A stretch of DNA of 64,000 bases, from contig NZ_CP011267.1 of assembly GCF_001006045.1 (NCBI RefSeq), forward strand, positions 1 through 64,000. Reading direction: 5' to 3'. The translations under genes and the position numbers were made by a program. The first letter of the stretch is position 1. Every line of letters starts with the position of its first letter. The notes under the pieces are model-generated. The model searched no databases, was not told the origin of the DNA, and worked only from the letters and a program-made list of their open reading frames with translations. Of the stretch, positions 1-64,000 are shown piece after piece. The stretch comes from Geoglobus ahangari. Its GTDB lineage: Archaea; Halobacteriota; Archaeoglobi; Archaeoglobales; Archaeoglobaceae.

Positions 1-59
1 CCAGTCGTAATCTTCAGCTGGTAGAAAATTATTTATACTAATCGGTTTAACGACGTTAC

Positions 60-1277
60 ATGAAGGTTGCAGGGTTGAAGTGCAGGATATGTGGTAAGGA
101 GTTTCCGCCCGAGCCCATATACACGTGCGATAACTGTTTCGGTCCACTTGAGGTTCAGTACGACTGGGAGTGGATAAAGGAGCACGTAAGCAGGGACAAG
201 ATAGAGAAGGGGCCAAAGTCCCTGTGGAGGTACAGGGACTTTCTGCCCATAGACGCATGCGAGCCGGTGGATCTTGGGGCAGGCTACACGAGATTCATAA
301 AGGCAGACAACCTCGGAGAGGTTTTGGGGCTCAAGAACCTGTTCCTGATCGACGATTCCGTGAATCCGACGTACTCGTTCAAGGACAGGGTCGTGAGCGT
401 TGCAGTTACAAAGGCGAAGGAGTTCAGGATGAAGGCCGTTGGATGCGCTTCTACAGGAAATCTGGCAGGAAGCCTCGCTGCACACGCAGCCAAGGCAAAA
501 CTCCCGGCCTACATCTTCGTCCCCAAGGGGATTGAGAAGAACAAGATCACTCAGGCTCTTGTCCACGGAGCCAACGTGATTGAGGTGGATGGAACATACG
601 ACGACGCAAACAGGATCGCGACAGAGGTTGCGGAGGAGCATCCCGACTGGGGATTCGTGAACATAAACCTCAGGCCATACTACGCCGAGGGGAGCAAGAC
701 CCTCGCCTATGAGGCTGCAGAGAGGCTTGGATGGACTCTGCCCGATCAGGTGGTGGTTCCCATGGCTTCCGGTGCGCTCCTCTGCGCGATATACAGGGGA
801 TTCAGGGATCTGGAGAGGACGGGGCTCGTGGAGGATAAAGAGGTCGTCTTCAACGGCTCTCAACCGTACGGCCTGCCAATCTCCAAGGCGGTGAAGTACG
901 GCACTTCCGTCGAGCCGGTCAGAAGGATGGACACTATAGTCCACAGCCTCGCCATCGGAAATCCAGCTGACGGAATATTCGCCAAGGAAATCATCGAGAA
1001 GACAGACGGGTTTGCCGAAGATCCGAAAGATGATGAGACAGTTGAGGCACTGAAGCTCCTTGCGAAGACAGAGGGCATATTCACCGAGCTCGCTGGCGGA
1101 GTGACAATAGCGGGGCTCAGGAGGCTCGTGGAGGAGGGCAGAATTGACAGAAGCGACGTTGTGGTCGCGTACCTCACAGGAAATGGTCTCAAGACTGCTG
1201 AAGCCGTAGTAAGCAATCTGAACGACACAATCAAAATAAGGCCAAGGCTCGAGGAGTTTGAGGAGGTGGTCGCTTGA
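60..1277 (+). CDS. thrC: Threonine synthase
   Basis: PLP-dependent threonine synthase, 405 residues, converting O-phosphohomoserine to threonine. It opens with a zinc-ribbon-like segment (CRICG near residue 8, CDNCFG near residue 23) as in other archaeal ThrC proteins. The PLP lysine lies in NPTYSFKDR around residue 108, followed by the glycine-rich phosphate loop region ASTGNLAGS near 130. The ATG at 60 lies about 25 nt after an AT-rich stretch (atttatacta) and suggests a leaderless start. Its stop codon overlaps the next gene, so it leads an operon with a ubiquitin-like carrier, its activating enzyme and a TusA-like protein. That context leaves open whether some related PLP proteins here use a protein-bound sulfur donor. 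Family assignment is firm; substrate is inferred. Confidence 0.93.
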   Translation: MKVAGLKCRICGKEFPPEPIYTCDNCFGPLEVQYDWEWIKEHVSRDKIEKGPKSLWRYRDFLPIDACEPVDLGAGYTRFIKADNLGEVLGLKNLFLIDDSVNPTYSFKDRVVSVAVTKAKEFRMKAVGCASTGNLAGSLAAHAAKAKLPAYIFVPKGIEKNKITQALVHGANVIEVDGTYDDANRIATEVAEEHPDWGFVNINLRPYYAEGSKTLAYEAAERLGWTLPDQVVVPMASGALLCAIYRGFRDLERTGLVEDKEVVFNGSQPYGLPISKAVKYGTSVEPVRRMDTIVHSLAIGNPADGIFAKEIIEKTDGFAEDPKDDETVEALKLLAKTEGIFTELAGGVTIAGLRRLVEEGRIDRSDVVVAYLTGNGLKTAEAVVSNLNDTIKIRPRLEEFEEVVA

Positions 1278-1543
1278 TAAGGGTAAAGTTCCCGACGGTG
1301 TTTGCCGCCGTCACCGGTGGGAAGAGGAGGGTGGAGGTTGAGGCTGGCAGTGTCAGGGAGCTGCTCGACAGACTGTTCGAGGAGTTCCCGGGTCTCAGGG
1401 AGAAGCTTATAAGGGATGGTGAACTCACACCCTTCATCAACATATTCGTCAACGGAGAGGATATAAGGCACCTGAACGGAGTTGAGACGGAGCTGAAGGA
1501 TGGGGACGAGGTGGCGTTCATCCCCGCGATCTCAGGAGGTTGA
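1274..1543 (+). CDS. MoaD/ThiS-type ubiquitin-like sulfur carrier (SAMP-like)
   Basis: Small beta-grasp protein of 89 residues ending in the diglycine tail SGG that E1-like enzymes adenylate and convert to a thiocarboxylate. It starts at TTG (1274), overlapping the thrC stop (TTGA), so translation is coupled. The next gene encodes its likely activating enzyme. Possible roles, known for the family, are sulfur donation to molybdopterin, 2-thiouridine tRNA or amino acids, or protein conjugation (samp). The pairing with threonine synthase rather than molybdopterin genes suggests a biosynthetic sulfur role; that is inference. Confidence 0.85.
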   Translation: MIRVKFPTVFAAVTGGKRRVEVEAGSVRELLDRLFEEFPGLREKLIRDGELTPFINIFVNGEDIRHLNGVETELKDGDEVAFIPAISGG

Positions 1544-1545
1544 AG

Positions 1546-2334
1546 ATGAACGACGAGCAGATTAAGCGATACGCGAGACAGATAATAATGCCAGAGATTG
1601 GGGTCAGCGGGCAGAGAAAGCTGCTTGAGTCGAGCGTGCTTGTCGTTGGTGCCGGAGGTCTTGGAAGTCCGGCTATACAGTACCTTGCCGGTGCTGGAGT
1701 CGGGAGGATTGGGATATCTGACGGCGATGTGGTGGACATCTCCAACCTGCAGAGGCAGACCATACACGCAGGAAACCTCGGGAAGAACAAGGCCGAATCT
1801 GCAAGGGAGTTTGTGGAGAGGCTGAACCCCGACGTTGAGGTGGAGGTCTACCCGTTCCACATCTCTCCAGAGAACGCGAGAGAGATCGTGAGGGGCTATG
1901 ACGTCGTACTCGACTGCACCGACAACTTCACCGCAAGGTTCCTGCTGAACGACGCGTGTGTCATCGAAGGTGTCCCTCTCGTCCATGCAGCGGTGCTGAG
2001 GTTTGAGGGGGAGATCATGACGATAGTTCCGAAAGAGAGCGCGTGCTACAGGTGCGTCTTCAGCCACGCCCCACCGCCGGGAAGCGTCCCCACGTGTCAG
2101 GAGGCTGGTGTGGTCGGAGCCACGGTGGGTGTGCTCGGAACTCTGCAGGCTATGGAGGCAATAAAGCTGATAGTTGGTGCGGGAGAGGTGCTCACCGACA
2201 GAATGCTCCACGTTGACCTGCTGACCATGGACTTCACCGAACTCAAGCTCAGGAAAAACCCCGACTGCCCGGTCTGCAGCGGGAAGGTTAGCGATATCAT
2301 CCCAGAAAAGTACGTGGAGAGCTGTCGCCTATGA
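1546..2334 (+). CDS. E1-like adenylyltransferase (MoeB/ThiF/UbaA family)
   Basis: ATP-dependent activating enzyme of 262 residues for the diglycine carrier encoded just upstream. Nucleotide-binding motif GAGGLGSPAIQYLAGAG is near residue 36, DLSNLQRQ-like DISNLQRQ near 68, and the zinc-binding cysteines CYRC (about 166) and CPVC (near the C-terminus) are present. The start is the ATG at 1546 because GGAGGT at 1535-1540 is well placed; a TTG at 1540 is also in frame. The stop overlaps the next ATG (ATGA). In archaea one such enzyme usually serves both tRNA thiolation and molybdopterin carriers, so the physiological substrate could extend beyond the adjacent carrier. Confidence 0.9.
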   Translation: MNDEQIKRYARQIIMPEIGVSGQRKLLESSVLVVGAGGLGSPAIQYLAGAGVGRIGISDGDVVDISNLQRQTIHAGNLGKNKAESAREFVERLNPDVEVEVYPFHISPENAREIVRGYDVVLDCTDNFTARFLLNDACVIEGVPLVHAAVLRFEGEIMTIVPKESACYRCVFSHAPPPGSVPTCQEAGVVGATVGVLGTLQAMEAIKLIVGAGEVLTDRMLHVDLLTMDFTELKLRKNPDCPVCSGKVSDIIPEKYVESCRL

Positions 2335-2558
2335 GGCGGGTTGATCTCAGGGGAGAGGTCTGTCCGTTTACCTTCGTCAGGACGAAGGTCGCAATGGAGG
2401 ACATGGAGCCCGGAGAGGTCTTTGAGATAATAACTGACCACGAGCCTGCGGTCAGAGACCTGCCAAGGAGCCTCGAGGCTGAGGGACATGAGGTAATAAG
2501 CGTGGAAGAGGCTGGAGAGCAGGAGTGGAGGATAGTGGTCAGGAAAAAGGCTGATTAG
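2331..2558 (+). CDS. TusA/SirA-like sulfurtransferase
   Basis: 75-residue TusA-family protein. The N-terminal motif LRGEVCPFTFVRTK holds the single persulfide-carrying Cys-Pro pair typical of the family, and the remaining length matches the two-layer alpha/beta fold. Its ATG overlaps the E1-like gene stop, so it is the last gene of the thrC operon. TusA proteins relay persulfide sulfur between proteins; here it would plausibly deliver sulfur to the acyl-adenylated carrier. Beyond the gene there is no obvious terminator; the next 150 bases are AT-rich and lead to the HEPN remnant. Confidence 0.88.
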   Translation: MRRVDLRGEVCPFTFVRTKVAMEDMEPGEVFEIITDHEPAVRDLPRSLEAEGHEVISVEEAGEQEWRIVVRKKAD

Positions 2559-2711
2559 CCAATAAAGATAAAAATTATCGCCAAAGTAGGATAATTGAAA
2601 CACTTTAGATTTCTTATTTTTGTGAGGGCTAAGGTTAGCTTGATAAAGTCACATGGCAAAATAAAACCTTGAGAAATGTTTTTATCAAATAGAGGCAATT
2701 CTCGATTCGCA

Positions 2712-2959
2712 ATGAAGAGAGACATAGAAATCCTGCTGAGAAGTGCAGAGAGCTTCATGATAGTGCCCATGAAGATCTGTCGGAGATATTCAGGAAGGAT
2801 GAGCTTAAATCGTTTGTGAGGGAGAGCTGGACGACTCTCAGAAATCTCGAGTTTGCATACATAGCATCGAGGTACCTGCCTGAAGAGTTCAGGAAAGAGG
2901 AAGTTGAGGAGGCATTCGATGTCTATGCTAAGCTGAGGAGTCTGCTATGGGGTTCCTGA
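2712..2959 (+). pseudogene. HEPN-domain protein, frameshifted and shortened
   Basis: ATG 2712 opens a short frame (MKRDIEILLRSAESF) that runs into a stop. From about 2760 another frame continues HDSAHEDLSEIFRKDEL and then ELKSFVRESW, AYIASRYLPEEF and ends at 2957-2959. The two halves look like the first helix and the C-terminal half of a HEPN protein of the kind paired with minimal nucleotidyltransferases. The central helices seem to be lost, leaving about 80 codons instead of about 130. The frame ends inside the following MNT gene, the overlap expected for a HEPN-MNT pair. A possible TATA (tttttatcaaata) lies near 2678. I read this as a degraded toxin gene; an indel in the assembly is the alternative. 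Confidence 0.6.
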
Positions 2960-3279
2960 AAAAGGTATACGAGAGGAGAAGGAGGTATTTTGAGAATCTT
3001 GAGGAGTATCTAAAAAACGTGAAGGAAGTTGTTCAGAGTGATGCTCCGGAGTCTGAAATCTACATCTTCGGTTCTGTGGTCAGAGGAGACTACTCGATTG
3101 GCTTATCTGACATCGACGTTGCAATCGTTTCTGACAGATTCTCAGACAGGGAAAAGAAGCTGGAGAAGTTTGGAAAGCTCACTAAGGAGTTCTTTGATTC
3201 CCCCTTCGAGTTTCACGTGCTCACAAGGGAGCAGTGGGAATATTACAGAAAGTTCGTGAGAGAGTTCAGAAAGGTCTGA
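2947..3279 (+). CDS. Minimal nucleotidyltransferase (MNT), antitoxin-like
   Basis: 110 residues with the polymerase-beta superfamily signature: [10 protein letters not shown] at about 42 and the metal-binding SDIDVAIV about 10 residues later. A third acidic residue may sit in FEFHVLT. This is the usual size of the antitoxin half of HEPN-MNT systems, which inactivates its HEPN ribonuclease by AMPylating it. The start overlaps the broken HEPN frame by 13 nt. With the partner degraded, the MNT gene may be a remnant. It ends only 44 nt before ilvD. Confidence 0.82.
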
Positions 3280-3323
3280 CAGTCTCTGAAAACATTAAAA
3301 TATGCCCTTTGCCACCTCATGTC

Positions 3324-4964
3324 ATGCGAAGCGACATAGTCAAGAAGGGTGTTGATAGGGTAGCTCACAGGGCCCTTTTAAGGGCTTTAGGCCTGACTGA
3401 TGACGATTTTGACAAGCCCTTCATCGGGATAGCAAACGCATATAACACAGTCGTTCCCGGACACATGGCCCTGAACAGGATAACCGAGTACGTGAAGCAA
3501 GGCATAATTGCCGCAGGCGGAGTTCCGTTCGAGTTCGGGATTATTGGAGTCTGCGATGGCATAGCCATGGGACATGTGGGGATGAGCTATGCCCTACCTT
3601 CAAGGGAGGTTATTGCAGATTCCATAGAGGTCATGGTCGAGGCTCACCAGTTTGACGGTCTTGTTGTTGTGGGCAGCTGCGACAAGATCGTTCCGGGAAT
3701 GCTCATGGCCATGATCAGGCTCAACATTCCAGCCATAGCCGTCACGGGAGGCCCGATGATTGCCGAGAGGGTTTTCGGGGAGAAGGTTACGATAAAGGAC
3801 GCTTTTGAGGCCGCAGGACTCTATAAAGCCGGACAGCTTGACGACGAGGGGCTGAAGCTTTACGAGAACTTCTGTGCACCCTCCTGCGGGAGCTGTCAGG
3901 GGCTTTACACTGCCAACACGATGCAGATCCTCACAGAAACGCTTGGCCTGAGCCTGCCATACACCTCCACATCACCATGCGGCTCATCGAGAAAGCTAAG
4001 AATAGCCAAAGAGGCAGGTAAAAGGGTTGTTGAGCTGGTCAGGCAGAACATAAAGCCACTGGACATTGTTACAGAGAAAAGCTTCGAGAACGCCGTGACC
4101 ATGGACATGATGATTGGCGGTTCGACAAACACTGTGCTGCATCTGCCCGCCATTGCAAGAGAGGCCGGGATAGAGCTCAGCCTCGACGTGTTCGATGAGA
4201 TAAGCAGGAAAACCCCTCACCTGGTCAAGCTTGACCCGGCGAGCAAGGATGTTGTTGTCGATCTGGACGAGAGCGGAGGCGTGCCAATGATCTTCAGAAA
4301 GGCCAAGCAGTACTTCCACAACGAGCTGACGGTAAGCGGGCTGAGGATCCACGAGATCGCCGAGCTTGCTGTTAGGAGAGGGGTGGACATAATAAAAGAG
4401 CCCGAGAACCCGTACAGCAGTGAGGGAGGAATAGCGATTCTGAAGGGCAACATAGCCGAAAAAGGGGCGGTTGTGAAGGCCGCTGCTGTTGAGGAGGACA
4501 TGAGAGTCTTTGAAGGAGAGGCAAGGGTCTTCGATTCTGAAAAGCTCGCTCTCGATGCGATTCTGGCAGGAGAGATTCAAGAGGGACAGGTTGTCGTGAT
4601 AAGGTACATGGGCCCGAAGGCTGCAGGAATGCCGGAGATGCTCCTGCCTACAGCAGCAATAGCGGGAATGGGGCTGCAGAGAGTTGCCCTGATAACTGAC
4701 GGCAGATTCAGCGGAGCCACAAGAGGCCCGGCAATAGGCCACATCTCCCCTGAAGCATTGGCAGGCGGAAACATCGCCCTCATAGAGGATGGGGATGTAA
4801 TCGAGATAAACATCCCGGAAAGGAAGCTGAACGTCAGGCTGAGCGATGACGAGCTTGCGGAGAGGAGAGAGAAGTGGAAGCCGAGGGAGATCAGGCATAA
4901 GGGATACCTCGCGAAATACTCAAAGCTCGTGAGCGGGGCTGATGAGGGAGCTGTGCTCAAATAA
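3324..4964 (+). CDS. ilvD: Dihydroxy-acid dehydratase
   Basis: Iron-sulfur dehydratase of valine/isoleucine (and CoA precursor) synthesis, 546 residues. Cluster-ligand regions [11 protein letters not shown] (near residue 120) and [17 protein letters not shown] (near 190) are intact, as is the C-terminal [19 protein letters not shown]. The frame is open upstream to 3234, but homologues begin MRSDIVKKG, so I choose ATG 3324. An A/T-rich box (aacattaaaata, 3289-3300) sits about 25-30 nt upstream with no Shine-Dalgarno, so a leaderless message is likely. It is monocistronic as far as visible; AT-rich accessory DNA follows. Confidence 0.94.
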
Positions 4965-5028
4965 ATTTTAATTTATTCTTGAAGTACTGTAAAAATAGCC
5001 TGACGCTATCTGCATTACCGAATTTTTG

Positions 5029-5448
5029 TCACATTGCATCAGAATAAATCGAATCCAAATTCGTCTTTTTTTCTTCTTTTATTGCGCTTTTTCTTCCCAC
5101 CGCTTCCCAGCAGGTCTGGAACTTCGACGCTAAAAGGATCTTTTTTCTTATTTTTCTTGGTCTCACCTTTCCGTAATTCCTAGGACTGATACCAATCTTT
5201 TTTAGTTCTGACGCAGTCATCTTACCAGCATCGTACTTCCTATGACATGTCGGGCACATTGGGATAACTTGAGTCCCACCTCTAGAGCGAGCTTTTATAT
5301 GTGCTTTTTCCAGCACCCCAACACTTTTCTCACTCCTACCACACACAACACACTTGTTTCCGTGCAGCTTTTTTATTGCCTCCCACTCTGTTTTGCTTAT
5401 CTTCGGTTTTCTCGCTCCTCTACCTGTATTTCCGAATAAATCAAACAT
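5029..5448 (-). CDS. HNH endonuclease family protein
   Basis: 139 residues. A zinc-ribbon-like HNH core occupies residues 30-80: CVVCGR, then LEKAHIKARSRGG, then MCPTCHRKYDAG, giving CxxC...AH...CxxCH. The tail is lysine-rich (RKIRKKILLASK). It lies in an AT-rich patch between ilvD and the TatD-like gene and is preceded, 12 nt upstream, by a 44-codon basic ORF. Nothing marks a specific role; stand-alone HNH genes like this occur as homing-type nucleases, phage or element cargo, or restriction components. Confidence 0.8.
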   Translation of the reverse strand: MFDLFGNTGRGARKPKISKTEWEAIKKLHGNKCVVCGRSEKSVGVLEKAHIKARSRGGTQVIPMCPTCHRKYDAGKMTASELKKIGISPRNYGKVRPRKIRKKILLASKFQTCWEAVGRKSAIKEEKKTNLDSIYSDAM

Positions 5449-5460
5449 GTTATCCCTGAA

Positions 5461-5595
5461 CTACTTTTTCCTCCAGTTCGGGCTCCATTTACTTATGAAC
5501 TGACCTCGTCTGTGTTTCTTTCCACTTCGTTGTGCATGGCGAATTGCTTTACCTTGCGGCGTAATAGTCCTAATCCTCCTTTTCTTTTTTGCCAT
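5461..5595 (-). CDS. Small very basic protein (44 aa)
   Basis: 44-codon ORF beginning MAKKKRRIRTITPQG and ending SKWSPNWRKK, with about one third Lys/Arg. It is 12 nt upstream of the HNH gene on the same strand and probably co-transcribed. A TATA-like tract (TTTTTTATTG on the minus strand, around 5615-5625) lies about 25 nt before its ATG. Composition suggests a nucleic-acid-binding peptide; I know no family for it. It could also be a fortuitous ORF, but position, AT-box spacing and shared orientation argue for a real gene. Confidence 0.5.
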   Translation of the reverse strand: MAKKKRRIRTITPQGKAIRHAQRSGKKHRRGQFISKWSPNWRKK

Positions 5596-5784
5596 GTTTA
5601 ATTCTTATATACTATTCAATAAAAAACTTTTCGCATAGTATCTTTTTCCAACACAATTACTTACACATCCTCATTTCCAAACTCAAGATAACAAAAAATT
5701 GGGAAAAGTTGACCACCAAGCATTCAGCATAATCCAAAACTGCAGAACAGCATGATTTTTATTTGTGCCAGACAATCAATGTTC

Positions 5785-6516
5785 ATGACAGCCATAGACA
5801 CCCACATCCACTCCGAGGGGAGGAGTGTTGAGGATCTGAAGTTCATGGCCGAGAATGGGATAAAGATTGCAATAACCTGCGCATTCTACCCGATAAGGCC
5901 AAGCTTTCCCGAAACCCTGATTGACCTCGCGAGAAAGCTTACAGAGTTCGAGCCAGAGAGGGGAGAGAAAGCTGGAATGGAGATTTATTCCGCGGTGGGA
6001 ATTCATCCGAGGTGCATCCCGCCGAGATGGGATAAAGTCCTCGGGTTCATCGAGAGCTACTCCGGATACGTGGCCATTGGGGAGATTGGGCTCGAGGATG
6101 GTAGCGATGAGGAAAAGGAGGTTCTGAAAGCCCAGCTACAGCTTGCAAAGAAGCTCGACGTCCCGGCGATAATCCACACCCCCAGAAAGAATAAAGATGC
6201 GATTCTCAAAAAGACCCTCGAAATCCTTGATGCCGTATCATTCCCGGAAGAGCTTGCCCTGATAGACCACAACTCCGTCGAGACGGTGAAGGTCGTGCTT
6301 GAAAAGAGATACTGGGCCGGGATAACCGTGCAGCCCGGGAAGCTCACCGTCGATGAGGCTGTAAAGATAATCGAGGAGTTTGGGGACGAGAGGCTGATTG
6401 CAAACAGCGACACGGGCTTCAGCGAGTCGGACATGCTTGCGGTGAAAAAGCTGTACGATGCCTGTGGAAACGAGAGGGTTGTGAGGAGGAACGCAGAGAA
6501 GTTTTTTAAAATCTGA
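5785..6516 (+). CDS. TatD-related metal-dependent hydrolase
   Basis: TIM-barrel amidohydrolase-like protein of 243 residues. The first metal ligands are in DTHIHSEGRS (residues 4-13), followed by AVGIHPRCIPPR near 85, a GEIGLEDGSDEE glutamate near 110, IIHTPRKN near 145, LIDHNS near 172 and NSDTGF near 220, the TatD order. The frame opens at 5752, but ATG 5785 sits about 25 nt after a TATA-like tgatttttatttg and matches the family start; ATG 5779 is possible. TatD proteins act as metal-dependent DNases or deacylases; the substrate of this archaeal branch is unknown to me. Confidence 0.85.
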   Translation: MTAIDTHIHSEGRSVEDLKFMAENGIKIAITCAFYPIRPSFPETLIDLARKLTEFEPERGEKAGMEIYSAVGIHPRCIPPRWDKVLGFIESYSGYVAIGEIGLEDGSDEEKEVLKAQLQLAKKLDVPAIIHTPRKNKDAILKKTLEILDAVSFPEELALIDHNSVETVKVVLEKRYWAGITVQPGKLTVDEAVKIIEEFGDERLIANSDTGFSESDMLAVKKLYDACGNERVVRRNAEKFFKI

Positions 6517-6572
6517 ATATATTACTTAACTTTCAGAAAATTTTAAATGTTAAAAAGTATTTAGAACATCAG

Positions 6573-9363
6573 ATGGTTGCTGGTTCAGTTTGGAGAAAGT
6601 GGGATTTGCACGTTCACACTCCTGCCTCTTTTCAGCACAACTTTAGATTCTCAAGCGAGGAGGAAATGAAAAAGTATAATGGCAACATTTGGGAAAAGTA
6701 CATCGATGAATTGGAAAAATTAATGACATTGCTGTTATTGGAATTACAGACTATTTTTCCATAGAGGGTTATAAAAAAGTGTTGGAATACAGGCAAAGAG
6801 GTCGATTGCAGAATTTTGATTTAATACTACCGAACATCGAATTTAGATTGAATATAATAACAGCCGAAGGAAATAGACTAAATTTCCATATAATTTTTTC
6901 AGATACTGTTGATGTTGAAGATATCGAGGACTTCTTGAATAGAGTTAAACTAATACTTAGCGAGCCTGGGTCAAGTAGTTTTCAAGGTGTAGGTTGTTCG
7001 CAGCGAGGTTTGATAAGGGTCGGTAGAGTTTATGCAAATAACGAAAACCTTCCAGAAGAGGAGGCACTAAAAATAGGATTTAGGCAAGCTGTCGTCGATT
7101 TTGCACAACTGTTAAATGAGCTAGAAAACACCCCTGGTCTAGGTGGAAAATATTTAATTATGATCGGGGAAGACACTCACGGTGGCCTGAGTGAAATACC
7201 ATACGACCAAGCTGGACATCTGAGAACTGAATTTTATCGCAAGTGTCATGTTATAGGGTCTTCTAATGAGAGCACTATTAAATTCTGGCTAGGCAAATCA
7301 GAAAAAATAAGTATAGATGAACTAATAGATCGTTTTGGAGGGTGTAAACCTTGCATAAGAGGGTCTGATGCACATTCTTTTGACAGACTATGTAAACCAA
7401 CTAACAATTTATTCACATGGATAAAAGCTGATCCAACCTTTGAAGGTTTAAAACAAATAATCTACGAGCCAGAAGAGAGAGTAAGAATTCACGAGGACAA
7501 CCCAGAACCCCGAAAAAGTATCTACACTTTATCATCTATAAAAATTTCAAATTCTAAAATAAGCGATGAACTGGAAATTGAAGAGCAGCAAATTCCACTA
7601 AATCCCAATTTAGTTGCAGTTATTGGCGGTAAGGGGAGTGGAAAAACAGCTTTGCTTGATTTGATAGCTAATTGCTTTGAGGACAGATGTAAAAGAAATG
7701 ACGATAAAAGAGAGGATAAAAATTCTTTTGTTCAAAGAATAGAAGACCAAAAACCAGATTTGACAGTTGAAATATCTTTTATTGGGGAGGATGTAGAAAA
7801 CTTCTCTAAACAACTCACAGAAGAAGTATTCTTCCCTCATTCAAAAATAACATACTTGCCTCAGGGAAAAATTGAAGAGTATAGTGGTGACAGAATAAAA
7901 CTACATGAAAAAATAAAAGAAATAATTTTCAGCAATAAGGATGTAGAAGAGTCTGGATACAAAGAAGAATTTGAAAAACTCTCAGAAGGTATAAAAACAA
8001 TCGAAAAAGAGATTAGAGACGTCAACTCTGAGATACACAACTTAGAAGAAGAGACTAGGTCTGAGATAATAAGTGAACTCGAAGGTAAAAAGAGTCTCAA
8101 AGAGGGAGAGCTAAAGGATAAAGAAGCCAAGCTACAAGAACTATTAAAAAAGATTGGAGATTCCAAAGAAAAAGTTGAAGAACTTAAGAAAGAGGAGGAT
8201 AGCTTAAGATCGAAACATTCACAACTAGAGATAATGAAAAATACCTTGACAAGTCTTCAAAATAAAATAAATGAACTTCTAGAGATAAACTCTAGAATCA
8301 ACGAGATAAATTCTGACCTCACAAAACTTGACATCCCAGTAAATATACTCCCATAACTCTTGATCCACAGTTAGAAGCTATAACTAGGGCAATAAGCCTT
8401 GTAGAATCTAAAATCACAGAGATCACAAACCAAATAGAAGGGAAAAGAGAGGAGCTTGATGAACTGTCTGGAATCGAAAAAGACCATGCTGAGCTACTTA
8501 AGGAAATGGAAGCGATAAATAATGAAATTGAGACATTAAATAACAAATTAAAAGAGATCAATAAGAAAAGAGAGAAAATAAAGCAATTAGAGAACGAAAG
8601 AAAAGAGAAATACAAAGAATTTATTAAAATTTATATTGAATTAAAAAATGTTTACGAGAAAGTTATAGAAGTGTTCTCAAGTGGTAAAGATGAAATTTTG
8701 AGTGATATTGACTTTAAGTCGAACATACTCTTTGATCAAAGTAAATTCGAAGAAAATGGAGAAGATATTTTTGATCTCAGAAAAGTTACCTCTGACCAAA
8801 TACGGGATTTATCAACAAAGTTAAGCCAAGTTATAAATAGCAAGGATACTGAGTTACAGTCGAAAATCGACGAGTATCTTGCTGAAGCTCTTGAATTTAA
8901 GCAATTTTTAAAGAAAACAAGAAACAGTCTGGATTTATACAATTGGATATTTGGAAATTACTTTTCTCTTAGTACTGAAATCTTCTTTAACGGGATACAC
9001 ATGGATAGACTTTCCATAGGTCAGAAAGGGACGGTTTTGTTGAAGATATTCTTGGCTGAAGGAGACCACCCCCTAATAATCGACCAGCCAGAAGAGAACC
9101 TAGATAACAAGTTTGTTTACGAAGCTCTTGTTGACGCATTTAGAAAAGCAAAGAAGAGTAGGCAAATTATAATAGCTACACATAACGCAAACTTGGTTGT
9201 AAACACAGATGCCGAGCAAGTAATAGTCGCAGAATTCGAAAATAATAAAATATCATACAGGTGGGGAGCTATAGAAAACCCAACAATTAGAAAAGATATC
9301 ACAACACTTTTAGAGGGTGGTGAAGAGGCATTTAGGAGGAGAGAAAAGAAATATGGGATTTGA
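6573..9363 (+). pseudogene. PHP-domain/SMC-like ATPase (Ppl/TrlF-like defence protein), two frameshifts
   Basis: One gene of about 930 codons read in three frames. The first 49 codons carry the PHP metal motif WDLHVHTPAS. Near 6718 one base is missing from an A run, after which the frame gives NDIAVIGITDYF and continues to 8356 with CIRGSDAHSFDR (PHP), Walker A GGKGSGKTALLD near 7628 and a long coiled coil. Near 8337 another base is missing; the third frame resumes at SKYTPITLD and carries the ABC signature LSIGQKG (9011), Walker B PLIIDQPEEN (9072) and switch histidine IIATHNANL (9173). N-terminal PHP plus an SMC/ABC ATPase is the layout of the single-gene antiphage protein Ppl. The gene is strongly AT-rich relative to its neighbours, suggesting transfer. 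All key motifs survive, so sequencing indels are as likely as inactivation. Confidence 0.78.
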
Positions 9364-9365
9364 GA

Positions 9366-10343
9366 TTATTTCTTACATACATATATCCTCCTCGTCAAAC
9401 TCTTGTGCAGCCTCTGATAAAGCTTGTACTCGATCTCAAAATGCTCCTTAACAAGATCGTCTACATCCAGATTTGTCAGAAAAACCGCCCTGCTGTTTTC
9501 CCTCAGCACCCTCTCGAACTCTTTAAGAGCACTGCTGTAAAGTTCGTGGATCTCACCGAGGCTCTTTGTGGACTGCAGGTAGGGGAAGTCAGTGACTATG
9601 CCGTCAACGCTCCCGTCCCTGAGCCCCATGTTCTTCACGTCACCGATCACCACATTCTTCGGAAGCCCATAGTACTGCAAGTTAATACTGCAACCCTCAG
9701 CAATAACCCTGTAGGCCTCGATTCCTATGAATTCCAAGCCCATAAGGCCTGCCTCAACCAGAATCGTGCCCGTACCGCACATGGGATCGAGGACTATGCC
9801 TTCCCTAATTCCGGCGATGTTAACGAGGCTCCTCGCAATCCTCGGCAGAATGGCTCCGGGCCTGAAGAACGGCTTCAGGTCAGGCCTCCTCAGCAGGAAC
9901 TGCTTTCTGTCGGTCTCGTGCAGAAGAGCTCCGGCATGAATTCTGCCGGAGAAGTAAACCTTTATGATGTGATCGGGCTCTGAAACGCTTATCCTCGCCC
10001 CCTTTCTCCAGAGAATCGCCCCAAGCTCCCTTTCAAGCCTTAGCGAGTCCACCTTTCTTTTACCGATGTTCCTGACCCTCACGCAGACCTTTCCGTCAGG
10101 AATCTCGATGCTCTCAAATCGCTCCTTCAGCTCCTCAAGACTCGTGCACGAGAAGAGGTGCTCGCTCACCTCGTGTATCAGTCCGAACCTGTGGAAGTAG
10201 CCGGACACCTCTTCAGAGCATTCCCCGACCAGAATCTGGATGTCCGAGTCCTTGGCTGCACCACCAAAGACGCTCAGGAACGTCTCGGCCTCTATTCTGG
10301 CGAGCTCCTCGAATTCTCCGCTCAGATAAAACAGTAGCCTCAT
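9366..10343 (-). CDS. TRM11/Trm-G10-type tRNA guanosine N2-methyltransferase
   Basis: 325-residue protein with an N-terminal THUMP-like region followed by a Rossmann methyltransferase. SAM motif I is DPMCGTGTILVEAG near residue 182, the second acidic loop is GDVKNMGLRDGS near 236, and the catalytic loop reads TDFPYLQS near 253, where most N2-guanine enzymes have DPPY. The best family match is archaeal tRNA (guanine-10-N2) methyltransferase. The DFPY loop is unusual and worth noting. Its ATG overlaps the stop of srp19 (ATGA-type, 10340-10343), so it is the last gene of the CBS-ParB/hisE/srp19 operon. Confidence 0.8.
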   Translation of the reverse strand: MRLLFYLSGEFEELARIEAETFLSVFGGAAKDSDIQILVGECSEEVSGYFHRFGLIHEVSEHLFSCTSLEELKERFESIEIPDGKVCVRVRNIGKRKVDSLRLERELGAILWRKGARISVSEPDHIIKVYFSGRIHAGALLHETDRKQFLLRRPDLKPFFRPGAILPRIARSLVNIAGIREGIVLDPMCGTGTILVEAGLMGLEFIGIEAYRVIAEGCSINLQYYGLPKNVVIGDVKNMGLRDGSVDGIVTDFPYLQSTKSLGEIHELYSSALKEFERVLRENSRAVFLTNLDVDDLVKEHFEIEYKLYQRLHKSLTRRIYVCKK

Positions 10344-10630
10344 CCTCGCATTTCCCTGATCTTCTCAGCGAGTTTTACCATGAGCTCGCTCTTCTTCATC
10401 TTCTTTTCAACCCTGACCCTACCTCCCTCCTCCCACCAGCACCTCGGATACTTCTTCTGCTCGATCTCGTAGCTCAGGCCAAGTGCCTCGCACGCCTTCG
10501 CGAGCTCATCCAGCTTGACGTTGGGAACGGCGAGTCTCCTTGGAATCCTCCTGCCCTCGCTCCTGCTCTTCTTCCTGTCTATGTTCACCGTCCAGATTAC
10601 GTAGCTACTTCCTCCTTCTTGCAAGCTCAT
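10340..10630 (-). CDS. srp19: Signal recognition particle 19 kDa subunit
   Basis: SRP19, 96 residues, binds 7S RNA and promotes SRP54 assembly for co-translational targeting. The diagnostic block YVIWTVNIDRKKSRSEGRR (residues 10-28) and RRLAVPNVK, KKYPRCWWEEGGRV follow archaeal SRP19 order. Homologues start just before the VIWTVN strand, so the first eight or nine residues may not be translated; ATG 10630 would overlap hisE by 26 nt. The hisE end (GGAGGAAGTAG) could act as ribosome-binding site for a non-ATG start, but none is convincing. Confidence 0.92.
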   Translation of the reverse strand: MSLQEGGSSYVIWTVNIDRKKSRSEGRRIPRRLAVPNVKLDELAKACEALGLSYEIEQKKYPRCWWEEGGRVRVEKKMKKSELMVKLAEKIREMRG

Positions 10631-10883
10631 CGTAAACTTCCTCCAGCCTTATTTCAAGTTTTGAAAGCAGGACGAGGAGGTGGTAAAGCAGATCAGCAAC
10701 CTCGTAAACGACCTCCTCCCTCTTCCCGTCCTTGACCGCCAGAATGACCTCGGTCATCTCCTCTCCAAGTTTCTCCAGTATTCCGTTTATCCCCTTCTCA
10801 CCGTAGAGGAGCTTTGCGGTGTACGAGTCCTCCACCGGGTTTCTCTTTCTGTCCTCTATGATCTCGTAAAGCTCCTCCAGCAT
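10605..10883 (-). CDS. hisE: Phosphoribosyl-ATP pyrophosphatase
   Basis: HisE, second step of histidine synthesis, 92 residues. The MazG-like helical metal site is visible: GEEMTEVILAVKD near 40 and YEVADLLYHLLVLL near 62. I take ATG 10883 because AAGTGATC, a near match to the archaeal ribosome-binding consensus, lies directly upstream. A GTG at 10892 that overlaps the preceding stop is the alternative. No other his genes are in the window, so the pathway is dispersed. Confidence 0.92.
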   Translation of the reverse strand: MLEELYEIIEDRKRNPVEDSYTAKLLYGEKGINGILEKLGEEMTEVILAVKDGKREEVVYEVADLLYHLLVLLSKLEIRLEEVYDELARRRK

Positions 10884-10888
10884 GGCGA

Positions 10889-11668
10889 TCACTTCGAGTT
10901 CTTGAACGTTATCTCGACAAGGGGGTGTGGGACGTCCTCGATCACCTCGATGTCCCGGATGGATTTAATCTTTTTCTTTCTGACGAGCTTCTCCATTCCG
11001 AGCTCGACGTTTTCCGGAACCTCGAGAATGTAGGCGTCGAGTCTGTCCATGCCTATCTTCTTGGCAGCCACTGCCCTGTGGTGTCCATCAACAAGGAACA
11101 TCTTTCCGCCCTTCTTTATCACAACAACCGGCTCCGCAAGCCCCCTCCTGAGCTCGTATATCCTGCCCCTGAGCTCGTCCGCGTATATCTTGGTCTGGGT
11201 CGGGATCAGCCTGTCAACCTCAACCTCCCCGTTGTAAACCCTCACCTTCGTCCCGTGAACCTTCTCAATCGTCTCCTTGAGCTTCGAAACCTTGCTCGGA
11301 TCGGCCCTCTCAATCTGACTCCTGATTATGTCCGTGTTTGTGATTATCCCCTTTATCCTGCCCTTGTCGTCAACAACGGGCAGCTTTGAATGCCCGGTTC
11401 TGAACATGACCCTCGCCGCATCTCTCAAATCCATGTACTCCCTCGCGACGTAGAGGGATCTGGTCATCACGTCGCTGATCTTGGCGTTGAGGTCTTTCCT
11501 CAGCAGATCCATGGAGGAAACGTATCCAACAAGCCTGCCGTCCTTATCCACGACAGGAAAACCGTCGTGCCCGGTTTTCTCGATGATTCTTATTGCGTCC
11601 TCAACGGTATCGTCAGGCTTGAGCGTGATCACGTTCCTCGTCATGTAGTCTGCGACCTTCTGTTTCAC
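10889..11668 (-). CDS. CBS-domain pair fused to ParB-like nuclease domain
   Basis: 259 residues. Two CBS motifs occupy residues 1-120 (VADYMTRNVITL; ISDVMTRSLYV; GHDGFPVVDKDGRLVGYVS; GHSKLPVVDDKGRIKGIIT), forming an adenosine-ligand-binding pair. From about 150 a ParB/sulfiredoxin-like domain follows with VDGHHRAVAAKKIG near 195 and a short C-terminal beta extension. CBS-ParB fusions are conserved in euryarchaea without a defined function; ligand-regulated nucleotide hydrolysis or DNA binding are family-based guesses. It heads the hisE-srp19-methyltransferase operon, with TATA-like tatattta upstream near 11690. Confidence 0.85.
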   Translation of the reverse strand: MKQKVADYMTRNVITLKPDDTVEDAIRIIEKTGHDGFPVVDKDGRLVGYVSSMDLLRKDLNAKISDVMTRSLYVAREYMDLRDAARVMFRTGHSKLPVVDDKGRIKGIITNTDIIRSQIERADPSKVSKLKETIEKVHGTKVRVYNGEVEVDRLIPTQTKIYADELRGRIYELRRGLAEPVVVIKKGGKMFLVDGHHRAVAAKKIGMDRLDAYILEVPENVELGMEKLVRKKKIKSIRDIEVIEDVPHPLVEITFKNSK

Positions 11669-11709
11669 AGAGTTGTGTTAAAAAAGGAGGAGTATATTTA
11701 ATTTCCCGT

Positions 11710-13293
11710 TCAGGAGACTGTCGCAGAAGCGCTCGAAATCACGATCGCCTGCTCCACTTCGGAGAAGTCCTTAAGGAACCCCCTGACCTCCTCCGAAGAC
11801 GCCTTTTCGAGGTCCTCAAGGAACGGGCTCGAGATGGACTGGTACATGAGCTCTGCCCTCACCTCGAATGGGCCTCTGGCACTGGAGACGTCAATAATGT
11901 ATGTCACAGCATCTCTCCCGTTTCCAAAGTTCCCGTCCTCGCTCGCTTTTCCCTTAACCGCTATGTCGTCCACGGCATTCTCGGCATCAAACCCCTCAGG
12001 AGGTATCCTGTTGTCCTTGACGTAGTCTGCGGCCCTCAGCAGGGTCTGGGTGACGTTTCCGTTCACGTCCACCATCACCGCCTCGTAGATCTGCACGTCA
12101 TCTTCGCTCGCTATGACGTCGTGGTGCGGCTCGTAGGGCCTGCTCTCCCCCACTATCCTGCTGCCCTCCAGCCTGCCCGACTCGAAGACTATGTTCCCAT
12201 CTCCGTCGTAAACCATCAGGTGTATCCACGCCCTCCTCGACGGAAAGCCCGTGGGGAACTTGTGACCAGCCTTGTTCTCGACTTCCACCACCACTCTAAC
12301 CTTTCCGTCCTTCTCCTCCGCCGAAACGATTCTCAGCCCTATGAACGACTTCAGCAGCTCTTCGGCATTCCTTGCACCCTCGTCGGCACCAATCATCCCG
12401 AGCATCTGCACATTCGCACCGGCAAACGTGTGCCTGAAGAACGGGCTCCTCTCAGGGAGGTTTGGAGGCATCGTCGAAATTCTCACCCCATCTGCCTGAG
12501 GCATGTGGCATTTCTGGCATGGAGTGCTGGGGCTGAATTTGCTGTTCAGCCACTCGAGGTAAGGAGTCTGCTCCGGAAATTCCCCTACCACCTTGCCATC
12601 GTCATCGAGGAAGGGGGTGTAGAGGGTGTGGCACACCGCGCACAGCTCGGCTTTGCCAACGTGCTCTCCAAAGACGGGAGTGAAGCCGGCGCTGTTCCTC
12701 ATAGCCTGCCCTCTAACCGGGGTGTAGGGGCCGAAGATCTTCCTGTCGGGTTTTTTCGTCTCCATGTCGATGATGAAGTTGCCGCTGAAGCTGTCCTTCT
12801 CCCCGAGATTTCCGGGCAGGATCTGGTGGCAGAGGGTGCAGGAAATTCCCTCCTCAGCCAGAGGGGACATGGGGTTGCCGGGGCTCATGAACTCCTCTAT
12901 GCTAACCGGAATCCCGTCGGATGTGGCCTGAACACTCGCCATGGGCATGTGGCACCTCGCGCACTTCTCCTCAATCACGTCTCTGAGCTCGGGGAACTTT
13001 TCAATCTCGTAGCTTACCTTCGCCCTCCAGTACGGATCCTTGGAGGCGTGGGACATCATGCTCATCTTCCACTCGCTCACTATCGAGACATCATTCCCTC
13101 CAGAATCTCTCAGCCCGTCGTGGCAGAAGCATGTGGATGACGTGGAGAAGAGCTCGACCCTTTCCGGCCTCGGGGTTTCAGCGGGGGTTGGGGTCGCCTT
13201 CACCTCCTCGGCGGGTTTCTCAACGGGTTGCTGACAGCCGGATATCGTAACAACCAGCACAACAAGTGCTGCTGCGAGTAAAAGATTCTTCAT
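11710..13293 (-). CDS. Secreted multiheme c-type cytochrome lipoprotein
   Basis: 527 residues with an N-terminal signal MKNLLLAAALVVLVVTISGC whose final Cys is a lipobox, then a Pro/Glu/Thr-rich linker. Four canonical heme sites are seen: CARCHMP (~107), CTLCHQ (~152), CAVCHT (~218) and CQKCHMP (~258). A fifth site near residue 54 reads TCFCH, lacking the first Cys of CxxCH in register. The C-terminal half is beta-rich without hemes. Such proteins fit extracellular or cell-surface electron transfer, as in iron-reducing Archaeoglobales. The start ATG 13293 lies about 26 nt after a TATA (GGCTTAAATAC), so leaderless; TTG 13311 is the upstream alternative. Confidence 0.85.
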   Translation of the reverse strand: MKNLLLAAALVVLVVTISGCQQPVEKPAEEVKATPTPAETPRPERVELFSTSSTCFCHDGLRDSGGNDVSIVSEWKMSMMSHASKDPYWRAKVSYEIEKFPELRDVIEEKCARCHMPMASVQATSDGIPVSIEEFMSPGNPMSPLAEEGISCTLCHQILPGNLGEKDSFSGNFIIDMETKKPDRKIFGPYTPVRGQAMRNSAGFTPVFGEHVGKAELCAVCHTLYTPFLDDDGKVVGEFPEQTPYLEWLNSKFSPSTPCQKCHMPQADGVRISTMPPNLPERSPFFRHTFAGANVQMLGMIGADEGARNAEELLKSFIGLRIVSAEEKDGKVRVVVEVENKAGHKFPTGFPSRRAWIHLMVYDGDGNIVFESGRLEGSRIVGESRPYEPHHDVIASEDDVQIYEAVMVDVNGNVTQTLLRAADYVKDNRIPPEGFDAENAVDDIAVKGKASEDGNFGNGRDAVTYIIDVSSARGPFEVRAELMYQSISSPFLEDLEKASSEEVRGFLKDFSEVEQAIVISSASATVS

Positions 13294-13385
13294 GTCAAAC
13301 ATCTTTTTCAAAACCAGTATTTAAGCCTTCCCTGTTCGACAAAAAACATTATATTTCAGATGCATTAGATTGGGAGGGTGATAAG

Positions 13386-14090
13386 GTGGAAGCTTTTCCT
13401 GACAAGTTCAAGTGCGTTGTGACAAACTGGGAGTACATGGACGGGCTCTGCAGGAGGGTGGCAGAGCAGATAAAGGAGGACGGTTTTGAGCCCGAGATTA
13501 TTGTCGCGCTCGCGAGGGGTGGCTGGTTTGCCGGCAGGGTTCTGTGCGACCTGCTTGGACTTGACGACCTCACCAGCCTCAAGATAGAGCACTACGTGGG
13601 AACGGCAAAGCAGAGCGGGGAGGTGAAGATAAAGTACCCTCTGCCCGAGGACAGTGTAAGGGGCAAGAAGGTGCTGATAGTCGACGATATAGCCGACACG
13701 GGCAAGAGCCTGATGCGGGCCAAGGAGCATGTTGAGGAGAACGGGGCAAGCGAGGTCAAGACCGCCACTCTTCAGCTCCTCTACACGTCCCGATTCACCC
13801 CCGACTACTTCGGCGAGTACATGGAGGAGTGGGCGTGGGTGATATTCCCATGGAACTTCGTCGAGGACATGGTCGAGCTGATCACCCGCCTCCTCTCCAA
13901 GGACAAGGAGAAGCTCTGGGGTGAGTGGGACATAAAGTGGGGTCTGCACGAGTACCACCAGATTGACCCGATTTACCTGGAGATTGCACAGCCGAGGAGG
14001 TTCTTCGAGGTAATGGACGAGATGGAGAGGAGAGGAATAGTCGAGAGGGTTGTGAAGGACGAGAAGACGTTCTGGAGGCTGAAGGCATGA
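13386..14090 (+). CDS. Phosphoribosyltransferase family protein
   Basis: 234 residues with the type I PRTase core: EIIVALARGGWFAGRVL near 35, PRPP loop KVLIVDDIADTGKSL near 95, and a C-terminal helical tail. The GTG at 13386 is selected because GGAGGGTGAT (about 13372-13381) is correctly spaced; the frame is open further upstream but lacks support. A TATA (acattatatttc) lies near 13350. It shares a four-base overlap with the MTA phosphorylase gene, pointing to purine salvage, probably hypoxanthine/guanine/xanthine conversion. The nucleobase specificity cannot be read from sequence. Confidence 0.85.
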   Translation: MEAFPDKFKCVVTNWEYMDGLCRRVAEQIKEDGFEPEIIVALARGGWFAGRVLCDLLGLDDLTSLKIEHYVGTAKQSGEVKIKYPLPEDSVRGKKVLIVDDIADTGKSLMRAKEHVEENGASEVKTATLQLLYTSRFTPDYFGEYMEEWAWVIFPWNFVEDMVELITRLLSKDKEKLWGEWDIKWGLHEYHQIDPIYLEIAQPRRFFEVMDEMERRGIVERVVKDEKTFWRLKA

Positions 14091-14935
14091 ACGCTGAGGT
14101 CGCCATAATCGGAGGGACGGGGGTCTACGACAGCGATGCGTTCGAGAACGTCAGAGAGGTTGAGGTGGACACGCCCTTCGGGAAACCATCTGACAGGATC
14201 CTGATCGGAGAATTCGAGGGAAGGAGAGTTGCATTCCTCCCAAGACACGGGAGGGGGCACATCTACTCCCCAACCCACGTCCCCTACAGGGCCAATATCT
14301 ACGCCCTGAAGGAGCTCGGGGTGAGCAGGATAATCAGCATCGCTGCAGTTGGATCGCTGAAAGAAGAAGTGAAGCCGCTCGACATAGTCATCCCAGACCA
14401 GATTTTCGACAGAACGAAGCACAGGAGGGACACGTTCTTTGACGACGTCGTTGTTCACGTGGGCATGGCTGAGCCCTTCTGCGCTGAGTTGAGAGACGCA
14501 GCCATCAGCGTTCTCAAGGAGCTCGGCCTCTCCTTCCACCCGAGAGGTACCTACGTCTGCATCGAGGGGCCGCAGTTCTCCACAAAGGCCGAGTCGAACG
14601 TTTACAGGCAGCTCGGCTTTGACATCATAGGGATGACCGCCCTGCCGGAGGCGAAGCTTGCGAGAGAAGCTGAGATCTGCTACCTGACAATCGCCACAGT
14701 CACAGACTACGACGTGTGGAAGGACGAGCCTGTGGACGTGAAGACCGTGCTCGAGAATGCCGCGAAGAACGAGGAGAACGTGAAGAAAATCCTTAGAAAG
14801 CTTATCCCGGCAATTCCGGAGGAGAGGGAGTGCGAGTGCAGGGACGCTCTGAGGTTCGCCATAACAACAAGCCCGGACAGGATTACAAATGAGGCGAGGG
14901 AGAAGTTAGGAATATTCCTGAACAAGTACCTCTAA
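14087..14935 (+). CDS. mtnP: S-methyl-5'-thioadenosine phosphorylase (or MTI phosphorylase)
   Basis: Purine nucleoside phosphorylase superfamily type 2 enzyme, 282 residues. Characteristic segments are VAIIGGTGVYDS at the N-terminus, LPRHGRGHIYSPTHVPYRANI near 50, IAAVGSLKEE near 85, DQIFDRTKHRRDTFF near 105, CIEGPQFSTKAES near 160 and GMTALPEAKLAREAEI near 185. It cleaves methylthioadenosine from polyamine synthesis to adenine and methylthioribose-1-phosphate; some archaeal relatives prefer methylthioinosine. The gene is coupled to the phosphoribosyltransferase by ATGA overlap and would feed its purine base to that enzyme. It overlaps the convergent aminotransferase gene by 30 nt. Confidence 0.9.
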   Translation: MNAEVAIIGGTGVYDSDAFENVREVEVDTPFGKPSDRILIGEFEGRRVAFLPRHGRGHIYSPTHVPYRANIYALKELGVSRIISIAAVGSLKEEVKPLDIVIPDQIFDRTKHRRDTFFDDVVVHVGMAEPFCAELRDAAISVLKELGLSFHPRGTYVCIEGPQFSTKAESNVYRQLGFDIIGMTALPEAKLAREAEICYLTIATVTDYDVWKDEPVDVKTVLENAAKNEENVKKILRKLIPAIPEERECECRDALRFAITTSPDRITNEAREKLGIFLNKYL

Positions 14936-15910
14936 GCCCCTGAGAAGAACCCTGTTCTCCTCCCTCTTTTTGACCGCAACCCTGAAGTGTTTTGACGTGA
15001 GCCCTTTGAAGTCGTTGCATCGCCTGATCAGCATACCCCTCCCCTCAAGAAACTCGAAAATTCTACCGGAATCCAGATTCCCCCTGCAAAGCAGAAAGTT
15101 CGCCTTACCCCCGCACTCAAACCCGAGCCTCCTCAGAAATTTTTTCATGTGCTCCCTCTCCTTCCCGATTTTCCTTCTGACGTGCCTTGAAAATGGCCTG
15201 AGAAGCGGGAGGTACCTCTCAGCCACGACCTTTGCGAGGGTGTTCACGTTCCAGGGCAGCCTCGTTTCGTGAAACAGTCTTGCATACTCCTTCGGAAACA
15301 TGCCGTAGCCGAACCTCAGCCCGGGGATGCCGAGGATCTTCGTTAGCGACCTCACCTGAAACGCCTCGACGTCATGGGGCTTCACGAAGTCTATGAACGT
15401 CTGGTCAATCATCAGCTTCACGCCACGCTTTTCGCAGACCTCTGCAACCTCCTCAACCTCTCTTTTCCTCATGAACTCCCCCGTAGGGTTGTTCGGGTTG
15501 CAGATGACGAGGGCATCCGGCCTGCTTCCTTCAACAAACTCAAGAATCGCCTCGAGATCCCACGGAATATCGTGAACCCTCACACCATGGAGTCTTGCGA
15601 ACCTCTCGTATTCCGTGAACGTGGGCTGGGCTATCGCGACATCCCTGCCGGCAACCCTGAAAAAGAACTCGATGAGCTCTATGGATCCGTTTCCGAACAC
15701 AATAGTCTCGCGGTCCCACCTCATTGAGTCGGATATGGTCTCCACGAGAGACTCATAGCCGTTGTGGGGGTAGTGGTAGATCACCTCCACTCTCTCTGAG
15801 AGAAACTCCTCGAGGCCTCTTGGCCTGAATGGGTTTATGTTGGACGCGAAGTCAAGAGGTCTCAGCCCACGTTTGAGGTAGCGCTCGTAGTAGTCCCCGT
15901 GCACAGGCAC
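14906..15910 (-). CDS. Class I/II aminotransferase, HisC/CobD-like
   Basis: 334-residue PLP enzyme of fold type I. Seen are ASNINPFRPRG (residues 22-32), GNGSIELIEFFFR near 75, CNPNNPTGEF near 137, and the PLP lysine in RSLTKILGIPGLRFGYG near 190. The opening HGDYYERYLKRG and NINP motif recall L-threonine-O-3-phosphate decarboxylase (CobD) of cobamide synthesis, which is related to histidinol-phosphate aminotransferase. No cobamide or histidine genes adjoin it. The start is a GTG at 15910; a GTG two codons later is equally possible. Confidence 0.75.
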   Translation of the reverse strand: MPVHGDYYERYLKRGLRPLDFASNINPFRPRGLEEFLSERVEVIYHYPHNGYESLVETISDSMRWDRETIVFGNGSIELIEFFFRVAGRDVAIAQPTFTEYERFARLHGVRVHDIPWDLEAILEFVEGSRPDALVICNPNNPTGEFMRKREVEEVAEVCEKRGVKLMIDQTFIDFVKPHDVEAFQVRSLTKILGIPGLRFGYGMFPKEYARLFHETRLPWNVNTLAKVVAERYLPLLRPFSRHVRRKIGKEREHMKKFLRRLGFECGGKANFLLCRGNLDSGRIFEFLEGRGMLIRRCNDFKGLTSKHFRVAVKKREENRVLLRGLEVLVQEYS

Positions 15911-15965
15911 ACATCCATCGTGGGTGTGATAAGCTTTTTCGAATGAGCCATTTTGCCTGCATCAC

Positions 15966-16340
15966 TCACCTCAGCTCAACCACGACCTCCACTTCCAGAT
16001 TCTCGTTGACCCACAGTCCCACCACCACGGCATTCTCAATGCTCCTCTTAAGCATCTCAACCGACATTTTCAGCTGTTCAATCTGCTCCTCCCTTCCAAC
16101 CGGATTTCCGGCGCAGTCGTGATGGGCCACTACCGCAATAAAATCCGAACCGTGATTTTTCACGGAAACCATTACTTTCTCAAGAATCTTCTCAAAGGCA
16201 TCCTCGCTTTCAAAAAGCCTGACGATTCCCGGTTCAGTGATCATGTCAACAAAATCCACGTTGGCGTTGTTCCTCATCCACTCTATAACCGGAATCTGTG
16301 TTCTTCCGTCAATGCAGTTCACGGCACAGCCGAACTTCAT
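15966..16340 (-). CDS. Beta-carbonic-anhydrase-like protein
   Basis: 124 residues starting MKFGCAVNCIDGRTQIPVIEW. The Cys-x-Asp-x-Arg dyad (CIDGR) and the downstream HHDCAGNPV correspond to the zinc-binding Cys, Asp-Arg and His-x2-Cys positions of beta-carbonic anhydrases, but the protein is much shorter than true enzymes. It may be a zinc protein without dehydration activity. The frame extends upstream to 16421; I prefer 16340 because family members begin at this methionine and a TATA-like CATTTAAG sits upstream. Confidence 0.65.
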   Translation of the reverse strand: MKFGCAVNCIDGRTQIPVIEWMRNNANVDFVDMITEPGIVRLFESEDAFEKILEKVMVSVKNHGSDFIAVVAHHDCAGNPVGREEQIEQLKMSVEMLKRSIENAVVVGLWVNENLEVEVVVELR

Positions 16341-16437
16341 GCCAGAATCCCAGAACAGGCTCATTAAAACCTTGCTCCCCACACGCGGATCAACCACCAC
16401 AACGCTTAAATGCATAATCACCCGGATTAAATCTGCT

Positions 16438-16511
16438 GCCGCCGTAGCTCAGCTGGTCAGAGCGGGTGACTTGTAATCACCAGGCCGCGGGTTCGAATCC
16501 CGCCGGCGGCT
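16438..16511 (+). tRNA. tRNA-Thr(TGT)
   Basis: Cloverleaf of 74 nt: acceptor GCCGCCG pairs with CGGCGGC, the D arm is GCTCAGCTGGTCAGAGC, the anticodon loop is CTTGTAA with anticodon TGT, and the T arm is GCGGGTTCGAATCCCGC. Discriminator T; CCA is not encoded. The 3' half is the likely integration target of the adjacent element. Confidence 0.96.
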
Positions 16512-17338
16512 TCCAATTTATTTTTAGAACAAGAAGAGAGCAATTTTAATTTTGCAGTTACCAACGTCGTTGGTAACCTTGAAGACTTTCAAGTTTATTG
16601 CAATGAGATTTATTCAGAAGACATGCAAGGAAATTATACAACTTAATGAAAAGATATGGATTAAAAATATTAGAAAATCAAAGAAATGCGGTGATTCTTG
16701 CTAATTTGGGTAGAAGAACGGCAGAGTATGTTATCGTTGCTTTATCAATTTATCAAAAATTTATGAGACTGAATGGCATCGATATTGAACTTGATAAGGA
16801 ATTGTTAAAGAAACATGTAAAAAAGGAGAGACAATAAAGATATTTTGATTACGAAGAGGATGAGAGTATAATTGAACAAGCGCTTGAAATGATTGAAAAA
16901 GTAAAGGGAAAACGAAGATTATTTACAATAACAGCATTCTTTACTGGATTGAGAGGAAAAGAATTAATTTTGCTATTCAGAAACTGGAATTCTTTGAGGA
17001 AAAAAGATTTTGAAGAAGTTGAAGTAATTGAGACGGGTTTTATCAGAAGGATAAAGAGAAGTTACCTTACGATGGTGCCAAAACAATTAGCAGAGCAAAT
17101 CGAAGAATGGAGATGTGGAGATAGAATAGTAGAGAATTTATGCAAGGAAGGAGTAAAAATCAGCCTATTCAGAAAAGTTCACGTTGCAGTCTTAAGCAAA
17201 ACAATGATGCCCCACGAAATAGATTTGTTGCAGGGAAGATTGGATTCTATTCTTGTTAAGCACTATGTTAAACATTTAAGAGAAATCGCAGAGAAATACT
17301 GGAGAGCCTATAAAGAATTCTTATTTTTATTTTCTTAA
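16512..17338 (+). pseudogene. int: SSV-type tyrosine integrase, broken (frameshift plus in-frame stop)
   Basis: A frame open from the anticodon region of tRNA-Thr (about 16470) reads out of the tRNA as NLFLEQEES, then NLEDFQVYCNEIYSED to about 16643. One base appears missing there; the next frame continues MKRYGLKILENQRNAV. A single TAA at 16835-16837 interrupts it, and the same frame goes on through FFTGLRGKEL (active-site Arg) to MMPHEIDLLQGRLDS and KHYVKHLREIAEKYWRAY, which holds the nucleophilic Tyr. The order matches archaeal SSV-type integrases, whose gene contains the attachment core and is split on integration. No start codon exists on the element side, consistent with an int(C) half. 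It is almost certainly inactive as sequenced. Confidence 0.78.
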
Positions 17339-17542
17339 AAACCTGAACAGAAATAAAAACACAACTGATAAGGCAGAAAAGAAATAACCCATTTCAACAT
17401 CCACACCACGCATAATATAGCGCAATGCTAAAAGAAGAACAATTACAATCATAAGATATGGAAATAAATTAACTGCTTTCTGCTGAGTGATGTATTCCTG
17501 CTTTACCGCTATTTTCTCCTCTCTTTCATAATTTATAATCAT
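17327..17542 (-). CDS. Small membrane protein (71 aa)
   Basis: 71 residues: a charged N-terminus (MIINYEREEK), a first hydrophobic helix at 27-42 (FPYLMIVIVLLLALRYI), a short loop, and a second helix at 50-68 ending in RFLRK. It overlaps the upstream ATPase gene by four bases (17539-17542), so the two form an operon. The ATPase partner suggests a membrane-anchoring role. No family is recognised. Its end overlaps the convergent integrase end by 12 nt. Confidence 0.6.
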   Translation of the reverse strand: MIINYEREEKIAVKQEYITQQKAVNLFPYLMIVIVLLLALRYIMRGVDVEMGYFFSALSVVFLFLFRFLRK

Positions 17543-18196
17543 CTGCTTGATTTCAAGCGGTGTTTTGCCTCCTTCTTTATTTTCTTTATTTGTTTATCAT
17601 CTAATTTTACACCGTAAATTTTCTCCATCTCCTGAATTATACTATCTTTTTCTTCATTGCTTAGCTCTGGGAATTCAAATTCTTCCAAAATCCAAAGCAA
17701 TCTTTTGAATTCAGGCTTTTTATACAGTTTTTGATAATAGGGCTTTGTTGCTACTAAAATCAATGTTATGGCTTTCAAATCCTCTTTTGTTTCAGCACTT
17801 TCTTCTATTGTGTTCAATAAATAGTTTAGAATTAGGGCAATTCTTTGATTTGCTAAATGGAATTCATCTATGATTAAAACTATCCTCTTCCTTTTCTCCT
17901 TTAAAACTCTTATCAGTTCATCGCATAATTCCCAAATTGCCATTCTTTTATATTGCTTTTCGTTTTCTTCTCCCTCCAATTCTAATAGAATCCTTAACAA
18001 AATCTGCTTTGGTGGTTTTGGATCGTGGAAATAAAAGATATGGATATTACTTAATTCCAAACGCTTAATCAGATAAGTTTTTCCTGCTCCATGCTCTCCA
18101 ATTAAAAATAAATGCTTTCCTTCCTTTGCATGTTCTTTTATCCCTTCTAAAATCTTTTCTCATATCATTCTCTTTTAGCATCGGCATTATTTCCAT
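17539..18196 (-). pseudogene. AAA/P-loop ATPase of the element, 5' frameshift
   Basis: The long frame gives 173 residues with Walker B-like RIVLIIDEFHLAN near residue 60. Upstream in the same frame, but without a usable start, is Walker A GEHGAGKTYLIK (18050-18090). Further upstream, ATG 18196 opens MEIMPMLKENDM in another frame, and a one-base shift near 18155 would join the parts into about 215 residues. This looks like an archaeal plasmid or virus ATPase of the ORC/Cdc6- or TniB-like P-loop type, with a role in replication or DNA handling. As written it is frameshifted close to the start. The dyad at 17605-17619 lies inside it. Confidence 0.6.
17605..17619. repeat. Copy 1 of element dyad (TTTTACACCGTAAAT)
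   Basis: Core TTTACACCGTAAA matches the dyad found four more times in the element. This copy lies inside the ATPase coding sequence. Confidence 0.6.
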
Positions 18197-18308
18197 AATC
18201 GCCGATGCAGTAAACCTTCAAAAATCCATTGAAAATAAACTTACTTTTAGTTAAATCTCTGCAGAATACTGGCTGGAGAATCTCACCATTTAATTCTCCT
18301 TTACAAAT

Positions 18309-18343
18309 GCAGTTTGCCGATTGCTTTAGTAATGGCAAACTGC
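18309..18343. repeat. Perfect 10-bp inverted repeat with 15-nt loop
   Basis: GCAGTTTGCC at 18309-18318 and GGCAAACTGC at 18334-18343. It lies inside the 18165-18907 coding region. It could be a hairpin, a protein-binding dyad or the scar of a short palindromic insertion. Confidence 0.5.
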
Positions 18344-18371
18344 TTAAATATTTGTTTCTGATTTTTATTGA

Positions 18372-18386
18372 GTTTACGGTGTAAAT
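18372..18386. repeat. Copy 2 of element dyad (GTTTACGGTGTAAAT)
   Basis: Reverse complement of the core seen at 17606-17618. It lies inside a coding frame, where it encodes YTVN. Confidence 0.6.
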
Positions 18387-18757
18387 TTCCTTCTCTTTTT
18401 TGTCTATCCTTACACCCAAATAATTTATTTCCCTATCGATTTTCAAAGGAATCTCAAAATATCCATCGTTTTCAAAATGAAGTTAAAATTTGCAGGGCAT
18501 TTTTGTTTAGCCAATCCTAAAACTACGAAGTCTTTTTTCTCAAAATAAATTTCGCTTTCTATTTTTGTATATGGTAGGGTTTGCTTTATTGATCTGCTTG
18601 TTTGGTTTGCTAATTTTGATGCACTTGCCCAAGTTGATTTTTCTTCTGTTTGTTCTGCTTGTGCTTTTGTTATTGCTGTTTGATTTTTGTAAGTCTTAGA
18701 TTTTGTTTTGGATTGCTGGTTTGCAGATTGGTTCTCAAGATTAAAAATATGCTCGGA

Positions 18758-18772
18758 GTTTACAGTGTAAAC
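18758..18772. repeat. Copy 3 of element dyad (GTTTACAGTGTAAAC)
   Basis: Arms GTTTACA and TGTAAAC are perfectly complementary around a single central base. It lies inside a coding frame, again encoding YTVN. Confidence 0.65.
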
Positions 18773-18980
18773 TGAATTAACTTCAGATTGCTCCGAAATC
18801 TCTATAACTTTTTGATTAAGCACAATAGGCTCATACAGTAAGATTTCTGCATTTGAGCAGTTATCAACACTGAGAAAAACATCTGATTGATTTATTTCTA
18901 TGCGCATAAAATAAATATGGAGAATATTTAAAATGTGTATGTACGGATAGATATTTCATTTCAGAAGTTTTAATTATCCT

Positions 18981-19013
18981 AATAAAATCTTCATTTTATT
19001 GTCATAATAAAAT
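18981..19013. promoter_or_regulatory. AT-rich dyad plus third half-site in divergent promoter region
   Basis: AATAAAAT (18981-18988), loop CTTC, ATTTTATT (18993-19000), then AATAAAAT again at 19006-19013. It lies in the 176-nt gap between the divergent genes at 18907 and 19084. Suited to a regulator operator or an AT-rich unwinding element of an origin; nothing more can be said. Confidence 0.4.
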
Positions 19014-19083
19014 TTTTCTCTATTATTATATCAGCACCTACGGATAATTCATATACATTTAAATAATTTTCCTACATTCAATT

Positions 19084-19386
19084 ATGGAAGAGAAAGAGTT
19101 AGTTTGGTTGCAAGGGAAGAGGGTGGCAATAAATACACCGATCCCTTTAAAGATTCACCAGTATTGTAAAGAGAAGGAAATTAAGTTCAGCAGGTTAGCA
19201 GAGATCGGATTTTTGTCATTAATAAGGGAGAAGGAACAGAATGAAAAATTTAAAGAGTTAAAAGAAGAGTTGGAGATAAAAACACAAGCGCTTATGAAGT
19301 GGGCAGAAAAGCAGAAAGCTCTTTTGAGATTGCTTGAAGAAAAAGATGTTATCGATAAGGAAGATTTGAGGAGGATTTTACTATGA
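19084..19386 (+). CDS. Ribbon-helix-helix-like DNA-binding protein with coiled-coil tail
   Basis: 100 residues. Residues 10-45 (KRVAINTPIPLKIHQYCKEK then FSRLAEIGFLSLI) fit a beta-strand followed by two helices, the ribbon-helix-helix layout. From 48 on, a charged heptad-like helix (KEQNEKFKELKEELEIK) suggests a dimerising coiled coil. Upstream lie an AT-rich dyad and TATA-like atttaaataattt. It overlaps a 34-codon ORF by four bases. Such small repressors typically control element copy number or excision. The fold call is by pattern only. Confidence 0.6.
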   Translation: MEEKELVWLQGKRVAINTPIPLKIHQYCKEKEIKFSRLAEIGFLSLIREKEQNEKFKELKEELEIKTQALMKWAEKQKALLRLLEEKDVIDKEDLRRILL

Positions 19387-19487
19387 CGCTAAAGGAATTT
19401 TTGTTACTGGCAAGAAAACAAGCACCGCAAGGATTTAGAATAAAGCATTATCCAGTAACAAATACAGTAATGGCCATTCCTGATTGA
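19383..19487 (+). CDS. Very short ORF (34 aa) coupled to the RHH gene
   Basis: ATG 19383 overlaps the previous stop (ATGA) and the frame reads MTLKEFLLLARKQAPQG to TGA at 19485-19487. The translational coupling is the only evidence that it is expressed. No function can be proposed. It ends 2 nt before the convergent membrane-protein gene. Confidence 0.4.
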   Translation: MTLKEFLLLARKQAPQGFRIKHYPVTNTVMAIPD

Positions 19488-19489
19488 TT

Positions 19490-20234
19490 TTATTTTTTTG
19501 CAAGTTTTTTGGGAATGAATAATATTACAGCTTTTATAGTATCTGCTGGATGTAAGAACTTTCTTTCTCCTTTTATGAATAATTTTTCATTCTCTTTTAT
19601 TTTATTTATAATTTCTTTGAGTTCATTCTGATTTTTCACTAAAGCGTATAGCAAGATGTTGAAAGCTCTTCTCAAATCGTTTAGACCATCATCTCTGACA
19701 ACATATATTATAAGGAGTAGCGCCGATAAAACTAAAATGTTCTTGAAGTTCACTTTGTAAAACATTTCAAGCATGATTACGATGGTGTAATATATTGCAA
19801 ATAATCCCAAAACAAAAACTATATCTAACTTAAAAGCGCCTAATGCAAAATATCTTCGAAAATGTTGCCTACTGACATTGTCCATAACAATTAGAAGTAT
19901 ATCCCATCTAAGATAAACATCAGAAATTTCAGTAAATTTTTCCGCTTTTTTATGGAATTCCTTTCTTATTTTAGTCGAGCCAAACACCCATTTATATAAT
20001 CCAAATGAATGAATGATGAAACCCACAAAAATTCCAAGAACAATCTTTTCAGAGAGGTTTAATTTATTTAATAAATTTAAAAAAATCTATAAAAAACTTT
20101 AAGAAGGAAAATTCCTTAAGATATTCTGGAAACGGTGCATAACCAAACAGAAAGACTAGTAGAACGCCGGGGAAAATGTATCGCAACAATTCATAAAGCT
20201 CAAATCCACTAAATATATTTTCTCCATTACCCAT
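19490..20234 (-). pseudogene. Element membrane protein, one frameshift
   Basis: ATG 20234 with an excellent ribosome-binding site (acctcc on + at 20242-20247, that is GGAGGT) opens MGNGENIFSGFELYELLRY with a hydrophobic segment FPGVLLVFLFGYAPF, ending at a TAA after a run of seven T. With six T the frame would join NKLNLSEKIVLGIFVGF and continue through the 178-residue frame to 19490. That frame has two further hydrophobic stretches (FVLGLFAIYYTIVIML; ILVLSALLLIIYVV) and a lysine-rich C-terminus. The intact protein would have about 248 residues and three or four membrane helices. Function unknown. Confidence 0.55.
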
Positions 20235-20335
20235 TCAATTAACCTCCGATTAGTTTTTACTGAAATATCCTCGTTGAATTAGATTTTTAATTTTTTGTTG
20301 TAATCTTTATTATTGCCTCTTCCATAAAAAGTTTC

Positions 20336-20397
20336 GCCGAGCCTCACATGCCTAACGGCATCGTGTCGTTGCGGGGTCTCCTCACGAACGGCTCGGC
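20336..20397 (+). ncRNA. Structured 62-nt leader RNA candidate, copy A
   Basis: GC-rich island in AT-rich DNA. Helix P1 is GCCGAGCC (20336-20343) with GGCTCGGC (20390-20397). Hairpin P3 is CACATGCC (20345-20352), loop TAAC, GGCATcGTG (20357-20365) with one bulged base. Hairpin P2 pairs TCGT (20366-20369) with ACGA (20384-20387), has a TGC bulge and an inner stem GGG/CTC closed over GTCTC. Copy B has the same fold and length with compensated changes. TATA-like ctttattatt lies about 25 nt before P1, and the ATG of a zinc-ribbon ORF follows after exactly 12 nt without a Shine-Dalgarno. It is likely a 5' leader with regulatory function. Confidence 0.72.
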
Positions 20398-20409
20398 TTA
20401 AGTTTAAAC

Positions 20410-20547
20410 ATGAAAATGTTAAAGGAAGACTGGGAAGAAGGAGAAAAGAAATGTATCATCTGTGGAAAAAGAATGCTGGAAGTAGGGGAAATATGTAAAG
20501 AATGCATGGAGAAGGAGCAGGAAATGATAGATATCGATTTTCCTTGA
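20410..20547 (+). CDS. Zinc-ribbon-like small protein (45 aa)
   Basis: 45 residues, acidic, with CIICGKRMLEVGEICKEC (residues 15-32), a CxxC...CxxC zinc-ribbon-like array. The ATG is 12 nt after structured RNA copy A and has no ribosome-binding site of its own. A 37-nt gap carrying dyad copy 4 separates it from the next gene. Small zinc ribbons of this kind in archaeal elements usually bind nucleic acid or a protein partner; its function is unknown. Confidence 0.6.
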   Translation: MKMLKEDWEEGEKKCIICGKRMLEVGEICKECMEKEQEMIDIDFP

Positions 20548-20568
20548 TTTTCTTTTTTTATTTTTGTA

Positions 20569-20583
20569 GTTTACACCGTAAAC
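20569..20583. promoter_or_regulatory. Copy 4 of element dyad next to a start codon (GTTTACACCGTAAAC)
   Basis: Six-base arms GTTTAC/GTAAAC ending one base before the ATG at 20585 of the winged-helix-like gene. The position is that of an operator covering the transcription or translation start, so autoregulation by this small protein is plausible. Confidence 0.6.
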
Positions 20584-20584
20584 T

Positions 20585-20812
20585 ATGTTGGAGAAACTTG
20601 AAAAGCTGGCTTATCTGGATTTGCCCAAAAAGTCTGGATTGAATCTCGGTTTGCGATTAATTAGAATTTTAGTTCTAACCAATAAATTAAAGGTTTGCAA
20701 TGTTCACGAATTAATCAAAGAATACCGCAGAGAATTCAAGGAGAATTTGAGTTTTATTTCTGCTTTAAATTATCTTTCATTGCTTGCGAAAGCAGAATTA
20801 ATAGGATTTTAA
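20585..20812 (+). CDS. Small helix-turn-helix-like protein (75 aa)
   Basis: 75 residues, helical and basic. The segment LRLIRILVLTNKLKVCNVHELIKEYRREFK followed by LSFISALNYLSLLAKAELIGF is compatible with a winged-helix domain, the second part resembling a recognition helix and wing. Its ATG lies one base after the perfect dyad GTTTACACCGTAAAC, so it may repress its own expression and bind the other copies. Fold inferred by eye; no family named. Confidence 0.5.
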   Translation: MLEKLEKLAYLDLPKKSGLNLGLRLIRILVLTNKLKVCNVHELIKEYRREFKENLSFISALNYLSLLAKAELIGF

Positions 20813-20870
20813 GAAAGAAAAGATATGTTTAGCAAGAATAAAAGGTATCTCATAAGGTTTATTGCTTAAA

Positions 20871-20884
20871 GTTTACGTGTAAGC
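20871..20884. repeat. Copy 5 of element dyad, imperfect (GTTTACGTGTAAGC)
   Basis: One base shorter and with a changed arm end; intergenic, between the convergent genes ending at 20812 and 20905. It may be a diverged site. Confidence 0.4.
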
Positions 20885-20904
20885 TAAAAAAAGAAAAACA
20901 AAAA

Positions 20905-21179
20905 TCAAAAACCCAATTTTTCTTTAATTCTTGCTATTTCTCTCCAAATCTCTCTTACTGCGAATTTATATCTTACAAATTCAATTTCTTCTAACTTCTC
21001 TATTAATTTGCTTGCTTCTTCTTTGCTTAATTCATTTATCTTTTCTTAAAGTGCGCATTTGCTAATTCCTCGACTTCTTTCCTTGTTAATCCGCAATTCC
21101 TTGCTATTGCCATTATGCACTTATACTGCTTTGTTGTTGCCTTCTCATCTCCCCTCTCCTTTCCATTTATTTTTACCAT
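20905..21179 (-). pseudogene. Small element protein downstream of RNA copy B, one frameshift
   Basis: ATG 21179 lies exactly 12 nt after structured RNA copy B. The first frame gives 47 residues (MVKINGKERGDEKATTKQYK, then CIMAIARNCGLTRKEVEELA) and stops at 21036. A one-base indel in the A-rich stretch near 21045 would continue into EKINELSKEEASKLIEKLEE and end at 20905, for about 90 residues. The pattern of a short helical repeat followed by LSKEEASKLI resembles the C-terminal domain found in many phage and element proteins. Function unknown. Confidence 0.5.
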
Positions 21180-21191
21180 GCTTTAATTTGC

Positions 21192-21253
21192 GCCGAGCCG
21201 TTGCCGAGAAAACCTCGCAGGCACGCAATCGCTTTAGCGATGCGAGGCTCGGC
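21192..21253 (-). ncRNA. Structured 62-nt leader RNA candidate, copy B
   Basis: On the minus strand this folds as copy A: P1 GCCGAGCC/GGCTCGGC (extendable by one C-G pair), P3 CGCATCGC, loop TAAA, GCGATtGCG with the bulge at the same position, and P2 TGCC/GGCA with bulge TGC and inner stem GAG/CTC over GTTTT. Six base pairs differ from copy A by double compensating substitutions. The ATG of the next gene is exactly 12 nt downstream (21179), and a TTTTAAC box lies about 25 nt upstream. The only non-Watson-Crick pair in either copy, G-U in copy A, supports this reading direction. Confidence 0.72.
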
Positions 21254-21273
21254 GATGTTTATTATGGAAAAAG

Positions 21274-21548
21274 TTAAAAGAAAAATCTAATTCCTATCCT
21301 TCTTTTTAATGAAAACATACAGCAGAAAAGCGCATTTATCTTTTTAGCCGACTTAATCCCCTTCTCAACTTCTTCTTTTGTTATTTGCCATTATACTTGC
21401 ATTCTACCAACCAAATCTGATTTTTATTAATCACAATTAAATCGGGAAACTTTGATTTTCCCTGCCTAATTACCAAATCAAAACTCATTTCAAGCCATTT
21501 TTTGCATTTTCTTTCGAATTTGTATTCTTTTTTATATTTATTTACCAT
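21274..21548 (-). pseudogene. Holliday-junction-resolvase-like nuclease, one frameshift
   Basis: ATG 21548 reads MVNKYKKEYKFERKCKKWL, then FDLVIRQGKSKFPDLIVI and WLVECKYNGK before a stop at 21381. The Glu in FER, the Asp in FPDLIV and the ECK form the PD-(D/E)xK site in the spacing of archaeal Hjc. One missing base near 21387 would join WQITKEEVEKGIKSAKKI, the C-terminal helix typical of the fold, ending at 21274. The intact protein would have about 90 residues. Element-borne Hjc-like enzymes resolve replication or recombination intermediates. Its 3' end overlaps the promoter of RNA copy B. Confidence 0.6.
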
Positions 21549-21975
21549 AAATATTGTCTTTGTTATCTTTTTTAGATTTTATTCTGAATATTACATGAGA
21601 TAGAGAAGCTATTGTTACCGCTAAGCTGATAATTGCGAGGCTAAAGAGGACTAACGCATATGAAGGACAAATATATCCCCATAATAAAACTTCCAATTGT
21701 AAGCACACCTGAAAATGTAGCGAATACTATATCCCAATTTGTTTCTCCACCTACTTTGTATTCAACATGAGCACCGTGCACTCCTGGTGATATTTATAAA
21801 TCCAACTATCGAACCTATGAAAGAAGTCTCTTAATGTTCTATTGGCCTCATCATATTTTCCAATTAAATAACCTATCCATATATCTTTTTCATTTAAATC
21901 TTTGATTAAAAGTTCTATCTCTTCTGGTAATAGTAAATTTAATAGTAAATTCAATCTTTGGGAAATATTTCTCAT
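21538..21975 (-). pseudogene. Small membrane protein broken across three frames
   Basis: Frame 1 (ATG 21975) encodes 74 residues with a leucine-rich start and acidic helices (LLPEEIELLIKDLNEKDIWI). Frame 2 (about 21641-21787) continues HVEYKVGGETNWDIVFATFSG with a hydrophobic stretch. Frame 3 runs from about 21670 to 21538 as SYALVLFSLAIISLAVTIAS plus a lysine-rich tail. The joined product would be about 145 residues with an N-terminal soluble part and two transmembrane helices. It overlaps the start of the Hjc-like gene. Two indels are required, so this is decay or poor sequence. Confidence 0.4.
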
Positions 21976-22056
21976 TTTTGTTTCTAAACGGAAAACAGCA
22001 CAACATCACCCAGAAGTCCAAAGCCTGTTGGAAATACGCCTTTATCACAATACAAA

Positions 22057-22921
22057 CTAAGACCTCTCGACAAGATACACTCCCGAAACTATCAGAACAC
22101 CACCGAGGACAGTGAACGGCCCGATGTCCTCTCCAAGGGTGAAATACGCCATCACCGCTGTAAAGAGAGGTATCAGATACACGAAAACCGCAACTTTTGT
22201 TGCTCCCATGGCTGAAAGGGCTGAGTACCACGCAACATAGCCAAAAACCGAGCAGAAGATGGCCAAGAACATGATGGATATCCAAGTCATTGTGGAAAAC
22301 GTGGTGGGGTTGGCTAAACCCTCCGCATGTGCAAAGGGAAGAAGGAGAACTGCTCCAATAGCGAAGGCATAGACCGTCAGGGTTTCCGGGTTGTATCGCT
22401 CAAGGAGCCTTTTTCCGGCGATAGTGTATAACGCCCACAGAAATCCGTCGAAAATCATCAGCAGGTCTCCTTTCAGAGTTTCAGCATGGAGGAAGTCCAG
22501 ATTGCCCTTTGATGCCGTAAGCACGACACCTGAGAATGCAAGGATCAGGGCCACGAACTTTCTGCCCGTGAGTTTTTCCCCGACGGTAAACGAGAGAACG
22601 GAAACGAATATCGCAGACGTGTTGATGAGAATGGATGAGTTGGTTGCAGTGGTGTAAAAGAGAGCGAGAAACTGCACGGCATAAAGCAGTGTAACGCCAG
22701 TCAGGGCAAGAAAAACCAGTCCCGGTAGATCTCGCCTTGAAACCGGAACGATTTTGCCAGACAGCTTCAGAATTGCGTACAGTACCAGGGCTGCGATGAG
22801 GAATCTGTAAAGTGCGAGGTTGAACGGGCCAATCTCTCCGAGGCTTATCTTGACGAAGATGAAAGAGGCAGACGATAGCTGTTCCAAGCAGGGCCAGCAC
22901 GTGCTTTCTCTCTGAAACCAC
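22057..22921 (-). pseudogene. EamA/DMT-family transporter with 5' frameshift
   Basis: From about 22887 down to 22057 an intact frame of 276 residues shows the two EamA repeats with about ten hydrophobic helices (for example LVFLALTGVTLLYAVQFLAL and WISIMFLAIFCSVFGYVAWY). The natural N-terminus, GTG 22921 giving VSERKHVLALLGTAIV, is in another frame; a two-base deletion near 22880 (expected Trp-Ala before SFIFVKISL) explains the break. Family members import or export metabolites or drugs; no substrate is readable. The listed open frame starts at an internal TTG and would lack most of helix 1, so the gene may be inactive or mis-sequenced. Confidence 0.7.
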
Positions 22922-23029
22922 CTGAGAAGGTGTGGCCTGCGTTTTTCAATTTTGTGGAGCGCTGAATGGATGTGACCTTTCCATTTTTGAGTTGCCCCGT
23001 CAGACTCCGAAAGCTACTTAAAATCATTT

Positions 23030-23043
23030 TGAATATATATTCA
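23030..23043. promoter_or_regulatory. Perfect 14-bp palindrome before nifX-like gene
   Basis: TGAATATATATTCA ends one base before ATG 23045. With a TATA-like cttaaaat at about 23018-23025, the palindrome would cover the start-site region, as an operator would. AT-only palindromes occur by chance more easily than GC-rich ones. Confidence 0.4.
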
Positions 23044-23044
23044 T

Positions 23045-23362
23045 ATGAAGGTCGCAATACCCACGGATGATGGGAAAACAGTGTCGGAGCACTTTGGTAG
23101 GGCGAGGTACTTCTACATCTACGGCGATGGCGCGGTTAAGCTCGTCGAAAACCCCCACAGGGAGCATGCCGGCAGAATGGGACATGGAAGAGGGCATCAC
23201 GGCCATCACGAGGTGGTCGAGCTCTTCAAGAAGGAGGGGGTCAGGAAAGTCCTGACATTCCACGTTGGAGAGGGCATGAGGAGGAATCTGGAAGATGCGG
23301 GGATAGAAATCGAAATGGTTAAGGAAAGGGACATCGAGAAACTCGTGCATGGATCTAGTTGA
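23045..23362 (+). CDS. NifX/NifB-type dinitrogenase cofactor-binding family protein
   Basis: 105 residues of the MTH1175-like family. The N-terminal strand MKVAIPTDDGKTVSEHFGRA and the later VLTFHVGEGMRRNLEDAGIE match the ribonuclease-H-like fold that binds iron-molybdenum cofactor precursors. A His/Gly-rich insert HGRGHHGHH at residues 47-55 could bind metal. No nitrogenase genes are present, so a role in binding or delivering Fe-S or other metal clusters is more likely. It overlaps the next gene by 14 nt. Confidence 0.82.
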   Translation: MKVAIPTDDGKTVSEHFGRARYFYIYGDGAVKLVENPHREHAGRMGHGRGHHGHHEVVELFKKEGVRKVLTFHVGEGMRRNLEDAGIEIEMVKERDIEKLVHGSS

Positions 23363-24461
23363 CGTCCTCAAAGAGCTGGTGAAGATAGATACAAGAAATC
23401 CTCCCGGAAACACAGTCAGGGCTGTTGAATTTCTTGAGGATCTCTTTTCATCCTACAATACCAGAGTAGTTGGCGATGGTGAGAAGCTCAACCTGACAGT
23501 CGAGATATCAAAGGGAAAGCCGGAGTTCCTCTTCACCTCCCACCTCGACACAGTCCCCGCAGATGATTCGATGCTCGTGCCGAAGCTGGCTGAGGGAAGG
23601 CTTTACGGCAGGGGGAGCTGCGATGCCAAGGGCTGTGTTGCTGCAATCGTCTCGGCCTTCCACGGGCTCGAGATTGATGGCAAGGGTGTGACCCTCGCCT
23701 TCACGGCGGATGAGGAGGTTGGAGGACAGAAGGGGCTCGGTCTGGTAATGGAGCGAATTTCTCCAGACTACGTGGTAATCGGAGAGCCATTCGGCAGTGA
23801 CAGGATCGGCGTTGCACAGGCTTCAGTGGTTCTGCTGAAGCTGATCGTGCACGGTAAGGGGGGCCACACCGCAACTGCCGACGTGAAGGAGGGGGCAGTA
23901 TACAGGGCATCGCGCTTTGTAATCGACGCCGTGGAAAGGTTTTCTGGAGTGAAGGGAAACAGGGAGGAGTATTTCCGAAAAATCTCGAAGCTCGGGCTTG
24001 ATGTGGAGTACAGGGGAAACGGTGATGTTGTCTTCAACCCCTCCATCATCCGGGCTGGTATTAAGAGAAACGTCGTCCCTGACGTTTGCGAGATCGAGGT
24101 GGACATGAGGATCGCACCCTGGGTGGACATGAAGGATGTCCGGAGCGCACTGAAGTACGAGGGAGTGGATGTTTTCATAGTCGGCTACCTGAAGCCCTTC
24201 GGCTTCGGACTTGACGATGTTCCGGAAGAGAGGGATGTGGAGCTGCTTGGGATCATCAGAGAGGCAGTAGAGGGAGAGGGCATGACGCCCAGAGCAGTGG
24301 TCTCGCTGGGTGTTGGTGACGCGAGGCACGTGAGAAACAGGGGGATACCGGCTTTCTACTACGGTCCCGGTGGGGAGAATATGCACTCAAGAGACGAGTT
24401 CGTTTACCTGAGCGAGCTGGAGAAGGCAGTGAGAGTTTACAGGAGAATGGTCACTCTTTGA
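23349..24461 (+). CDS. M20-family metallopeptidase/deacylase (ArgE/DapE-like)
   Basis: 370 residues. Zinc-site motifs: SHLDTVPADD (~60, His), GRGSCDAKGC (~88, bridging Asp), TADEEVGGQKG (~115, catalytic and ligand Glu), GEPFGSD (~140), and the last ligand His in GPGGENMHSRDEF (~340). GHTATAD near 170 is in the dimerisation lid. The family includes acetylornithine deacetylase, succinyl-diaminopimelate desuccinylase and LysK; the sequence does not distinguish them. It overlaps the nifX-like gene by 14 nt and the convergent membrane gene by 11 nt. Confidence 0.85.
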   Translation: MDLVDVLKELVKIDTRNPPGNTVRAVEFLEDLFSSYNTRVVGDGEKLNLTVEISKGKPEFLFTSHLDTVPADDSMLVPKLAEGRLYGRGSCDAKGCVAAIVSAFHGLEIDGKGVTLAFTADEEVGGQKGLGLVMERISPDYVVIGEPFGSDRIGVAQASVVLLKLIVHGKGGHTATADVKEGAVYRASRFVIDAVERFSGVKGNREEYFRKISKLGLDVEYRGNGDVVFNPSIIRAGIKRNVVPDVCEIEVDMRIAPWVDMKDVRSALKYEGVDVFIVGYLKPFGFGLDDVPEERDVELLGIIREAVEGEGMTPRAVVSLGVGDARHVRNRGIPAFYYGPGGENMHSRDEFVYLSELEKAVRVYRRMVTL

Positions 24462-25119
24462 GGAAGATTATCTTGCCTCTGCCCTTTTTAACCCTCTCAA
24501 TCTTCCCCCTTCTCTCCAGATCGGTGAGCATCAGGCTGATCTTCGCGTCACTGTAGCCAGTGAGCTGCTTCAGCTCCTTCTGGGTTATCCTGCCTCCGGA
24601 CCTCCTTATGATGGCCAGAAGCTCCTCCAGATCCTCTGGTAGCGCCTCTTCATCGTCACTCTTCTCACCCCTCTTTCTAATGATGAGGTACCCGGAGGCC
24701 GCGATCACCACAGTTAGGGCGATGAAGACGGGCACCACAGGCCATGAGCTCTCCCTTTTCCCGTTTCCAAGTTCGAAGCTTATTTCCGGTGCAGACACGT
24801 TCAGCTCCTCTATCACAGGCTGTGCCAACAGGTCTATGCGGTAGGTTCCGTTCTCGGTTATCCTAACTGTCTCGTTGGCGTAGAGAGTTATGTCTCCATA
24901 GTAATACGCCTCGAGCAGGTAAACTCCCGGCTCGACCTCGAACATGTAGCTCCCGTTCACCGCCACGTACCTCTGGACAGGTGTGGTGTTGATGGTGACA
25001 ATGCAGTTCTTCAGGGGCTCGAACGTTTCCCAAGAATAGACCTTACCCTCAATTATTGCAGCACTCACCGGACTTGAAAGGAGGATCGCAAGTACAAGTG
25101 CTGGCAGGAACTTTTGCAT
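24451..25119 (-). CDS. Membrane-anchored extracellular beta-domain protein with cytoplasmic winged helix
   Basis: 222 residues. A signal peptide ends near residue 20 (LVLAILLSSPVSA). Residues 22-100 form a beta-sandwich like carboxypeptidase-regulatory domains (GKVYSWETFEPLKNCIVTIN). A transmembrane helix lies at 126-147 (VVPVFIALTVVIAASGYLII), followed by an acidic linker and a C-terminal winged helix with GGRITQKELKQLTGYSDAKI. This is the topology of archaeal one-component membrane regulators, sensing outside and acting on DNA inside. The ligand and targets are unknown. A TATA-like tatgttttga region lies before the start. Confidence 0.75.
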   Translation of the reverse strand: MQKFLPALVLAILLSSPVSAAIIEGKVYSWETFEPLKNCIVTINTTPVQRYVAVNGSYMFEVEPGVYLLEAYYYGDITLYANETVRITENGTYRIDLLAQPVIEELNVSAPEISFELGNGKRESSWPVVPVFIALTVVIAASGYLIIRKRGEKSDDEEALPEDLEELLAIIRRSGGRITQKELKQLTGYSDAKISLMLTDLERRGKIERVKKGRGKIIFLKE

Positions 25120-25182
25120 TGGAAGATAGTGTTGTTTCGTGGATTTTTATATGTTTTGAGGTAGAGGGGAAAGGTCTGGTGA

Positions 25183-25265
25183 CGCCGGGGCTGGGACTTG
25201 AACCCAGGTGCCCTCATCGGGCAGTGGATCTCGAGTCCACCGCAGTGCCTCTCTGCAACCCCGGC
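25183..25265 (-). tRNA. tRNA-Ser(CGA)
   Basis: 83 nt on the minus strand. Acceptor GCCGGGG/CCCCGGC, anticodon stem GTGGA/TCCAC with loop CTCGAGA (anticodon CGA), a long variable arm TGCCCGATGAGGGCA typical of class II tRNAs, and T loop TTCAAGT. Discriminator G, the serine identity base; CCA not encoded. Confidence 0.96.
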
Positions 25266-25356
25266 ACCCAACATGCTTTCTAAGCTGAGGTAATATTACG
25301 TTTTTGGTGGAGGTGGCAAAGGAGAGGCAGCGAAAACCCACCTTAAGCCTGCACGC

Positions 25357-25602
25357 TCACACCTCCTCGACCAAAAACTCCCCGTCCTTCCTCGAAACCC
25401 TGACCCTTGTTCTCCTGCTGCCGTCAAACCCGGATGACCTGAGCCTGTGAAAGTCCGCCCTCTCCAGAAACTCCACGAGAAACTCGAGCTTCGCATACTT
25501 TTCCTCATCGTCGTGATTCAGGAGATATCTAACGAGTTTTTCGTACTCCCTCCTTGCTGCGGTCTCAATGCACACACCGTCGAGCTCGAGCACGACCTCC
25601 AT
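25357..25602 (-). CDS. Conserved hypothetical protein (81 aa)
   Basis: 81 residues beginning MEVVLELDGVCIETAARREY, mixed alpha/beta, with a hydrophilic C-terminus. The start at 25602 is preferred over 25611 because AGGTGA is then 9 nt upstream. It is divergent from feoA and shares the roughly 90-nt promoter region holding two DtxR-type operators, so it might be iron-regulated. I recognise no domain. Confidence 0.6.
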   Translation of the reverse strand: MEVVLELDGVCIETAARREYEKLVRYLLNHDDEEKYAKLEFLVEFLERADFHRLRSSGFDGSRRTRVRVSRKDGEFLVEEV

Positions 25603-25641
25603 ACACACCATTCACCTGCTCCGCACATCTGCCATTCCCTA

Positions 25642-25657
25642 TTTAGGCTAACCGAAA
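25642..25657. promoter_or_regulatory. DtxR/IdeR-type operator, distal
   Basis: TTTAGGCTAACCGAAA matches the proximal palindrome at 14 of 16 positions and lies immediately before the feoA TATA (TTTAATAT, 25660-25667). Confidence 0.75.
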
Positions 25658-25669
25658 AATTTAATATTG

Positions 25670-25685
25670 TTTAGGTTAACCTAAA
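25670..25685. promoter_or_regulatory. DtxR/IdeR-type operator, proximal
   Basis: Perfect 16-bp palindrome TTTAGGTTAACCTAAA, closely matching the known IdeR/DtxR box. It lies between the feoA TATA and ATG 25690, so bound repressor would cover the transcription start. The regulator is encoded one gene downstream. Confidence 0.85.
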
Positions 25686-25689
25686 ATCG

Positions 25690-25920
25690 ATGAAGACTCT
25701 CGACCTTGCAGAGACGGGAAAGGAGTACGAGATAGTGGAGGTGAGCGGAGGACGCGGAGCAGTGAGAAACCTCAGGGAGCTCGGATTCTTGCCCGGAAGG
25801 AGGGTCAGGGTGCTGAAGAACTGGGGCTCGGTGCTCGTTTCGGTGAACGGGGCAACGTTCGTGGTTGGAGGGGGGCTCGCAAGAAAGGTGGTGGTCAGGG
25901 ATGTCGGGGATGCGGCATGA
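25690..25920 (+). CDS. feoA: Ferrous iron transport protein A
   Basis: 76-residue SH3-like FeoA. GRGAVRNLRELGFLPGRRVRVL (residues 20-41) and VNGATFVVGGGLARKV are the hallmark segments. It assists FeoB-mediated Fe(II) uptake at the membrane inner face. The ATG is about 25 nt downstream of the TATA flanked by two operators, so the mRNA is probably leaderless and iron-repressed. It overlaps the DtxR-family gene by about 20 nt. Confidence 0.93.
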   Translation: MKTLDLAETGKEYEIVEVSGGRGAVRNLRELGFLPGRRVRVLKNWGSVLVSVNGATFVVGGGLARKVVVRDVGDAA

Positions 25921-26404
25921 GGACTACATCAGAGCTATCTACGAGCTCAGCAAGGAAAAGGGATACACAAGGGTCAAGGAGATCTCGTCCGAACTTGGGG
26001 TAAAGCCGTCCAGCGTAACCGAGATGCTGAAAAAGCTGAGCGACATGGGCTACGTGCTCTACGTAAAAAGGCTGTTCGTCAGGCTCACTGATAAGGGGCA
26101 GCGAGAAGCTGAAAGGATAATCGAGAGACATGAAACGCTCGTGAAGTTCCTGAGGGTTATAGGTGTTCCCGAGGACGTTGCCCTCAAGGACGCGTGCGTA
26201 ATAGAGCACACCCTCCACCCGGTGACAGTCAGACAGCTCAAGAACTTCGTCAGGTTCATAGAGAACTCCCCCAGAGGGGGGCCCATCTGGCTCAGCCACT
26301 TCTGGGAGTTCTGCGAAACTGGAAACCACTCGTGCACGAGGCACTTAGCAACAATTCCATTTGACCAGCAGGAAAATATAAACCAAAAGAATTACGTTAG
26401 ATGA
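25901..26404 (+). CDS. DtxR/MntR-family metal-dependent repressor
   Basis: About 167 residues: winged helix from MRHEDYIRAIYELSKEKGYT through ISSELGVKPSSVTEMLKKLS (recognition helix), then the metal-binding dimerisation domain with RIIERHETLVKFL, LKDACVIEHTLHP and the late CETGNHSCTRH. No C-terminal SH3 domain. It lies between feoA and feoB and probably represses both through the TTTAGGTTAACCTAAA boxes when Fe(II) is bound. The start is either ATG 25901 (GGTGGT upstream) or ATG 25910. Confidence 0.9.
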   Translation: MSGMRHEDYIRAIYELSKEKGYTRVKEISSELGVKPSSVTEMLKKLSDMGYVLYVKRLFVRLTDKGQREAERIIERHETLVKFLRVIGVPEDVALKDACVIEHTLHPVTVRQLKNFVRFIENSPRGGPIWLSHFWEFCETGNHSCTRHLATIPFDQQENINQKNYVR

Positions 26405-26469
26405 AAAATGTTTTGCCTAAATTTATTAGAGTTAGATATTTAATCAACTAAATTAATTTGTTCCACTCA

Positions 26470-28170
26470 ATGAAGGTGGCAATGGTTGGCAACCCGAACG
26501 TGGGAAAGACCACGATCCTGAACAGGCTGACCGGAGAGAGCCACGCGGTGGGGAACTACCCCGGAACAACCGTTGAGGTTCTCACGGGAAGGGCGAAAAT
26601 TGACGGCACTGACGTGGAGTTTGTGGATCTCCCCGGGATATACTCCCTCGACTCATTCTCCAGAGACGAGCAGATTGTGAAGGAGTTCCTAACCCATGAA
26701 AGGCCAGACCTGATTTTGCTCGTGATGAGTGCCGCTTCAGTCGAGCGTGGCATCTACCTCGCACTGAGGCTCTCACACCTCGCGATTCCAATGGTCATTG
26801 CGCTCAACATGGTGGACGAGGCGAGGAGAGCCGGTCTGGAGGTGGATGCGGGGCAGCTGGAGGGACTGCTTGGGGTGCCGGTTGTCAGCACAGTGGCCGT
26901 GAGCGGGGAGGGGATGGACGAGCTGCGCAGGGCAATCGCTTCCGGAGGGAGAGTTCCGAAGGTTATGGCAGAAGGTGAGGATGAAGCACTCAATCTCGCC
27001 GAAGAGCTTGCGAGGCGTGTTACGTCTGCCATAGGTGAACGCGCTACCTCATCGCCGGACGTGGTGTTCACAGACACGCTCCTCGGGATACCCGTGTTTC
27101 TCGCGGTCATGTGGCTGGTTTTTCGCGTGACCTACGATGTGGCCTCACCGTTTGTTGACCTAATCGAGGTGCTGCTCGACACGGCCAAGGCCTCGCTGGC
27201 GGGCTATCAGCACCTGGCGGTCAGGGTTCTCAGCGACGGCGTGATAACGGGCGTGGGAAGTGTTCTCATTTTTCTGCCGAACATATTCTTCCTGTTTGCA
27301 GCAATCTCCTTCCTCGAGCTCACCGGATTCCTTCCCAGAGCCGTGATCGCCCTTGATGGAGTCATGTCCAGATTCGGGCTTGTTGGAAGATCAACCGTTC
27401 CCCTCATGCTCGGGTTCGGGTGCAACGTTCCGGCGGTGATGGCCACAAGGAGCATCGAGGACGAGCGCTCGAGAAAGATAACAATCCTGGTACTGCCGTT
27501 CATCTCGTGCAGTGCGCGACTGCCCATATACGTGCTGCTCTCTTCAGCTCTATTTCCGGGATTTGAGAGCATGGCAATAATGTTCCTCTACCTTCTCGGC
27601 ATGGCCGTGGCGCTCACCTCCGCCCTTGTCCTGCGGAAAACGGTGTTTGGTGGCGAACCTGACTACGTGATGGAGATCCCTCCGCTCAGGTGGCCGTCCC
27701 TGAGGGATGTCTGGACGCTGAGCTGGGGGAGAACAAGGCACTTTCTGGTCAAGGCCGGAACAGTCATCCTCGCGATGTCCGTGGTGCTCTGGTACCTGAC
27801 GAGCTTCCCTTCAGATAGCGTAGAGAGCAGCTATGCGGGCATGATTGGGAAAGCGATCTCCCCTCTGTTCTCCCCGTTCGGGTGGGACTGGAGAGTGGCT
27901 GTGGCGGTTGTTGCTGGGTTCGTGGCCAAGGAGGTTGTCGTTGAGACGCTCGGAATCGTCTCCGAGGGAAGCATTGCCGGCATGCTCACCCAGCCTCAGG
28001 CGCTTGCACTGATGGTGTTCACCCTCCTGTACGTGCCGTGCTTCGCAACCATTGCCACGATAAAAGCCGAGGAGGGGTGGAAGTTTGCGGCTTTTACGGC
28101 CGCATACACAACGGTCGTCGCATACCTTCTGGCCTATGTAGTGTATGCGCTCGTGGAGGTGGTTATGTGA
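26470..28170 (+). CDS. feoB: Ferrous iron transporter B
   Basis: 566 residues. The N-terminal G domain has GNPNVGKTT (G1), DLPG (G3) and NMVD (G4). From about 200 the polytopic domain begins, with Gate motifs GFGCNVPAVMATRSI near 317 and GFVAKEVVVETLG near 478. It is shorter than the roughly 770-residue bacterial proteins, mainly in the linker and C-terminus. ATG 26470 is chosen over a TTG at 26458. A TATA-like gatatttaat is about 28 nt upstream, and only weak operator half-sites (CCTAAA, AACTAAA) are visible there. Its stop overlaps the next start. Confidence 0.95.
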   Translation: MKVAMVGNPNVGKTTILNRLTGESHAVGNYPGTTVEVLTGRAKIDGTDVEFVDLPGIYSLDSFSRDEQIVKEFLTHERPDLILLVMSAASVERGIYLALRLSHLAIPMVIALNMVDEARRAGLEVDAGQLEGLLGVPVVSTVAVSGEGMDELRRAIASGGRVPKVMAEGEDEALNLAEELARRVTSAIGERATSSPDVVFTDTLLGIPVFLAVMWLVFRVTYDVASPFVDLIEVLLDTAKASLAGYQHLAVRVLSDGVITGVGSVLIFLPNIFFLFAAISFLELTGFLPRAVIALDGVMSRFGLVGRSTVPLMLGFGCNVPAVMATRSIEDERSRKITILVLPFISCSARLPIYVLLSSALFPGFESMAIMFLYLLGMAVALTSALVLRKTVFGGEPDYVMEIPPLRWPSLRDVWTLSWGRTRHFLVKAGTVILAMSVVLWYLTSFPSDSVESSYAGMIGKAISPLFSPFGWDWRVAVAVVAGFVAKEVVVETLGIVSEGSIAGMLTQPQALALMVFTLLYVPCFATIATIKAEEGWKFAAFTAAYTTVVAYLLAYVVYALVEVVM

Positions 28171-28475
28171 TGCTCCTGCTCTCGCTCCTGTTTCTCGCGC
28201 TCGCAGCGCTTCAGGCGAGGTACAGCCTCCCGGACTCTATGGTGCTCGCGGTCGTTTCGCTGACCTACGCCAGAGGATGGCAGAAGAAGGATGACGGGTA
28301 TGTGCTTGCAGCCACGATGCTCGCCTCCGCATTAGGAGCCGTGGATGTCGTCTCAGCCATCGCAAAAGCGCTTGAAAGCGTCATCCTGCACGAAACCCCA
28401 GCTTTCGAGCTGACTCCAGCAGCACTCGGACTCTTCGCTCTGCCGCTGTACAAAATAAAGAGGTGGGCTCAGTAG
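28170..28475 (+). CDS. Small membrane protein after feoB (101 aa)
   Basis: 101 residues with three hydrophobic segments (residues 1-15, 43-60 and 80-92) separated by TYARGWQKKDDGY and ALESVILHETPAFE. The ATG at 28170 overlaps the feoB stop and follows GGAGGTGGTT. The operon position suggests a role in iron uptake, but there is no recognisable FeoC-like winged helix. It overlaps mdh by 7 nt on the opposite strand. Confidence 0.7.
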   Translation: MLLLSLLFLALAALQARYSLPDSMVLAVVSLTYARGWQKKDDGYVLAATMLASALGAVDVVSAIAKALESVILHETPAFELTPAALGLFALPLYKIKRWAQ

Positions 28476-29356
28476 CCGAGCTCCCTCAACCTCTCCTTCA
28501 GAATGCTGGCCGAATTTCTCAGAGCGTTCAGCTCCTCCTCAGGCAGGTCGTACTCAACAACCTTCTCCACACCGCCCGAGCCAATAATGGCAGGCACTCC
28601 AACCGAGACATCCTCTATCCCGTACTCTCCCTGCAGAATGACGCTCGTGGGGATCTCCTCCTTCGTGTCGTTCACGATGGCATTGACCATCCTGTAGATT
28701 GCCACGGCAGGCCCGTAAATGGTTGCCCCCTTCCTCTTTATGACCTCCGCCGCGACGAACCTCACCTGCTCGAGCGTCTTCTCTCTATCCACCTCTCCAT
28801 CAAAGTCCGCCTGACTCCACATTATGAACATGCTGTCCCCGTGCTCCCCTATTATCCACGCCTTCCTTATGTTCCTTGCACCCTGAGCGAAGAGCGTTGC
28901 CTTCAGCCTCTGGGAGTCGAGCATGTTGCCCATCCCGAATACCTCGTTCCTCGGCTTTCCAGTCTCCTTCCACATGATGTAGGTCATCACGTCCATCGGA
29001 TTCGTGACAACGATTATCTTGCTCTCCGGGCTTGCCTCCATTATCTTCTTCGCCACATCCCTGATTATGCCCGCGTTCTTGTTCGCGAGGTCGAGCCTCG
29101 TCATGCCCGGCTTCCTTGCAAGTCCCGCGGTAACCACAATGACGTCGCTCCCCTTGAGCAGGGAGTAGTCGCTCCCGCCCACTATCTTGGGGTACTTATC
29201 CACTCCAGCAGCGGCATGCGTCAGATCCATGGCCTCTCCAACCGCGAGATCCTCCGCGATGTCCACAAGCGCAATCTCCTCAACGTCGAGGTTCAGAAGG
29301 CACGTGAAGGCAGATGTCGCACCCACCCTGCCAGCACCGACAAAACCGAGCTTCAT
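28469..29356 (-). CDS. mdh: Malate dehydrogenase
   Basis: NAD(P)-dependent malate dehydrogenase of the LDH-like group, 295 residues. Nucleotide loop GFVGAGRVGATSA at the N-terminus, substrate loop GLARKPGMTRLDL near 82 (the Arg selecting dicarboxylates), VVTNPMDVMTY near 115 and the catalytic His in IGEHGDSM near 168. ATG 29356 with AAGGTGAAG upstream is chosen over 29386. It interconverts malate and oxaloacetate in the cytosol. It is convergent with the feo operon. Confidence 0.93.
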   Translation of the reverse strand: MKLGFVGAGRVGATSAFTCLLNLDVEEIALVDIAEDLAVGEAMDLTHAAAGVDKYPKIVGGSDYSLLKGSDVIVVTAGLARKPGMTRLDLANKNAGIIRDVAKKIMEASPESKIIVVTNPMDVMTYIMWKETGKPRNEVFGMGNMLDSQRLKATLFAQGARNIRKAWIIGEHGDSMFIMWSQADFDGEVDREKTLEQVRFVAAEVIKRKGATIYGPAVAIYRMVNAIVNDTKEEIPTSVILQGEYGIEDVSVGVPAIIGSGGVEKVVEYDLPEEELNALRNSASILKERLRELGY

Positions 29357-29398
29357 ATTCTTCACCTTCAGCAAACTTCTCCTCAACGTTATATAATT

Positions 29399-30481
29399 TT
29401 ACTGATTTTCGCTAACCTTCACTCCTTTCAGCGTCCTGAGCATCTTCGGCACGTCTATGTTCAGGGGACAGACCTCCCTGCAGAGCCCACAGCCAAGGCA
29501 GAAGAACGGGTTGCTCGCTCTACCGGTTATCCAGTCCCACACCGCTCCGATTCCCCCGCTGTAAACCTCTCCCCATCCGGCATTCAGGACTGTGTAGCTG
29601 GGGCAGGTGAAGAGGCAGGCCCCGCACTTCAGGCAGTAGAGCGCCTCCCTCATCTCTCCCTCCCTCGCGGCCATCCTGCCATTGTCAACCAGCACGATCC
29701 CCACCCTCTCAGGGCCGTGAATCCCCGTGATTATCCTCTTCTCTATGTCCCCGCTCTTGCTCTTTCCGGCGATGACGTTGAGGTAAGTGGGCAGCTCGTA
29801 GCCAGCGCTCCTCCACGTGAGCTCGCAGACCTTGAAGGCGGATTCCACATCCGGCACGATCTTCTCAACTCCAGCGAATATCAGGTGTTTCCTTGGAAAG
29901 GAGCTCACGAGCCTGACGTTGCCTTCATTTTCAATTATCATCACTCCTCCATCCGCTGAGACTGAGTTGGCTCCGGTGATTCCCCCTTCAGCCCTCATCA
30001 CCTTCTCCCTGACGAACTCCCTTACCCTCTCCTTCAGCCCCTCGAAGTCCTTGACGCCAAACAGCTCGAATGCCTTCTCAGCGGAGATGTGGATGGCAGG
30101 CATCGTAAAGTGCCTCGGCCTGTCGCCTGCAAGCTGCACCACCAGCTCCCCCAGATCGGTCTCCCAGACCTCCTTTCCGGCCTCTTCCAGCGCCTCCCTT
30201 ATCCCAAGCTCGTGCGTCACCATTGACTTCGCCTTAACAACAACTCCCGCGTCATCAAAAAAGTCGAGGGCTATCCTCCTCGCCTCACCGGCATCCTTGG
30301 CGAGAAAAACCTCGAACCCGGACTTCTCCAGGCTCGCCACCGACTTGTCGAGGTAGTGGTCGAGGTTCTCGATGGACTCTTCCTTTACCCTCCTGACCTC
30401 TTCCGCGAGCCTGAGAAAGCTCTCGTCAACTATCTTCTCCCTCCTCTCCGCGACGTTCTTCCTCGCCGACTCGACACCCAC
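29399..30481 (-). CDS. LutB/LldF-like iron-sulfur protein (lactate utilisation type)
   Basis: About 360 residues. The N-terminal two thirds is a LUD domain (SMVTHELGIREALEEAGKEV near 95, GITGANSVSADGGVM near 190). The C-terminus carries two 4Fe-4S sites, CLKCGACLFTCPSY (~295) and CLGCGLCREVCPLN (~336). This is the LutB/LldF layout of L-lactate oxidation complexes in lactate-using Archaeoglobales; LutA and LutC are not adjacent. I place the start at GTG 30481, about 22 nt after a T-rich box (GTTTTTTTACC); GTG 30511 is the alternative. The same A/T tract could serve the divergent pdxS promoter. Confidence 0.85.
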   Translation of the reverse strand: MGVESARKNVAERREKIVDESFLRLAEEVRRVKEESIENLDHYLDKSVASLEKSGFEVFLAKDAGEARRIALDFFDDAGVVVKAKSMVTHELGIREALEEAGKEVWETDLGELVVQLAGDRPRHFTMPAIHISAEKAFELFGVKDFEGLKERVREFVREKVMRAEGGITGANSVSADGGVMIIENEGNVRLVSSFPRKHLIFAGVEKIVPDVESAFKVCELTWRSAGYELPTYLNVIAGKSKSGDIEKRIITGIHGPERVGIVLVDNGRMAAREGEMREALYCLKCGACLFTCPSYTVLNAGWGEVYSGGIGAVWDWITGRASNPFFCLGCGLCREVCPLNIDVPKMLRTLKGVKVSENQ

Positions 30482-30546
30482 AAGGCTGGTATGCGTAAGG
30501 TAAAAAAACACTTCTGATTTAGGGGAAGTGAGTCAGGGTGATGATC

Positions 30547-31548
30547 ATGGAACTGGAAAAACTCAGGTTTGGGACCGAGCTCGTCAAGAGGGGTTTCGCC
30601 AAGATGCAGAAGGGCGGGGTGATAATGGACGTCACCACGCCCGAGCAGGCCGCAATAGCTGAGGAGGCCGGAGCCGTTGCCGTCATGGCGCTCCACAAGG
30701 TTCCTGCAGACATCCGCGCGAGCGGCGGAGTTGCGAGGATGGCGGATCCGAGGATAATTCAGGAGATAATGGATGCCGTCACGATCCCCGTTATGGCCAA
30801 GGTCAGAATCGGCCATTACGCCGAGGCGAGGGCGCTTGAAGCGATAGGAGTTGACATGATTGATGAGAGCGAGGTTCTCACTCCCGCTGATCCCTTCTAC
30901 CACATTGACAAGAGGAAGTTCACCGTCCCGTTTGTGTGCGGCGCGAGGAGTTTGGGTGAGGCTGTCAGAAGGATATGGGAAGGAGCCGCGATGATAAGGA
31001 CGAAGGGTGAGGCAGGGACTGGAAATGTCGTCGAGGCAGTCAGACACATGAGGATGATGAACTACGCAATCGAGAGGGTCAGGGGTATGGACGACTACTC
31101 ACTCTACAACCTCGCCGAGACATACGCAAGGGCATATCTCAGGCTTCCGGAAAAGATACACAGCGAGTTTTCCCTCACGAGCGAGATAAGGAAGGACGAG
31201 GTCGTTTACGAGGAGTACACCTTTGGAGAGGTTGTTGAGGGACTGTTTGAAGTCCTCACAGAGGTCAGGAAGATGGGCAGGCTGCCGGTCGTCAACTTCG
31301 CAGCCGGCGGAGTTGCGACGCCAGCAGATGCGGCCTTCATGATGCAGCTCGGTGCAGACGGAGTGTTCGTCGGCTCCGGAATCTTCAAGTCGTCCAACCC
31401 GCAGGCGTATGCGAGGGCGATAGTTCAGGCCGTTGAGCACTACGACGAGCCGGAGGTTATTGCTGAGGTCAGCAAGGGGCTCGGAGAGCCCATGAAGGGG
31501 CTCGACGTCTCAGACCTCGAGATCCAGATGCAGGAAAGGGGAGTATGA
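30547..31548 (+). CDS. pdxS: Pyridoxal 5'-phosphate synthase, synthase subunit
   Basis: 334-residue TIM-barrel PdxS, which with PdxT makes PLP from ribose-5-phosphate, glyceraldehyde-3-phosphate and glutamine. Diagnostic segments: [32 protein letters not shown] (Lys near 80), [12 protein letters not shown] (second Lys near 148), and the phosphate loop [12 protein letters not shown]. The ATG at 30547 is preceded by AGGGTGATGATC. The stop overlaps pdxT (ATGA). Most PLP enzymes in this window depend on this product. Confidence 0.96.
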
Positions 31549-32132
31549 GGGTCGCAGTGGTCGGAGTGCAGGGAGATGTTGAGGAGCATGTTGAGATAAC
31601 GAGAAAGGCGATGGAAAGGCTCGGGCTTGACGGAGAGGTAGTTGCCACGAGAAAGTCCGGAGTTGTTTCCGGGAGCGATGCCGTGATCCTCCCGGGCGGA
31701 GAGAGCACGACGATCTCCAAGCTAATATGGAGAGACGGAATAGCTGAGGAAATTCTCGAGCTTGCGAGAGATGGCAGGCCCGTGATGGGGACGTGTGCTG
31801 GCCTGATAGTCCTCGCAAAGCACGGTGACGAGCAGGTTGAGAAAACGAGGACGAAGCTCCTCGGTCTGCTCGACGTGAAGGTGAAGAGGAACGCATTCGG
31901 CAGGCAGAGGGAGAGCTTCGAGGCGGAGCTGGATTTCAAGGGAATCGGAAGGTACAACGCTGTATTCATTCGAGCCCCTGCTGTCGAGTGGGTTGGCGAG
32001 GGCGTGGAGGTTCTCGCGAGGTTTGAGGACAAGATCGTTGCGGTCAGACAAAAAAATGTTATTGGGCTTGCTTTCCACCCAGAGCTGACGGAAGACACGA
32101 GGATTCACAAGTTCTTCCTTTCCCTAATCTGA
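31545..32132 (+). CDS. pdxT: Pyridoxal 5'-phosphate synthase, glutaminase subunit
   Basis: 195-residue class I glutaminase. [11 protein letters not shown] at the N-terminus, [12 protein letters not shown] near 50, nucleophile Cys in [11 protein letters not shown] near 85, and the His-Glu pair in [10 protein letters not shown] near the end complete the triad. It delivers ammonia to PdxS and is translationally coupled to it. It overlaps the convergent DUF169 gene by 9 nt. Confidence 0.95.
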
Positions 32133-32885
32133 TTTTTTCATGTTCTTCATGGACTCCTCGTAGCTCTTTGGCAGGATCATTCTGAGCCTCAGCGCAGTTG
32201 ACGGTATCGGGTACCTTATCCCCCTCTTGTGCGTTGCCTCGAGGTTCCTTGCGATTTCTTCCGCCATCTCCCACGAGAAGGCGAAGGCGACCTCGTCGTC
32301 CTGAGTCAGGCCGAACAGCCTGTCCCCGTAGCACGGAACGACGAACCTCGGCCTCTTCTCTATGAACGACTCGAGGTACTCGCTGCATGCAGCCCTGCCG
32401 AGGATCTTCGTCTCAAACGCCCCGCCCTTCTCGTGAAGCACCGCGTGTATGAACCTCAGTATCTGCCCCGGAGTGCCGTAGACGACGGCAAAGTCAGGTA
32501 TCGCCTCGTCCCTCTCCAGCGGAAAAGCGAATCCGCCAACGTACTCCCCAACATTGAGCTTCGGCACCGCCTTCTCGAACTCCACTCCCACCTCCCTGCT
32601 CGCAGCATATCCAGCATCGTACGCCAGCTCTCCACTGTTGTACAGCTCGTCTGGCTCAGCAAAGCCATACGCAACCACTCCGAGGGGGCAGGTGGTGTCT
32701 CCGTCGAAGTAGACCGTCCACCTGTACCTCCTCGCCATGTTGTAGGCCTGACAGATTGTTATCCCCTCAAACCTCCTCGCCTTCTCCGGCACCTCATCCT
32801 GGCTCTTTACAAGTTTGAAGCCAATTGGAAAGGTCGCCGGGCGTATGTACCTCTCAACCACCCTTGCGAACTCTGAGGGCTTCAT
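32124..32885 (-). CDS. DUF169-family protein
   Basis: 253 residues matching the archaeal/bacterial DUF169 pattern: PIGFKLVKSQDEVPEKARRF near 22, ITICQAYNMARR near 43, CPLGVVAYGF near 68 and CYGDRLFGLTQDDEVAFAF near 190. Cysteines at positions about 46, 67 and 190 are typical of the family. Its function is not established; genes of this family often lie near redox or methanogenic enzymes. Start as given; TATA-like atttaaaa lies upstream near 32910. Confidence 0.8.
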   Translation of the reverse strand: MKPSEFARVVERYIRPATFPIGFKLVKSQDEVPEKARRFEGITICQAYNMARRYRWTVYFDGDTTCPLGVVAYGFAEPDELYNSGELAYDAGYAASREVGVEFEKAVPKLNVGEYVGGFAFPLERDEAIPDFAVVYGTPGQILRFIHAVLHEKGGAFETKILGRAACSEYLESFIEKRPRFVVPCYGDRLFGLTQDDEVAFAFSWEMAEEIARNLEATHKRGIRYPIPSTALRLRMILPKSYEESMKNMKKSD

Positions 32886-32924
32886 AAGCCGAGTTCGGTT
32901 TGCAACTATTTAAAATGAGCGATT

Positions 32925-33473
32925 TTAACCTTCGAAGATTGAGTAGTCCCTGTCTATGCTGAACGCACCTGAAAACTCCCTGAAGGGGAACCTGTACTCC
33001 GCGACGCTGTACAGGTACGTTTTCTCTAAGGACAGATCCCTCTCCTCCACCTCTATCACTGAGTCGAACAGGTCTCTGAGCACCCTCTCCTTCCTCTCGT
33101 CTATCGCCCCCCCCCTGAGGAGGAAGAAGTAGACCGTCGCGTTCCTGTTCATCAGGAGGCGTATGAGCTTCTCGTCAAAGCCACCGTCGAACACGCTGAA
33201 GTGATAGCCGTAGGCTATGACGATCCCGGGCTCCACCTCGTCGTAGCTCTCGAGCATCTTTCCGACATTCTTGGGCGCGAACCCCTCAAACAGCCTGAAG
33301 CTTGACTCGAGCCTCCTCTTAGCCACTTCGTTGAAAACGTACCACCTGAGCCTGTCCCTTCCCCATATCTCCGCAATTAGCTTTGACATGGAGAAGAAGA
33401 CCTCGTTCCGCGGGTAGACTATCAGTACCTTCTCACCCTCAAGGTTTGACCGAATGAACTCCGTTAAGTCCAT
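32925..33473 (-). CDS. Uncharacterised protein, paralogue of the next gene
   Basis: 182 residues, alpha/beta: KVLIVYPRNEVFFSMSKLIAE at the N-terminus, WYVFNEVAKRRLESSFRLFE, VIAYGYHFSVFDG and a C-terminal FSGAFSIDRDYS. It aligns along its length with the protein at 33515-34060, so the two arose by tandem duplication. The first strand-loop-helix could be a degenerate nucleotide-binding unit, but no Walker motif is visible. ATG 33473 lies about 30 nt after TATA GGAATTTATAATG. Possibly restricted to Archaeoglobales. Confidence 0.65.
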   Translation of the reverse strand: MDLTEFIRSNLEGEKVLIVYPRNEVFFSMSKLIAEIWGRDRLRWYVFNEVAKRRLESSFRLFEGFAPKNVGKMLESYDEVEPGIVIAYGYHFSVFDGGFDEKLIRLLMNRNATVYFFLLRGGAIDERKERVLRDLFDSVIEVEERDLSLEKTYLYSVAEYRFPFREFSGAFSIDRDYSIFEG

Positions 33474-33514
33474 CACAACATCTCGCATGTTTTTTCATTA
33501 TAAATTCCTTGCGG

Positions 33515-34060
33515 TCACTCCACGAGGTTGTACTCACCATCTATCCTTATAGCCCCCGAGAACTCGGTGTGGGGGTAGACGTAAGCCTTCACGCTGTAGA
33601 AGAACTCTTTGCCCAGAGGGGCCTCCTTCTCCTCAACGTCGATCACATAGTCAAACAGGTCGCGCAGGGCTATGGACTTCCTCTCATCTATCGCGTTCCT
33701 GTATATGAAGTTGTAGAGCGTCACCTCATCGTCCAGAATCAGCCGTATCAGGGGGTCGTCCGCGTTCATCCCCGTGAAGAGCTGAAAGTGGTAGCCATAG
33801 GATATGACGATCTTCCTGTCTATGTCATCGTAGCTCATGAAGACTCTGCCGGCATCTTTCGGGGCAATCCTGCTGAATATCTTGAAGAACTTCTCGAGCC
33901 TCTTCTTCGCAATTTCGTTGAAAACGAACCACCCGATGTTCTTCCTTCCGTAATGATCAGCGATCAGCTTGGACAGGGAAAGGAAGACGTCGTTATCGGG
34001 ATAGAGGATGAGGACGTTCTCCCCACCGTTAACGCTGCCTATTATCTTTTTTATACCCAT
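33515..34060 (-). CDS. Uncharacterised protein, paralogue of the preceding gene
   Basis: 181 residues: NVLILYPDNDVFLSLSKLIA, WFVFNEIAKKRLEKFFKIFS, KIVISYGYHFQLFTG, ERKSIALRDLFDYVIDVEE and FSGAIRIDGEYN match the neighbour block by block. The open frame reaches 34117, but ATG 34060 lies about 28 nt after TATA CTTATAAAATACGG, so the first 19 codons of the long frame are unlikely to be translated. Each copy has its own promoter. Function unknown. Confidence 0.65.
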   Translation of the reverse strand: MGIKKIIGSVNGGENVLILYPDNDVFLSLSKLIADHYGRKNIGWFVFNEIAKKRLEKFFKIFSRIAPKDAGRVFMSYDDIDRKIVISYGYHFQLFTGMNADDPLIRLILDDEVTLYNFIYRNAIDERKSIALRDLFDYVIDVEEKEAPLGKEFFYSVKAYVYPHTEFSGAIRIDGEYNLVE

Positions 34061-34109
34061 ACGAGTCCATGATGATGAACCGTATTTTATAAGCTTTTCT
34101 GTTCGTGGC

Positions 34110-35054
34110 TCAGACAACGACCGTCAGGAGGCCCATATTCCTCAAAACGGCCCTCAAATCCCTGTTCCAGTTTGCAACCACAATGTTGCTCCTCACAGAG
34201 TCGAAGAGCTTCATGACGTCCTTCAGAAACTCCGTTGACCGCATCTCCTCAGCCTTCCACTCAAAGACCTCGGTGTTCAGCGACTCTGCAAGCTCCTCGG
34301 CGTTTCTGTTCGCGAGATACACCTTCATCTCGACCAGAAACCTCTTGGACGGGCTCTCGATGAACCTGTGGTCCTTGAGCATCGCGAGCGAGTTCAGCTC
34401 GTCTATCTTCCCAAGCCAGTAGATGACCATCCCATCTCCGTACATCTCGAGGTACTGATCGTACTGCTTTTTGGAGTAGAACCTGTGGAGCTTTATGTCC
34501 CCAAACAGGGCCTTGCTCTCTATCCACCTGATCTTCCTGCCCTCAACCTCTATCCCGTCCTCTATGTAGAAATCAGGCGTTTTCTTCGCCGGTCTCAGCT
34601 GGTTCTCGTCCTTGAACTCCACGTTCAGCGATTCGAGGTGCTCCCTGATTATCTCCTCCCCAACCCTCCCCCTCGCGAACTGGTATCTCACGGCTATCGG
34701 GGAGTAGATGAAGTCCTTGTATATCGCCGACCACACCATCTCGGAGAACTCGCTCTCGTCAGGGTTGGAAAAGCTCTTTGAGATCTCCTTGTTCGTCATC
34801 CCGAGGGACTTCATCAGAAGCTTTATCCTCATCACCGGCGGCAGCCTGAGCCATTCCGGAATCCTGTGGTGCTTCTCCCAGTAAGCTGCAAGCTCTGGGA
34901 GCTTGGCCGTGTACACGTGGTACCTCCTCTTCACGTTGTCAATCCTCTTCTGCAGAAGGATGCTGAAGAGGGTCCCCCGCGGGTAGGAGTAGTTCCTGAA
35001 GTCGCTGAACCTCCTGAGCTCCCTTCTGATCTTGAAGAACTCCTCACTTCTCAT
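34110..35054 (-). CDS. TPD-domain (CDIN1/C15orf41-like) predicted nuclease
   Basis: 314 residues. The N-terminal half is helical with RIPEWLRLPPVMRIKLLMKS and GMTNKEISKSFSNPDE, a helix-turn-helix-like part. The central domain has KKTPDFYIED near 176 followed by IRWIESKALFGD near 195, that is the TPD...ESK form of the PD-(D/E)xK site. This is the domain order of the conserved archaeal/eukaryotic family that includes human CDIN1, mutated in congenital dyserythropoietic anaemia. The biochemical role of the archaeal form is unknown. It overlaps the upstream small gene by 11 nt. Confidence 0.75.
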   Translation of the reverse strand: MRSEEFFKIRRELRRFSDFRNYSYPRGTLFSILLQKRIDNVKRRYHVYTAKLPELAAYWEKHHRIPEWLRLPPVMRIKLLMKSLGMTNKEISKSFSNPDESEFSEMVWSAIYKDFIYSPIAVRYQFARGRVGEEIIREHLESLNVEFKDENQLRPAKKTPDFYIEDGIEVEGRKIRWIESKALFGDIKLHRFYSKKQYDQYLEMYGDGMVIYWLGKIDELNSLAMLKDHRFIESPSKRFLVEMKVYLANRNAEELAESLNTEVFEWKAEEMRSTEFLKDVMKLFDSVRSNIVVANWNRDLRAVLRNMGLLTVVV

Positions 35055-35355
35055 CTGTAAACCTCACGGAATACGTGAAAAACCACCTGACCCTTCCCCT
35101 TCTGAGCCCGGCATACTTCGTGCTTGACTTCACAACGGCAGGCCTCAACTTCTTGACCTTCGACAGGAACCTCCTCGCCGTGTTCACGTCATCAAAATAG
35201 ACATCAATTCCGTACTTGTTTCTCACAACCTCCACTTCCTCCAGCTTCTCTATCATTCTCTCAACGCCCTCAACGTTGCCCCTGAACTGTATCAAGGCAG
35301 GGTGCTTCACAGGTGAAAGTTTTATTATCCTGTATATCCATTTTTCCCTTACCAT
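35044..35355 (-). CDS. Small NMD3-like-domain protein (103 aa)
   Basis: 103 residues from ATG 35355: VEGVERMIEKLEEVEV, YGIDVYFDDVNTARRFLSKV and AVVKSSTKYAGLRRGRVRWF then FTYSVRFTDEK. The last block resembles the internal repeat of archaeal NMD3-like proteins (nonsense decay/60S export), but the zinc-ribbon N-terminus is absent. The start codon overlaps that of the divergent gene in CATG at 35353-35356, so one of the two starts may lie elsewhere; GTG further in is possible. It is coupled to the TPD gene by 11 nt overlap. Confidence 0.55.
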   Translation of the reverse strand: MVREKWIYRIIKLSPVKHPALIQFRGNVEGVERMIEKLEEVEVVRNKYGIDVYFDDVNTARRFLSKVKKLRPAVVKSSTKYAGLRRGRVRWFFTYSVRFTDEK

Positions 35356-36013
35356 GTCCCACAACCTTGTGGAGATCGAGGAGGACCTGCAGTACATAGC
35401 GGTCGCATCAAAGAGGAGCGACTTCGACCACGCCCTGATCAGGCTCGTCCTATCAACGCTTGCAGATGAAGAGGAGATACTGAACCTGACGAGGAGAGAC
35501 CTCGCGATCAGTGGAGGGACGTTCTCGGTATACCTGAGGAGGGCGGGAAGGAGCAGGAAGGCCCCGATAGACGAGCGCACCTACCTGAGCCTGAAGAAGA
35601 TCTCGGAGGGGTTGTCGGGGAGGGAGAGGATTTTCAAGCTGAGCCGGAGCGAGATTGATGACATAATAGCCAGACATTCCCCCGAAGGCAGGATCTACAA
35701 CCTGACCGGTCTGAGGAAGGCCGTTAAGAGGATTCTCGAGGACAACCTCCTCGGCAGGAGCTTCGACGAGCTTGATGACATGGGCTTCGAGGAGCTGTGC
35801 GACTTCATGGGTGAGTTCCACCCGATGTTCTCCGGGATGTGGGATCTGGACGATGATGATGTAGCCTATGAATACTTCATGATGCTGAGCGAGAGGCACG
35901 GCATTTCCGAGGTCTCCGAGATGTCCGAGCTGAGCGGTGAGAGTGAGGAGAGGATAGAGAGGCTCATGGGCAGGAAATGGTACCTGAACTATTTGGATTT
36001 GCCATCGGAGTGA
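35354..36013 (+). CDS. Uncharacterised protein, possibly a degenerate recombinase-like fold
   Basis: 219 residues, acidic. HALIRLVLSTLADEEEILNL, RRDLAISGGTFSVYLRR, KAPIDERTYLSLKKISEGLS and IFKLSRSEIDDII follow the order of a tyrosine-recombinase catalytic fold, but the catalytic His-x-x-Arg and Tyr are not identifiable. The C-terminus is helical (MSELSGESEERIERLMGR). TATA ttttattatcc is about 28 nt upstream of ATG 35354, supporting a leaderless start. It overlaps the downstream TctA-like gene by 37 nt. Call by pattern only. Confidence 0.5.
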   Translation: MSHNLVEIEEDLQYIAVASKRSDFDHALIRLVLSTLADEEEILNLTRRDLAISGGTFSVYLRRAGRSRKAPIDERTYLSLKKISEGLSGRERIFKLSRSEIDDIIARHSPEGRIYNLTGLRKAVKRILEDNLLGRSFDELDDMGFEELCDFMGEFHPMFSGMWDLDDDDVAYEYFMMLSERHGISEVSEMSELSGESEERIERLMGRKWYLNYLDLPSE

Positions 36014-37155
36014 TTGCAGGCCTGATTCCCGGAATCCACCCGAACACCTTCGCCTCCCTGATGCTCACCACCTCTCCCATTCTTCTCCAGCATTTTGAGA
36101 GCCACGAGGTTGCGCTGATCATCTTTATCTCGTCCACGGTCTACACTGTCACTAACATAATTCCAGCAGCGTTCATAGGAGTCCCGGACGAGGACACTGC
36201 AATCGCAGCATTTCCTGCCCACAGGATGGTCATGGAGGGAGACGGGTTTAAGGCAGCATCGATCTCCGCGATCTCAAGCTTCCTTGCCTCCCTGATTTCG
36301 GTTCCCGCGTTCTACCTCCTGATAATGGCCGGAGAAAGCGTCAGAGAGCTAATGATCCTTACACCGCTCGTGCTCACCCTCGTCCTCATACACCTCGTAA
36401 TGCTCGAGAGGGACGAGTTTGGCGGTAGCCTTGCAAACTGGAGGAAGAGAGGGTACGCTATCGCGGTAATGCTCTCCTCCGGCGCTCTGGGATACTACTC
36501 AACCAGCATTTCCTGTGGGAGCGCTTCCGTGCTGTTTCCACTCCTCTCCGGGCTCTTCGCATTTCCAACGCTTATTGCCGGAATGACATCCACGAAAATC
36601 CCGGAGCAGAGGATAGAGGTTGATCTTCCCGGGGTGAGGGCTGTTCTGAGAGGTGCTGTATCAGGGCTCTTCGTGTCGCTCTTCCCCGGAATAAGCTCTG
36701 GCGTGGCCACAGCCATCTCGGTTGGGAGAGAAGACGGGGAGAAGGAGTACATCTCCGCAGTGAGCGCGGCAAACACCGCGAATGCGATCCTGAACTTTGC
36801 AGTTCTGATCTCGGCTGGAATGGTAAGGAGCGGGACGGCTCATGCGTTCTCTGAACTTTCCAGAGCCGAGGATTTCTCGTACCTGCCACTCATAGCCCTC
36901 GCATCGGCATTTGCCGGTCTCTCAGCTACCTTGCTCCTGTCAGTTCCGGCTGCAAGGGCTTTCTCAAAAATAAACCCATCCAGAATCTCCCAGCTCGTTC
37001 TCGCGTTCCTGATTCTGGCCGTGTTCATCTCCTGCGGATTTGCCGGGCTGGCTGTCTTCGCTGTGGCATCGCTGATAGGTCTCTCGACCCTCGCGCTGAG
37101 GGTGAGGAGGATTCACTGCATGGGGGCGGTGATCATTCCAGCCCTTCTTCACTGA
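35977..37155 (+). CDS. TctA-like (DUF112 family) multi-pass membrane protein
   Basis: 392 residues, about ten membrane segments in two similar halves. Each half has a PGI motif: LIPGIHPNTFASLML near 16 and LFPGISSGVATAISVG near 230, as in TctA tricarboxylate carriers, where these loops form the substrate site. Archaeal members lack the periplasmic TctC partner and their substrate is unknown. The 5' end overlaps the previous gene by 37 nt in another frame, suggesting coupled expression; its 3' end overlaps the convergent gene by 7 nt. Confidence 0.8.
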   Translation: MVPELFGFAIGVIAGLIPGIHPNTFASLMLTTSPILLQHFESHEVALIIFISSTVYTVTNIIPAAFIGVPDEDTAIAAFPAHRMVMEGDGFKAASISAISSFLASLISVPAFYLLIMAGESVRELMILTPLVLTLVLIHLVMLERDEFGGSLANWRKRGYAIAVMLSSGALGYYSTSISCGSASVLFPLLSGLFAFPTLIAGMTSTKIPEQRIEVDLPGVRAVLRGAVSGLFVSLFPGISSGVATAISVGREDGEKEYISAVSAANTANAILNFAVLISAGMVRSGTAHAFSELSRAEDFSYLPLIALASAFAGLSATLLLSVPAARAFSKINPSRISQLVLAFLILAVFISCGFAGLAVFAVASLIGLSTLALRVRRIHCMGAVIIPALLH

Positions 37156-37535
37156 CTCCTGAACTTCCCCTTCTCCACGTACTCCTCGAGCTTCCTCACG
37201 AACCTGTCGGAGGTCTTCACAACGGGGATGACCGTGGTGTCTCCTCGAACGTTGCTTATCCTGTCGGTGTACTCGAACCTGTCATCGTGCCCGTGATAGA
37301 GTATCCACCTCCTGAACTCCCCGACGTCAGTGAAGGATGAGTAGGTGATCACCTCCACTATCACAAACCTATCCTCGACTATGCCGTGCAGGGTTTCGAA
37401 GTCCACTATGTAGAGCCTCCCGTTGGAGTAGAAGACCCTCTCGACCTCGAGGGCGAGGGCGTTTCTCACGAAATCCGCGAACTCAAACCTCTCCGGCTCG
37501 TCTATGACAACAGGACCGTGATGGATGACGTTCAT
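37149..37535 (-). CDS. Conserved hypothetical protein (128 aa)
   Basis: 128 residues from ATG 37535: MNVIHHGPVVIDEPERFEFA, RVFYSNGRLYIVDFETL, TDVGEFRRWILYHGHDDRFE and a basic C-terminus. Mixed alpha/beta, no domain recognised. The frame is open to 37646, but the chosen ATG lies about 27 nt after TATA ATTTTTATACCC, which makes it the natural leaderless start. It is convergent with the TctA-like gene. Confidence 0.6.
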   Translation of the reverse strand: MNVIHHGPVVIDEPERFEFADFVRNALALEVERVFYSNGRLYIVDFETLHGIVEDRFVIVEVITYSSFTDVGEFRRWILYHGHDDRFEYTDRISNVRGDTTVIPVVKTSDRFVRKLEEYVEKGKFRSQ

Positions 37536-37644
37536 ATTCCCGCCATGGATCGCGGGTATAAAAATCTCTCCCCGCATGCCGAAGCTGACACGAGCTAACA
37601 CTGAGCTTGGCAAAATTAAATAAGTTGAATGTCGAAGTGTGGGC

Positions 37645-38943
37645 ATGGACAGGCCTGTGCTTCAGGTTGCTCTCGATCTTGTCGAGCTCAAGAGGGCTGT
37701 GGAGATAGCCGGAGAGGCTCTTGAGGGAGGAGTTGACTGGCTTGAGGTTGGCACGCCGCTGATAAAGAGCGAGGGGATGAACGCGGTCAGAGAGATAAAG
37801 AAGGCCTACGGCGTCAAGACGCTCGCAGACATGAAGACCATAGACACGGGCAGCGTTGAGGTGGAGATGGCGGCGAAGAGCGGTGCGGACGTGATAATAA
37901 TCCTCGGCCTTAGCGATGACTCCACCATTCAGGAGGCGATAAGGGCTGCGAGGAAGTACGGTGCCGAGGTGATGGCCGACCTGATCAACGTTCCCGATCC
38001 TGTAGAAAGGGCAAAGGAGCTTGAGGAGCTCGGTGTGGACTACATAAACGTCCACGTTGGCATAGACCAGCAGATGAAGGGAATGGATCCTCTCGACGTG
38101 CTGTCTAAGGTTGTCGAGGCTGTCAGCATCCCGGTGGCTGCGGCCGGAGGGCTTGATGCCGAGAAGGCCGCGAGCTGCGTAGCTCTGGGAGCAAGGATCG
38201 TAATAGTGGGCAGCAACATAGTGAAGTCGAGGAACGTGACGGAGTCTGCGAGGAGAGTAAGAGAAGCAATAGACGAGGCGTGGAAGGAAGGCAGGAAGGT
38301 AGAGATGAGAAGGAGGAGCCTCGAGGAGGAGACAAGGGAGATACTGCTGAAGGTCTCAACCCCGAACATAAGCGATGCCATGCACAGGGCGAGGGCGATG
38401 AGGGACATCTACCCAATAGTGAGGGGGAAGAAGGTCGTCGGGAAGGCAGTGACTGTAAGCACGATGGACGGGGACTGGGCAAAGACGGTCGAGGCCATAG
38501 ACGTTGCTGGGAAGGGTGATGTGATAGTGATCAAGTGCTCAGGAGATACCGCAGCCGTCTGGGGGGAGCTTGCAACGAGAAGCTGCATAAACAAGGGGAT
38601 CGAGGGAGTAATCATAGACGGGGCTGTGAGGGATGTGGACGACATAAGGGAGCTTGGCTATCCGGTATTCGCGAAGAGGGAGGTTCCAAACGCGGGAGAG
38701 CCCAAGGGGTTTGGTGAGATTAACGTGAAGATAGAGTGCGGCGGAATAGAGGTGAAGCCGGGAGACTGGATAGTGGCTGACGATAACGGAGTCATGGTGA
38801 TACCCAAGGAAAGGGCATACGAGATAGCGAGGAGGGCCCTTGAGGTGAAGAAGCACGAGGAGAGGATTAGGGGAGAGATAGAAGACAAGGGAAGGACGCT
38901 TGCGGAGATAGTAGAGCTGTACAAGTGGGAGAAGGTTCAGTAG
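37645..38943 (+). CDS. 3-hexulose-6-phosphate synthase/RraA-like fusion
   Basis: 432 residues. Residues 1-210 form an HPS-type TIM barrel: [41 protein letters not shown] (DxKxxD catalytic motif) and [10 protein letters not shown]. From about 220 an RraA-like domain follows with [25 protein letters not shown] and [18 protein letters not shown] condenses formaldehyde with ribulose-5-phosphate; in archaea lacking the pentose phosphate pathway the reverse reaction supplies ribulose-5-phosphate. The RraA-like half may be an aldolase-like partner. ATG 37645 lies about 27 nt after TATA-like aaattaaata. Confidence 0.88.
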
Positions 38944-40223
38944 CCCTTCCTATTTATTTTGTCCACGTAACCCGGAGTTTCGGGCTCGAGTATCTCCCGC
39001 ACTGAGTCCACGAACTCCCCGTAGATGTGGGCGTCGAGGGCGAAGTGGTAGTACCTGTGCGAGCTGAAGCCGAGCATCTCGGCCACGTACTTGGTCAGGA
39101 TGTTGAACGCGTACATGTTCGCGTGCATGGCCCCATACGCGTCGTTCGAGCGCATGTAGAAGATGCCGAAGAAGTTCTCGTTAACCCCGAACTGGTACCC
39201 CCTCAGGCACGGCGGCTCGTCGCTCGTTATGTCCCATGGCCTCGATATACCAACGTAGCAGTCCCTCCTCTCCCTCCTCTCCTTCAGCTTCCTGATCACA
39301 GTGTATAGCTGGTCAACCCTGACCTCATCCCTCTCGCAGTACCTCGCCCTCTCGGCGTAGGTGTAGGTCTCACCCTCCTTCAGAATGCTCTCCCTCACCT
39401 CCCTGTCTATCGCCCCCGCGTGGATCACGTAGTCATGGGCATACTCTATTCCATACTTCTTTGTGAACGGAGCCTTGTCGTGTATCTGGTTCTCCTCCGG
39501 GTTCTTTACTTCAACGAAGACCCTGTGCAGGTACTTGCTCTCCTCCTGCCCCTCGAACAGCTCCCCCCACTCGGTTCTCTTCACCTCCCCGTGGTAGTAT
39601 ATGTTCTCGAGAACCGCGTGCCAGGCTGAGGAGAGGTAGTCCTCAACTATGTGCGTCCCGAGCCTGTGGTAGCCGAATGACTCCGAATACCTTCTCCTCT
39701 CCACCCTCTCGAGGTCCCTCTCGTACACGTGGGGTATGGACACGAGCATCGCAACGCTCCCGGCCTCAAGCCCCACCCTCTTCCCAACCTCCTCAAGCAC
39801 GTGGCTGATGAAGCTGAGGTTCGGGGTGAAGTAGCTGACGGCATCCATTGACCTCACGAAGGCTGTTGCGTGCAGCCTATCATCAGCGTAAAGCAGGCTG
39901 ATCTCGGTGATTGCTGGGGGAGTATCGCACAGGTGATCCTTCGGCCTCCAGATAGGGATAGACACCCTCCTCGTGTACGGGACGCTTTTAAGCTTCTCAA
40001 CCGCGCTCTCCATGCACTCCTCCACTCTATGAGAATAGCTTTCACCGCACGCCCTCCACCCGCTCGGATCCGGGTCGAAGTCAGAGAATGGCTCCTCAAG
40101 AATTACGAGCTCGGGCTTCCCCCTGAGCTCCAGACCGTACTTTGACCTGATTCTGAGGTTTTCGTCAAGTATCTTCGAGATCAACATTTTCTGAAGCTTC
40201 TCAGGGTCTTTTGCGATCAGCAT
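38937..40223 (-). CDS. Thymidylate-synthase-like protein with two TS-like segments
   Basis: 428 residues, far longer than archaeal thymidylate synthases (about 220-250). The C-terminal segment (319-403) has the ThyA-like block: [18 protein letters not shown] with Cys339 in the position of the catalytic Cys, [19 protein letters not shown] and [10 protein letters not shown] similar segment occurs at 85-170: [20 protein letters not shown] with Ala104 instead of Cys, [18 protein letters not shown] and IPHVYERD. This looks like an internal duplication with one inactive half. The product is plausibly dTMP, but altered chemistry is possible. It overlaps the fusion gene end by 7 nt. Confidence 0.7.
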
Positions 40224-40309
40224 TCAGAACACCTCAATACTGTCGTGCAGGAAAGACTTAATGTTTACCCGAAAGCCTTATTAACAATTTCAACCGTCAG
40301 GCAAAACGG

Positions 40310-40383
40310 GCGCCGGTGGTGTAGCCTGGCTAACACAGGGGCTTGCCGAGCCCCTGCCCCGGGTTCAAATCCCGGCCGGCGCA
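40310..40383 (+). tRNA. tRNA-Gly(GCC)
   Basis: 74 nt: acceptor GCGCCGG/CCGGCGC, anticodon stem GGGGC/GCCCC with loop TTGCCGA (anticodon GCC), T arm CCGGGTTCAAATCCCGG, discriminator A, no encoded CCA. A TATA-like cttattaaca lies upstream near 40278. Confidence 0.96.
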
Positions 40384-40469
40384 TACAACAAACGTTTTTT
40401 TGAGGGCTTTTCAGGGTAATTCCGGGAAAATAGTAGGGAGCCAGATTCCTGGCATTTACTTAAAAGTAT

Positions 40470-40706
40470 TTAAAGAAGCTTCGCCCTCTGCCTGAACTCC
40501 GCCTTTATCTTGAGCTTCCTCTTCCCCCCGTCGTACTCGACCTTCACCTCAACCGGCTCGGTGAACTCGAGGGAGATGTTCCCGTCCTGAGTGCTGACCT
40601 CAACCTTTCCCTCCCTCTCCACCTGATCCGCAAGCTTTCTGAAGAGCTCGGCAAGCTCGCTTTTGCTAAGATAGGCCTCATACTCCACCTCTTCATGACC
40701 AAACAT
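40470..40706 (-). CDS. amphi-Trp-domain-like small protein
   Basis: 78 residues. The block VEYEAYLSKSELAELFRKLADQVE (first 30 residues) and the later ISLEFTEPVEVKVEYD match the amphi-Trp domain family of archaeal small proteins, although no Trp is present here. ATG 40706 is chosen over GTG 40715, with GGTGG upstream. Function of the family is not established. Confidence 0.6.
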   Translation of the reverse strand: MFGHEEVEYEAYLSKSELAELFRKLADQVEREGKVEVSTQDGNISLEFTEPVEVKVEYDGGKRKLKIKAEFRQRAKLL

Positions 40707-40813
40707 TTCAACCACCGTTCATATTCGAGAAAACCATTTTATGAAAATTTCGAAATTTGCTCAGCCCTCAAAAACATTTTTTAACAAACCGAGAACCTAA
40801 GAGGGGCGGTAGG

Positions 40814-42094
40814 ATGAATGGCGTAAGAGTTGGTGTCGAGGATAAGTTACCGTACAGCAGAGCAGTGGTTCTCGGTTTTCAGCACGTTCTCGCGATGTTT
40901 GGGGCGACGATCACGGTTCCTCTTGTCGTCGGAAACGCGATAGGGCTCAGCCAGAAGGACATCGCCCTTCTGATTCAGGTTGTGCTTCTGGCTATGGGCA
41001 TAGCGACCATACTCCAGACGACGATAGGCTCGAGGTATCCTATAGTTCAGGGGTCGAGCTTCGCTTTCATCCCGGGCCTCATAAGCATCGGCAGCTCGAG
41101 TGGCCTTGCGGCTGTTGAGGGAGCTCTGATTGCAGGAGGAATTGTGGAGGCAGTATTCGGTGGCTTCGGCATAGTGGGCAAGCTCAAGAAGCTGTTCTCT
41201 CCGGTCGTCACCGGAGTGACGATAATGCTCATAGGCTTCTCCCTCGCCCACGTTGCTGTGAAGTACACATTCAACTTCTTCGCCGACCCCAGTGGAGCGA
41301 GCATACCAAAGGCCGTTCTGATAGCGCTGGTAACCTTCGCCGTGACCGTTGCAGTGGCGCTGAAGTCCAAGGGTGCTCTGAGAGCGATGCCCGTGATAGT
41401 GGGAGCGGTTGTGGGTTACGTGGTCAGCATAGCTCTCGGGATGGCCGACTTTACACTCGTCAGTGAGCTTCCAGCCTTCAACGTTCCGAGGCCCCTTCCA
41501 TGGGGGATGCCGACCTTCGAGGCCTACGCCATAATAACGCTCCTCTTCGCGTTTATGGTCAGCATAATCGAGAGCGTTGGGGACTACCACGCGATCTCTG
41601 CCATATCAGAGGCTCCGATTACGAACAGGCACATCAACAGGGGAATAATGAGTGAGGGGATAGCGTGCTCAATCGCCGGAATATTCGGAGCATGCGGAAC
41701 GACGAGCTACTCTGAGAACATAGGGCTGGTGGCGCTGACGAAGGTGGCAAGCAGGCAGGTGGTGCAGATCGGCGGGCTGATACTCATCGCGATCTCGATG
41801 TTTCCCAAGTTCTCAGGAATTCTCGCCTCCATTCCCCAGCCCGTTCTCGGAGGACTGACAATCGCGCTCTACGGTATGATCAGCGTCACCGGGCTCAGGC
41901 TTATAAAGGACAAGGTCGAACTCAATGACAGGAACATGCTGATAATTGCCAGCGCGCTGATAGTCGGACTTGGAGCGCCCCAGCTCCCACAGGAGTTCCT
42001 CGCGCACTTCCCGAAGATAGTGGCGAGCATACTCGAGTCCGGAATGGCCGTTGGAGCCCTAACGGCGATAGTTCTTGATCAGATACTGAGGTGA
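40814..42094 (+). CDS. Uracil/xanthine permease (NCS2 family)
   Basis: 426-residue transporter with about 14 hydrophobic helices. Characteristic are the N-terminal [20 protein letters not shown], the helix-3 strand region [27 protein letters not shown] near 245 (substrate-binding Glu and Asp-His) and [13 protein letters not shown] near 290. It sits 4 nt before the uracil phosphoribosyltransferase gene, so uracil is the likely substrate. ATG 40814 follows a purine-rich stretch; the longer frame from 40757 includes the promoter region (attttttaaca). Confidence 0.9.
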
Positions 42095-42098
42095 TTGT

Positions 42099-42797
42099 AT
42101 GATTAAGGATGAGAGGTGGGAAGGAGTTTACACGATGGAGGACTCTCCGTACCTCATGGAGGTTCTGACCGAGCTGAGAGACAGAGAAACAGACTCCATA
42201 GGGTTCAGAAAAGGGCTCGTGAAGCTGGGCAGGTTCATGGGCTACGAGATCATAAAGACCATGGAGTTCGAGAAGAGGAGGATCGAAACACCTCTGGAAG
42301 AGACCGACGGGATAGTTGTGGTGGATAGAAGAAACGTGGTCATAATAACGGTTCTCAGGGCTGCCGTTCCCCTTATGGAGGGGCTCGTCAAGGTGTTCGA
42401 GCACGCGAGGATCGGGATAGTCTCCGCCGTCAGGGGGAAGGCCCCTGAGTTCAGGGTGGAGATGAACTACATCAAGATCCCCCAGATAAGGGAAGAGGAC
42501 ACGGTCATAATAGCAGACCCGATGATAGCAACAGGCTCCACCCTAATAGAGGTGCTCAGGGAGGTCAAGAGGTACGGAAGCCCCAAGAGGATAATCGTGC
42601 TCGGAGTTCTCGCCGCACCTGAGGGAATAAGCAGGATAAAGAAGGAGTTCCCCGAGGTGGAGATCTTCGTTACCAAGGTCGACAGAGAGCTGAACGAGGA
42701 CGGCTACATCCTCCCCGGGCTTGGAGATGCCGGAGACAGAACATTCGGGTCTCCACTGAAGCTCTCAACTCTCCCGCAGCTCCACAGCTTCGACTGA
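42099..42797 (+). CDS. upp: Uracil phosphoribosyltransferase
   Basis: 232 residues, converting uracil and PRPP to UMP. The PRPP loop is [18 protein letters not shown] near 126, and the uracil-binding C-terminal signature [16 protein letters not shown] lies near 200. ATG 42099 has the ribosome-binding site AGGTGATT overlapping the permease stop. With the permease it forms a two-gene salvage operon. Confidence 0.95.
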
Positions 42798-42912
42798 ACC
42801 TTATCTCCCATCTTCTTTTTTGGGAATCGCTGAGCCCAATCCCGCAGAACCTCTTCGAAATGGGCTGGCGACACAACAAACCTTTTTAAAACTGGGCGTG
42901 TATTTTGCCGAG

Positions 42913-43992
42913 ATGACCACGTCGAACAGAAAGCTCGACCACATAAACATCTGCCTGAACGAGGACGTGGAGTCAAGCTACACAGGTCTTGAAGACGTCA
43001 TGTTCATCCACAACTCACTTCCTGAGGTTAGCTACGATGATGTGAGCCTCGAGGTTGAGTTCCTCGGAAAGAAGCTTAAGGCTCCCTTTCTCATAGCCTC
43101 CATGACGGGCGGACACCCCGACACGTACGAGATAAACAAGAATCTGGCTATTGCTGTCGAGAACACCGGGATTGGAATGGGTGTCGGCAGCCAGAGGGCG
43201 GGAATTGAGGACGAGAGCGTGGCCAACACGTTCTCCGTTGTGAGGGAGCATGCTCCCAGTGCATTCATCTACGCCAACATAGGCCTGCCGCAGATCATAG
43301 AAAAGGGCGTTGAGTACGCGGAGAAGGCAGTAGAGATGATTGACGCCGACGCCATAGCCATCCACCTCAACTTCCTTCAGGAGATCGTCCAGCCTGAGGG
43401 GGACACCAACGCTGCAGGTGGATATGCGGCTATTAGGGAGGTGGCGAGCGAGCTGAAAGTGCCAGTGATAGTGAAGGAGACCGGAGCCGGGATTTCGAGG
43501 GAAGTGGCGTTCAGCATGAGAGAAGCTGGAGTGAAGGCCATAGACGTTGGAGGAAAGGGCGGGACAAGCTGGAGCGGGGTTGAGGTGTACAGGATAAACG
43601 ATGGCGTGAAGAGAGAGGTTGCGAAGAGCTTCTGGGACTGGGGGATCCCAACCGCATTCTCTGTAGTGGACTGCCATGACGTGCTTCCCGTCATAGCCAC
43701 TGGGGGTATAAGGAGCGGGATAGATGCCGCAAAGGCGATAGCTCTCGGGGCAAAAATTGCCAGCTCCGCGCTTCCATTCCTGAAGCCCGCGATGATGGGG
43801 CACGAGGAGGTTGAGAGGAAGATCGAGTTCTTCGTGGAGGGAATGAGGAAGGCCCTCTTCCTGACAGGATGTTCTCACGTTTACGACCTTCACAAAACCC
43901 ACATTTTCGTCCACGGACTCCTGAAGGAGTGGATCTCGTTCAGGGAGTTTGACCTGTTTGAGTTCGTGAGGAGGAGGTTCCATGATTTCTGA
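42913..43992 (+). CDS. fni: Isopentenyl-diphosphate delta-isomerase, type 2
   Basis: FMN/NADPH-dependent IPP isomerase of 359 residues, making DMAPP for archaeal lipid synthesis. The N-terminal RKLDHINICL, the IASMTGGHPD flavin loop near 55, HLNFLQEIVQPEGD near 150, KETGAGIS near 180 and the glycine-rich ATGGIRSGIDAAKAIALGA near 260 are all present. ATG 42913 lies about 26 nt after TATA ctttttaaaac, so the long upstream frame is not used. It overlaps the polyprenyl synthase gene by 11 nt. Confidence 0.95.
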   Translation: MTTSNRKLDHINICLNEDVESSYTGLEDVMFIHNSLPEVSYDDVSLEVEFLGKKLKAPFLIASMTGGHPDTYEINKNLAIAVENTGIGMGVGSQRAGIEDESVANTFSVVREHAPSAFIYANIGLPQIIEKGVEYAEKAVEMIDADAIAIHLNFLQEIVQPEGDTNAAGGYAAIREVASELKVPVIVKETGAGISREVAFSMREAGVKAIDVGGKGGTSWSGVEVYRINDGVKREVAKSFWDWGIPTAFSVVDCHDVLPVIATGGIRSGIDAAKAIALGAKIASSALPFLKPAMMGHEEVERKIEFFVEGMRKALFLTGCSHVYDLHKTHIFVHGLLKEWISFREFDLFEFVRRRFHDF

Positions 43993-44941
43993 CGTCATAA
44001 GGGAGAAGGCTGAAATTGTCAACAGGGAGATTGAGAGGATTCTCACCGTAAACGAGCCTGAGGGTCTTTACAGGGCCACGAGGCACTACCTGAAGGCAGG
44101 AGGGAAGAGGCTCAGGCCTGTAATAACGCTGATAGCCGCAGAGGCGCTCGGAAGGGACAGCAGGAAAGTCCTGCATGCAGGAATCGCAATAGAGACGATC
44201 CACAACTTCACCCTGATACACGACGACATAATGGACGAGGACGAGATGAGGAGGGGAGTTAAGACCGTCCACACCCTCTACGGCATTCCAACGGCAATTC
44301 TTGCCGGAGATACGCTCTATGCAGAGGCCTTTGAGATTCTGGCAAAGAGCGATGCGGAGCCAAGCAACGTCGTCAGGGCGGTGAGCAAGCTGGCGAGGGT
44401 TTGCGTGGAGATATGCGAGGGGCAGTACATGGACATGAGCTTTGAGGAGAGAAATGATGTGAGCGAGAGCGAGTACATAGAGATGGTCAGGAAGAAGACG
44501 GGGGTGCTCATAGGCATATCAGCCTCAATTCCGGCAATACTCTTCGGTGAGAGCAGGGAGGTGGAAGAGGCCCTGTGGAACTACGGCATCTACTCGGGAA
44601 TAGGCTTTCAGATTCACGATGACCTGCTCGACATAACCGGAAAGGACAAGATCGGGAAGGACTGGGGAAGCGACATTGTTGAGGGGAAGAAGACGCTGAT
44701 AGTCATCAAGGCGTTCGAGCAGGGGGTCGAGCTCGAGACGTTCGGAAAGGGGAAGGCGAGCAGGGAGGAGCTCGAAAGGGACATAAGGAAGCTCGTGGAC
44801 TGCGGGGCTGTTGATTACGCGAGGAACAAGGCGAGGGAGTACATAGAGCTCGCTAAGTCTCAGCTTGACGTGCTCGATGACACTCCGGCAAAGTCCCACC
44901 TTCTTGAGCTTGCTGACTACCTCATTGAGAGGGATTACTGA
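43982..44941 (+). CDS. Geranylgeranyl diphosphate synthase (short-chain trans-prenyltransferase)
   Basis: 319 residues. First aspartate-rich motif FTLIHDDIMDEDEMRRG near 80, preceded by GGKRLRPVI near 40; second motif QIHDDLLDITG near 212. It elongates DMAPP with IPP to the C20 chain of archaeal ether lipids. The residue before the first motif (a leucine) does not fix chain length by inspection. It is coupled to fni (11 nt overlap) and to gltX (one-base overlap). Confidence 0.93.
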   Translation: MISDVIREKAEIVNREIERILTVNEPEGLYRATRHYLKAGGKRLRPVITLIAAEALGRDSRKVLHAGIAIETIHNFTLIHDDIMDEDEMRRGVKTVHTLYGIPTAILAGDTLYAEAFEILAKSDAEPSNVVRAVSKLARVCVEICEGQYMDMSFEERNDVSESEYIEMVRKKTGVLIGISASIPAILFGESREVEEALWNYGIYSGIGFQIHDDLLDITGKDKIGKDWGSDIVEGKKTLIVIKAFEQGVELETFGKGKASREELERDIRKLVDCGAVDYARNKAREYIELAKSQLDVLDDTPAKSHLLELADYLIERDY

Positions 44942-46602
44942 TGGATGAGGCGATCTGGAAGCATGTGGTTCTCAATGCCAAAAAGTACGGAAAGCCGAAC
45001 GAGAAGGCGGTGATCGGCAAGGTTCTGGCAGAGAACCCAGAGCTCAGAAAAAACGCCAAGGAGGTGCTCGAGAGGATAAGACAGGTTATCGCCGAGTTCG
45101 AAAGCCTGAGCGATGCAGAGAAGGAGGAGCTGTTCAGCAGGTACGCTGAGGAAAAGAAGGAGGTCAGGAGGGACTACCAGCTTCCCCCCCTGCCCAACGC
45201 GGAGAATGGAAAGGTTGTGATGAGATTCGCTCCAAACCCCAACGGCCCGCCAACCCTCGGATCTGCGAGAGGCATAATCGTGAACAGCGAGTACGCGAGG
45301 ATGTATGACGGAAAGTTCATCCTCCGATTTGACGACACTGATCCGAGGACTAAAAGGCCTCTGCTCGAGGCATACGACTGGTACCTTGAGGACTGTGAGT
45401 GGCTTGATGCAAGGCCGGATGAGGTGGTTTACGCGTCCAAGAGGATCGGCATGTACTACGATTATGCCGTCAGGCTCATAGAAATGGGCCACGCCTACGT
45501 GTGCAGGTGCTCGAGGGAGGAGTTCAAGCAGTACAAGGACTCTGGAGTGGCATGCCCCCACAGAGAGAGGAGTGCGGAGGAGAATCTGGAGGACTGGGAG
45601 AGGATGCTGAACGGGGAGTATGCGGAAGGAGAGGCCGTGCTCAGGATAAAGACCGACATGGCCCATAAGGATCCGGCTGTCAGGGACTGGGTGGCGTTCA
45701 GAATAATCTTCTCGGATCACCCCCTTGTTGGAGACAAGTACGTGGTTTACCCGACCCTCGACTTTGAGTCGGCCATTGAGGACCACGTCCTTGGAGTTAC
45801 GCACATCCTCAGGGGCAAGGATCTGGCGGACTCGGAGAGGAGGCAGAGGTACATTTACGAATACTTCGGCTGGGAGTACCCTGTGGTAAGGCACTGGGGG
45901 AGGATAAAGATCCACGAGTTCGGAAAGCTCTCCACCAGCGAGATCAGGAAGAAGATAGAGGAGGGCGTTTACTCGGGCTGGGATGATCCGGCACTTCCGA
46001 CCATCAGGGCGTTCCGCAGGAGGGGTTTTGAGCCCAGAGCAATAAGAAAATTCTTCCTATCGCTCGGAGTTGGGGAAAACGATGTCAGCGTGAGCCTGAA
46101 GAACCTTTACGCTGAAAACAGGAAGATTGTCGATGAAATTGCGGAGAGGTACTTTTTCGTCTGGAACCCTGTGAGGATTGAAATCGAGGGTTTGGACTCT
46201 TTTGCGGAGGTTGAACTCCCACTGCACCCGTCAAGAGATGCGGGAGTGAGAAAGCTGAAAGGAGAGAGAGCTGTTTACATAACAAGGGACGACTTCGAGA
46301 ACTTTAAGGGGAAGGAAGTCAGGTTGAAGGGGTTCTGCAACATCAGGATAGGGGAGGATGGAAAGGCGAGCTACGCGGGAGATGAGGTCGAAACTGCGAG
46401 GAAGGGCAGAAGCATAATCCACTGGCTTCCTGAGTCTCAGGCTCTGAAGTGCGAGGTTCTCACTCCGGAGGGGAAGGTAGAGGGGCTTGTTGAGGAGAAT
46501 GTGAGGAGCGCTGTGAACAGAGTTGTGCAGTTTGAGAGATACGCCTTCTGCCGGGTTGAGGAGGCTGGAGAAGAGGTCAGGGCGATATACACTCACCCGT
46601 AA
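44941..46602 (+). CDS. gltX: Glutamyl-tRNA synthetase
   Basis: 553 residues, archaeal-type (GlnRS-like anticodon domain) GluRS charging tRNA-Glu and, without a GlnRS, tRNA-Gln for amidation. HIGH-equivalent FAPNPNGPPTLGSARG near 97, substrate site RFDDTDPRTKRP near 122, and KMSKS-equivalent GKLSTSEIRK near 328. The beta-barrel C-terminus is complete. The ATG shares its A with the preceding TGA. Confidence 0.95.
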   Translation: MDEAIWKHVVLNAKKYGKPNEKAVIGKVLAENPELRKNAKEVLERIRQVIAEFESLSDAEKEELFSRYAEEKKEVRRDYQLPPLPNAENGKVVMRFAPNPNGPPTLGSARGIIVNSEYARMYDGKFILRFDDTDPRTKRPLLEAYDWYLEDCEWLDARPDEVVYASKRIGMYYDYAVRLIEMGHAYVCRCSREEFKQYKDSGVACPHRERSAEENLEDWERMLNGEYAEGEAVLRIKTDMAHKDPAVRDWVAFRIIFSDHPLVGDKYVVYPTLDFESAIEDHVLGVTHILRGKDLADSERRQRYIYEYFGWEYPVVRHWGRIKIHEFGKLSTSEIRKKIEEGVYSGWDDPALPTIRAFRRRGFEPRAIRKFFLSLGVGENDVSVSLKNLYAENRKIVDEIAERYFFVWNPVRIEIEGLDSFAEVELPLHPSRDAGVRKLKGERAVYITRDDFENFKGKEVRLKGFCNIRIGEDGKASYAGDEVETARKGRSIIHWLPESQALKCEVLTPEGKVEGLVEENVRSAVNRVVQFERYAFCRVEEAGEEVRAIYTHP

Positions 46603-46693
46603 ACACATTGCGAGGTTTTGAGACATACCGTGTTTTTATTTACTATCGATCCACCCAAAACCCTTATTATTCCCCAACCCAAAACCTACATGA

Positions 46694-48796
46694 ATGACCA
46701 TGCTCAGCAGTCCCAACGTCTGGAGGGAGTTTTTCCAGAACTACTATGAGAGAGAGCTCAACAAGATCGCCGGAAAGATCTCCACGGGAGACGGGACTGA
46801 GAAAAGCATATACGTTGATGTTCTCTCTCACCTCGCCCTCTTCAGGGAGGGTGTTTTAGCAGAAGAGCTGTTCAACTATCCTGATCAGGTCATAGAGGAT
46901 GCAAAGAACGGCATATCCCTGACGGACAACATCTACGACGTGAAGCTCGAAAACTGCACGCCCAGATTCGTGAACCTTCCGGTTTCGAGGAGGACTCTCA
47001 TCAGAGACCTGAGGGCCGAGCACATCTCGAGGTTCATCTCAATTGAAGGCATCGTGAGGAAGGTAACCGAGGTGAGGCCCAAGATCGTCGAGGCTGCGTT
47101 CGTGTGCAGCCACTGCGGGAAGAAGGTGAGAGTGTACCAAGAGGAGAGCAAGATCAAAACACCCTACGAGTGCCCCGCGTGCAAGTCGAAGAGGTTCGTT
47201 TTTCTGCCTGAGGAGAGCGTGCTCGTTGACAGCCAGCGCATTAAGATTCAGGAGTACCCCGAGAACCTGAAAGGTGGAGAGCAGCCCCAGAGCATCGACG
47301 TGTATCTGGAGGGGGACATAACCGGCATAGTGAACCCGGGAGACAGGGTGGTGATAAACGGAATAGTGAGGGCCAACCCAAGGGGGCAGGGGCAGAAGAA
47401 GCTCGTCCACATGGACCTCTACATCGAGGGCAACTCCATCGAGATACTCCAGCAGGAGTACGAGGAGTTCGAGATAACTGAGGAGGACAAGAAGAGGATA
47501 CTCGAGCTGAGCGAGGACGAGAGGATTTATGAAAAAATAATCAAGAGCATAGCCCCGTCCATCTACGGATACGAAGACATAAAGCTCGCGATAGCTCTGC
47601 AGCTCTTCGGAGGTGTGCCCAAAAGGCTGCCCGACGGCACGGAGATCAGGGGAGACATACACATCCTGCTCGTCGGAGACCCGGGAGTTGCGAAGTCCCA
47701 GCTTCTCAGATACGTGCACAGAATAGCCCCGAGGAGCGTTTACACCACTGGCAAGGGAACCACGACTGCCGGCCTTACGGCAACTGCTGTTAGAGATGAG
47801 GTGGACGGCAGGTGGACGCTCGAGGCAGGAGCGCTCGTCCTTGCGGACAAGGGTATTGCCCTTGTTGACGAGATTGACAAGATGAGGCCAGAGGACAGGT
47901 CTGCCCTGCACGAGGCGATGGAGCAGCAGACCATCAGCGTCGCCAAGGCCGGAATTAACGCGGTGCTTAAAGCGAGGTGCGCGCTGCTCGGAGCTGCCAA
48001 CCCGAAATACGGCAGGTTCGACCGCTACTCTCCAATTGCTGAGCAGATAAACCTCTCTCCAACCCTCATGTCGAGATTCGACCTAATTTTCGTCCTCACC
48101 GACGATCCCGATCCGGCAAGGGACACGGAGCTGGCGAAGCACATACTCCAGACCCACAAGCTGGGAGAGAAGCTGGAGAAGATGAGGAACGTGGCGAGTG
48201 AGTACACCAGACAGAGCCTCGAGGGAGAGATACAGAAGGTCGTGCCGGTGATCGACCCGGATCTCCTCAGGAAGTACATTGCCTACGCCAAGAGAACCGT
48301 GTTCCCCGTGCTGACCGACGAAGCGGAGAAGAGAATAATCGAATTCTACGTGGGGATGAGGAGCAAGGCCAAGGAGGACTCTCCGGTCCCCGTGACGGCG
48401 AGGCAGCTTGAAGCGTTGATCAGGCTTGCTGAAGCTTCAGCGAGAATAAGGCTCAGCGACAGGATAGAGCTTGAGGACGTTGAGAGGGTTATCAGGATAA
48501 TCAGGAAGAGCCTCGAGCAGATCGCCCTCGATCCGGAGACGGGGGAGATTGACATAGACTACGCATTCTCGGGCACCTCAAAGAGCCAGAGGGACAAGAT
48601 AATGACCATCAAGAGGATAGTCGAGGAGCTGGAGAAGGAGTACGAGAAGGGCGTGCCGGAAGAGGTGATCTTCGAGGAGGCCGAGAAGCAGGGAATAGAC
48701 AAGCTGAAGACGAGAGACCTGCTGATAAAGATGAGGGAGAAGGGAGAGCTGTACTGCCCGAGGCCGGATCACTACAGGGTCGTGCACAACTACTGA
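46694..48796 (+). CDS. mcm: Replicative minichromosome maintenance helicase
   Basis: 700-residue MCM. The N-terminal domain contains a zinc site CSHCGK (~138) and CPAC (~160). The AAA+ core has Walker A GDPGVAKSQ near 330, Walker B ALVDEID near 390 and arginine finger LMSRFDLIF near 459. A C-terminal winged helix follows. No intein is present at the Walker A site. It is monocistronic, with a TATA-like cttattatt about 30 nt upstream; ATG 46700 is an equally possible start. It overlaps the convergent VIT1-like gene by 7 nt. Confidence 0.97.
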   Translation: MTMLSSPNVWREFFQNYYERELNKIAGKISTGDGTEKSIYVDVLSHLALFREGVLAEELFNYPDQVIEDAKNGISLTDNIYDVKLENCTPRFVNLPVSRRTLIRDLRAEHISRFISIEGIVRKVTEVRPKIVEAAFVCSHCGKKVRVYQEESKIKTPYECPACKSKRFVFLPEESVLVDSQRIKIQEYPENLKGGEQPQSIDVYLEGDITGIVNPGDRVVINGIVRANPRGQGQKKLVHMDLYIEGNSIEILQQEYEEFEITEEDKKRILELSEDERIYEKIIKSIAPSIYGYEDIKLAIALQLFGGVPKRLPDGTEIRGDIHILLVGDPGVAKSQLLRYVHRIAPRSVYTTGKGTTTAGLTATAVRDEVDGRWTLEAGALVLADKGIALVDEIDKMRPEDRSALHEAMEQQTISVAKAGINAVLKARCALLGAANPKYGRFDRYSPIAEQINLSPTLMSRFDLIFVLTDDPDPARDTELAKHILQTHKLGEKLEKMRNVASEYTRQSLEGEIQKVVPVIDPDLLRKYIAYAKRTVFPVLTDEAEKRIIEFYVGMRSKAKEDSPVPVTARQLEALIRLAEASARIRLSDRIELEDVERVIRIIRKSLEQIALDPETGEIDIDYAFSGTSKSQRDKIMTIKRIVEELEKEYEKGVPEEVIFEEAEKQGIDKLKTRDLLIKMREKGELYCPRPDHYRVVHNY

Positions 48797-49764
48797 ACGG
48801 GCACGTGGAAGAGCGAAGCTATCAGGGTTCCGAACAGGTAGCTGAGGAAAGCTGTCCCCATTCCGGCAACAAGCATCTCCAGTGCCTTCTTCTTGACAGA
48901 TATCCCGGACAGGAGAGATATCAGAGAGCCCACGAACACCAGCAGCGCTGCGGAGAGGAGGAGGGATATTGGAAGGGCCTCGGCGGTTGTTTCGGCAAGG
49001 AAGTACGGAGCCACAGGCAGCGCAACCCCGCAGAGGTAGGCGATGCCCGTGTAAAGCGCAGACTTCAGCTCGCTCTCCTTCACCTCCTCAACCTCGATGC
49101 TCTCGGCCCTCAGCTCCCTGAGGATCGCCTTCAGCCTCACCCTCGTCTCGTTGACCTGCCTCTGGGATCGAACGGAGATGAACGAGCCTGAGGCCATCGA
49201 AAGTGCTCCGGCAACCCCAACAACAAGCCCGCTCATCCCCACGAGGTCTGGCCTCGTGACGTACACGGCAGACAATCCCGTAACAACACCAAGAATCTCC
49301 ACGAGTCCGTCGTTTATGCCGAGAACCATATCTCTGACGTTCTCTGCTCCGAAAAGCCTCTTCTTTCCCGAGAAGAACTTCTCGTGCTCGATCTCATCCA
49401 CGATGATCTCCCTGAGCTCCTCCCTCTCCTCCTCGCTCAGGTCGTAGGCCCTGTAGAAGTCGTAGTACCTGATTATCGCGCTCATCTCGTTGAACTCGAG
49501 GAGAGAGGATGTAAGGGCGGGGCTTATCCTTCTGAGCAGTCTCACGAACCAGAGACTCAGCCTGCCGACCCTGACCCTCTCCGGCCTGACACCTCTCCTC
49601 TCCAGAAACCTCCTCCAGAAGTCAGCATGCCTCGCCTCTATTGCGTGGATCCTTATAAACTCCTTTCTCAGGTCCTCGTCCCTCTCCTCGTCTGCCAGAG
49701 TCCTGTAGAGCAGGGAGTCCTTGAACTCCTCCCTGTAGAACTCCGAAGCCTCTTGAACCTGCAA
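48790..49764 (-). CDS. Rubrerythrin-like domain fused to VIT1/CCC1 transporter
   Basis: 324 residues. Residues 1-140 are a ferritin-like four-helix domain with diiron ligands in EFYREEFKDS, RIHAIEARHADFW and IVDEIEHEKFF. Residues 145-324 are a VIT1/CCC1 domain with five membrane helices (MVLGINDGLVEILGVVTGLS, VAGALSMASGSFISVRSQ). Such membrane-bound ferritins export or sequester Fe(II)/Mn(II), a sensible counterpart of the feo genes. It starts at a TTG directly after the argS stop, so it is the last gene of the argS operon. Confidence 0.88.
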   Translation of the reverse strand: MQVQEASEFYREEFKDSLLYRTLADEERDEDLRKEFIRIHAIEARHADFWRRFLERRGVRPERVRVGRLSLWFVRLLRRISPALTSSLLEFNEMSAIIRYYDFYRAYDLSEEEREELREIIVDEIEHEKFFSGKKRLFGAENVRDMVLGINDGLVEILGVVTGLSAVYVTRPDLVGMSGLVVGVAGALSMASGSFISVRSQRQVNETRVRLKAILRELRAESIEVEEVKESELKSALYTGIAYLCGVALPVAPYFLAETTAEALPISLLLSAALLVFVGSLISLLSGISVKKKALEMLVAGMGTAFLSYLFGTLIASLFHVPVQ

Positions 49765-51414
49765 TCACATCCTCTCCAGCGGCTCGATGCCCAGAAGCTC
49801 GAGGCCGTTCCTCAGCACTATCCTCGTTGCATCAACTATGGCGAGCCTGTGCATCCTCAGCTCGCTGTCGTCAGTTATCACGGGGTTCCTGTGGTAGAAG
49901 TCGCTGAACTTCTCCGCAACATCCATCAGGTATTCCGCGAAGATGTTTGGCTTCAGGCTCTCAACAACCTTCTCGACCACAAACGAGAACTTGGACAGCA
50001 GGAGGATGAGCTCCCTCTCCACACCGTCCATCATCGCTGAGTTGAAGTCGAGGTCTGCATAGCCCATCTCCACGGCCTTCCGCATTATGCTGCACGCCCT
50101 CGCGTGGGTGTACTGGATGTAGCTGGCCGTTTGCCTTTCGAAGTCTAACGCCTTCCTCCAGTCGAACGTCATTGGCTTCTCCGGCGACACCCTGACGAAG
50201 TCGTACCTCAACGCTCCGACGGCAACAGCCTTTGCGACGTGCTCCTTCTCCTCCTCGCTGAAGTCTCTGTCGGCGAGAATCCTCCTCGCCTCCTCCACCG
50301 TCTTCTCTATGAGCTCGTCTGCAGAAACGAACTTGCCCTTCCTCGTGCTCATTGATCCCTCCGGAAGAGAGACGAACTCGAAGAACACGATCTCAGGCGC
50401 TTTAAGGCCGAGGGCCTTCAAAACGTCTGAGAGCTGGCTGGCTATGAGCTTGTGATCTGCTCCGAGAACATTCATGAACCTCTCGTAGTTCTCGTTCTTC
50501 CAGAGGTGGTAGGCGAGGTCTCTCGTCACGTAAAGGGTTGTTCCGTTCTCCCTCTTCAGTATGAGATCCTTCTCATAGCCAAACCTGCTCATGTCGATCC
50601 TGTAAACGTCATCTTTGATGAGGAGCCCCCTCTCCTCGAGCATCTCGAATATCCTGTCCACGTAGCCGTTCCTCACAAACTCGGACTCCCACACGTAGCT
50701 GTCGTGCTCCACGTTCAGGTTCCCGAGCGTCTCCCTTATCCCCTCGAGAGCCTTCTCAATGACGCTCCTGAACTCCCTGACCACCTCCTCGTCCCCTCTT
50801 TCGTAGGCGACCATCAGCTCCTCTACCTGCCTGTCAATCTCATCATCCCTCTCAGCATCGGCGTTTATCCTCACGTAGGCCTTTGCGACCTCGTGGTCGG
50901 GCTTGCCCTCTCCGATGCCATACCTCCTCACCCCGAGAACGGCCATTGCTGATTGCCTGCCCATGTCATTCACGTAGTACTGGGTCTCGACCTTGACGCC
51001 AGCCTTCCTGAGAATTCTGGCCAGCGTATCTCCAATTATGGAGTTCCTTATGTGGCCCACATGCAAAGGCCCGTCCGGGTTTGCGGAGGTGTGCTCTATG
51101 AGAACCTCTCCACCCAGCCTGAGCGCCCCGTACCTGTAGTCCTCATCCAGAATCGCGTTGATCGTGTCCTCAAAAAACTCGGGGCTTGCGAAGAAGTTGA
51201 TGTACCCGTTAACAACCTCGATCTTCCCGATGTAGTCCCCATAGATCTCAAACTCCTCGATGAGCTCCTCAGCAACCTCCTGGGGCTTCTTCCTCCTCTC
51301 CTTCGCGAGCTTGAAGGCGATGGTCGAGGCGAGATCTGCGTGCTCACTCTCCCTCAGAAACCTGTCCTCGATCCCCGTCGCCTTCTTAACCTCGCGGTAA
51401 AAGACCCTGAACAT
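49765..51414 (-). CDS. argS: Arginyl-tRNA synthetase
   Basis: Class I ArgRS, 549 residues. HIGH motif SANPDGPLHVGHIRNSIIGD near 110; KMSKS-like SMSTRKGKFV near 355; C-terminal DALR anticodon domain with DVAEKFSDFYHRNPV. The N-terminal Arg-tRNA D-loop domain seems shortened. It directly abuts prf1 (TAG then ATG), placing it in the uppS-prf1-argS group. Confidence 0.95.
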   Translation of the reverse strand: MFRVFYREVKKATGIEDRFLRESEHADLASTIAFKLAKERRKKPQEVAEELIEEFEIYGDYIGKIEVVNGYINFFASPEFFEDTINAILDEDYRYGALRLGGEVLIEHTSANPDGPLHVGHIRNSIIGDTLARILRKAGVKVETQYYVNDMGRQSAMAVLGVRRYGIGEGKPDHEVAKAYVRINADAERDDEIDRQVEELMVAYERGDEEVVREFRSVIEKALEGIRETLGNLNVEHDSYVWESEFVRNGYVDRIFEMLEERGLLIKDDVYRIDMSRFGYEKDLILKRENGTTLYVTRDLAYHLWKNENYERFMNVLGADHKLIASQLSDVLKALGLKAPEIVFFEFVSLPEGSMSTRKGKFVSADELIEKTVEEARRILADRDFSEEEKEHVAKAVAVGALRYDFVRVSPEKPMTFDWRKALDFERQTASYIQYTHARACSIMRKAVEMGYADLDFNSAMMDGVERELILLLSKFSFVVEKVVESLKPNIFAEYLMDVAEKFSDFYHRNPVITDDSELRMHRLAIVDATRIVLRNGLELLGIEPLERM

Positions 51415-52638
51415 CTACCATCCCTCTGGCTTGAACCTGAGTATCGCAGCTATACCACCAAACGCGTTCTTGAGCATCGCTCCCTCCTCTGAATCCGAGG
51501 AGATGAACTCCACCTTCGCCCCACCTGCCTCGGCAAGCTCTGCAAGCTCGAGGATGACGTCCCTCCTCTCCACCTCCTCCATCTTGACGTTGTCCTTCTC
51601 GCAGACCATGTCCCTGCTCGTGTTCTCCTTTATCGTCACCTCCTTCTCCTCCCCACACACAGGACAGCGGTACTTGACCCTCTCGTACCTCAGATCCTCG
51701 GAGATCAGCAGCGTGTCCACAGCCCCCATGCTGAGGTACTTCCTCACCTCGTCCTCTCCGTAGGCTGCAGCGCCATCCTTGACGACCTCCTTCAAGAAGC
51801 GGTTCATAATCTTCTTCTCCCTCATTATGTCGAGCTCCTGCAGAGCGTCGCTCGCCTTCTCAACCAGCTCGTAAAGCCCGCTCTCGTCCGTGTAGCTCAC
51901 GTCGAACAGCCCTATGACCTTCTTCTGGATCTCGTGGTGCAGGTAGTTGCCCTCGTAGAACTCCTCCTTTGTTGGGGATGGCCCGCCTATCAGCACGCCC
52001 ATAAGATCATCCTTGTACTGCAGCAGCGCCTCGCTCGCCTTCTCGCCCACCCTCTTGTAAAACTCGTGGATGGCTATCTCCCTCAGCCTCTCAAACCTCA
52101 CGCTGCTCTGTCCACCCTGCCTGTGCTTTCCGGGAACGTTTGATGTCGCGTAAGCAAGAGCCTCAATCCTCTTGCCCCTCAGGATGCCTATGGTCGCCTC
52201 CCTCCTGTCCAGCACGATGAGCCCGTAGACCTTCTTCTCCACCAGCATCTCCTTGAGGGGCTCGAGGTAGAAGGTGGAGTCGCAGTGGTACTTGTAAAGC
52301 GGGACTGGCTCTGGTGGCTCGATGATGTCGGTTATGTGCTTCTCCTTTCCCCCTCCAAGGTCGATTACGCCGCTGATTATCACCATTCCGTTCTCCGGAG
52401 GTTTCCTGAAGTACTTAAGCCTCTGGAGGATCGCCTCAAGCCCCGCCATCACGTGGGTCCTCGTCTGCTTGGACTTTATGTTCTGAGCCTGACTTAACTC
52501 GTTCCTGAGCTGGGATGCAACATCAGCCAGATTCTTATCGGGAGGAATGTAAAGGGTGATCAGCTCGGTACCCCTGCCCTTGTACTTCTCGAGCTCCTCG
52601 AGCTTTCTCCTAAACTCGTACTTCAGCCTTGTGTCCAT
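51415..52638 (-). CDS. prf1: Peptide chain release factor aRF1
   Basis: 407 residues. The stop-codon recognition motif appears as QNIKSKQTR near 55, and the peptidyl-hydrolysis motif as KHRQGGQSSVRF near 170. The C-terminal domain carries a zinc-ribbon-like CPVCGEEKE and CEKDN. It recognises all three stops and works with aEF1A and ABCE1. ATG 52638 is chosen because GAGGTGGTGGTC precedes it; a GTG at 52647 is in frame. Confidence 0.96.
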   Translation of the reverse strand: MDTRLKYEFRRKLEELEKYKGRGTELITLYIPPDKNLADVASQLRNELSQAQNIKSKQTRTHVMAGLEAILQRLKYFRKPPENGMVIISGVIDLGGGKEKHITDIIEPPEPVPLYKYHCDSTFYLEPLKEMLVEKKVYGLIVLDRREATIGILRGKRIEALAYATSNVPGKHRQGGQSSVRFERLREIAIHEFYKRVGEKASEALLQYKDDLMGVLIGGPSPTKEEFYEGNYLHHEIQKKVIGLFDVSYTDESGLYELVEKASDALQELDIMREKKIMNRFLKEVVKDGAAAYGEDEVRKYLSMGAVDTLLISEDLRYERVKYRCPVCGEEKEVTIKENTSRDMVCEKDNVKMEEVERRDVILELAELAEAGGAKVEFISSDSEEGAMLKNAFGGIAAILRFKPEGW

Positions 52639-52648
52639 GACCACCACC

Positions 52649-53410
52649 TCACGCAGGATGTTTATAATACCTCGCCCTCAGACCCTGCCACGTCCTTATC
52701 GCCCTCAAAAGGTCTATTTTCCTGAAACTCGGCCAGTAAACATCCACAAAATAGGTCAAGCTTCCCGCGCTCTGCCACGGCAGGAAGTTGGAGAGCCTCT
52801 GCTCCCCGCCAGTTCTTATGAGAATGTCTACCCTCTCATAACCGTTATCGGAGTAGAGGTATCTGGAGAAGAGAGCCTCGTCAATCTCGTCAGGCCTGAC
52901 CTTCCCGTCCCTGACGTCCCTGAGCAGTGCCCTAACCGCATCAACGATCTCCTGCCTGCCCCCGTATGCAAATGCTATGTTCAGGTAGTAGCTGTCGTAG
53001 CCGGCGGTCTCCCTCTCAACCTCCTCTATAGCCTCGAGAACGTCATCCGGCAGCAGGTCTCTCCTGCCCACGACCCTGACCCTCATCCTGTCCCTGTGGG
53101 TTCTCGGATCATTCAGGAGCCTTCTGATCTCCTTCTTGAACAGCTCGAATATGTGCCTCCTCTCCTCCTCGTCCCTCCTGAAGTTTTCTGTCGAGAACGC
53201 GTAGAGCGTGACAGTCCTCACACCAAGCTCCCTGCACCACTCCAGAACCTTCTCGGCCTTTCTCGAGCCGAAGAAGTGGCCCATGTAGACCGGAAGCCCC
53301 CTCCTCCTCGCGTACCTCCTGTTTCCGTCCATAATGATGGCTATGTGCTTCGGTATCTCCCCCCTCCTGACCCTCCTGAGCAGTAGCAGCTCGTAAACCT
53401 TACTTATCAT
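52649..53410 (-). CDS. uppS: Cis-prenyltransferase (polyprenyl diphosphate synthase)
   Basis: 253 residues. IAIIMDGNRRYARRRG near 22 holds the catalytic Asp, GHFFGSRKAEKVLEW the IPP site, TLYAFSTENFRRDEEE near 70 the chain-elongation region and DILIRTGGEQRLSNFLPWQ near 200 the conserved C-terminal block. It makes long-chain polyprenyl diphosphates, in archaea precursors of the dolichol-type glycan carrier for S-layer glycosylation. It overlaps the upstream DUF2551-like gene by 11 nt. Confidence 0.94.
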   Translation of the reverse strand: MISKVYELLLLRRVRRGEIPKHIAIIMDGNRRYARRRGLPVYMGHFFGSRKAEKVLEWCRELGVRTVTLYAFSTENFRRDEEERRHIFELFKKEIRRLLNDPRTHRDRMRVRVVGRRDLLPDDVLEAIEEVERETAGYDSYYLNIAFAYGGRQEIVDAVRALLRDVRDGKVRPDEIDEALFSRYLYSDNGYERVDILIRTGGEQRLSNFLPWQSAGSLTYFVDVYWPSFRKIDLLRAIRTWQGLRARYYKHPA

Positions 53411-53699
53411 ACTCCCTCAGAATTGAGCTAACCAGACCCTCATACTCCTTCTTCAGGTAGTACCTGTTTTTCTCACCCATCTCCACCTTCAGAATGCCAA
53501 GCCTCGCGCTCATCAGACCAACCATTGCCGATACTCCCCTCGGGTTGAGCTCGTAGCCGTTCTCACTCAGCTTCCTGTGGAGCTCCTCAGTCGTGTACTT
53601 GTTGCCATCGAGAAGTATTCCTATGAGCGTCTTTCTGATGCCACTCCTGTCCCTCTCCAGATACTTCCTGAGCCTTTTTTCAATCTCTTCCACCTTCAC
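53400..53699 (-). CDS. DUF2551-like small archaeal protein
   Basis: 99 residues. VEEIEKRLRKYLERDRSGIR, then a winged-helix-like TTEELHRKLSENGYELNPRG and VSAMVGLMSARLGIL. The pattern fits the archaeal DUF2551 family, probably a winged helix. It is 4 nt downstream of the radical SAM gene and overlaps uppS. Role unknown; a regulator of the operon is possible. Confidence 0.7.
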   Translation of the reverse strand: MKVEEIEKRLRKYLERDRSGIRKTLIGILLDGNKYTTEELHRKLSENGYELNPRGVSAMVGLMSARLGILKVEMGEKNRYYLKKEYEGLVSSILREYDK

Positions 53700-53703
53700 T
53701 TCC

Positions 53704-54696
53704 TCACCTCAACGGATGTTTTTCCAAGATAGTTCTGTCGTGCGTCGGATACCTCTCGATAAGCGACGCGTCAAACGAGCTGCTCAGATTTTCAGCAACC
53801 TCAACCGGAACCTCGAAACCCTCCTCAACCTCTACAAACTCGGCACCCATCTGAATTAAGACTTTTCTGATTTCCTCCTTGTCCCCCTCCACGAGCCCGC
53901 AGATGACCGTCCCCTCGGACGTCACCCTGTAGAACTCGGGAAGGTTGAATGCCATCCTTATGAGCCTCCTCCTGAACTGGGCGATCTCCTTGAACCTCAC
54001 GCTGCAGAAGTGGAACCTCTCAACCCTCCCAGCATACATGTCCGCTATCTCCTTGCTTTTCTCCGCCTCGAAGAACTCCCCGGGCTTCCACCCAGCTCTC
54101 TCGAGCTCCTCAAAGTTCGATGTTGAGAACTCGAGCTCGTTGACGTTCAGAAACGCATCTGCGGAATTGACGACCTCCACCACATCATCCCTGAACTCCA
54201 GAGCAGGGATCTCGAAGCCAGCCTCCATTCCAAGTGATCTGGCCCTTAAGAGCGGCCTTTCGTAGGCCCTCACGTTCTCCAGTCCCGGCGGGTGGAACCT
54301 TATCTCGTCAAGCCCGCTCTCGGCGAGCTTCTCAAGGATTTTGTCCTCTGCGGGGATGCTCGTGTAAAGGTGGGTGTGGAGTCCTGCATGGGAAAAAACC
54401 TCTAAATACTCCCTGACCCTCTCAAGCCTCGCAAGCGGCTCTCCTCCCGTTATTGCTACCCCCTCTGCAGACATTGAGAGTATCTCATCCACAACGTCGT
54501 CAATGCTTTCAACGAACCTCTCGTTGGCGTACACAACATCCCTTCCCTTCCTCTCCTCGGAGATCGGGCAGTAGTAGCAGGCGTGGGGGCACTTTCCGGT
54601 GACGAACAGAACCATCTTTGCCCCCATCCTGCAGAGCCTGCACCCCTCGGTGAGGTAGGAGTAGTAGCTCCCGCCCTCAATTCTCCTGAACCTCAT
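53704..54696 (-). CDS. Radical SAM protein of unknown substrate
   Basis: 330 residues. The radical SAM cluster motif is GKCPHACYYCPIS near 34 (CxxxCxxC), followed by AITGGEPLARLERV near 80. Two extra cysteines precede it (GCRLCRMG near 20). The C-terminal part has LSSSFDASLIERYPTHDRTI. The archaeal family resembles the pyruvate-formate-lyase-activating/wyosine-type enzymes; no substrate can be assigned. It is coupled to lysS by ATGA overlap. Confidence 0.82.
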   Translation of the reverse strand: MRFRRIEGGSYYSYLTEGCRLCRMGAKMVLFVTGKCPHACYYCPISEERKGRDVVYANERFVESIDDVVDEILSMSAEGVAITGGEPLARLERVREYLEVFSHAGLHTHLYTSIPAEDKILEKLAESGLDEIRFHPPGLENVRAYERPLLRARSLGMEAGFEIPALEFRDDVVEVVNSADAFLNVNELEFSTSNFEELERAGWKPGEFFEAEKSKEIADMYAGRVERFHFCSVRFKEIAQFRRRLIRMAFNLPEFYRVTSEGTVICGLVEGDKEEIRKVLIQMGAEFVEVEEGFEVPVEVAENLSSSFDASLIERYPTHDRTILEKHPLR

Positions 54697-56186
54697 ATCT
54701 CGGCGAACCTCTTCTTGACGAAACCCACACCCAAGGACTGCAGGAAGTAGCCTGCCCTCGGCCCGTGCTTGGTGTCGAGAATCGCCTTGTAGATTGCCTG
54801 AAAAGCCTTCGCGGGCTTTATGCCCACCTCTCCTGCGACATCGTAAACCAGCTTGTGTATCCTTTCAGCGCTCATGCCCTCCTCCAGTTTCTCAGCAAAC
54901 GCCCTCAGGAACCTCCTCTCCTCCTCGCTGAACTCGGAGGTTATCTCATCCCTGCTCTTGACCCTGAACTTCAGGTTGTCCGGGGCGTACTTTTCAAGCC
55001 ACGCCCTCGCGTACTTCAGCCTCCTCTCCACGTCCCTCCTGAGCTCATCGTTGATGTCATGGCCATTCCTCGCCAGTATCTCCAGAACCCTGTCCACATC
55101 CCATTCAGCGATCTGCCCGACTACTATCAGGTGCCTGAACGGGACGTCTGAGTAGGTGACGTCTCCAACAAGAGACAGCTCCACGCTCCTGTCTCCCTTT
55201 CTGTAGGCGTCCTCGAACTCGTCGATCATGTCAAGCAGACCTATGCCCGGGTCGAACTCGATATGCCTCTCGGGCTTGCTCCTGATGATTATGTACCTGA
55301 CTATCTCGGGGGGCAGAACCTCTACCATCTCCCTGACCGGCACCACAATGCCCTTCGAGCTCTTCATCGCTCCCTTGCCCTTCAGGTGGATCCACTCGTA
55401 AACGATAGGGAAAGGTGGCTCTATTCCGAACACCTCCCTCGCGATCCTCTTGCCCGAGTCGTAGCTCCCTCCAGCAGCAGCATGATCCTTTCCGAAGGGC
55501 TCAACGTCTATCCCGAGGATGCCCCACCTTGCGGGCCAGTCAACCCTCCAGACGAGCTTCCCCTCGGTTATGTCGTTCTCACCCTCATACCCGCAATCGC
55601 ACCTGTAAGAGACCTTCTTCCCGTCAAATCCCGTAACCCTCGCGGAGTTTATCCTCCCACAGTTCTTGCATAGGGGCATGAAGGGGCTCCAGCCCTCCTC
55701 AACCTCCCTTCCCGAGACCTCCCTGAGTATCTCAGCGATCCTGTCCCTGTTCTCGAGCGACTTCACGGTCATCTCCCTGTACTCCCCACTCTCGTACATC
55801 CTGTGTGCCTCCTTGAGCGTAACGGGAATTCCGAGGATATCGAGGGACTCGAGGAAGGGCTGGAGGAAGTGTTCCGCATAGCTGTCATGACAGCCCTCAG
55901 GATCGGGAATCCTGCTGAGAGGCATCCCCACGTAGTTCTCGTACTCCTCGGGGAGGAACGGGTAGCGCTTTCTTAGGGGGTCAAAGGTGTCGGCGATGTA
56001 AACGATCTCGGCCTTCCCGCCCTTGTCCTCGATCGCCCTCCTCACCGCATCTGCTGTGAGCATCTCCCTGAGGTTGCCCAGATGTATGTGCCCGCTCGGC
56101 GTTATGCCGGTGGCTATCCTGACCCTGTCCTTCATTCTGAGTATCCTGTCTGCGATGACGTCAGCCCAGTGAATGATTTCGCTCAT
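54693..56186 (-). CDS. lysS: Class I lysyl-tRNA synthetase
   Basis: 497 residues of the class I LysRS found mainly in archaea. HIGH-like TGITPSGHIHLGNLRE near 30; a zinc site CKNCGR...CDCG near 173-200; KMSKS-like GAMKSSKGIVV near 275. This contrasts with class II LysRS of most bacteria. It begins an operon running through the radical SAM protein, DUF2551-like protein and uppS toward prf1 and argS. Confidence 0.95.
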   Translation of the reverse strand: MSEIIHWADVIADRILRMKDRVRIATGITPSGHIHLGNLREMLTADAVRRAIEDKGGKAEIVYIADTFDPLRKRYPFLPEEYENYVGMPLSRIPDPEGCHDSYAEHFLQPFLESLDILGIPVTLKEAHRMYESGEYREMTVKSLENRDRIAEILREVSGREVEEGWSPFMPLCKNCGRINSARVTGFDGKKVSYRCDCGYEGENDITEGKLVWRVDWPARWGILGIDVEPFGKDHAAAGGSYDSGKRIAREVFGIEPPFPIVYEWIHLKGKGAMKSSKGIVVPVREMVEVLPPEIVRYIIIRSKPERHIEFDPGIGLLDMIDEFEDAYRKGDRSVELSLVGDVTYSDVPFRHLIVVGQIAEWDVDRVLEILARNGHDINDELRRDVERRLKYARAWLEKYAPDNLKFRVKSRDEITSEFSEEERRFLRAFAEKLEEGMSAERIHKLVYDVAGEVGIKPAKAFQAIYKAILDTKHGPRAGYFLQSLGVGFVKKRFAEI

Positions 56187-56209
56187 CGCCTCACCAAAAT
56201 CAGGAGGTT

Positions 56210-56911
56210 TTAAAAAAGTTTCATCCTCCTCTTGAGATAGGCGTTCTGAAGGGCGAGGGCCGAGAGGTGGCTTTCAAAGGACTCGAAGTCCGGCACGGGC
56301 TCGTTCAGGAACACGCCCGTCCTTCCGACCTCCCTCCTCCTCTCGAGAACCCTGAACCTCTCGATGACTATCTCAATCCCGACCCCGAGGAAGTCCGCGA
56401 GCTCGCTCTTGTCCATCTCGTCAGCCGGGATCTCGTAATGGCCGTCCCTGAGCGGGACAATTAGCACAAGCCTCTTGTCCACGCCAGAAACCCGTTTTTC
56501 GGAGAGAAGCATGTCCAGATCAAGATATCCGCCGAACCTGTAGAAGTCCATCTCCTTCTCCTTCATCTTGACGAGGGGGAAGCTGACGCTCGCGTTCTCC
56601 AGCACAATCTCCCCCTTTATCGCGTAGTTTGGCGTTGCCTGAACTATCCTCCTCTCCAGAATGTAGAAGTCCTCGAGTGCGAGTTCGATCTTGTAGGATG
56701 GGATGTTGAGGGGGATGAAGATGTCAACGTCGCTCGTCTTCCTGACGTCACCCCTCGCAACTGAGCCGTAGACTATGCTCGGGATTCCTGAGCTCTCGAG
56801 GGTCTCCATGATCTCCCTGGCTACCCTCCTCTTCTCCCTGAGCAGCCTCCACCTGTCCTCTCCGTACCTCACCTTCCTCCTGCTTCCGAATGTCGCCGTC
56901 TTCCCCCTCAT
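56210..56911 (-). CDS. Predicted nucleotidyltransferase
   Basis: 233 residues. A pol-beta nucleotidyltransferase core SIVYGSVARGDVRKTSDVDI lies at residues 46-65, with the catalytic Gly-Ser and Asp-x-Asp. The N-terminus is basic (GSRRKVRYGEDRWRLLREKR), suiting RNA or DNA binding, and the C-terminal half is an uncharacterised archaeal extension with a helix-turn-helix-like DKSELADFLGVGIEIVIERF. It is larger than antitoxin MNTs. It overlaps cutA by four bases. Confidence 0.78.
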   Translation of the reverse strand: MRGKTATFGSRRKVRYGEDRWRLLREKRRVAREIMETLESSGIPSIVYGSVARGDVRKTSDVDIFIPLNIPSYKIELALEDFYILERRIVQATPNYAIKGEIVLENASVSFPLVKMKEKEMDFYRFGGYLDLDMLLSEKRVSGVDKRLVLIVPLRDGHYEIPADEMDKSELADFLGVGIEIVIERFRVLERRREVGRTGVFLNEPVPDFESFESHLSALALQNAYLKRRMKLF

Positions 56912-57219
56912 CCTTCCACAATGCTATCAATCCACCTGAGAAACTCCGCATTGCCCTCCTCAACGTTGATTGCACATATGCACGGGGTGGTGTAGGGGTG
57001 GAGCCTCTTGACCTCCTCCCTGACCTTCGAGTACATCTCCGCCCTTGTCTTCACAATCATCGCAACCTCGCTGTCGTCCTGGATCTCCCCCTCCCACCAG
57101 TACATGGAGTTTATCCTCCAGAAGTTGACGCATGCTGCAAGCCTGTTCTCGAGGAGGTGTCTTGCAACCTTCCTCGCAGAATCCTCATCCGGAAACGTGA
57201 TGTAGATGAAATAGTACAT
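56908..57219 (-). CDS. cutA: Divalent-cation tolerance protein CutA
   Basis: 103-residue trimeric CutA. Seen are YITFPDEDSARKVARHLLEN, RLAACVNF, INSMYWWEGEIQDDSEVAMI and LHPYTTPCICAINVEEGN, the complete family pattern. Linked to copper and other metal tolerance in bacteria, its molecular role remains unclear. A leaderless start is likely, with a TATA-like aatttaaatat just upstream near 57245. Confidence 0.94.
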   Translation of the reverse strand: MYYFIYITFPDEDSARKVARHLLENRLAACVNFWRINSMYWWEGEIQDDSEVAMIVKTRAEMYSKVREEVKRLHPYTTPCICAINVEEGNAEFLRWIDSIVEG

Positions 57220-57272
57220 GGTAAAAGCTGTTCCGCAACATATTTAAATTTTTAACCCATCCTGATTGAAGG

Positions 57273-57716
57273 ATGAGGGTCGGAATCACTCTGATTTCCG
57301 TGTTTCTGCTGTTCATGTTCTCCGTGTCTGCGTTCACAGCATTTTCAATTCTGCTTGCAGGAGACCAGTTCGCGAAGGCGTTCAGGGAGGAGATGGAGAA
57401 GTATGGGGCTGGAGACGTGAACCCCGAGGACTTCATCCCCCTCGCCGTCGCTGTCGGCTTCGCGTTCTCCCTCGCCTACCTCATTGCGGGAATTGGCCTG
57501 CTCACGAGGAGAGAGTGGGGAAGAAAGCTTGCAATTCTCATAGCAATCATCCACGTCATCTACGGGATAATGGCGGTGGCGATACCCGAGGTGGGGGTTC
57601 CGAACCTGCTGATCGGCGGTGCTATTCTGCTTTACCTGAGAAGGAAGGACGTGAGGGCAGAATTTGTGCAGGAGATGACCATAGAGGAGAGGGTGCTCGG
57701 GAGGAGGCTGGACTGA
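57273..57716 (+). CDS. Four-helix membrane protein of unknown function
   Basis: 147 residues with hydrophobic helices at 4-28, 57-76, 84-103 and 105-118, and a charged loop FREEMEKYGAGDVNPEDF between the first two. The C-terminus is cytosolic and basic. No family is recognised. It is divergent from cutA, sharing a 53-nt promoter region, and ends 38 nt before the site-2 protease gene. Confidence 0.65.
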   Translation: MRVGITLISVFLLFMFSVSAFTAFSILLAGDQFAKAFREEMEKYGAGDVNPEDFIPLAVAVGFAFSLAYLIAGIGLLTRREWGRKLAILIAIIHVIYGIMAVAIPEVGVPNLLIGGAILLYLRRKDVRAEFVQEMTIEERVLGRRLD

Positions 57717-57754
57717 ACGCAAGTTTAATTAAGCACCTGTCAGAGTTGGGAGCA

Positions 57755-59209
57755 ATGGATGCTCTGACCGCACTGACAATCTTCCTCGCATACTGGGCGA
57801 TAGTCGAGTTCCTCAAGAGACGGGGGGTTCTGGAGAGGAGGGGAATCACCGCCTACGGGCCAGTGCTGATGATAAGGACCGAGAGGGGCATAGAGCTCCT
57901 GAAGAGGCTTGCCCGGAGAAGGAGGTTCTGGATCGTCCTCGGAAACGCCGGGATACCCGCGGTCTTTGCCGGGATGGTGTTCATGTTCGTCCTCATCCTG
58001 TTCATGGACTACACCCTCTTCACATCCCCTCCACCACCCTCAGACCTCACGAGCCCGAGGAACGCTCTGCTGATTCCCGGGGTGAACCAGTACATCCCCC
58101 TCGTGTGGGGGCTCATAGGGCTGATAGTCACCCTCATAGTCCACGAGTTCAGCCACGCGATTTCCGCGCTCTCGGAAAACATAAGGGTGAAGTCACTGGG
58201 AGTCCTCGTGGCTCTCGTGCCAATCGGCGGATTTGCCGAGCCGGACGAGGAGCAGCTCCTCCACCACTCGGAGAGGGGGACGAGGTTGAGGGTGTTCTCC
58301 TCAGGAGTCATAAGCAATTTCATCACCGCCGCAATCGCGTTTTCAATTTTCTTCTACCTCCTCGGCTTCATAACTCCGTCAATCGCGGTTCTGAGTTCAG
58401 ATAACCCTGACCTGAAGGTAGGAGACGTTGTCGTGGAGATAAACGGGGTAAAGGTGACGAGCCCGGACGACATATCGAAGGCTGTTGGAGAGCAAGGCAA
58501 GATCGTGCTGAAGCTTGCGGACGGCAGAGAGGTTCAGCTCTCAGGGGTGACAGGGGTCAAGATCGTGCAGGTTGTTGACGGCTATCCAGCGAAAGAGGCA
58601 GGGATTCAGGAGGGGTGGATAATAACGGCCGTTGACGGAAAGAAGATACACACGCTCAGAGACTTCCTCAAAGCCATGGAGGGGAAGAAGGGCGGGGACA
58701 GGGTTGAGATTCAGGTGTTCGACGGCTCCGAGTACAGGAACTACACGCTCACCCTGAAGGATGCGAACGGAAGGGGGCTCATGGGTGTGCAGGTGACGGA
58801 GTACTTCGCGGGGGTGACGTTCAGCTACTTCTACGCGGAGAACATACTGAACACGCTTAGGGGAATTCCGTCAATGCTCACAAACCCGGCAGGCTGGCTC
58901 TTCCTGATATCGATGCCGATAATATTCTTCAACAGCTTCTCCTTCCCAATCACCGCGTTCTTCCACTCGTCTGTCGGAGGCTGGATTTTCTACGCGCTCA
59001 ACACCTTCTACTGGATTGGATGGATCAACTTCTATGTCGGACTGTTCAACTGCCTGCCAGCCGTTCCGCTGGATGGTGGAAGGGTGTTCTACGATGTGGC
59101 GGAGAAGCTTGGTGGAAAGAGGAGCGCTGAGATCGCATCGAAGTTTCTCTCCTCGCTGATCTTCGGCTCGATAATTCTTTCAATCGTGATACCCAACATG
59201 CCGCGATGA
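57755..59209 (+). CDS. Site-2-protease-family membrane metalloprotease with two PDZ domains
   Basis: 484 residues. The zinc site HEFSHA lies in a membrane helix near residue 130 and the third ligand in CLPAVPLDGGRVFYD near 437. Two PDZ-like segments lie between them: DLKVGDVVVEINGVKVTSPD near 221 and GIQEGWIITAVDGKKIHTL near 284. The family performs intramembrane proteolysis in signalling. ATG 57755 is the start; the same frame is open upstream to 57266 but antisense or out-of-frame to real genes. Its stop overlaps the next ATG by four bases. Confidence 0.88.
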   Translation: MDALTALTIFLAYWAIVEFLKRRGVLERRGITAYGPVLMIRTERGIELLKRLARRRRFWIVLGNAGIPAVFAGMVFMFVLILFMDYTLFTSPPPPSDLTSPRNALLIPGVNQYIPLVWGLIGLIVTLIVHEFSHAISALSENIRVKSLGVLVALVPIGGFAEPDEEQLLHHSERGTRLRVFSSGVISNFITAAIAFSIFFYLLGFITPSIAVLSSDNPDLKVGDVVVEINGVKVTSPDDISKAVGEQGKIVLKLADGREVQLSGVTGVKIVQVVDGYPAKEAGIQEGWIITAVDGKKIHTLRDFLKAMEGKKGGDRVEIQVFDGSEYRNYTLTLKDANGRGLMGVQVTEYFAGVTFSYFYAENILNTLRGIPSMLTNPAGWLFLISMPIIFFNSFSFPITAFFHSSVGGWIFYALNTFYWIGWINFYVGLFNCLPAVPLDGGRVFYDVAEKLGGKRSAEIASKFLSSLIFGSIILSIVIPNMPR

Positions 59210-60078
59210 AGTGCAAGAGATGTGGCAGAAACGCCTTCGAGAAGTTCAGAGGCACATACTACTGCAGGGAGTGTCTGATAACAAAGTACGAGGGTGCTGT
59301 GGAGTCGGCGATCAGGAGATACAGGATGATCAGGAAGGGGGAGAGGGTGCTCACGGCTCTGAGCGGTGGCAAGGACAGCGTGGCCATGCTCTCGTCCCTC
59401 AGAGTGCTCTCAAAGAGAATCGGCTTTGATGTTGACGCGATGTTCATAGACCTCGGCATAGGCAGGTACAGCCGCCACTCCCTTGAAGTCTCAAAGAAAG
59501 TTGCGGAGATGCTTGACGTGAGACTGCACGTTGTGAGGCTCGAGGACTACGGCTTCACAATAGACGACGTCAGGGGAAAGGTCTGCTCGGTCTGCGGAAA
59601 TGCGAAGAGGTACATCATGAACAGGTTTGCGAGGGAAAACGGCTACGACGCCATAGCCACCGGCCACTGCGCCGAGGACATACTCGCCAACCTTTTCAAG
59701 AACATGTACTCGGGCAACATGGAATGGAGCGAGAAGCAGAGGCCGAGGATGGAGGGCTTCGACAGGATTGTGACGAGGGTGAGACCGCTCTACGAGATGA
59801 GCGAGAGGGAGAACATGGTCTACGTCCTCGCCAAGGGGCTGCCTTTCCTGAACGAGGAGTGCCCCAACGCCCCGTCGACCAAGTGGAAGGAGATCGTCTA
59901 CGAGATAGAGAGGAAGGTTCCGGGGTTCAGGGTGAGCATTCTGAGGAACCTCGCAAGGGAGAGGAGAGATGGAGGAGATGAGGAGTTCAGGTACTGCAGG
60001 ATCTGCGGGGAGATAACAACCTCGAGCGTCTGCCAGTTCTGCAGGAACGTGAAAAAGTACGCGAGAAAAAATCAGTAG
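59206..60078 (+). CDS. tRNA thiolation enzyme, NcsA/TtuA family
   Basis: 290 residues. N-terminal zinc finger CKRCGRNAF/YCRECL, PP-loop ALSGGKDSVAML near 48, central cluster cysteines CSVCGNAKRY near 128 and the partner Cys in NEECPNAPS near 222, then a C-terminal zinc finger YCRICGEITTSSVCQFC. This is the layout of archaeal/thermophile 2-thiouridine synthetases modifying tRNA. Sulfur would come from a ubiquitin-like carrier such as the protein at 1274-1543. Confidence 0.9.
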   Translation: MKCKRCGRNAFEKFRGTYYCRECLITKYEGAVESAIRRYRMIRKGERVLTALSGGKDSVAMLSSLRVLSKRIGFDVDAMFIDLGIGRYSRHSLEVSKKVAEMLDVRLHVVRLEDYGFTIDDVRGKVCSVCGNAKRYIMNRFARENGYDAIATGHCAEDILANLFKNMYSGNMEWSEKQRPRMEGFDRIVTRVRPLYEMSERENMVYVLAKGLPFLNEECPNAPSTKWKEIVYEIERKVPGFRVSILRNLARERRDGGDEEFRYCRICGEITTSSVCQFCRNVKKYARKNQ

Positions 60079-60491
60079 TCCTCGTCGAGCTCCACGTACT
60101 TCAGCTCCCTCAGGTAGCCCACGACGATGCCCTCAAGCTTTGCTCTCCTCCTCAGCGCCTTGTCGTTGGTTATAACGGCAGCGTCGAGGGACTTTGCGAG
60201 CTTTAAAATCGCGTTGTCACTGCCAACCGCATCCACCTCGTGCACCTCGCAGTCGTCCCTGCTCCTGATGAGCGTCAGCGCAAACCTCGCAGCCCTTCTC
60301 TCAGTCCCGTCAAGGCTCACCTGAAGCCTCTCGAGCTCCTCAACGACGTGTCTGGGAAAAACAAATTTCTTAAAGCCCAGCTCCCTGAGCTGGGTGAAAA
60401 CGTCCACCTTCTTGGTGAAGATGTACATCAGAACGTTGGTGTCGATTATCGCCTTCCTTACACTATCCTTCCCGCTCCTATGAGCCTCCAT
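60072..60491 (-). CDS. PIN-domain ribonuclease-like protein
   Basis: 139 residues. First acidic site [12 protein letters not shown] near 16, a second Glu in [10 protein letters not shown] near 50, and the late pair [10 protein letters not shown] and [12 protein letters not shown] near 100-115 complete the PIN site. Archaeal relatives flank aIF2-gamma and resemble Fcf1/Utp24-like rRNA-processing factors more than VapC toxins; no antitoxin adjoins it. The start overlaps the aIF2-gamma end by 34 nt. Confidence 0.82.
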
Positions 60492-61684
60492 CTCGAGCCG
60501 ACCCTTCTGCTTATTGCCACCTTGGAGCCCTTCTCAGCGCAAACGGGTCTCTTCAGCTTCACCTCAACCACATCATCCCTCGCGGAGGTAACTATCCCGA
60601 GGGTAGTTGACGTGCCCACGCTGAGCATCAGCGGCTCGTTCATCTTGATCTTCTCCACCCTCAGCTCCTCCTCAGCACCGACAACCCTCTCGAGGAGCTG
60701 AACCTCCATCGTGAAGTCGAAGAGCACATCGGGAAGTTTGTCTGGATGCCCGACCACATTACCAACAAGCCCGTCTCCCTTGGTTATGAACGGGTCGAGC
60801 TTTGTGGCGACACCTATCAGACCACCCGGAGTTGCCTCCTCAACATTCCTGCCTGAAGCCATTATGCTCACGACCTCGCTGAACAGCGGGTTGTAGTTGC
60901 CCCTCTCGTCCTTAACTCCCGGCCTGATCTCGATCTCGTCACCAACCCTCAGCCTGCCTCTCGACAGGCTTCCACCGAGAACCCCTCCAACGAGCTTCTC
61001 GGGCTTCGTCCCCGGCTTGTTCACGTCGAAGCTCCTCGCCACGTACATCAGCGGGGGAGACTCGAGATCCCTCTCCGGCGTGGGGATGACCTCCTCTATC
61101 GCCTCGATGAGGGCGTCAATGTTGACCCTCTGCTGGGCCGAGACGGGGATTATGGGCGCGTTCTCAGCTATGGTCCCCTTCACGAATTCTCTGATCTCCT
61201 GATAATTCTCCAGAACCCTCTCTTTCGGCACTATGTCAATCTTGTTTTGCACGATAACTATTCTGTCAACCCCGATGATCTCAAGCGCCATGAGGTGCTC
61301 CTTGGTCTGGGGCCTCGGGCACTTCTCGTTGGCGGCAATCACCAGCACTGCCCCATCCATCAGCGCGGCACCGCTAAGCATCGTCGCCATTAGAGTCTCG
61401 TGACCCGGGCTGTCCACGAAGCTCACCGTCCTGAGAACCTCGGTCTCCACGTTGTGCCTCGGACAGGTCTTCTCGACCATGTACGCCTCCGTCCCCTCGC
61501 ACTTCGGGCACTTTCTGAAAGTGGCGTCCGCGTAACCGAGCTTGATCGAGATCCCCCTCTTGAGCTCCTCGCTGTGCCTGTCCGTCCACACCCCGCTCAG
61601 AGCTGCAACAAGAGTGGTTTTACCGTGATCAACGTGACCTACCATACCTATGTTCACTTCTGGCAGAGGAACATCATCGCTCAT
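60458..61684 (-). CDS. eif2g: Translation initiation factor aIF2 subunit gamma
   Basis: 408-residue GTPase carrying initiator Met-tRNA. G1 [14 protein letters not shown] at 14-27, switch 1 with [11 protein letters not shown], a zinc finger CPKCEG/CPRHN near 60-75, G3 VDSPGHE near 92, G4 NKID near 147 and G5 SAQQ near 182. Domains II and III follow. TATA-like AAATAAGTTAAATACC lies upstream near 61710. It leads a two-gene unit with the PIN protein. Confidence 0.97.
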
Positions 61685-61787
61685 GAGTCATCGGACGAGG
61701 AAATGGTATTTAACTTATTTGATGCCCACCAGACGCAAGGCAGAACAGGTTGAAGCAGAACAGAAAATATGTAACAAAAAAGGAGGG

Positions 61788-62261
61788 TCACTCCTCGGGT
61801 ATCTCTATCTTGCCCTCCTTGATCTCCTGCTGGACCTCCTTGGGGTGCTTGCCCTCAACCTTGACACCCATGGACACAGCAGTCCCCAGAACCTCAAGCA
61901 CCGCCGCCTTTAGGTCGTAGGCCAGCATCTGCTTCTGCTTGATCTTGGCGATCTTGATGACCTGCTCCATCGTCAGGTCTCCCACATACTCTCTGCCCGT
62001 GGCCTTCGATCCCTTTTCAAGTCCGAGCTCCTTCTTGATGAGCGCAGATACAGGCGGGACACCGACCTCTATGTCGAACGTCCTGTCCTCCTTGGCGATT
62101 ATCTTTACCGGCACGGGCAGGCCGTCAAAGTCCTTCGTGGCCTCGTTTATCCTGTCGACCACCTGCTTGACGTTAAGTCCGAGCGGACCTATTGCGGGAC
62201 CGAGTGGTGGACCCGGTGTTGCCTTTCCTCCCGGAACAAGAACCTCTACTACCTGTGGCAT
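61788..62261 (-). CDS. rpl11: Ribosomal protein L11 (uL11)
   Basis: 157 residues. [20 protein letters not shown] at the N-terminus is the factor-binding signature, followed by the 23S-binding C-terminal half ending [16 protein letters not shown]. It is 3 nt downstream of spt5. In most euryarchaea L1, L10 and L12 genes follow L11; here a TTTTTT-containing gap and then aIF2-gamma follow instead, so the stalk operon is split. GGAGG is upstream of the start (cctcct on +). Confidence 0.97.
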
Positions 62262-62264
62262 TCA

Positions 62265-62723
62265 CTACACCTCCTCTTCATCAGTCTTTTCGAGAATTCT
62301 CACATTATCCGCCTTAACGGTGACGGGAATCGGAACCACGGCCTCCAGAAGCTCGACGGTGATCTCGTTCTTGGCCTCGTCAACCCTTTTGACGATGGCA
62401 AGCTCACCCTTGAAGGGGCCGCTTATGATCTCAACCTTGTAGCCCTCCCTTATCTGCTCCGCAGCCTTCTTAGGCTTGAGGAAGTGCTCTATCTCAGCAA
62501 GACTCGTCTCACCCTTCACCAGCCCCTTGACGTGCGGAACCCCCTTTATCGCGTTCACTATGTCCTCGTTGCTCTCGGCCTCGACAATGATGTACCCCTT
62601 TATCTCCTTAGGGGCGAGGATGGAGTACAGCCTTATGCCCCTCTTCTTCACTCCCGCAGCCATCAGGTTGGCCACTATCCTCTCCTGATTGGCCGTGGTC
62701 TTGACTATGAAGTACCTGCTCAT
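62265..62723 (-). CDS. spt5: Transcription elongation factor Spt5 (NusG homologue)
   Basis: 152 residues: NGN domain with FIVKTTANQERIVANLM and LAPKEIKGYIIVEAES, then the KOW domain GYKVEIISGPFKGELAIVKR. With Spt4 it clamps RNA polymerase for processivity. The start overlaps the secE stop. Confidence 0.96.
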   Translation of the reverse strand: MSRYFIVKTTANQERIVANLMAAGVKKRGIRLYSILAPKEIKGYIIVEAESNEDIVNAIKGVPHVKGLVKGETSLAEIEHFLKPKKAAEQIREGYKVEIISGPFKGELAIVKRVDEAKNEITVELLEAVVPIPVTVKADNVRILEKTDEEEV

Positions 62724-62893
62724 TTCAGAGCCCCCGGAAGAACGTCCATCAAAAGGTAGATGAAGAAGCCTATCAGCCCTATGACGAACATTACCGCCAC
62801 AGCCACCTTTGTCGTGGTGACGAACTCCTCCCTGTCGGGTTTTCTCGTCATTCTGAGGATGTTTATGTAATCCTTAAGCTTGTCGCTGATCAT
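62720..62893 (-). CDS. secE: Preprotein translocase subunit SecE (Sec61-gamma)
   Basis: 57-residue single-pass protein: amphipathic helix MISDKLKDYINILRMTRKPD, then EEFVTTTK and a transmembrane helix VAVAVMFVIGLIGFFIYLLM. This is the compact archaeal SecE. The position between ftsZ and spt5 is the conserved euryarchaeal order, and its stop overlaps the spt5 start (ATGA). Confidence 0.95.
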   Translation of the reverse strand: MISDKLKDYINILRMTRKPDREEFVTTTKVAVAVMFVIGLIGFFIYLLMDVLPGALK

Positions 62894-62926
62894 AGCCCTG
62901 CCTAACCATTATCGGTTTTTAAAGAT

Positions 62927-64000
62927 TTACCTCACGAAGTCTATTCCGTACCTCTTGGTTATCGCCGGCCCCTTCCTGCCGAATATCTGCGGAGACTTCA
63001 CGCCCGTGACTATGACCAGCGTCCTTATCGTGTTCTCGAGGGACGGGTCGATCATGGCACCCCAGATTATCCTCGCATCTGGGTCGATCTTGCTGTAGAT
63101 CTCCTCGACTATGCTCTCCGCCTCCTCTATGGTCATGTCTGGCCCGCCGGTTACGTTGACAAGCGCAGCCTTTGCTCCGGTAATGTCCACGTCGAGCAGC
63201 GGGCTCTTGAGTGCCTTCCTGACGCTCTCAGATGCCTTGTCCTCACCGCTCGCCTCTCCGAGGCCAATCATCGCCACTCCGCCCTTCTCCATGACCGTTC
63301 TGACGTCGGCAAAGTCGAGGTTGATCAGCGCCGGCTTGGTTATCAGCTCCGTTATGCCCTTCACCGCCCTCATCAGCACCTCATCCGCGACCTTAAACGC
63401 GAGCTGCATTGGGTAGTTGGGCACAACCTCGAGCAGCCTGTCGTTGGGTATGACTATCACCGTGTCCGTGACCTCCCTAAGCCTCTCAAGCCCAGCTTCA
63501 GCATTTGCCCTCCTTATCGCACCCTCGGCAGAGAACGGCAGCGTGACGACTGCGATGGTCAAAGCACCCGCATCCTGAGCAGCCTCGGCAACCACGGGAG
63601 CCGCTCCGGTTCCTGTACCACCGCCAAGACCGCAGGTTATGAAAACAAGGTCGGAGCCTTCAAGCAGTGCCCTTATCTCCTCCTCGTTCTCCTTGGCAGC
63701 CTCCTCACCAACCTGCGGAAGGCTTCCGGCTCCAAGCCCCCTCGTCCTCTTCTTGCCGATCAGAATTCTCTTGTCGGCCTTGGTGTAGTACAGGTGCTGC
63801 ACGTCAGTGTTTATTGCGATCAGCTCCGCGCCCTCTATACCCTCCTCGAACATTCTCGTTATTGTGTTGCATCCACTTCCCCCAACTCCAACGACCCTAA
63901 TGACGGTCTTCAGCTCGTGAAGCATCTGCAGAATTTCGTCATCCTCATCCTCCCGCGTAAAAGCTCTCCTCTCCTCGTTGGCCCTCTTAATTGCCTCCCT
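62927..64000 (-). CDS. ftsZ: Cell division protein FtsZ (5' end beyond window)
   Basis: Tubulin-like GTPase. At least 357 codons are in the window, and the frame is still open at the edge ([12 protein letters not shown] then [14 protein letters not shown]), without a start codon beyond the internal ATG 63925. So the true start lies past 64000. GTP-binding T1 [10 protein letters not shown], signature loop [16 protein letters not shown], and T7 [10 protein letters not shown] are intact. This is an archaeal FtsZ with the usual acidic N-terminal extension. It is 33 nt upstream of secE. Confidence 0.96.

What the first reader, a model, noticed from the sequence alone, without database searches (positions are those of the whole stretch)
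20336..21253. Two covarying 62-nt structured RNAs upstream of small element genes
Copies at 20336-20397 (+) and 21192-21253 (-) have identical length, the same 8-bp closing helix (GCCGAGCC/GGCTCGGC) and the same three-way junction: P3 of 3 bp, a single bulge, 5 bp and a TAAM loop; P2 of 4 bp, a TGC bulge, 3 bp and a 5-nt GTYTY loop. They differ at 17 of 62 positions. Twelve of these are six fully compensated base pairs, one turns A-U into G-U, and four are in loops or the bulge. The G-U pair supports the proposed strand. Both end exactly 12 nt before an ATG with no Shine-Dalgarno, and both have an A/T box about 25 nt before P1. They are GC-rich islands in AT-rich DNA. I do not know a described RNA class with this fold. 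Possible roles: riboswitch, translational control leader, or trans-acting RNA of the element.
Basis: seen in the sequence. Interest (0 to 1): 0.92.

Follow-up and report, generated by a model that had tools for sequence, protein, structure and literature searches.

The report
Paired structured RNA leaders, archaeal element
Two genes of a decaying virus-like element in the heat-loving archaeon Geoglobus ahangari are each preceded by the same 62-base folded RNA, whose paired bases changed in step in both copies, so the fold is real and probably controls how the two genes are translated, but no third copy was found in any collection I could search.

Summary
Both 62-nt copies fit one 24-pair three-way junction with no mispairs. 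Of 17 differences, 12 form six double compensations, 2 are pair-preserving wobble changes (one wobble per copy) and 3 are unpaired; 0 of 400,000 random 17-mutant versions keep all pairs. The copies lie in a 5.5-kb AT-rich, frameshifted element at the 3' end of tRNA-Thr, with an SSV-type integrase remnant; the genome is Geoglobus ahangari 234 by length. Both end exactly 12 nt before a start codon. Both genes lack a Shine-Dalgarno and a leaderless-type promoter, so the fold must be transcribed as 5' leader if they are expressed locally. A shared 13-nt box lies 60 and 40 nt upstream: distance to the promoter varies, distance to ATG does not, favouring a translational role. Rfam has nothing; covariance models find no further copy in 59 Archaeoglobi or two samples of about 390 Halobacteriota, and patterns none in IMG/VR or GTDB. 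Best reading: an orphan cis-acting translational leader shared by two element genes. Riboswitch, trans-RNA, DNA site and ribosome docking remain open. No expression data; two copies only. Real structure about 0.95; leader mechanism about 0.5.

The parts
16438..16511 (+). tRNA-Thr(TGT), integration site of the element
   Evidence: ARAGORN and Rfam; sister genomes G025 and G026 match the window up to the end of this tRNA and then diverge
16512..22050 (.). integrated, decaying mobile element (about 30% G+C against 50% in flanks); right border approximate, no second att site found
   Evidence: composition and att search, sister-genome comparison, frameshifts
16889..17338 (+). C-terminal piece of SSV-type (archaeal virus) tyrosine integrase
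   Evidence: PF16795 E=8.4e-11; phrog_5127 integrase E=1.8e-9
20276..20288 (+). shared upstream box GAATTAGATTTTT (promoter-like, 6.7 bits with the genome's BRE/TATA matrix), 60 nt before P1 of copy 1
20336..20397 (+). copy 1 of the 62-nt three-way-junction element
20398..20409 (+). 12-nt linker to the start codon, no Shine-Dalgarno
20410..20547 (+). gene 1: 45-aa protein with CxxC...CxxC (zinc-ribbon-like)
   Evidence: weak zinc-ribbon hits in Pfam
21036..21179 (-). gene 2: 47-aa start of a frameshifted small protein (about 91 aa if read through to about 20910); weak resemblance to the tail domain of phage RecT-like proteins
   Evidence: phrog_2780 E=0.004, phrog_286 E=0.001
21180..21191 (-). 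12-nt linker to the start codon, no Shine-Dalgarno
21192..21253 (-). copy 2 of the 62-nt three-way-junction element
21281..21293 (-). shared upstream box GAATTAGATTTTT, 40 nt before P1 of copy 2, the distance at which this genome's promoter motif precedes leaderless start codons

Best explanation
A duplicated cis-acting 5' leader RNA. Each of two small genes of a virus-like integrated element is transcribed from an upstream A/T-rich promoter; the first or near-first 62 nt of the mRNA fold into a three-way junction (invariant 8-bp P1; P3 with a 1-nt bulge and UAAM loop; P2 with a UGC bulge and UYU loop), followed by a 12-nt open linker and an AUG without Shine-Dalgarno. The fold acts on translation initiation in a fixed register to the start codon, most likely as the binding site of one common RNA-binding factor (encoded by the element or host) that couples expression of the two genes. 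Shown: sequence, fold, compensatory evolution, position, absence of SD and of leaderless promoter. Inferred: transcription, forward strand, translational level. Guess: the identity of the factor.
For: Covariation and slide controls. The UGC bulge, the UAA of the P3 loop, the two Us of the P2 loop, the junction residues and all of P1 are invariant while mid-stem pairs swap freely, the pattern of an RNA recognised through loops and junction. Two wobble pairs, one per copy, pair only on the gene strand. The -45 to -33 window of both genes lies inside the GC-rich fold and scores -12.6 and -4.2 bits as promoter, and there is no SD, whereas several other element genes have a leaderless promoter (6-8 bits) or GGAGGT; so the fold must lie in the mRNA if the genes are transcribed locally. 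Distance to ATG is constant (12) while distance to the shared upstream box changes by 20 nt, which fits a function tied to the start codon rather than the promoter. The 62 nt are not coding: in the open frame through the copies 9 of 12 changed codons are nonsynonymous (counted).
Against: No transcript data. Only two copies, which are paralogues in one element. The promoter boxes are weak (3-7 bits, no better than random element DNA, mean 4.8) and the upstream homology is only moderately significant (58/2000 shuffles). Constant spacing may be simple inheritance from the duplication. At 88 C the predicted fold is marginal (-2.8 and -4.7 kcal/mol), although the cell's own tRNA-Thr scores the same (-4.7). 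The element is decaying and may be silent.
Confidence: 0.5

Rival explanations
1. Structure-dependent ribosome recruitment: the three-way junction itself docks on the 30S subunit and replaces the Shine-Dalgarno, placing the AUG 12 nt downstream at a fixed distance.
For: No SD and no leaderless promoter; fixed 12-nt spacing; a review reports that SD-less leaders were not translated in a Sulfolobus cell-free system although SD-less leadered mRNAs occur (PMC7531240). P2 carries GRGGU in both copies, which can pair with the 16S 3' end ACCUCC (seen at L190).
Against: No precedent in archaea that I found; GRGGU is mostly paired inside P2 and short enough to be chance.
Confidence: 0.18
2. Small-molecule riboswitch controlling the two genes.
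For: Compact junction with conserved unpaired residues upstream of two genes.
Against: No Rfam match even among E<=10 hits; restricted to one mobile element, both genes are tiny element genes, no metabolic context; no alternative expression platform visible.
Confidence: 0.08
3. Stand-alone trans-acting or structural RNA of the element (two loci), processed from or ending near P1.
For: Self-contained fold closed by a strong 8-bp helix, at a possible transcription start.
Against: No terminator-like T-run after P1 (both linkers run directly into AUG); constant link to start codons of genes.
Confidence: 0.12
4. DNA-level element: cruciform or single-strand hairpin used as protein-binding, replication or recombination site, e.g. 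an inverted pair of ends around 20336-21253.
For: Copies are inverted and flank about 0.8 kb; the opposite strand folds as well (-30.9 and -31.1 kcal/mol); P3 on the opposite strand resembles IS200/IS605 end hairpins (GCTTTAGC loop with one bulged base), and a chance-level haloarchaeal model hit looks like such a hairpin.
Against: No Y1 transposase found in this genome, no TnpB in the element, the only convincing TnpB locus has no similar end, two wobbles fit the gene strand only, the fixed distance to ATGs has no reason in this model; IS605 ends are not inverted (general knowledge).
Confidence: 0.12

Closest known systems
L7Ae k-turn leader (archaeal translational autoregulation; PMC5539422)
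   Same: Structured RNA in an archaeal 5' leader bound by a protein to control translation; the motif is used on more than one mRNA.
   Different: That leader is a k-turn with G-A pairs masking an SD; here the 3-nt bulge is followed by Watson-Crick pairs (G38-C48) and there is no SD.
Phage translational operators (e.g. of T4; general knowledge, review PMC3014915 listed, not read)
   Same: One RNA fold placed before genes of a mobile element, giving control by an element protein.
   Different: Those mostly overlap the SD or AUG; here a three-way junction ends 12 nt before AUG; no binding protein known.
Ribosomal-protein leaders and riboswitches in Rfam 15
   Same: Multi-helix leader with conserved loops.
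   Different: No family matches; genes are not ribosomal or metabolic.
IS200/IS605 ends and omega RNA
   Same: P3 on the opposite strand looks like their bulged hairpin with a TTTA loop.
   Different: No TnpA or TnpB here; inverted copies; rest of the fold differs.

Membership tests
Any Rfam 15 family | match at gathering score | tested here: not met
   only tRNAs in the whole window; best sub-threshold hit csRNA 23.9 bits against cutoff 57
k-turn / L7Ae leader | 3-nt bulge followed by tandem sheared G-A pairs | tested here: not met
   bulge UGC is followed by G38-C48 and R39-U47 standard pairs
SD-sequestering leader | SD 5-10 nt before AUG that the fold can mask | tested here: not met
   linkers TTAAGTTTAAAC and GCAAATTAAAGC hold no SD match of 3 nt or more
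Structured cis-regulatory 5' leader (general) | conserved fold upstream of a start codon with compensatory changes | tested here: met
Structured cis-regulatory 5' leader (general) | present in the transcript | tested here: inconclusive
   no promoter fits between fold and ATG; upstream boxes weak; no RNA data
Structured cis-regulatory 5' leader (general) | fold changes expression of the downstream gene | not testable with these tools
   needs reporter assay
Riboswitch | ligand binding by the aptamer | not testable with these tools
   needs in-line probing
IS200/IS605 ends | Y1 transposase or TnpB associated with the hairpins | tested here: not met
   no Y1 in the genome; the only convincing TnpB is at 275 kb with no similar sequence downstream
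SSV-type integrative element | archaeal-virus integrase fragment next to a tRNA gene | tested here: met
   PF16795 at 16889-17338 beside tRNA-Thr; second att site not found

The most novel reading that the evidence does not exclude
An archaeal mobile element uses a compact three-way-junction RNA to recruit the ribosome to start codons that have neither a Shine-Dalgarno nor a leaderless 5' end, an archaeal counterpart of internal or structure-dependent initiation.
Probability: 0.15. Interest if true: 0.85.

Novelty: new variant of a known kind. Interest (0 to 1): 0.5.

Why it matters
Few structured leaders are known from archaea and my literature searches found none described for archaeal viruses. 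Two diverged paralogues with six compensated pairs give a clear fold to test. How archaea translate leadered mRNAs without a Shine-Dalgarno is open (PMC7531240), and these two genes are a ready test case because both normal initiation signals are absent. If homologues turn up in vent viromes this would become a new RNA family.

Tried and rejected
Rfam at gathering and E<=10: nothing. DNA patterns built on the conserved loops and bulge: 0 in 84,980 species genomes and 0 in IMG/VR; a pattern on P1 gave 120+ and 25 hits, mostly GC-rich DNA; those tested with the model scored at most 29.4 bits against about 90 for the real copies; a relaxed P3 pattern gave 11 contigs with no model match. One haloarchaeal hit (28.6 bits, E=0.008 in one of 393 genomes, falling to 26.4 with the better structure) judged chance. 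Element proteins as bait: no relatives in Archaeoglobi, phages, plasmids or IMG/VR, apart from weak zinc-ribbon matches. Coding explanation rejected: a frame is open through both copies but no upstream ATG was seen and 9 of 12 changed codons are nonsynonymous. Mutational perfecting of palindromes (template switching) considered: it would also tend to remove the bulges, which both copies keep. IS200/IS605 origin considered and not supported. K-turn not met.

Full report
OBSERVATION. The two 62-nt copies are at the stated places. Aligned without gaps they differ at 17 positions. RNAfold gives the same three-way junction for each (-29.2 and -30.8 kcal/mol, z = -3.3 and -3.0), with one small disagreement about the P3 bulge. 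Placing the bulge at column 27 and adding a fourth upper P2 pair gives one structure of 24 pairs that both copies satisfy fully: P1 8 bp, invariant; P3 3+5 bp with one bulged base and a UAAM loop; P2 4 bp, UGC bulge, 4 bp, UYU loop. Six pairs differ on both sides and still pair, two differ on one side (G-U/A-U and G-C/G-U), and only three changes are unpaired. Sliding the partners by 1-3 columns drops pairing from 100% to 34-44%. No random mutant in 400,000 with 17 changes kept every pair of the 23-pair version, and two reached six compensations. The fold is real with about 0.95 confidence. Caveat: with two sequences, R-scape-type significance cannot be reached.

SETTING. The genome has 1,770,093 bases in one contig, the published length of Geoglobus ahangari 234, which grows best at 88 C (PMC4600277). 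The copies lie in an AT-rich block from the end of tRNA-Thr (16511) to about 22050. Two sister genomes of the genus match up to the tRNA end and then diverge. Next to the tRNA is a piece of an SSV-type integrase (PF16795), with its upstream part in other frames. Other genes are frameshifted too, including gene 2 below copy 2. So this is a decaying integrated virus or plasmid. Apart from the integrase and ATPase domains, its proteins are orphans in all sets searched.

POSITION AND STRAND. Each copy ends 12 nt before an ATG: a 45-aa CxxC protein and a small protein with weak likeness to phage RecT-like tails. The two wobble pairs, one in each copy, exist only on the gene strand. I built a BRE/TATA matrix from 444 kb of this genome; its commonest start is about 40 nt before ATG, as expected for leaderless genes. 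In that place both genes have the GC-rich fold itself, scoring -12.6 and -4.2 bits, and neither has a Shine-Dalgarno; several other element genes have one or the other. Any local promoter must therefore lie upstream and the fold must be in the mRNA. Upstream, both copies share GAATTAGATTTTT, 60 nt before P1 in copy 1 and 40 nt in copy 2, and TTCCATAA starting 16 nt before P1. These boxes are weak and the homology moderate (58 of 2000 shuffles as good). The spacing to the promoter box varies, the spacing to ATG does not.

MECHANISM. Free swapping of stem pairs with invariant bulge, loop residues, junction and P1 suggests recognition of the fold by a partner. Position at a fixed distance from an SD-less AUG suggests the level of translation. 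I commit to a cis-acting translational leader, most likely an operator for a common RNA-binding factor (0.5 for the leader as a whole; the factor is a guess). A ribosome-docking role is the most interesting rival (0.15-0.18). Folding at 88 C is predicted marginal, but the genome's own tRNA-Thr is predicted equally weak, so this does not count against it.

DISTRIBUTION. Models R1 and R2 find only these two copies in the genome (R2 over 444 kb), none in 59 Archaeoglobi (40 genomes of the family with lax filters), one chance-level hit in 393 Halobacteriota and none in 392 haloarchaea (a set that overlaps the former). Patterns find no true copy in IMG/VR or GTDB. Strict filters and two-sequence models lose distant relatives, and Thermococci and Thermoproteota could not be reached with the models.

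KNOWN KINDS. Works like: protein-controlled leaders such as the L7Ae k-turn leader (PMC5539422) and phage operators. Member of: none of the families tested. It is not a k-turn, not SD-masking, not in Rfam, and not an IS200/IS605 end by the tests made.

Noticed in passing
17604-17620, 18371-18387, 18757-18773, 20568-20584: A 17-bp palindrome AGTTTACNNNGTAAACT (up to 2 mismatches) occurs four times in the element; the last copy directly abuts the ATG at 20585 of a 75-aa gene, so it looks like the operator of an element repressor.
   Followed up: partly
17539-18907 (-): Genes of the element are broken by frameshifts, including an AAA-type ATPase whose Walker A region appears to lie in another frame.
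   Followed up: no
20285-20325 (-) and 21264-21287 (+): On the other side of both folds, 10 nt beyond P1, an ATGGAA opens tiny ORFs (MEEAIIKITTKN and MEKVKRKI) on the opposite strand; the shared TTCCATAA box is this ATG read backwards. Probably chance, but it would matter if the opposite strand were transcribed.
   Followed up: partly
L017 1501-1560: A haloarchaeal hairpin that looks like an IS200/IS605-type end matches the model at chance level; P3 shares its bulge and TTTA loop on the opposite strand.
   Followed up: partly
20336-20397 and 21192-21253: One reading frame is open through both copies (AEPHMPNGIVSLRGLLTNGSA and AEPRIAKAIACLRGFLGNGSA) although changes are mostly nonsynonymous.
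   Followed up: yes
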